Shown: positions 1 through 10,468 of the stretch, in pieces
Position numbering within the stretch: the first letter of the stretch is position 1
Layout of the letters: the number at the start of each line of letters is the position of its first letter
Assembly (NCBI GenBank): GCA_905236295.1
Contig: CAJOQF010000088.1
Span: forward strand, 1-10,468
Source of the DNA: an uncultured Eubacterium sp.
GTDB lineage: Bacteria > Bacillota > Clostridia > Lachnospirales > Lachnospiraceae
Direction of reading: 5' to 3'
DNA length: 10,468 nt
Notes under the pieces: generated by a model
What the model saw: the letters and a program-made list of their open reading frames with translations, nothing else
What the model was told of the DNA's origin: nothing
The model's database searches: none
Translations under genes and position numbers: made by a program

Positions 1-234
1 GATTGCGACTGCTTTCATCATTCGAATCCGTGCTTCTCTCGCCTTTTCCGTCGCCGTGGACTCCGAGAACTCGGGGATTGCGACTGCTTTCATCATTCGA
101 ATCCGTGCTTCTCTCGCCTTTTCCGTCGCCGTGGACTCCGAGAACTCGAAGCTCTCTACTGCTTTCATAATTCGAATCCGTGCATCTCTCGCCTTTTCCG
201 TCGCCGTGGACTCCGAGAACTCGGGGATTGCGAC
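1..234. repeat. 75-bp tandem repeat array, three copies plus the start of a fourth, open at the left edge
   Basis: Units lie at 1-75, 76-150 and 151-225, and the first nine bases of another at 226-234 pass into the palindrome. Units 1 and 2 are identical over their first 73 bases. Unit 3 differs in its first ten or so bases (GCTCTCTA in place of GATTGCGA) and at two later positions (ATCATT to ATAATT, GCTTCT to GCATCT). Each unit contains TTCGAA and the small inverted repeat CCGAG-AA-CTCGG. The length is exactly 25 codons, so any frame stays in phase. The consensus unit is open in all three plus frames and two of the three minus frames. The array continues beyond the window, so the copy number is unknown. 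Confidence 0.95.
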
Positions 235-1492
235 AGTTTTGTTCCACAACAACGCATTCTGCGTTTTGTGGACAAAATCTTGTCGCAGGGTACCGCGAGT
301 TCGAGAAATTCACAAGCACCCCCTCCGGTTCGTAATACCTCATCAAAAGGCTGATAAGCGTCGTCTTCCCCCCTCCGGTCTGTCCGACGACCGCCACGCG
401 CTGTCCCCTCTTAATCTTGAACGAAACGTCATGGAGTATATCCCTCTTGCCGTCATATGAAAAACTGACATGTTCAAACCTGATACTCTCAATCTCTCCC
501 TCGGGATCGGCTCCCCCGGCGTCAGCCTCATCTTCCATCTCGAGCACCTCAAAGACTCTCTTCGCGCACACAAACGCATTGGTAAGCTCAGTGATAACCC
601 CGGAAATCTCATTAAACGGCTTCGTGTACTGGTTGGCGTACGCCAAAAGCGAAAACAGGTTTCCGACCGAAATCACTCCGCCTATGGCGGACAAAGCGCC
701 TATCAGTCCTACAAGCATATAGACGATAGCATTGACAAACCGCGTCACAGGATTTACAAGCGACGAGTAAAACATTGCGTTCTTGCTCGCCCTAAAGAGC
801 TTTTCATTTCCGTCTGCGAACTTTCTCAGCATCTCATCCTCACCGCGATACGCTCTCACGGTCTTTTGCCCGGCTGTCATCTCGTTCACATACGCGGTCA
901 TCTCCCCCCTGTTCTTCGACTGGTCGCCAAAGTATCTGTGGGATCTCTTTGCTATGAAGGCAGCCGCAAACATCGAAAGCGGCGTGACCAGTACCACCAC
1001 CAGCGCAACCTTCACATCTATAAAGAGCATGAACACGAGCGTTGTGCCTATCGTAAACAATCCGGTAAACAACTGTGAAAAGCCGAGAATCAGTCCATCT
1101 GAAATCTGTTCGACATCCGCGATCATACGACTGACCAGATCACCCGTCTTAAACGAATCGATCCTTGAAATTGACAGCCTGTTTATGCTTTCATACACAT
1201 CATCCCTGACACTTCTCGCCACGTGAAATACGATGCGGTTGTTCAGGCAGGTCATCAACCACTGCGCAAGGAATGCCGCTGCGATCAGGAGTACTATAAA
1301 AAGGACATCTTTATATACTTCATCAAATATTACCCTGTCCTTCTCTACTATCGCATCCACTGCCTTGCCGATGAGCACCGGAATGAGCAATGTGACCACA
1401 ACCGTGACAAGCGCAAGGATTGCCGAGACTATTATTGCCGGTATATGCTTTTTTAAATATCCGAGCAGATGCCGTACAACGCTAACCTTCAT
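1..1492 (-). CDS. ABC exporter half-transporter (permease-ATPase), NBD interrupted by a repeat element; runs off the left edge
   Basis: 497 codons are visible with no stop before the window edge. The ATG at 1492-1490 overlaps the end of the upstream ABC gene by 11 bases and has an AGGAGG box in that gene's last codons, so the two are translationally coupled. Residues 1-310 form a type I exporter transmembrane domain with hydrophobic helices near 18-42, 60-80, 138-160, 162-182 and 250-290. The NBD begins at about 335 with an A-loop tyrosine (FSYDG, Y346) and Walker A GQTGGGKTT at 370-378. ABC similarity stops near residue 391 (EPEG, about base 320). The Q-loop, signature, Walker B and switch histidine are all absent. 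Residues 392-497 are encoded by the palindrome and the 25-residue repeats (RVLGVHGDGKGE...). As read, the protein could not hydrolyse ATP. In this exporter class it would be the half carrying the consensus catalytic residues. Either the gene is disrupted or the assembly joins unrelated DNA here. The substrate is unknown. Confidence 0.85.
   Translation of the reverse strand, partial: MKVSVVRHLLGYLKKHIPAIIVSAILALVTVVVTLLIPVLIGKAVDAIVEKDRVIFDEVYKDVLFIVLLIAAAFLAQWLMTCLNNRIVFHVARSVRDDVYESINRLSISRIDSFKTGDLVSRMIADVEQISDGLILGFSQLFTGLFTIGTTLVFMLFIDVKVALVVVLVTPLSMFAAAFIAKRSHRYFGDQSKNRGEMTAYVNEMTAGQKTVRAYRGEDEMLRKFADGNEKLFRASKNAMFYSSLVNPVTRFVNAIVYMLVGLIGALSAIGGVISVGNLFSLLAYANQYTKPFNEISGVITELTNAFVCAKRVFEVLEMEDEADAGGADPEGEIESIRFEHVSFSYDGKRDILHDVSFKIKRGQRVAVVGQTGGGKTTLISLLMRYYEPEGVLVNFSNSRYPATRFCPQNAECVVVEQNCRNPRVLGVHGDGKGERCTDSNYESSRELRVLGVHGDGKGERSTDSNDESSRNPRVLGVHGDGKGERSTDSNDESSRN
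230..286. repeat. 57-base imperfect palindrome (long hairpin) adjoining the 75-bp repeats
   Basis: The left arm is GCGACA (230-235), TTTTGT (237-242), CCACAA (244-249) and AACGCA (251-256). The loop is TTC (257-259). The right arm is TGCGTT (260-265), TTGTGG (266-271), ACAAAA (272-277) and TGTCGC (281-286). The blocks pair perfectly and are separated by single-base bulges at 243 and 250 and an unpaired stretch near the base (236 against 278-280). The structure would be stable as RNA or single-stranded DNA on either strand. There is no T-tract, so it is not a rho-independent terminator. It sits between the ABC homology break and the repeat array, which suggests that it is the core or end of a dispersed element. 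Confidence 0.85.
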
Positions 1493-3122
1493 ACTGCACC
1501 TCCTGCGAATCGCATATATCCCTGTATTCTTTCAGGCTGATATAGAGTTCCCTGTGCGAACCAAATCCCGCGATCTTGCCTCCGTTGAGTACCGCTATCC
1601 TGTCACAGCTTAAAATAGATGCCATTCTCTGCGAAATGTCTACGACCGTCATGTTTCTTTCTCTTGCCCTTGAAAATATACCTTCATAAACGAGCTTCGC
1701 GGTAGCATTGTCAAGCGCCGAAAATGCATCGTCGAGTATCAAAAGCTCCGGCATACCCACAAGCGCCCTCGCTATCGCGATTCTGGCCTTCTGACCTCCG
1801 GAGAAGTTTACTCCGTTTTGCTCCACCTTTGCCGACAATCCGCCCTTTTCATATACGAAATCATAAGCACAAGCAAGCCTTAGAGCCTCATCCATCTCCT
1901 CTTTTGTCGCATCTTCTTTTGCAATTTTTATATTGTCTTCAACAGTACCGGAGAAGATTGTAGGCTTTTGAAACACAAAACCAAGTGACTTCGACTCTCT
2001 CCATTTTCCCACATCCATTCCGTCTATACGTATCGCATTGTCATGCGTCGGATAAAATCCTCCGATCATTGCGGCGAGAGTGGACTTTCCGGAGCCTGTC
2101 GCACCGATCACGCCGATTATCTCTCCTGTTCCAAACTCAAACGACAGTCCCTCTCCGTAAACTCTTTGCCTATCCTCGTGATCGAGCACTTCGCAAACCC
2201 GGTCCGCACTCGCCAAAGACTTACTTATATTCACGATCAGATCCGCGTATTTGATCAGCTCGACAAGTATCGCCGCCATGTAATTTACAAGCGCTACTAT
2301 CTCTCCTTGTGTGACATATCCTGCCCAGACTCTCTGAGAACCGCTTATCAAAATTGCGCAGACTCCGAGGTCAACGATCACAAGAGTCAACGGATTCAAA
2401 AGACCCGCAAGTCTGCCGACTTTTATCTGCCTTTCATATAACGAACCGTTTTCAGACGCAAATTCCCCACAAAGGTCGTCCTCCTTTGCAAATGCGCGGA
2501 TCACTCTCACTCCCCCCACTGCCTGTCTGGTCTTTAGGAGCAGCTCATCAACCTTTCCCTGTATCTTTTTATAGCCCTTAATATTCTTTCTCATGATAAG
2601 CCATATGACAAGAACAAGCACAGGTATTATCACGCACATGACAAGCGCCAGCTTCACGTCAATAAAAAAAGACATTACAAGCGAGCCGAAGACTATGAAC
2701 GGTGACCTTAGCAGAAGTCGAAGCGTAAGGTTTACTCCCGTCTGAAGCTGATTTATATCGCTGGTCATCCTTGTGATAAGGGTTGAAGTTCCGATTTTGT
2801 CCAATCCAAAAAAAGAGAGCCCCGAAATCTTTTGCATCAAAGCTTCTCTTAAATTCTTCGCAAATCCGCTCGCGCTCACAGCCGAAAAATACTGAGCGAC
2901 CACAGCGAGAACCACTCCGGCTGCGGCAAGGGCTATAAGGATCATGCAGCGGCTGTATATATATCCCGTATCACCGCTTTCTATTCCCACATCGATCATC
3001 GCCGCCATCACAAGCGGAACAAACAGCTCAAGCACAGCCTCCGACATCTTAAATGTCGGGGCGAGAATGGACTGCATCTTGTATTCTTTTATATATCTAA
3101 ATAGTTTAAGGGAATTTTTCAT
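1482..3122 (-). CDS. ABC exporter half-transporter with degenerate catalytic site (permease-ATPase)
   Basis: This 546-residue fused transmembrane/ATPase half is the first gene of a heterodimeric exporter of the BmrC/TM287 type. The transmembrane domain covers about 1-300, with helices near 20-45, 60-80, 132-152, 158-178, 240-262 and 275-300. The NBD has Walker A GATGSGKST (340-348), Q-loop Gln385 (VFQKP), signature FSGGQ (440-444) and Walker B LLILDD (460-465). Two residues are non-canonical: the catalytic Glu after the Walker B Asp is Asp465, and the switch His is Gln498 (ISQR). Both changes are known from the degenerate subunit of such heterodimers. The NBD is also short: the first beta-strands with the A-loop tyrosine seem missing between VLDHED (about 313) and GLSFEF (about 325), which explains why the protein is 25-35 residues below usual length. 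I chose ATG 3122; a GTG directly before it (3125) is possible. An AAAGAG box precedes both. Substrate unknown; the pair is probably a multidrug, peptide or lipid exporter. Confidence 0.9.
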   Translation of the reverse strand: MKNSLKLFRYIKEYKMQSILAPTFKMSEAVLELFVPLVMAAMIDVGIESGDTGYIYSRCMILIALAAAGVVLAVVAQYFSAVSASGFAKNLREALMQKISGLSFFGLDKIGTSTLITRMTSDINQLQTGVNLTLRLLLRSPFIVFGSLVMSFFIDVKLALVMCVIIPVLVLVIWLIMRKNIKGYKKIQGKVDELLLKTRQAVGGVRVIRAFAKEDDLCGEFASENGSLYERQIKVGRLAGLLNPLTLVIVDLGVCAILISGSQRVWAGYVTQGEIVALVNYMAAILVELIKYADLIVNISKSLASADRVCEVLDHEDRQRVYGEGLSFEFGTGEIIGVIGATGSGKSTLAAMIGGFYPTHDNAIRIDGMDVGKWRESKSLGFVFQKPTIFSGTVEDNIKIAKEDATKEEMDEALRLACAYDFVYEKGGLSAKVEQNGVNFSGGQKARIAIARALVGMPELLILDDAFSALDNATAKLVYEGIFSRARERNMTVVDISQRMASILSCDRIAVLNGGKIAGFGSHRELYISLKEYRDICDSQEVQYEG

Positions 3123-3131
3123 CACTTACAT

Positions 3132-3147
3132 CTCTTTAAAAAAAGAG
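3132..3147 (-). promoter_or_regulatory. Small hairpin overlapping the ribosome binding site of the ABC operon
   Basis: On the minus strand CTCTTT-(4 T/A bases)-AAAGAG forms a 6-bp hairpin about ten bases before the ABC start codon. The right arm AAAGAG is also the only plausible Shine-Dalgarno sequence, so folding could limit translation initiation. This is inference from base pairing only. Confidence 0.3.
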
Positions 3148-3157
3148 TTTTGCTGTC

Positions 3158-3186
3158 AAAAAACGGAGGCCGGAATTCCAGCCCCC
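3158..3186 (-). terminator. Rho-independent terminator of the PrsA-like lipoprotein gene
   Basis: Reading the minus strand, a 9-bp stem GGGGGCTGG / CCGGCCTCC (two G-U pairs) with the loop AATT lies 13 bases after the lipoprotein stop codon. It is followed by G and six T residues (3163-3158). This separates the lipoprotein gene from the ABC operon. Confidence 0.9.
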
Positions 3187-3199
3187 GTCAATCTGCAAT

Positions 3200-4390
3200 T
3201 TATTGATCCGCTTCTGTAGCATCGCTTGTTGTATCAGACTCTGTTGTGTCGCTCTCACCATCGGACTCGGTGGTCTCTTCCTGAGTTGTAAAGAACTCAT
3301 CAAAAGTGATCTTTGCAAGAACATCTTCGTCCACATCCCAGGTGACCTCAGATGTATATCCGTCCATTACCTCAGAGTACTTTGTAGACTTTCTCTCAGA
3401 GATGATGGATTCCTTCTTCTCATCGGTTGCCTCTTTGTCATACTCTTTGTCAAGTCTTACTATATAATAGTACTCATCTGTCTCGATGACATCCGACACC
3501 TTACCCTCTTTGAGTTTATCAGCCGCTTCGTATACAGCCTTGTCATAGAGGATGTCAGTGTCATCAGCATTGTGATATGATGCAGAAAGTGTAGAATAGC
3601 CCGCCTCTTCCACTGCTGCGTCGAGATCCTTCTTTGCATCCTTTGCAAATTTCTCAAAATCTGCCTTTACCTGCTTTTTCTCATCCTCTGAGTACTCGGT
3701 CTCATTCCCATCATCATCGGTAGTTGAATTCTTATCAACCTGTACGAGAGTGATAGTCTTCTGACTGATCTCAGAATCTTTGACATCGGTGTCCACGTCT
3801 GCGACTATAGCATCATACATGCGGTCATTTATAGTATAGAGGCGAAGCATCTCCTCGATATACTCCTCGGTCGCCCCCATCTGCTTGATGGCTTTGCGCT
3901 TGTTTGAATCCATGAACTCCTTTGCCACTTCAGCAAACTTTGCCTCATCCTCTTCTGTAATCTTAACATTGTACTCATCCATATGATGCTCAAGGATAAG
4001 CATGTTCTCGATATTGGACATTATATCATCTTTAACGTCGTCACCGAATGTGCTTCCTGTTCCGTAAAGATCCTGCGACCACATATCTTTTCCAAACATT
4101 GAAAGATAGTTGGTATCGTAATTTGCCTGCTGATATCTGATCATGAAATTCGCAAGTCCGAGACTTACCTCTTCCTTATCTATATTTGCAAGCTCGGTTG
4201 AAGTAAACAAATCCTCCGTCTCAACCTCAACAGAACCCGATGTCGCATCAGCTTCAGTGGTAGCTGCTGCCTCCGGCACGCCGAAATACAATGTCGCAAC
4301 AACCTCATTTGAATTTGCTCCGCATCCGCTGAGCGCGATCGCTCCGGCAGTGCAAACTCCTAATATTCCCGCTACTAATCTTTTCTTCAC
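3200..4390 (-). CDS. PrsA/SurA-like peptidyl-prolyl isomerase lipoprotein (extracytoplasmic foldase)
   Basis: A 396-residue exported lipoprotein. I chose the GTG at 4390-4388 because AGGAGG lies six bases before it and the protein then begins MKKRLVAGILGV, a proper signal peptide. An ATG 45 bases upstream would add an unlikely polar extension. The lipobox LSGC places the lipidated Cys at 23. A linker rich in Ala, Thr and Glu (about 38-60) is followed by a helical SurA_N-like region (about 70-195) and a parvulin-like region (about 200-345), recognised by EGKVSDVIETDEYYYIVRL. The usual parvulin strand motif with an active-site His (xxHILV) reads ITLVQVDK here, and a charged insertion follows, so isomerase activity is doubtful and a holdase or chaperone role is more likely. 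The C-terminus (about 368-396) is a low-complexity acidic tail of Thr, Ser, Asp and Glu. The gene is monocistronic, with its own promoter and terminator. It would act on the outer face of the membrane in folding secreted proteins. Confidence 0.85.
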   Translation of the reverse strand: MKKRLVAGILGVCTAGAIALSGCGANSNEVVATLYFGVPEAAATTEADATSGSVEVETEDLFTSTELANIDKEEVSLGLANFMIRYQQANYDTNYLSMFGKDMWSQDLYGTGSTFGDDVKDDIMSNIENMLILEHHMDEYNVKITEEDEAKFAEVAKEFMDSNKRKAIKQMGATEEYIEEMLRLYTINDRMYDAIVADVDTDVKDSEISQKTITLVQVDKNSTTDDDGNETEYSEDEKKQVKADFEKFAKDAKKDLDAAVEEAGYSTLSASYHNADDTDILYDKAVYEAADKLKEGKVSDVIETDEYYYIVRLDKEYDKEATDEKKESIISERKSTKYSEVMDGYTSEVTWDVDEDVLAKITFDEFFTTQEETTESDGESDTTESDTTSDATEADQ

Positions 4391-4466
4391 GTTTGCCTCC
4401 TCATTTCCGTTTATATATATAATCCAATTTGTCATTTCATGTGTCCTGTAGTCGGCACAACTTATG

Positions 4467-4495
4467 ATTATAGCACAACGATTTCCCCTCGTAAA
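4467..4495 (-). promoter_or_regulatory. Sigma-A-type promoter of the lipoprotein gene
   Basis: On the minus strand, TTTACG (4495-4490) is separated by 17 bases from a perfect TATAAT (4472-4467). Transcription would start near 4460, giving a leader of about 70 bases before the GTG start. Confidence 0.75.
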
Positions 4496-4508
4496 GAAGG
4501 GAAATCGT
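4478..4508. promoter_or_regulatory. 10-bp inverted repeat overlapping the lipoprotein promoter (operator or terminator stem)
   Basis: Perfect arms ACGATTTCCC (4478-4487) and GGGAAATCGT (4499-4508) flank an 11-base centre that contains the -35 hexamer. One arm occupies the promoter spacer. It lies just after the stop codon of the hydrogenase-like gene, but neither strand has a T-tract after the stem, so a classical terminator is unlikely. The overlap with the -35 box and spacer favours a repressor operator. Inference only. Confidence 0.5.
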
Positions 4509-4526
4509 CAAACGCTTTCACACTTA

Positions 4527-6455
4527 CTATCTGAGCATTTCCTCAAGTGAATCCTGTACCTCATCGGACACCTTGTGCATAACATCCGCAGAAGCTGTCG
4601 ATTCCTCTGTGGATGCGACCAGATTCTGAGTTCTCTCATTTACAAGAGAAACTATGTTTCCTATCTTTTCAGACTCCTGGATCAGTCTGTCTACCGCCTC
4701 GTGTATCTTTGTGTTGTTCCTGTTGCTGTCATCGGCGGCAAGTTTTGAATTGTCGGCAAGTTCCTTTATCTCATTTGCAACTACCGCAAATCCCTTTCCT
4801 GCCTCACCGGCGCGCGCTGCCTCGATGGAGGCGTTTAGCGCAAGCAGGTTGGTCTGTCCCGAAATACTGATAACCTGCTCGTTATTCTTTTCGAGGTCTC
4901 CGAGGTATCCTTCTATTGTCATCATTGCGTCTTTGAGATCTCCGATGAACTGTTCAAGCTCGGTCATGGACTCGGATATTCCAACTGTCTCATCGGCATT
5001 TGCAGAGTTGATCTCTCTTATGGAATTGATCGTATCACCAAGTTTTACGAAACTCTCATTTATCTGGTCTGCAAGTTCGGTCTGTCTTTGCTTTGCCTCA
5101 TCATGGGCTTCCTGTATCTCATCCATAAGCGAGTTGACGTGCTCTTTTTCCGCATGGGCGACATCCCTCGTATAGAAAACACAGTTCTCTTTCCTGTTAA
5201 ATCCGTTGAAGATGGCGCTCGCCATGATCCAGCATCCCGGATAACCGCAGGCACAGCAGTCAATATTGCGCTTCTTCTCGGTTGTCTTTAACATATCATC
5301 AAAAACCGAATCAAGTTGAGCCTGTGTCGGCACCCTATAACCGCATTGATCACTCCGGTCTGTGTATTTCCTCATAAAGTCATTGAGATTCAGATGTGCA
5401 AACTGTTTGTTGAGCGCAGCAAGTCTCTTCTGCGGAGTAGCCGGGCGCCCCCATGCACTTTTCTTATCGTAGTTTTTGGAATCAGTTTTTATCTTCTGAA
5501 TCTCTACAAACACGTCCTCATTCATAGTCTTTCTCGACTCTGTGCCCGGTCCGTAAAGACATCCGCTCGAGCAATTTAATGCGTCAATAAACAGATACGG
5601 AAGCTTCTTATCCTTTATCCTGTCTTTGTTGCGTCCAAGATAATCGTACATATGGCGCTCGCCCTCCATCTGTCTTATGAGGGTATCTTCTCCGCACAGC
5701 CAGTATACATTCTCCTTGAGACCGCCAGGCATAGGATAGATGGATCCGAGACCGTACTCGATCTCATCCACCGCCGGCGCACCGCTCACCGGATGTTCTT
5801 TTAAGTATTTTACAAGATGAGCAAAGGTGAGATTGTACGATACATATCCGCCGTTGTTCGGATCTTCGATCTCCGCCTTCTTTGCTATGCACGGACTGAT
5901 GAACGCAAGCCTGTCATCAACATGCATATATTTTTTCACATAGATCGCACCGCACATCATGGGACTCTGAACCGGATTTAACATCGGGATTAGTTCCGGC
6001 AGATATCGTTCTATATATCCGACAACCGCAGGACACGGCTGAGATATACCACCCTTAAAGTTATGCTCTGTGATGTATTTTATGTAACCCCAGGTTGTGA
6101 TATCCGCGCCAAAAGAAATACTTATTATACGGTTTGCTCCAAGCGCTTTAAGCTGTCCGAGGATCTTTGAATATTCCCCGGGATAATTTGCAAGAAATGC
6201 CGGAGCGACGAGAAGCGAGATCTTCTCCCCCTTTGCAAGATCCTCAAAGAACCTTTCGGTGTCATCGATATACTCCCTTGCGTTGTGTTCACACGCATCA
6301 AGACAAGCACCACAGGCAATACATCTGTCCTGATCCACCTCGATCCTGTTTTCGCCATCCTCGGTCTCCACGGAGACATTGGCTCCGATAGCGCTACAGA
6401 CTCCGATACACTTATTACATCCGATACAGTTATCATTAGTTAAAACAAGTCCCAT
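4527..6455 (-). CDS. Ferredoxin / [FeFe]-hydrogenase-like / chemoreceptor signalling fusion (putative H2 or redox chemosensor)
   Basis: A 642-residue soluble protein with four modules. (1) Residues 1-60 are a 2[4Fe-4S] ferredoxin, with Cys 10/13/16/20 and 45/48/51/55. (2) Residues 75-365 are the [FeFe]-hydrogenase H-cluster domain: L1 is ISQPCPAVV (Cys141), L2 is SPCIAKKAE (Cys189) and L3 is [10 protein letters not shown] (Cys295, Cys299). All four cluster ligands are present, but the first Cys of catalytic TSCCP is Pro140 and the Met of MPC is Ser, as in sensory rather than metabolic hydrogenases. (3) Residues 385-428 form an extra Fe-S motif, Cys400/401, 403, 408 and 425 (CGYPGC), like the RnfB-type FeS domain. 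(4) Residues 430-642 are a coiled-coil methyl-accepting chemotaxis signalling domain with the conserved hairpin tip at 531-567 ([18 protein letters not shown]). There is no signal peptide, membrane helix or HAMP domain, so this is a cytoplasmic receptor. AAGGAGG precedes the ATG. It probably reports H2 or redox state to CheA/CheW. No maturation genes are in the window. Confidence 0.9.
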
Positions 6456-6488
6456 TTAAGCCCTCCTTATATTGAATGAAATTTAACC

Positions 6489-7670
6489 CTATAAAGCATC
6501 GACAAGTTCTTTGAACCTATCTCCTCTCTCCTCAAAGTTTTTGAAGTATCCGTATGACGCCGCCGCCGGCGAAAGGATGCAGGCATAACCTTCCGGTGTG
6601 AGTGATGCCGCCTTTGAAACCGCCTCGTCAAGCGTCTCACAATAATGCGAATGTGTCTTCTCCGGGATTCCGCGATATATCCTTCTGCCGGAATCGTAGC
6701 AGAACACATACTCATATTCCTCGTGATCCTCCACAAAATCTATCAGCACATCATAATTTATGCCTCTATCCATTCCACCGATGATCACCGTCTTGGCATT
6801 CGGGACGGATCTCAGTGCCTCGATCGTTGCATCCGGGATAGTGGAAATTGAATCGTCGTAATATTCCACCCCGTTCTTCTTAACAATATATTGGAGCCTG
6901 TGATCAAGTCCGGAGAATGTCCTCATATCGTTAAGTATGGTTTCCTCGTCCAGACCACAGAGCTTTGCTACCGCCTCAACAAACTGAGCGTTATAGTTGT
7001 TGTGCGCTCCAAGAATCTTTAGTTTGTAATCTCTGATATTCTGGCGTGTCACACGCACCTTGTCGGCTTCTGTCTTCACATCCGGAACTCCTTCTCCGAT
7101 AAAGAAATAGTCCCCTGCCTTCTGGTATTTTGTGATATTTGCCTTCGCGTTAAAATAGTTCTCAAGTGTCCTATAGTAATCGAGATGCTCCTCGAAAAAG
7201 CTTAAGAAAAGCGCTATATGAGGTGAAACATTCAGATGCCTTAACTGATGACAGCTCATCTCAAAAACGACCAGCGTATCTTTCTTTACATCACCGAAGA
7301 AATCAAGCGGTGGCTTTCCGATATTTCCAACCATCACTGCATCCCTGTGATTCTTAAGGACATGGTAGATCATCGCCGTCGTGGTGGATTTTCCTTTTGT
7401 GCCGGTAATACCTATAGTCTGGTCGCGAAACTCCTCCAAAAAGATCTGCGTCTGGGAAGTATATTTAAAATGGTTCCCCTCCATGATGATACCCGGACTC
7501 TTTACTATATAATCGTAGGCATCCTCATTTATATCATCTCTCTGACCCTCGAAAATCTCCACGGATCTCGGATTGCAGAATTTTTCCAAAAACTTCTCAG
7601 TAGACTTTCCTTCACATCCGTATCCCCAGATCAGAATTCGCTTATCTTCAAATTTTTCCGTTACACTCAT
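6489..7670 (-). CDS. murD2: UDP-N-acetylmuramoyl-L-alanine--L-glutamate ligase (MurD2-type Mur ligase)
   Basis: This 393-residue Mur ligase would join glutamate to UDP-MurNAc-L-Ala in the cytoplasm. The N-terminal domain starts KRILIWGYGCEGKST. The ATP loop is GITGTKGKST (GTKGKST at 90-96), followed by EMSCHQL (137-143), EEHLDYY (His162) and NAKANI with the presumed carbamylated Lys176. The C-terminal domain has GAHNNYN (221-227), GLDHRL and DDSISTIPDAT (from about 272). A DSIST-TP/IP loop in place of the DSKATN/DSKGTN of classical MurD is the mark of the MurD2 subgroup, and the adjacent murL supports an L-Glu rather than D-Glu substrate. The protein is somewhat shorter than classical MurD (about 440-450). 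I chose ATG 7670 because GAGAGG lies nine bases before it. ATG 7679 is an alternative; the longer reading to 7721 overlaps murL and has no ribosome binding site. If murL were wrong, ordinary MurD would be the fallback. Confidence 0.82.
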   Translation of the reverse strand: MSVTEKFEDKRILIWGYGCEGKSTEKFLEKFCNPRSVEIFEGQRDDINEDAYDYIVKSPGIIMEGNHFKYTSQTQIFLEEFRDQTIGITGTKGKSTTTAMIYHVLKNHRDAVMVGNIGKPPLDFFGDVKKDTLVVFEMSCHQLRHLNVSPHIALFLSFFEEHLDYYRTLENYFNAKANITKYQKAGDYFFIGEGVPDVKTEADKVRVTRQNIRDYKLKILGAHNNYNAQFVEAVAKLCGLDEETILNDMRTFSGLDHRLQYIVKKNGVEYYDDSISTIPDATIEALRSVPNAKTVIIGGMDRGINYDVLIDFVEDHEEYEYVFCYDSGRRIYRGIPEKTHSHYCETLDEAVSKAASLTPEGYACILSPAAASYGYFKNFEERGDRFKELVDAL

Positions 7671-7704
7671 TTTATTCATCCTCTCAATATTACACCAGGA
7701 TAAA

Positions 7705-9051
7705 TCAAGACTCCCTGACATTATCGACTACAATTTTATAAAACTCTTCCGGCACATTGTGCTCCGGATAAAAATACCCCATTATATCGTCAAGCTCATC
7801 CGGCATCTGACTGACGTATTTTGCATACCTGTCCGTCAAAAGGCTTCTGCCGCCCATCTTTACAAAATGGCTGATGCAGCTTGTAACCTCTCTTCTGGTG
7901 CCCACGCACTCGAACGGTTTATTCTCATCTATCCCCGAGAGCTCCTTAAATTCTTTGTCCAGAGAATCCTTGTCGAGCAACTTTTCTCCGAATATATCGA
8001 TCAGCTTTTCCTCCGGGACAAACGGGGAAAGTATGATATATACAAACAGGCATTTCGCGCAGTCACAACACCAGATACCCTTTTTGCTTCCCACGTTGCA
8101 GCTTCTGAAAACCTTGTGATAATCCTCGAATTTTGAGAACAAAAACGCGATCTGCAATTCGGAAAGCGGCCGAAGCAGGCTGAAATAGTGTATGTCGTAA
8201 TCACTGAGTGTCTTGACATACTCCGTAAAATCCATCTCAAACTCAAAACTTTTTGAGTACTGGTGATTTACAAACGAGTCCTTTACAGTGGACTCATTTG
8301 CACTTGATTCATTTGAGAGCGCAATGTATTTAATGCCGTTGAGATAGGAAGTTATCACTGTCGAAAAAGCGACGACTGCCGAAAACGGAATGTGTCCGTT
8401 TAAATACCCTGCATCGTTCAGCTCAAGTATCTTCCTGTCGAGTATTCTCTTTACTCTGTAATCTGCCTTTGCATTTTTGCAGGCTGATATAACATTTTTC
8501 GTTGTCTCATTTCCGTTTATGGAGTAGGTGTTAACGCCAGCATCTTTCAAAAGTTCAAGACTTACCACCGAATCCTTTCCGCCGCCGACGGGAACCAGCA
8601 CTCCCCCGTAGGTGTTTGTGTCGTGAATCGGGGATGCCGCTTCGACAGACTCAGAGTCCGGCTTCGGCTCAGCGCATTTTATCTCAAGCAATTCATCCCG
8701 AGAAATTTTAATCCCGTTAATATACTGGAACTCTCCGAGTCCGTTATAAAAGAGCTTCCTCCACCAGTCATTTTGCCAGTCACTGAGGCTGCCACACATA
8801 ACCTTTACGGTTTTCGGGCAGGCACATTTGTAGTAACTTATCGCCTCAACCATTCCAAGCGAAAACGCCAGCCTCTCAAGTATGGGATCGCTCTCGCTCT
8901 TTTTTGAAGGAAAGCGCCACTTTGTCTTAAACTCCGAAAGGCCCTCTATCTCATAATTAAACTGCATGGCGCACTCGCCGTCTGCAAATCCTATGCTGTA
9001 ATCTTTAAAAATAAACTCACTATACTGTTTTCTAAGTTCGTCAAAAGTCAA
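7705..9051 (-). CDS. murL: UDP-N-acetyl-alpha-D-muramoyl-L-alanyl-L-glutamate epimerase (MurL)
   Basis: MurL converts the L-Glu of UDP-MurNAc-L-Ala-L-Glu to D-Glu in an ATP-dependent reaction, replacing glutamate racemase MurI. Numbering is from the TTG at 9051 (448 residues). A PP-loop, VPVGGGKDS (about 153-161), binds ATP. It is followed by SINGNETT, the family block SNESSANES (about 246-254), HQYSKSFEFE (about 263-272) and a Cys-rich WCCDCAKCLF (about 327-336). No membrane segment or signal peptide. The start is uncertain: TTG 9051 has GGAG eight bases before it, while TTG 9075 in the same frame has no ribosome binding site. The gene precedes murD2 by 34 bases, the expected functional partner, and is transcribed from a promoter at 9125-9153. 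I recognise the family from its motifs and from the murD2 linkage. A generic PP-loop ATPase is the alternative. Confidence 0.83.
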   Translation of the reverse strand: MTFDELRKQYSEFIFKDYSIGFADGECAMQFNYEIEGLSEFKTKWRFPSKKSESDPILERLAFSLGMVEAISYYKCACPKTVKVMCGSLSDWQNDWWRKLFYNGLGEFQYINGIKISRDELLEIKCAEPKPDSESVEAASPIHDTNTYGGVLVPVGGGKDSVVSLELLKDAGVNTYSINGNETTKNVISACKNAKADYRVKRILDRKILELNDAGYLNGHIPFSAVVAFSTVITSYLNGIKYIALSNESSANESTVKDSFVNHQYSKSFEFEMDFTEYVKTLSDYDIHYFSLLRPLSELQIAFLFSKFEDYHKVFRSCNVGSKKGIWCCDCAKCLFVYIILSPFVPEEKLIDIFGEKLLDKDSLDKEFKELSGIDENKPFECVGTRREVTSCISHFVKMGGRSLLTDRYAKYVSQMPDELDDIMGYFYPEHNVPEEFYKIVVDNVRES

Positions 9052-9124
9052 AATAACATCTCCATTACTGATCAAAACTTTTTAGTGAAAAACGCTTTAC
9101 TCCAACGCATTCTCACTCTATTTT

Positions 9125-9153
9125 AGTTTAGTACACGTGATTAAATGTGTCAA
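9125..9153 (-). promoter_or_regulatory. Promoter of the murL-murD2-sensor operon
   Basis: On the minus strand a perfect TTGACA (9153-9148), a 17-base spacer and TAAACT (9130-9125) precede murL. The leader would be about 65-70 bases long. No other promoter was seen in the 33-34 base gaps downstream, which supports one transcript for the three genes. Confidence 0.7.
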
Positions 9154-9212
9154 TCCGCCGACTTTACAGTTTTATATTCACAGAAATCTTATTTTTTATT
9201 CATTTCTCTTAA

Positions 9213-9241
9213 TTTACATAAGATAATCTTTGTGCTATAAT
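9213..9241 (+). promoter_or_regulatory. Promoter of the small membrane-protein gene, extended -10
   Basis: TTTACA (9213-9218), a 17-base spacer and perfect TATAAT (9236-9241), with TG one base before the -10 box. It diverges from the murL promoter. The stretch TTGTGCTATAATC is nearly the same as in the lipoprotein promoter. Confidence 0.8.
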
Positions 9242-9261
9242 CCTTTGACGATACTAAGTTG

Positions 9262-9284
9262 CGGCGGTTTACCCACCGTTTTTT
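9262..9284 (+). terminator. Terminator-like hairpin in the leader of the small membrane-protein gene
   Basis: CGGCGG (9262-9267), loop TTTAC and CCACCG (9273-9278) pair with one C-A mismatch and are followed by six T residues (9279-9284). It lies about 15-20 bases after the predicted transcription start and 30 bases before the ATG, so it could attenuate the gene. No antiterminator or leader peptide is obvious. The stem is short, so its strength is uncertain. Confidence 0.45.
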
Positions 9285-9314
9285 CATGCATATTGTTTAT
9301 TAAGAGGGATAATA

Positions 9315-9620
9315 ATGGAATTATTTAAGAGAATTGCCGCGCTCGCAGGCGTGATATTGTTATTGGCATTATACATTGCAACCTTCGTCTTTGCCATGCT
9401 CGGCAACGAATGGCTTCCGATGCTCAAGGTATCCATCATAGCCAGCGCGATCGTACCTGTCTTCATGTGGATAGTAAGCTACATCGCAAAGCTCATCAAG
9501 AAATACTATTCTCCCGAGGCGCGCAAGAAAACCGAAGATTACTACGCCTCACAGAGAGAAGAAAAATTCCGCGAAGCCAAAGACCTCGCAGACAAAACCA
9601 AATCTTCTTCCGAAGAATGA
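9315..9620 (+). CDS. Small two-helix membrane protein of unknown function
   Basis: 101 residues; I do not recognise the family. Two hydrophobic helices, about 9-29 and 36-58, are joined by a short loop (GNEWLP). The C-terminal half (about 60-101) is hydrophilic and strongly charged (KLIKKYYSPEARKK, then REEKFREAKDLADKTKSSSEE), probably a cytoplasmic amphipathic helix. By the positive-inside rule, both ends would be inside the cell. The start is ATG 9315 with an AGAGGG box at the right distance. It is the only plus-strand gene in the window, has its own strong promoter and a possible leader attenuator, and converges on ung. The regular codon use and good signals indicate a real gene. Confidence 0.8.
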   Translation: MELFKRIAALAGVILLLALYIATFVFAMLGNEWLPMLKVSIIASAIVPVFMWIVSYIAKLIKKYYSPEARKKTEDYYASQREEKFREAKDLADKTKSSSEE

Positions 9621-9634
9621 TATAATTGTCGGAT

Positions 9635-10300
9635 TCACAGCGCCCAGTCTACGGGCGCTATTTTATTTTTCTCAAGAAACTCATTTGCCTTTGAAAAATG
9701 TTTGCATCCGAAAAATCCCCTGTAAGCCGAGAGCGGACTCGGATGAGGCGCTTTCAACACCAGATGTTTGGGATTGGTGATCATGGATGCCTTTGACTGT
9801 GCAGGCTTCCCCCAGAGCATATAGACGACCGGTTCATCCTTTTCGTTCACATGACTTATTATCGCATCGGTGAAATACTCCCAGCCTTTGCCCTTGTGGG
9901 AATTTGCCGCGTGCGCCCTCACTGTCAGGACCGTGTTCAACAACAGCACCCCCTGCTTTGCCCAGTTGGTGAGGTTTCCGTGGTTTGGAATCTCAAATCC
10001 GATATCGTCGTGAAGTTCCTTGTAAATATTTACAAGTGACGGCGGTATGTCCGTCCCCACAGGAACCGAAAACGAAAGCCCCTGCGCCTGATTCGGCTCG
10101 TGGTAGGGATCCTGTCCAAGGATCACAACCTTCACATCCGACAGCGGAGTCAGATGAAGCGCATTAAATATATCGTCGGCAGGCGGATAGACCACGGAAC
10201 TCTCGTACTCTTTCTTCACAAACATATAAAGTTTTTTGTAGTAGTCCTTCCTGAACTCATCCCCGAGGACTTCCTTCCAGTCATTTGCGATCATTCCCAT
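9635..10300 (-). CDS. ung: Uracil-DNA glycosylase, family 1
   Basis: The 221-residue enzyme removes uracil from DNA as the first step of base excision repair. The water-activating motif GQDPYH is at 62-67 with catalytic Asp64. The uracil-binding region includes LLLNTVLTVRAHAANSH (about 119-135), and the DNA-intercalation loop HPSPLSAYRG is at 186-195 with catalytic His186 and the Leu wedge at 190. Length and motif order are typical of a complete bacterial UDG. AGGAGG precedes ATG 10300 by seven bases. The gene follows hisF by 72 bases with no terminator seen, so co-transcription is possible. Its last codons contain the terminator of the convergent plus-strand gene. Confidence 0.97.
   Translation of the reverse strand: MGMIANDWKEVLGDEFRKDYYKKLYMFVKKEYESSVVYPPADDIFNALHLTPLSDVKVVILGQDPYHEPNQAQGLSFSVPVGTDIPPSLVNIYKELHDDIGFEIPNHGNLTNWAKQGVLLLNTVLTVRAHAANSHKGKGWEYFTDAIISHVNEKDEPVVYMLWGKPAQSKASMITNPKHLVLKAPHPSPLSAYRGFFGCKHFSKANEFLEKNKIAPVDWAL
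9639..9670 (+). terminator. Rho-independent terminator of the small membrane-protein gene, inside ung
   Basis: AGCGCCC (9639-9645) and GGGCGCT (9653-9659) form a perfect 7-bp stem with a 7-base loop, followed by the T-rich run 9661-9670. It lies wholly within the final codons of ung on the opposite strand (KNKIAPVDWAL). Confidence 0.85.
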
Positions 10301-10372
10301 TTTCTTTCCTCCTGCTTAAGTCAATTTCTTAAACGCATTCTTCATTTACAGCCTGACAAACTCCGACCTGAA

Positions 10373-10468
10373 CTACATTCTGACCGAAACTCCCTTATCT
10401 CTTAAGTAACTCTTTAACTCCATGATCTCGAGCTCTTTATAATGAAACAGTGATGCCGCCAGCACTGC
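10373..10468 (-). CDS. hisF: Imidazole glycerol phosphate synthase subunit HisF, C-terminal end (cut by right edge)
   Basis: 31 codons and a TAG stop are visible on the minus strand, in frame to the window edge. The translation [20 protein letters not shown] followed by [11 protein letters not shown] matches the last beta-alpha unit of HisF, the cyclase subunit of histidine biosynthesis, where AALAASIFHF and a final ELK-YL---G--VR are characteristic. The rest of the gene is outside the window. Too short for the ORF cut-off but the match is distinctive. Confidence 0.8.

Follow-up and report, generated by a model that had tools for sequence, protein, structure and literature searches.

The window analysed here is the whole of contig C88, 10,468 bp long, from an assembly of 2.14 Mb in 387 contigs that is 80% complete. 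Two adjacent ABC half-transporter genes lie on the minus strand at its beginning (Table 1). The first of them started with an ATG and remained open over 497 aa up to the edge of the window. Pfam recognised an ABC_membrane domain and positions 1-69 of the ABC_tran profile, and the Walker A motif (GQTGGGKTT) was found at residues 370-378. ABC homology was normal up to approximately residue 391-393, where it ended with RYYEPEGVLVN; the next 104-106 residues were encoded by repeats and free of stops. These repeats consisted of a palindromic element, followed in the direction of the gene by a tandem array that ran off the contig.

The closest homologue of the encoded protein, P0001, matched the structure of TM_0288 (3qf4_B) with an E value of 9.3e-111, the top chain being 9x46_B at 1.5e-124. 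Named homologues were few and came from Clostridia, Agathobacter and Roseburia. With a closest homologue that matches TM_0288 and an adjacent partner whose ATP site looks degenerate, the pair resembled heterodimeric ABC exporters such as TM287/TM288, from which it differed by a canonical half with a large insert in its NBD.

Table 1. Coordinates of the exporter genes and repeat features on contig C88 (the window) and contig C116
Feature	Position	Strand	Basis or remark
ABC exporter half-transporter gene, 5' part (TM domain, Walker A)	2..1492	-	ORF list and Pfam; runs open off contig end
Partner ABC half-transporter, degenerate-looking ATP site	1482..3125	-	Walker B LLILDDAF, H-loop DISQRM, by eye
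Palindromic element common to the C88 and C44 copies, 93 bp (31 codons), stop-free in ABC frame	213..305	-	alignment with C44:6540-6633
Conserved 72-bp core, 7 full genomic copies	225..296	-	
Hairpin stem-loop of core, compensatory changes among copies	229..287		
75-bp (25-codon) tandem array, 3.1 copies in window, running off contig end	1..234		period 75, 91% matches
Same array at other contig end	C116:12577-12626		final 50 bases of C116
C-terminal NBD half of exporter gene	end of C116, up to base 12626	-	frame and Pfam continuation

An exporter gene probably divided between two contigs

The reverse strand at the end of contig C116 read RNPRVLGVHGDGKGEE-YDIREL...MVLQDTW...LSEGQKQ...LVLDEATS...VAHRLST up to a stop. 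Its first 15 residues were array peptide (RNPRVLGVHGDGKGE), after which came EYDIREL and the remaining NBD with Q-loop, LSEGQ, Walker B including the Glu and H-loop, all in the phase of the ABC frame of C88. On this contig the ABC_tran profile was covered from position 47 to 137, a range that fits a single domain with the one on C88. At 11 orthologue loci, the C116 half shared 50-57% identity with this subunit's orthologues and 29-39% with the partner subunits next to them. The second-best match to it in the own genome was a 40% paralogue on C161, which was ruled out as a rival C-terminal half by its own Walker A and whole NBD.

Because of the shared phase, the complementary Pfam ranges, the orthologue identities and the complete NBD of the C161 paralogue, the best reading is that C88 and C116 carry the two sides of one gene. 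The array was spanned by no contig of the 387-contig assembly and the overlap of the C116 end with the C88 start amounted to 9 bp only (GATTGCGAC); the physical connection is one that we infer. Over the two contigs the motif set of a canonical half was complete, and a truncated exporter was ruled out by the remaining NBD on C116. The truncated look of the window gene comes from an assembly break within the array. Contig ends bound by repeats can in this way make intact genes appear truncated in draft genomes.

The original prediction, in which a hairpin and a tandem array extend the reading frame of the ABC gene on the minus strand, was confirmed with the extents given in Table 1, as was its description of a gene that is normal to about residue 391, Walker A included, and then turns into unrelated stop-free repeat sequence. 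Its proposal of a repeat element read in frame within a housekeeping-type gene gained support from other copies of the palindrome in the genome. It had also taken the repeat for a C-terminal tail, which does not hold as the gene continues in frame behind the array on C116. Q-loop, signature and Walker B, which it had considered gone, are encoded in frame at the end of that contig, so that the exporter pair would keep its canonical half and is not left with the degenerate one only.

As the other option, it had been suggested that the window starts at a misassembled repeat. An assembly break does lie in the repeat, and nothing points to a chimeric join. The fragmentation into 387 contigs and the contig ends lying in repeat copies at C88, C116, C165 and C291 speak for a chimeric contig that joined the ABC gene to the repeat, but an array that was otherwise unfound lies at two contig ends, beside complementary gene halves and in the same frame. 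An artefact would thus need two in-register events, and we regard it as very improbable.

Searched against its own genome with BLAST, the stretch 1-330 matched 13 places at E <= 0.001. At the same threshold and over all 387 contigs, the part of the 75-bp unit that lies outside the element's arm was present only at the start of C88 and at the end of C116. The refuting condition set originally, a lack of further copies of the element in the genome, did not hold for the palindrome, which is multi-copy; the array is confined to a single locus at that threshold. Five of the six frames of one 75-bp unit were free of stops, as were four of six for the array as present; at least five open frames occurred in 674 of 20,000 shuffles of the unit. 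Lack of stops and in-frame reading are weak evidence when taken alone, the phase agreeing by chance one time in three. Among the five open frames of the unit, the ABC frame had the fewest hydrophobic residues (3 of 25 versus 9-14), and each whole array copy adds 25 codons with the frame unchanged. Homologues of the repeat peptide were found in neither of two reading frames, among candidates limited to proteins of 0.55-1.75 times the query length, so that long fusions may be missed, and a Pfam scan of one other repeat frame gave no match.

A palindromic family with a conserved hairpin

The 16-mer GCGGTACCCTGCGACA occurred with up to three mismatches at 23 places in the own genome, with 7 in all for the reversed-pattern control. 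The 15 of these 23 places with 0-2 mismatches were inspected. They comprised seven full copies, on C44, C88, C89, C116, C127, C342 and C152, with 46 invariant columns out of 74, and eight partial, nested or reduced ones. At E <= 0.01, a covariance model matched the own genome 13 times, corresponding to eight places and five reverse-strand echoes. On C88 and C44 the core was flanked by the arms CTCGAACTC and CGAGTTCTCGG.

Several of the incomplete copies had a distinct architecture. On C44, a diverged outer copy carried the full copy nested inside it. The copies on C165 and C291 ran off contig ends, and three copies (C116:1103, C291:5694 and C268) were shortened. On C193 (9555-9711), the core was split by about 85 bp with other palindromic sequence; by eye, sequence similar to this inner part begins at the C291 contig end, and further palindromic families may exist in the genome. 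The C70 copy (1501-1520) consisted of just the two ends of the core, a hairpin-less 20-bp form within a 20-bp terminator-like stem, which could be a deletion product or an ancestral target. On C89 (9433-9620), the core seems by eye to be followed by a tandem pair of diverged units, each about 85 bp long, so that arrays may have grown beside the element repeatedly.

RNAalifold predicted 25 pairs for the seven full copies. Seven of the 25 had changed on both sides and none on one side only, and breaks affected two pairs near the hairpin loop, in two copies each, and one pair in a single copy. The number of pairs changed on both sides was reached by 0 of 500 shuffles, four of five covariation measures exceeded every shuffle and slid structures came nowhere near, although related copies can beat shuffles even without structure. 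The fifth measure, which counts further pair types, was reached by 439 of the 500 shuffles. Taken together, these comparisons are good evidence for conservation of the hairpin itself, be it as DNA or as RNA. Single-sequence folding of bases 1-330 was unremarkable, with a z score of -1.57 and 6 of 100 shuffles equally stable. As for coding capacity, two of the three forward frames of the core were open in all seven full copies and the frame used by the exporter gene in five of them.

No target-site duplication was identified at the element. GAAT, present on both sides, was rejected by eye as a simple duplication because its removal would put the gene out of frame. The Y1 transposase (PF01797) had no match in the own genome, 80% complete, in a search that succeeded in 5 of 14 controls.

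Genomic sites and spread of the copies

Copy neighbourhoods were compared on ten contigs including the window, C70 and C268 being left out. Among them, the window copy alone lay inside a gene and the others were intergenic, for instance between the HSP70 and DnaJ genes on C44 and between converging ORFs on C342 and C127. Six ORFs touched the other copies, five of them without Pfam match. In the sixth, a histidyl-tRNA synthetase at C116:1103, the best Pfam match began at residue 29, past the stretch read from the element, so that the true start is probably located downstream.

Four of nine sites (C116 at 9640, C127, C342 and C70) were enclosed by perfect 13-20 bp stems with A/T tracts, as was no more than 1 of 5000 random places. 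The sites on C44, C88, C89 and C152 had stems of 5-6 bp, matched by 664 to 1,495 of 5,000 random places, and the C193 site one of 3 bp. Duplex energy, a looser measure, placed seven of the nine sites past roughly 98% of random places. With perfect stems the four sites alone stood out, and a hairpin-loop location for all copies was not supported. We take the element to be enriched in terminator loops without being confined to them. A terminator scan of one copy was uninformative, as it is blind to stems with loops of more than 8 nt. IS1397, IS621 and ISKpn1 are described as inserting into palindromes (PMC1525189); by analogy, such palindrome-targeting IS elements may serve as a lead for the loop preference of the present element.

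In the sets searched outside the host genome, the element was not encountered. A DNA search found no copy in 40 relatives, and the covariance model found none in three other genomes of the genus or, under strict filters and with 16 candidates scored per listed genome, in 298 other genomes of the family. One weak match of 26 bp, to part of the array, came from a DNA search of 396 other family genomes, an insensitive one that scored no more than two candidates for each listed genome and recovered only 2 of the 13 known places in the own genome. Phages, plasmids and viral contigs gave no match, the viral contigs having been searched by exact 22-mers only. An exact 22-mer in the genome_contigs set matched one place in Methylococcus; this was taken as chance and not as a copy, because the right arm of the core is absent and the place reads, by eye, as a coding stretch. 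From these searches, the element looks restricted to the host species or its close kin. At the level of titles and abstract openings, no description of it was found in the literature.

The covarying hairpin and the terminator-like stems bear on the role of the palindrome, which might be a regulatory module, either a structured RNA or a terminator, and not mobile, with the copy in the exporter gene affecting transcript or translation. Pairs changing on both sides and never on one are as expected for an RNA, and the A/T-flanked stems would suit a terminator. DNA hairpins, however, can covary too, no T-tract follows the gene copy as judged by eye, and the nested copies together with the absence from the searched relatives look like a mobile repeat. 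No known RNA family was recognised either: the sole Rfam row for the window was at chance level (E 0.84) and lay elsewhere in it. A purely regulatory module is in our view quite unlikely.

Position of the insert and its proposed origin

Spacing of the NBD motifs was determined in 131 homologues, namely the best 120 of 7,976 and the 11 orthologue loci, of which 126 were scored and 5 were not. The distance from Walker A to Q-loop was 36 residues in 117 of the 126 and 40-67 in the other nine, whereas in all 126 the Q-loop was 58-59 residues from the signature and the signature 21 from Walker B. The insert therefore sits in the only one of the three measured segments that grows. The nearest homologues, P0001 (60%) and P0002 (57%), had 21 extra residues between Walker A and Q-loop. 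In the window gene this spacing came to about 148 or more (119 + 32, less an overlap of 3 residues), corresponding to an insert of at least about 112 residues. Its position and the polar nature of the peptide fit a tolerated loop in this single genome and fall short of proof. The search for an empty-site allele found none: the closest homologue shared 60% identity across 77% of the query. The window protein as modelled by AlphaFold with 27 homologues had a mean pLDDT of 64.5 with good TM helices; both the cut NBD from residue 360, upstream of the insert start, and the repeat were below 50. Because the cut NBD is already modelled badly from that residue, the model gives no information on the insert.

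An insertion of this size raises the question of a recent pseudogene, in which the in-frame insertion is real and the long insert disrupts the NBD of a dead protein. The extra residues far exceed the spacing of the nine expanded homologues, and the case comes from one genome only. Nevertheless, the catalytic motifs downstream are intact with the stop placed after them, the insert occupies the segment that also grows in homologues, and the frame used yields a polar peptide. We consider a dead protein doubtful, while giving it some weight.

We think it probable, with good confidence, that the expandable loop of the canonical exporter half received the palindrome as an in-frame insertion, that the array was amplified beside it and that the gene is continuous though split by the assembly. 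Under this proposal, a 93-bp palindromic element with a hairpin core, known from the host genome only, would have entered between Walker A and Q-loop in the half of a heterodimeric ABC exporter that carries the catalytic site. Neighbouring DNA, including the right arm of the element, would then have been amplified into the 75-bp (25-codon) tandem array. Since element and array unit both have a length of 3n and no stop in the frame of the gene, one continuous, longer protein with a polar insert is predicted. Insertion by mobility, array growth by slippage and an active protein are steps that we infer. Most likely, then, the gene is lengthened with its frame intact, broken in the assembly only, and carries a new family of palindromic repeats.

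A broader scenario is more speculative. The family might seek hairpin loops, those of terminators and of its own kind, and with its stop-poor core enter genes without breaking them, seeding a 25-codon minisatellite that lengthens a tolerant loop of the exporter ATPase and yields length variants of the pump. Taken as a whole, we rate this chain of events as unlikely.

The best-known examples of in-frame coding palindromes come from Rickettsia, where the palindromic elements (RPE) form ten families and nearly half of those in R. conorii lie in genes. Here, one coding copy was found among those examined. The host is a member of the Clostridia, and a 75-bp tandem array is attached. Shared with RPE are the small multi-copy palindrome, repeated at many genomic places, and the in-frame, stop-free insertion after which the host gene resumes; the latter was seen at one locus, where the frames agree on both contigs and the join is the one proposed above. 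Frequent coding insertions in unrelated genes were not found on the ten contigs including the window. RPE are described as being about 150 bp long, present in many copies and in some cases in frame within genes, with a predicted lengthening of the product (PMC10969869). Likened by features and not by sequence, the present element would work like an RPE in its coding copy. An in-frame palindrome in Clostridia, placed in a well-understood enzyme and in a loop that varies among relatives, would offer a direct test of whether such insertions are tolerated or used.

Two other classes of repeats were considered for comparison. Repeats of the REP, BOX, RUP and SPRITE type are described as small and mostly intergenic, and small pneumococcal repeats as inserting into each other (PMC10969869; PMC3733652). 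The present element shares size, intergenic placement and nesting with REP/RAYT and MITE-type repeats (BOX, RUP, SPRITE). It differs from them in that no GTAG or CGTC tag was seen by eye, the Y1 transposase was not found and the copy number is low. PARCELs are described as coding repeats of 25 residues (75 bp) in arrays of variable number with dyad symmetry, amphipathic and located in ORFs without assigned function (PMC2996958). The period of 25 residues is common to both, whereas the peptide here is polar and lies inside an ABC NBD; this distinction relies on the description of PARCELs and not on sequence.

Further along the window, two loci on the minus strand had unusual domain combinations. 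At 4527-6455, an [FeFe]-hydrogenase-like domain (TIGR04105, 134 bits, below the cut-off of 450) was fused to a methyl-accepting chemotaxis signalling domain; the product is possibly a sensory hydrogenase. At 6489-9075, a MurD ligase (TIGR01087, above cut-off) adjoined a MurL-like epimerase (NF041275, 254.9 bits, below the cut-off of 700), and the two make up a MurL-MurD2-like pair that probably lies outside Xanthomonadales.
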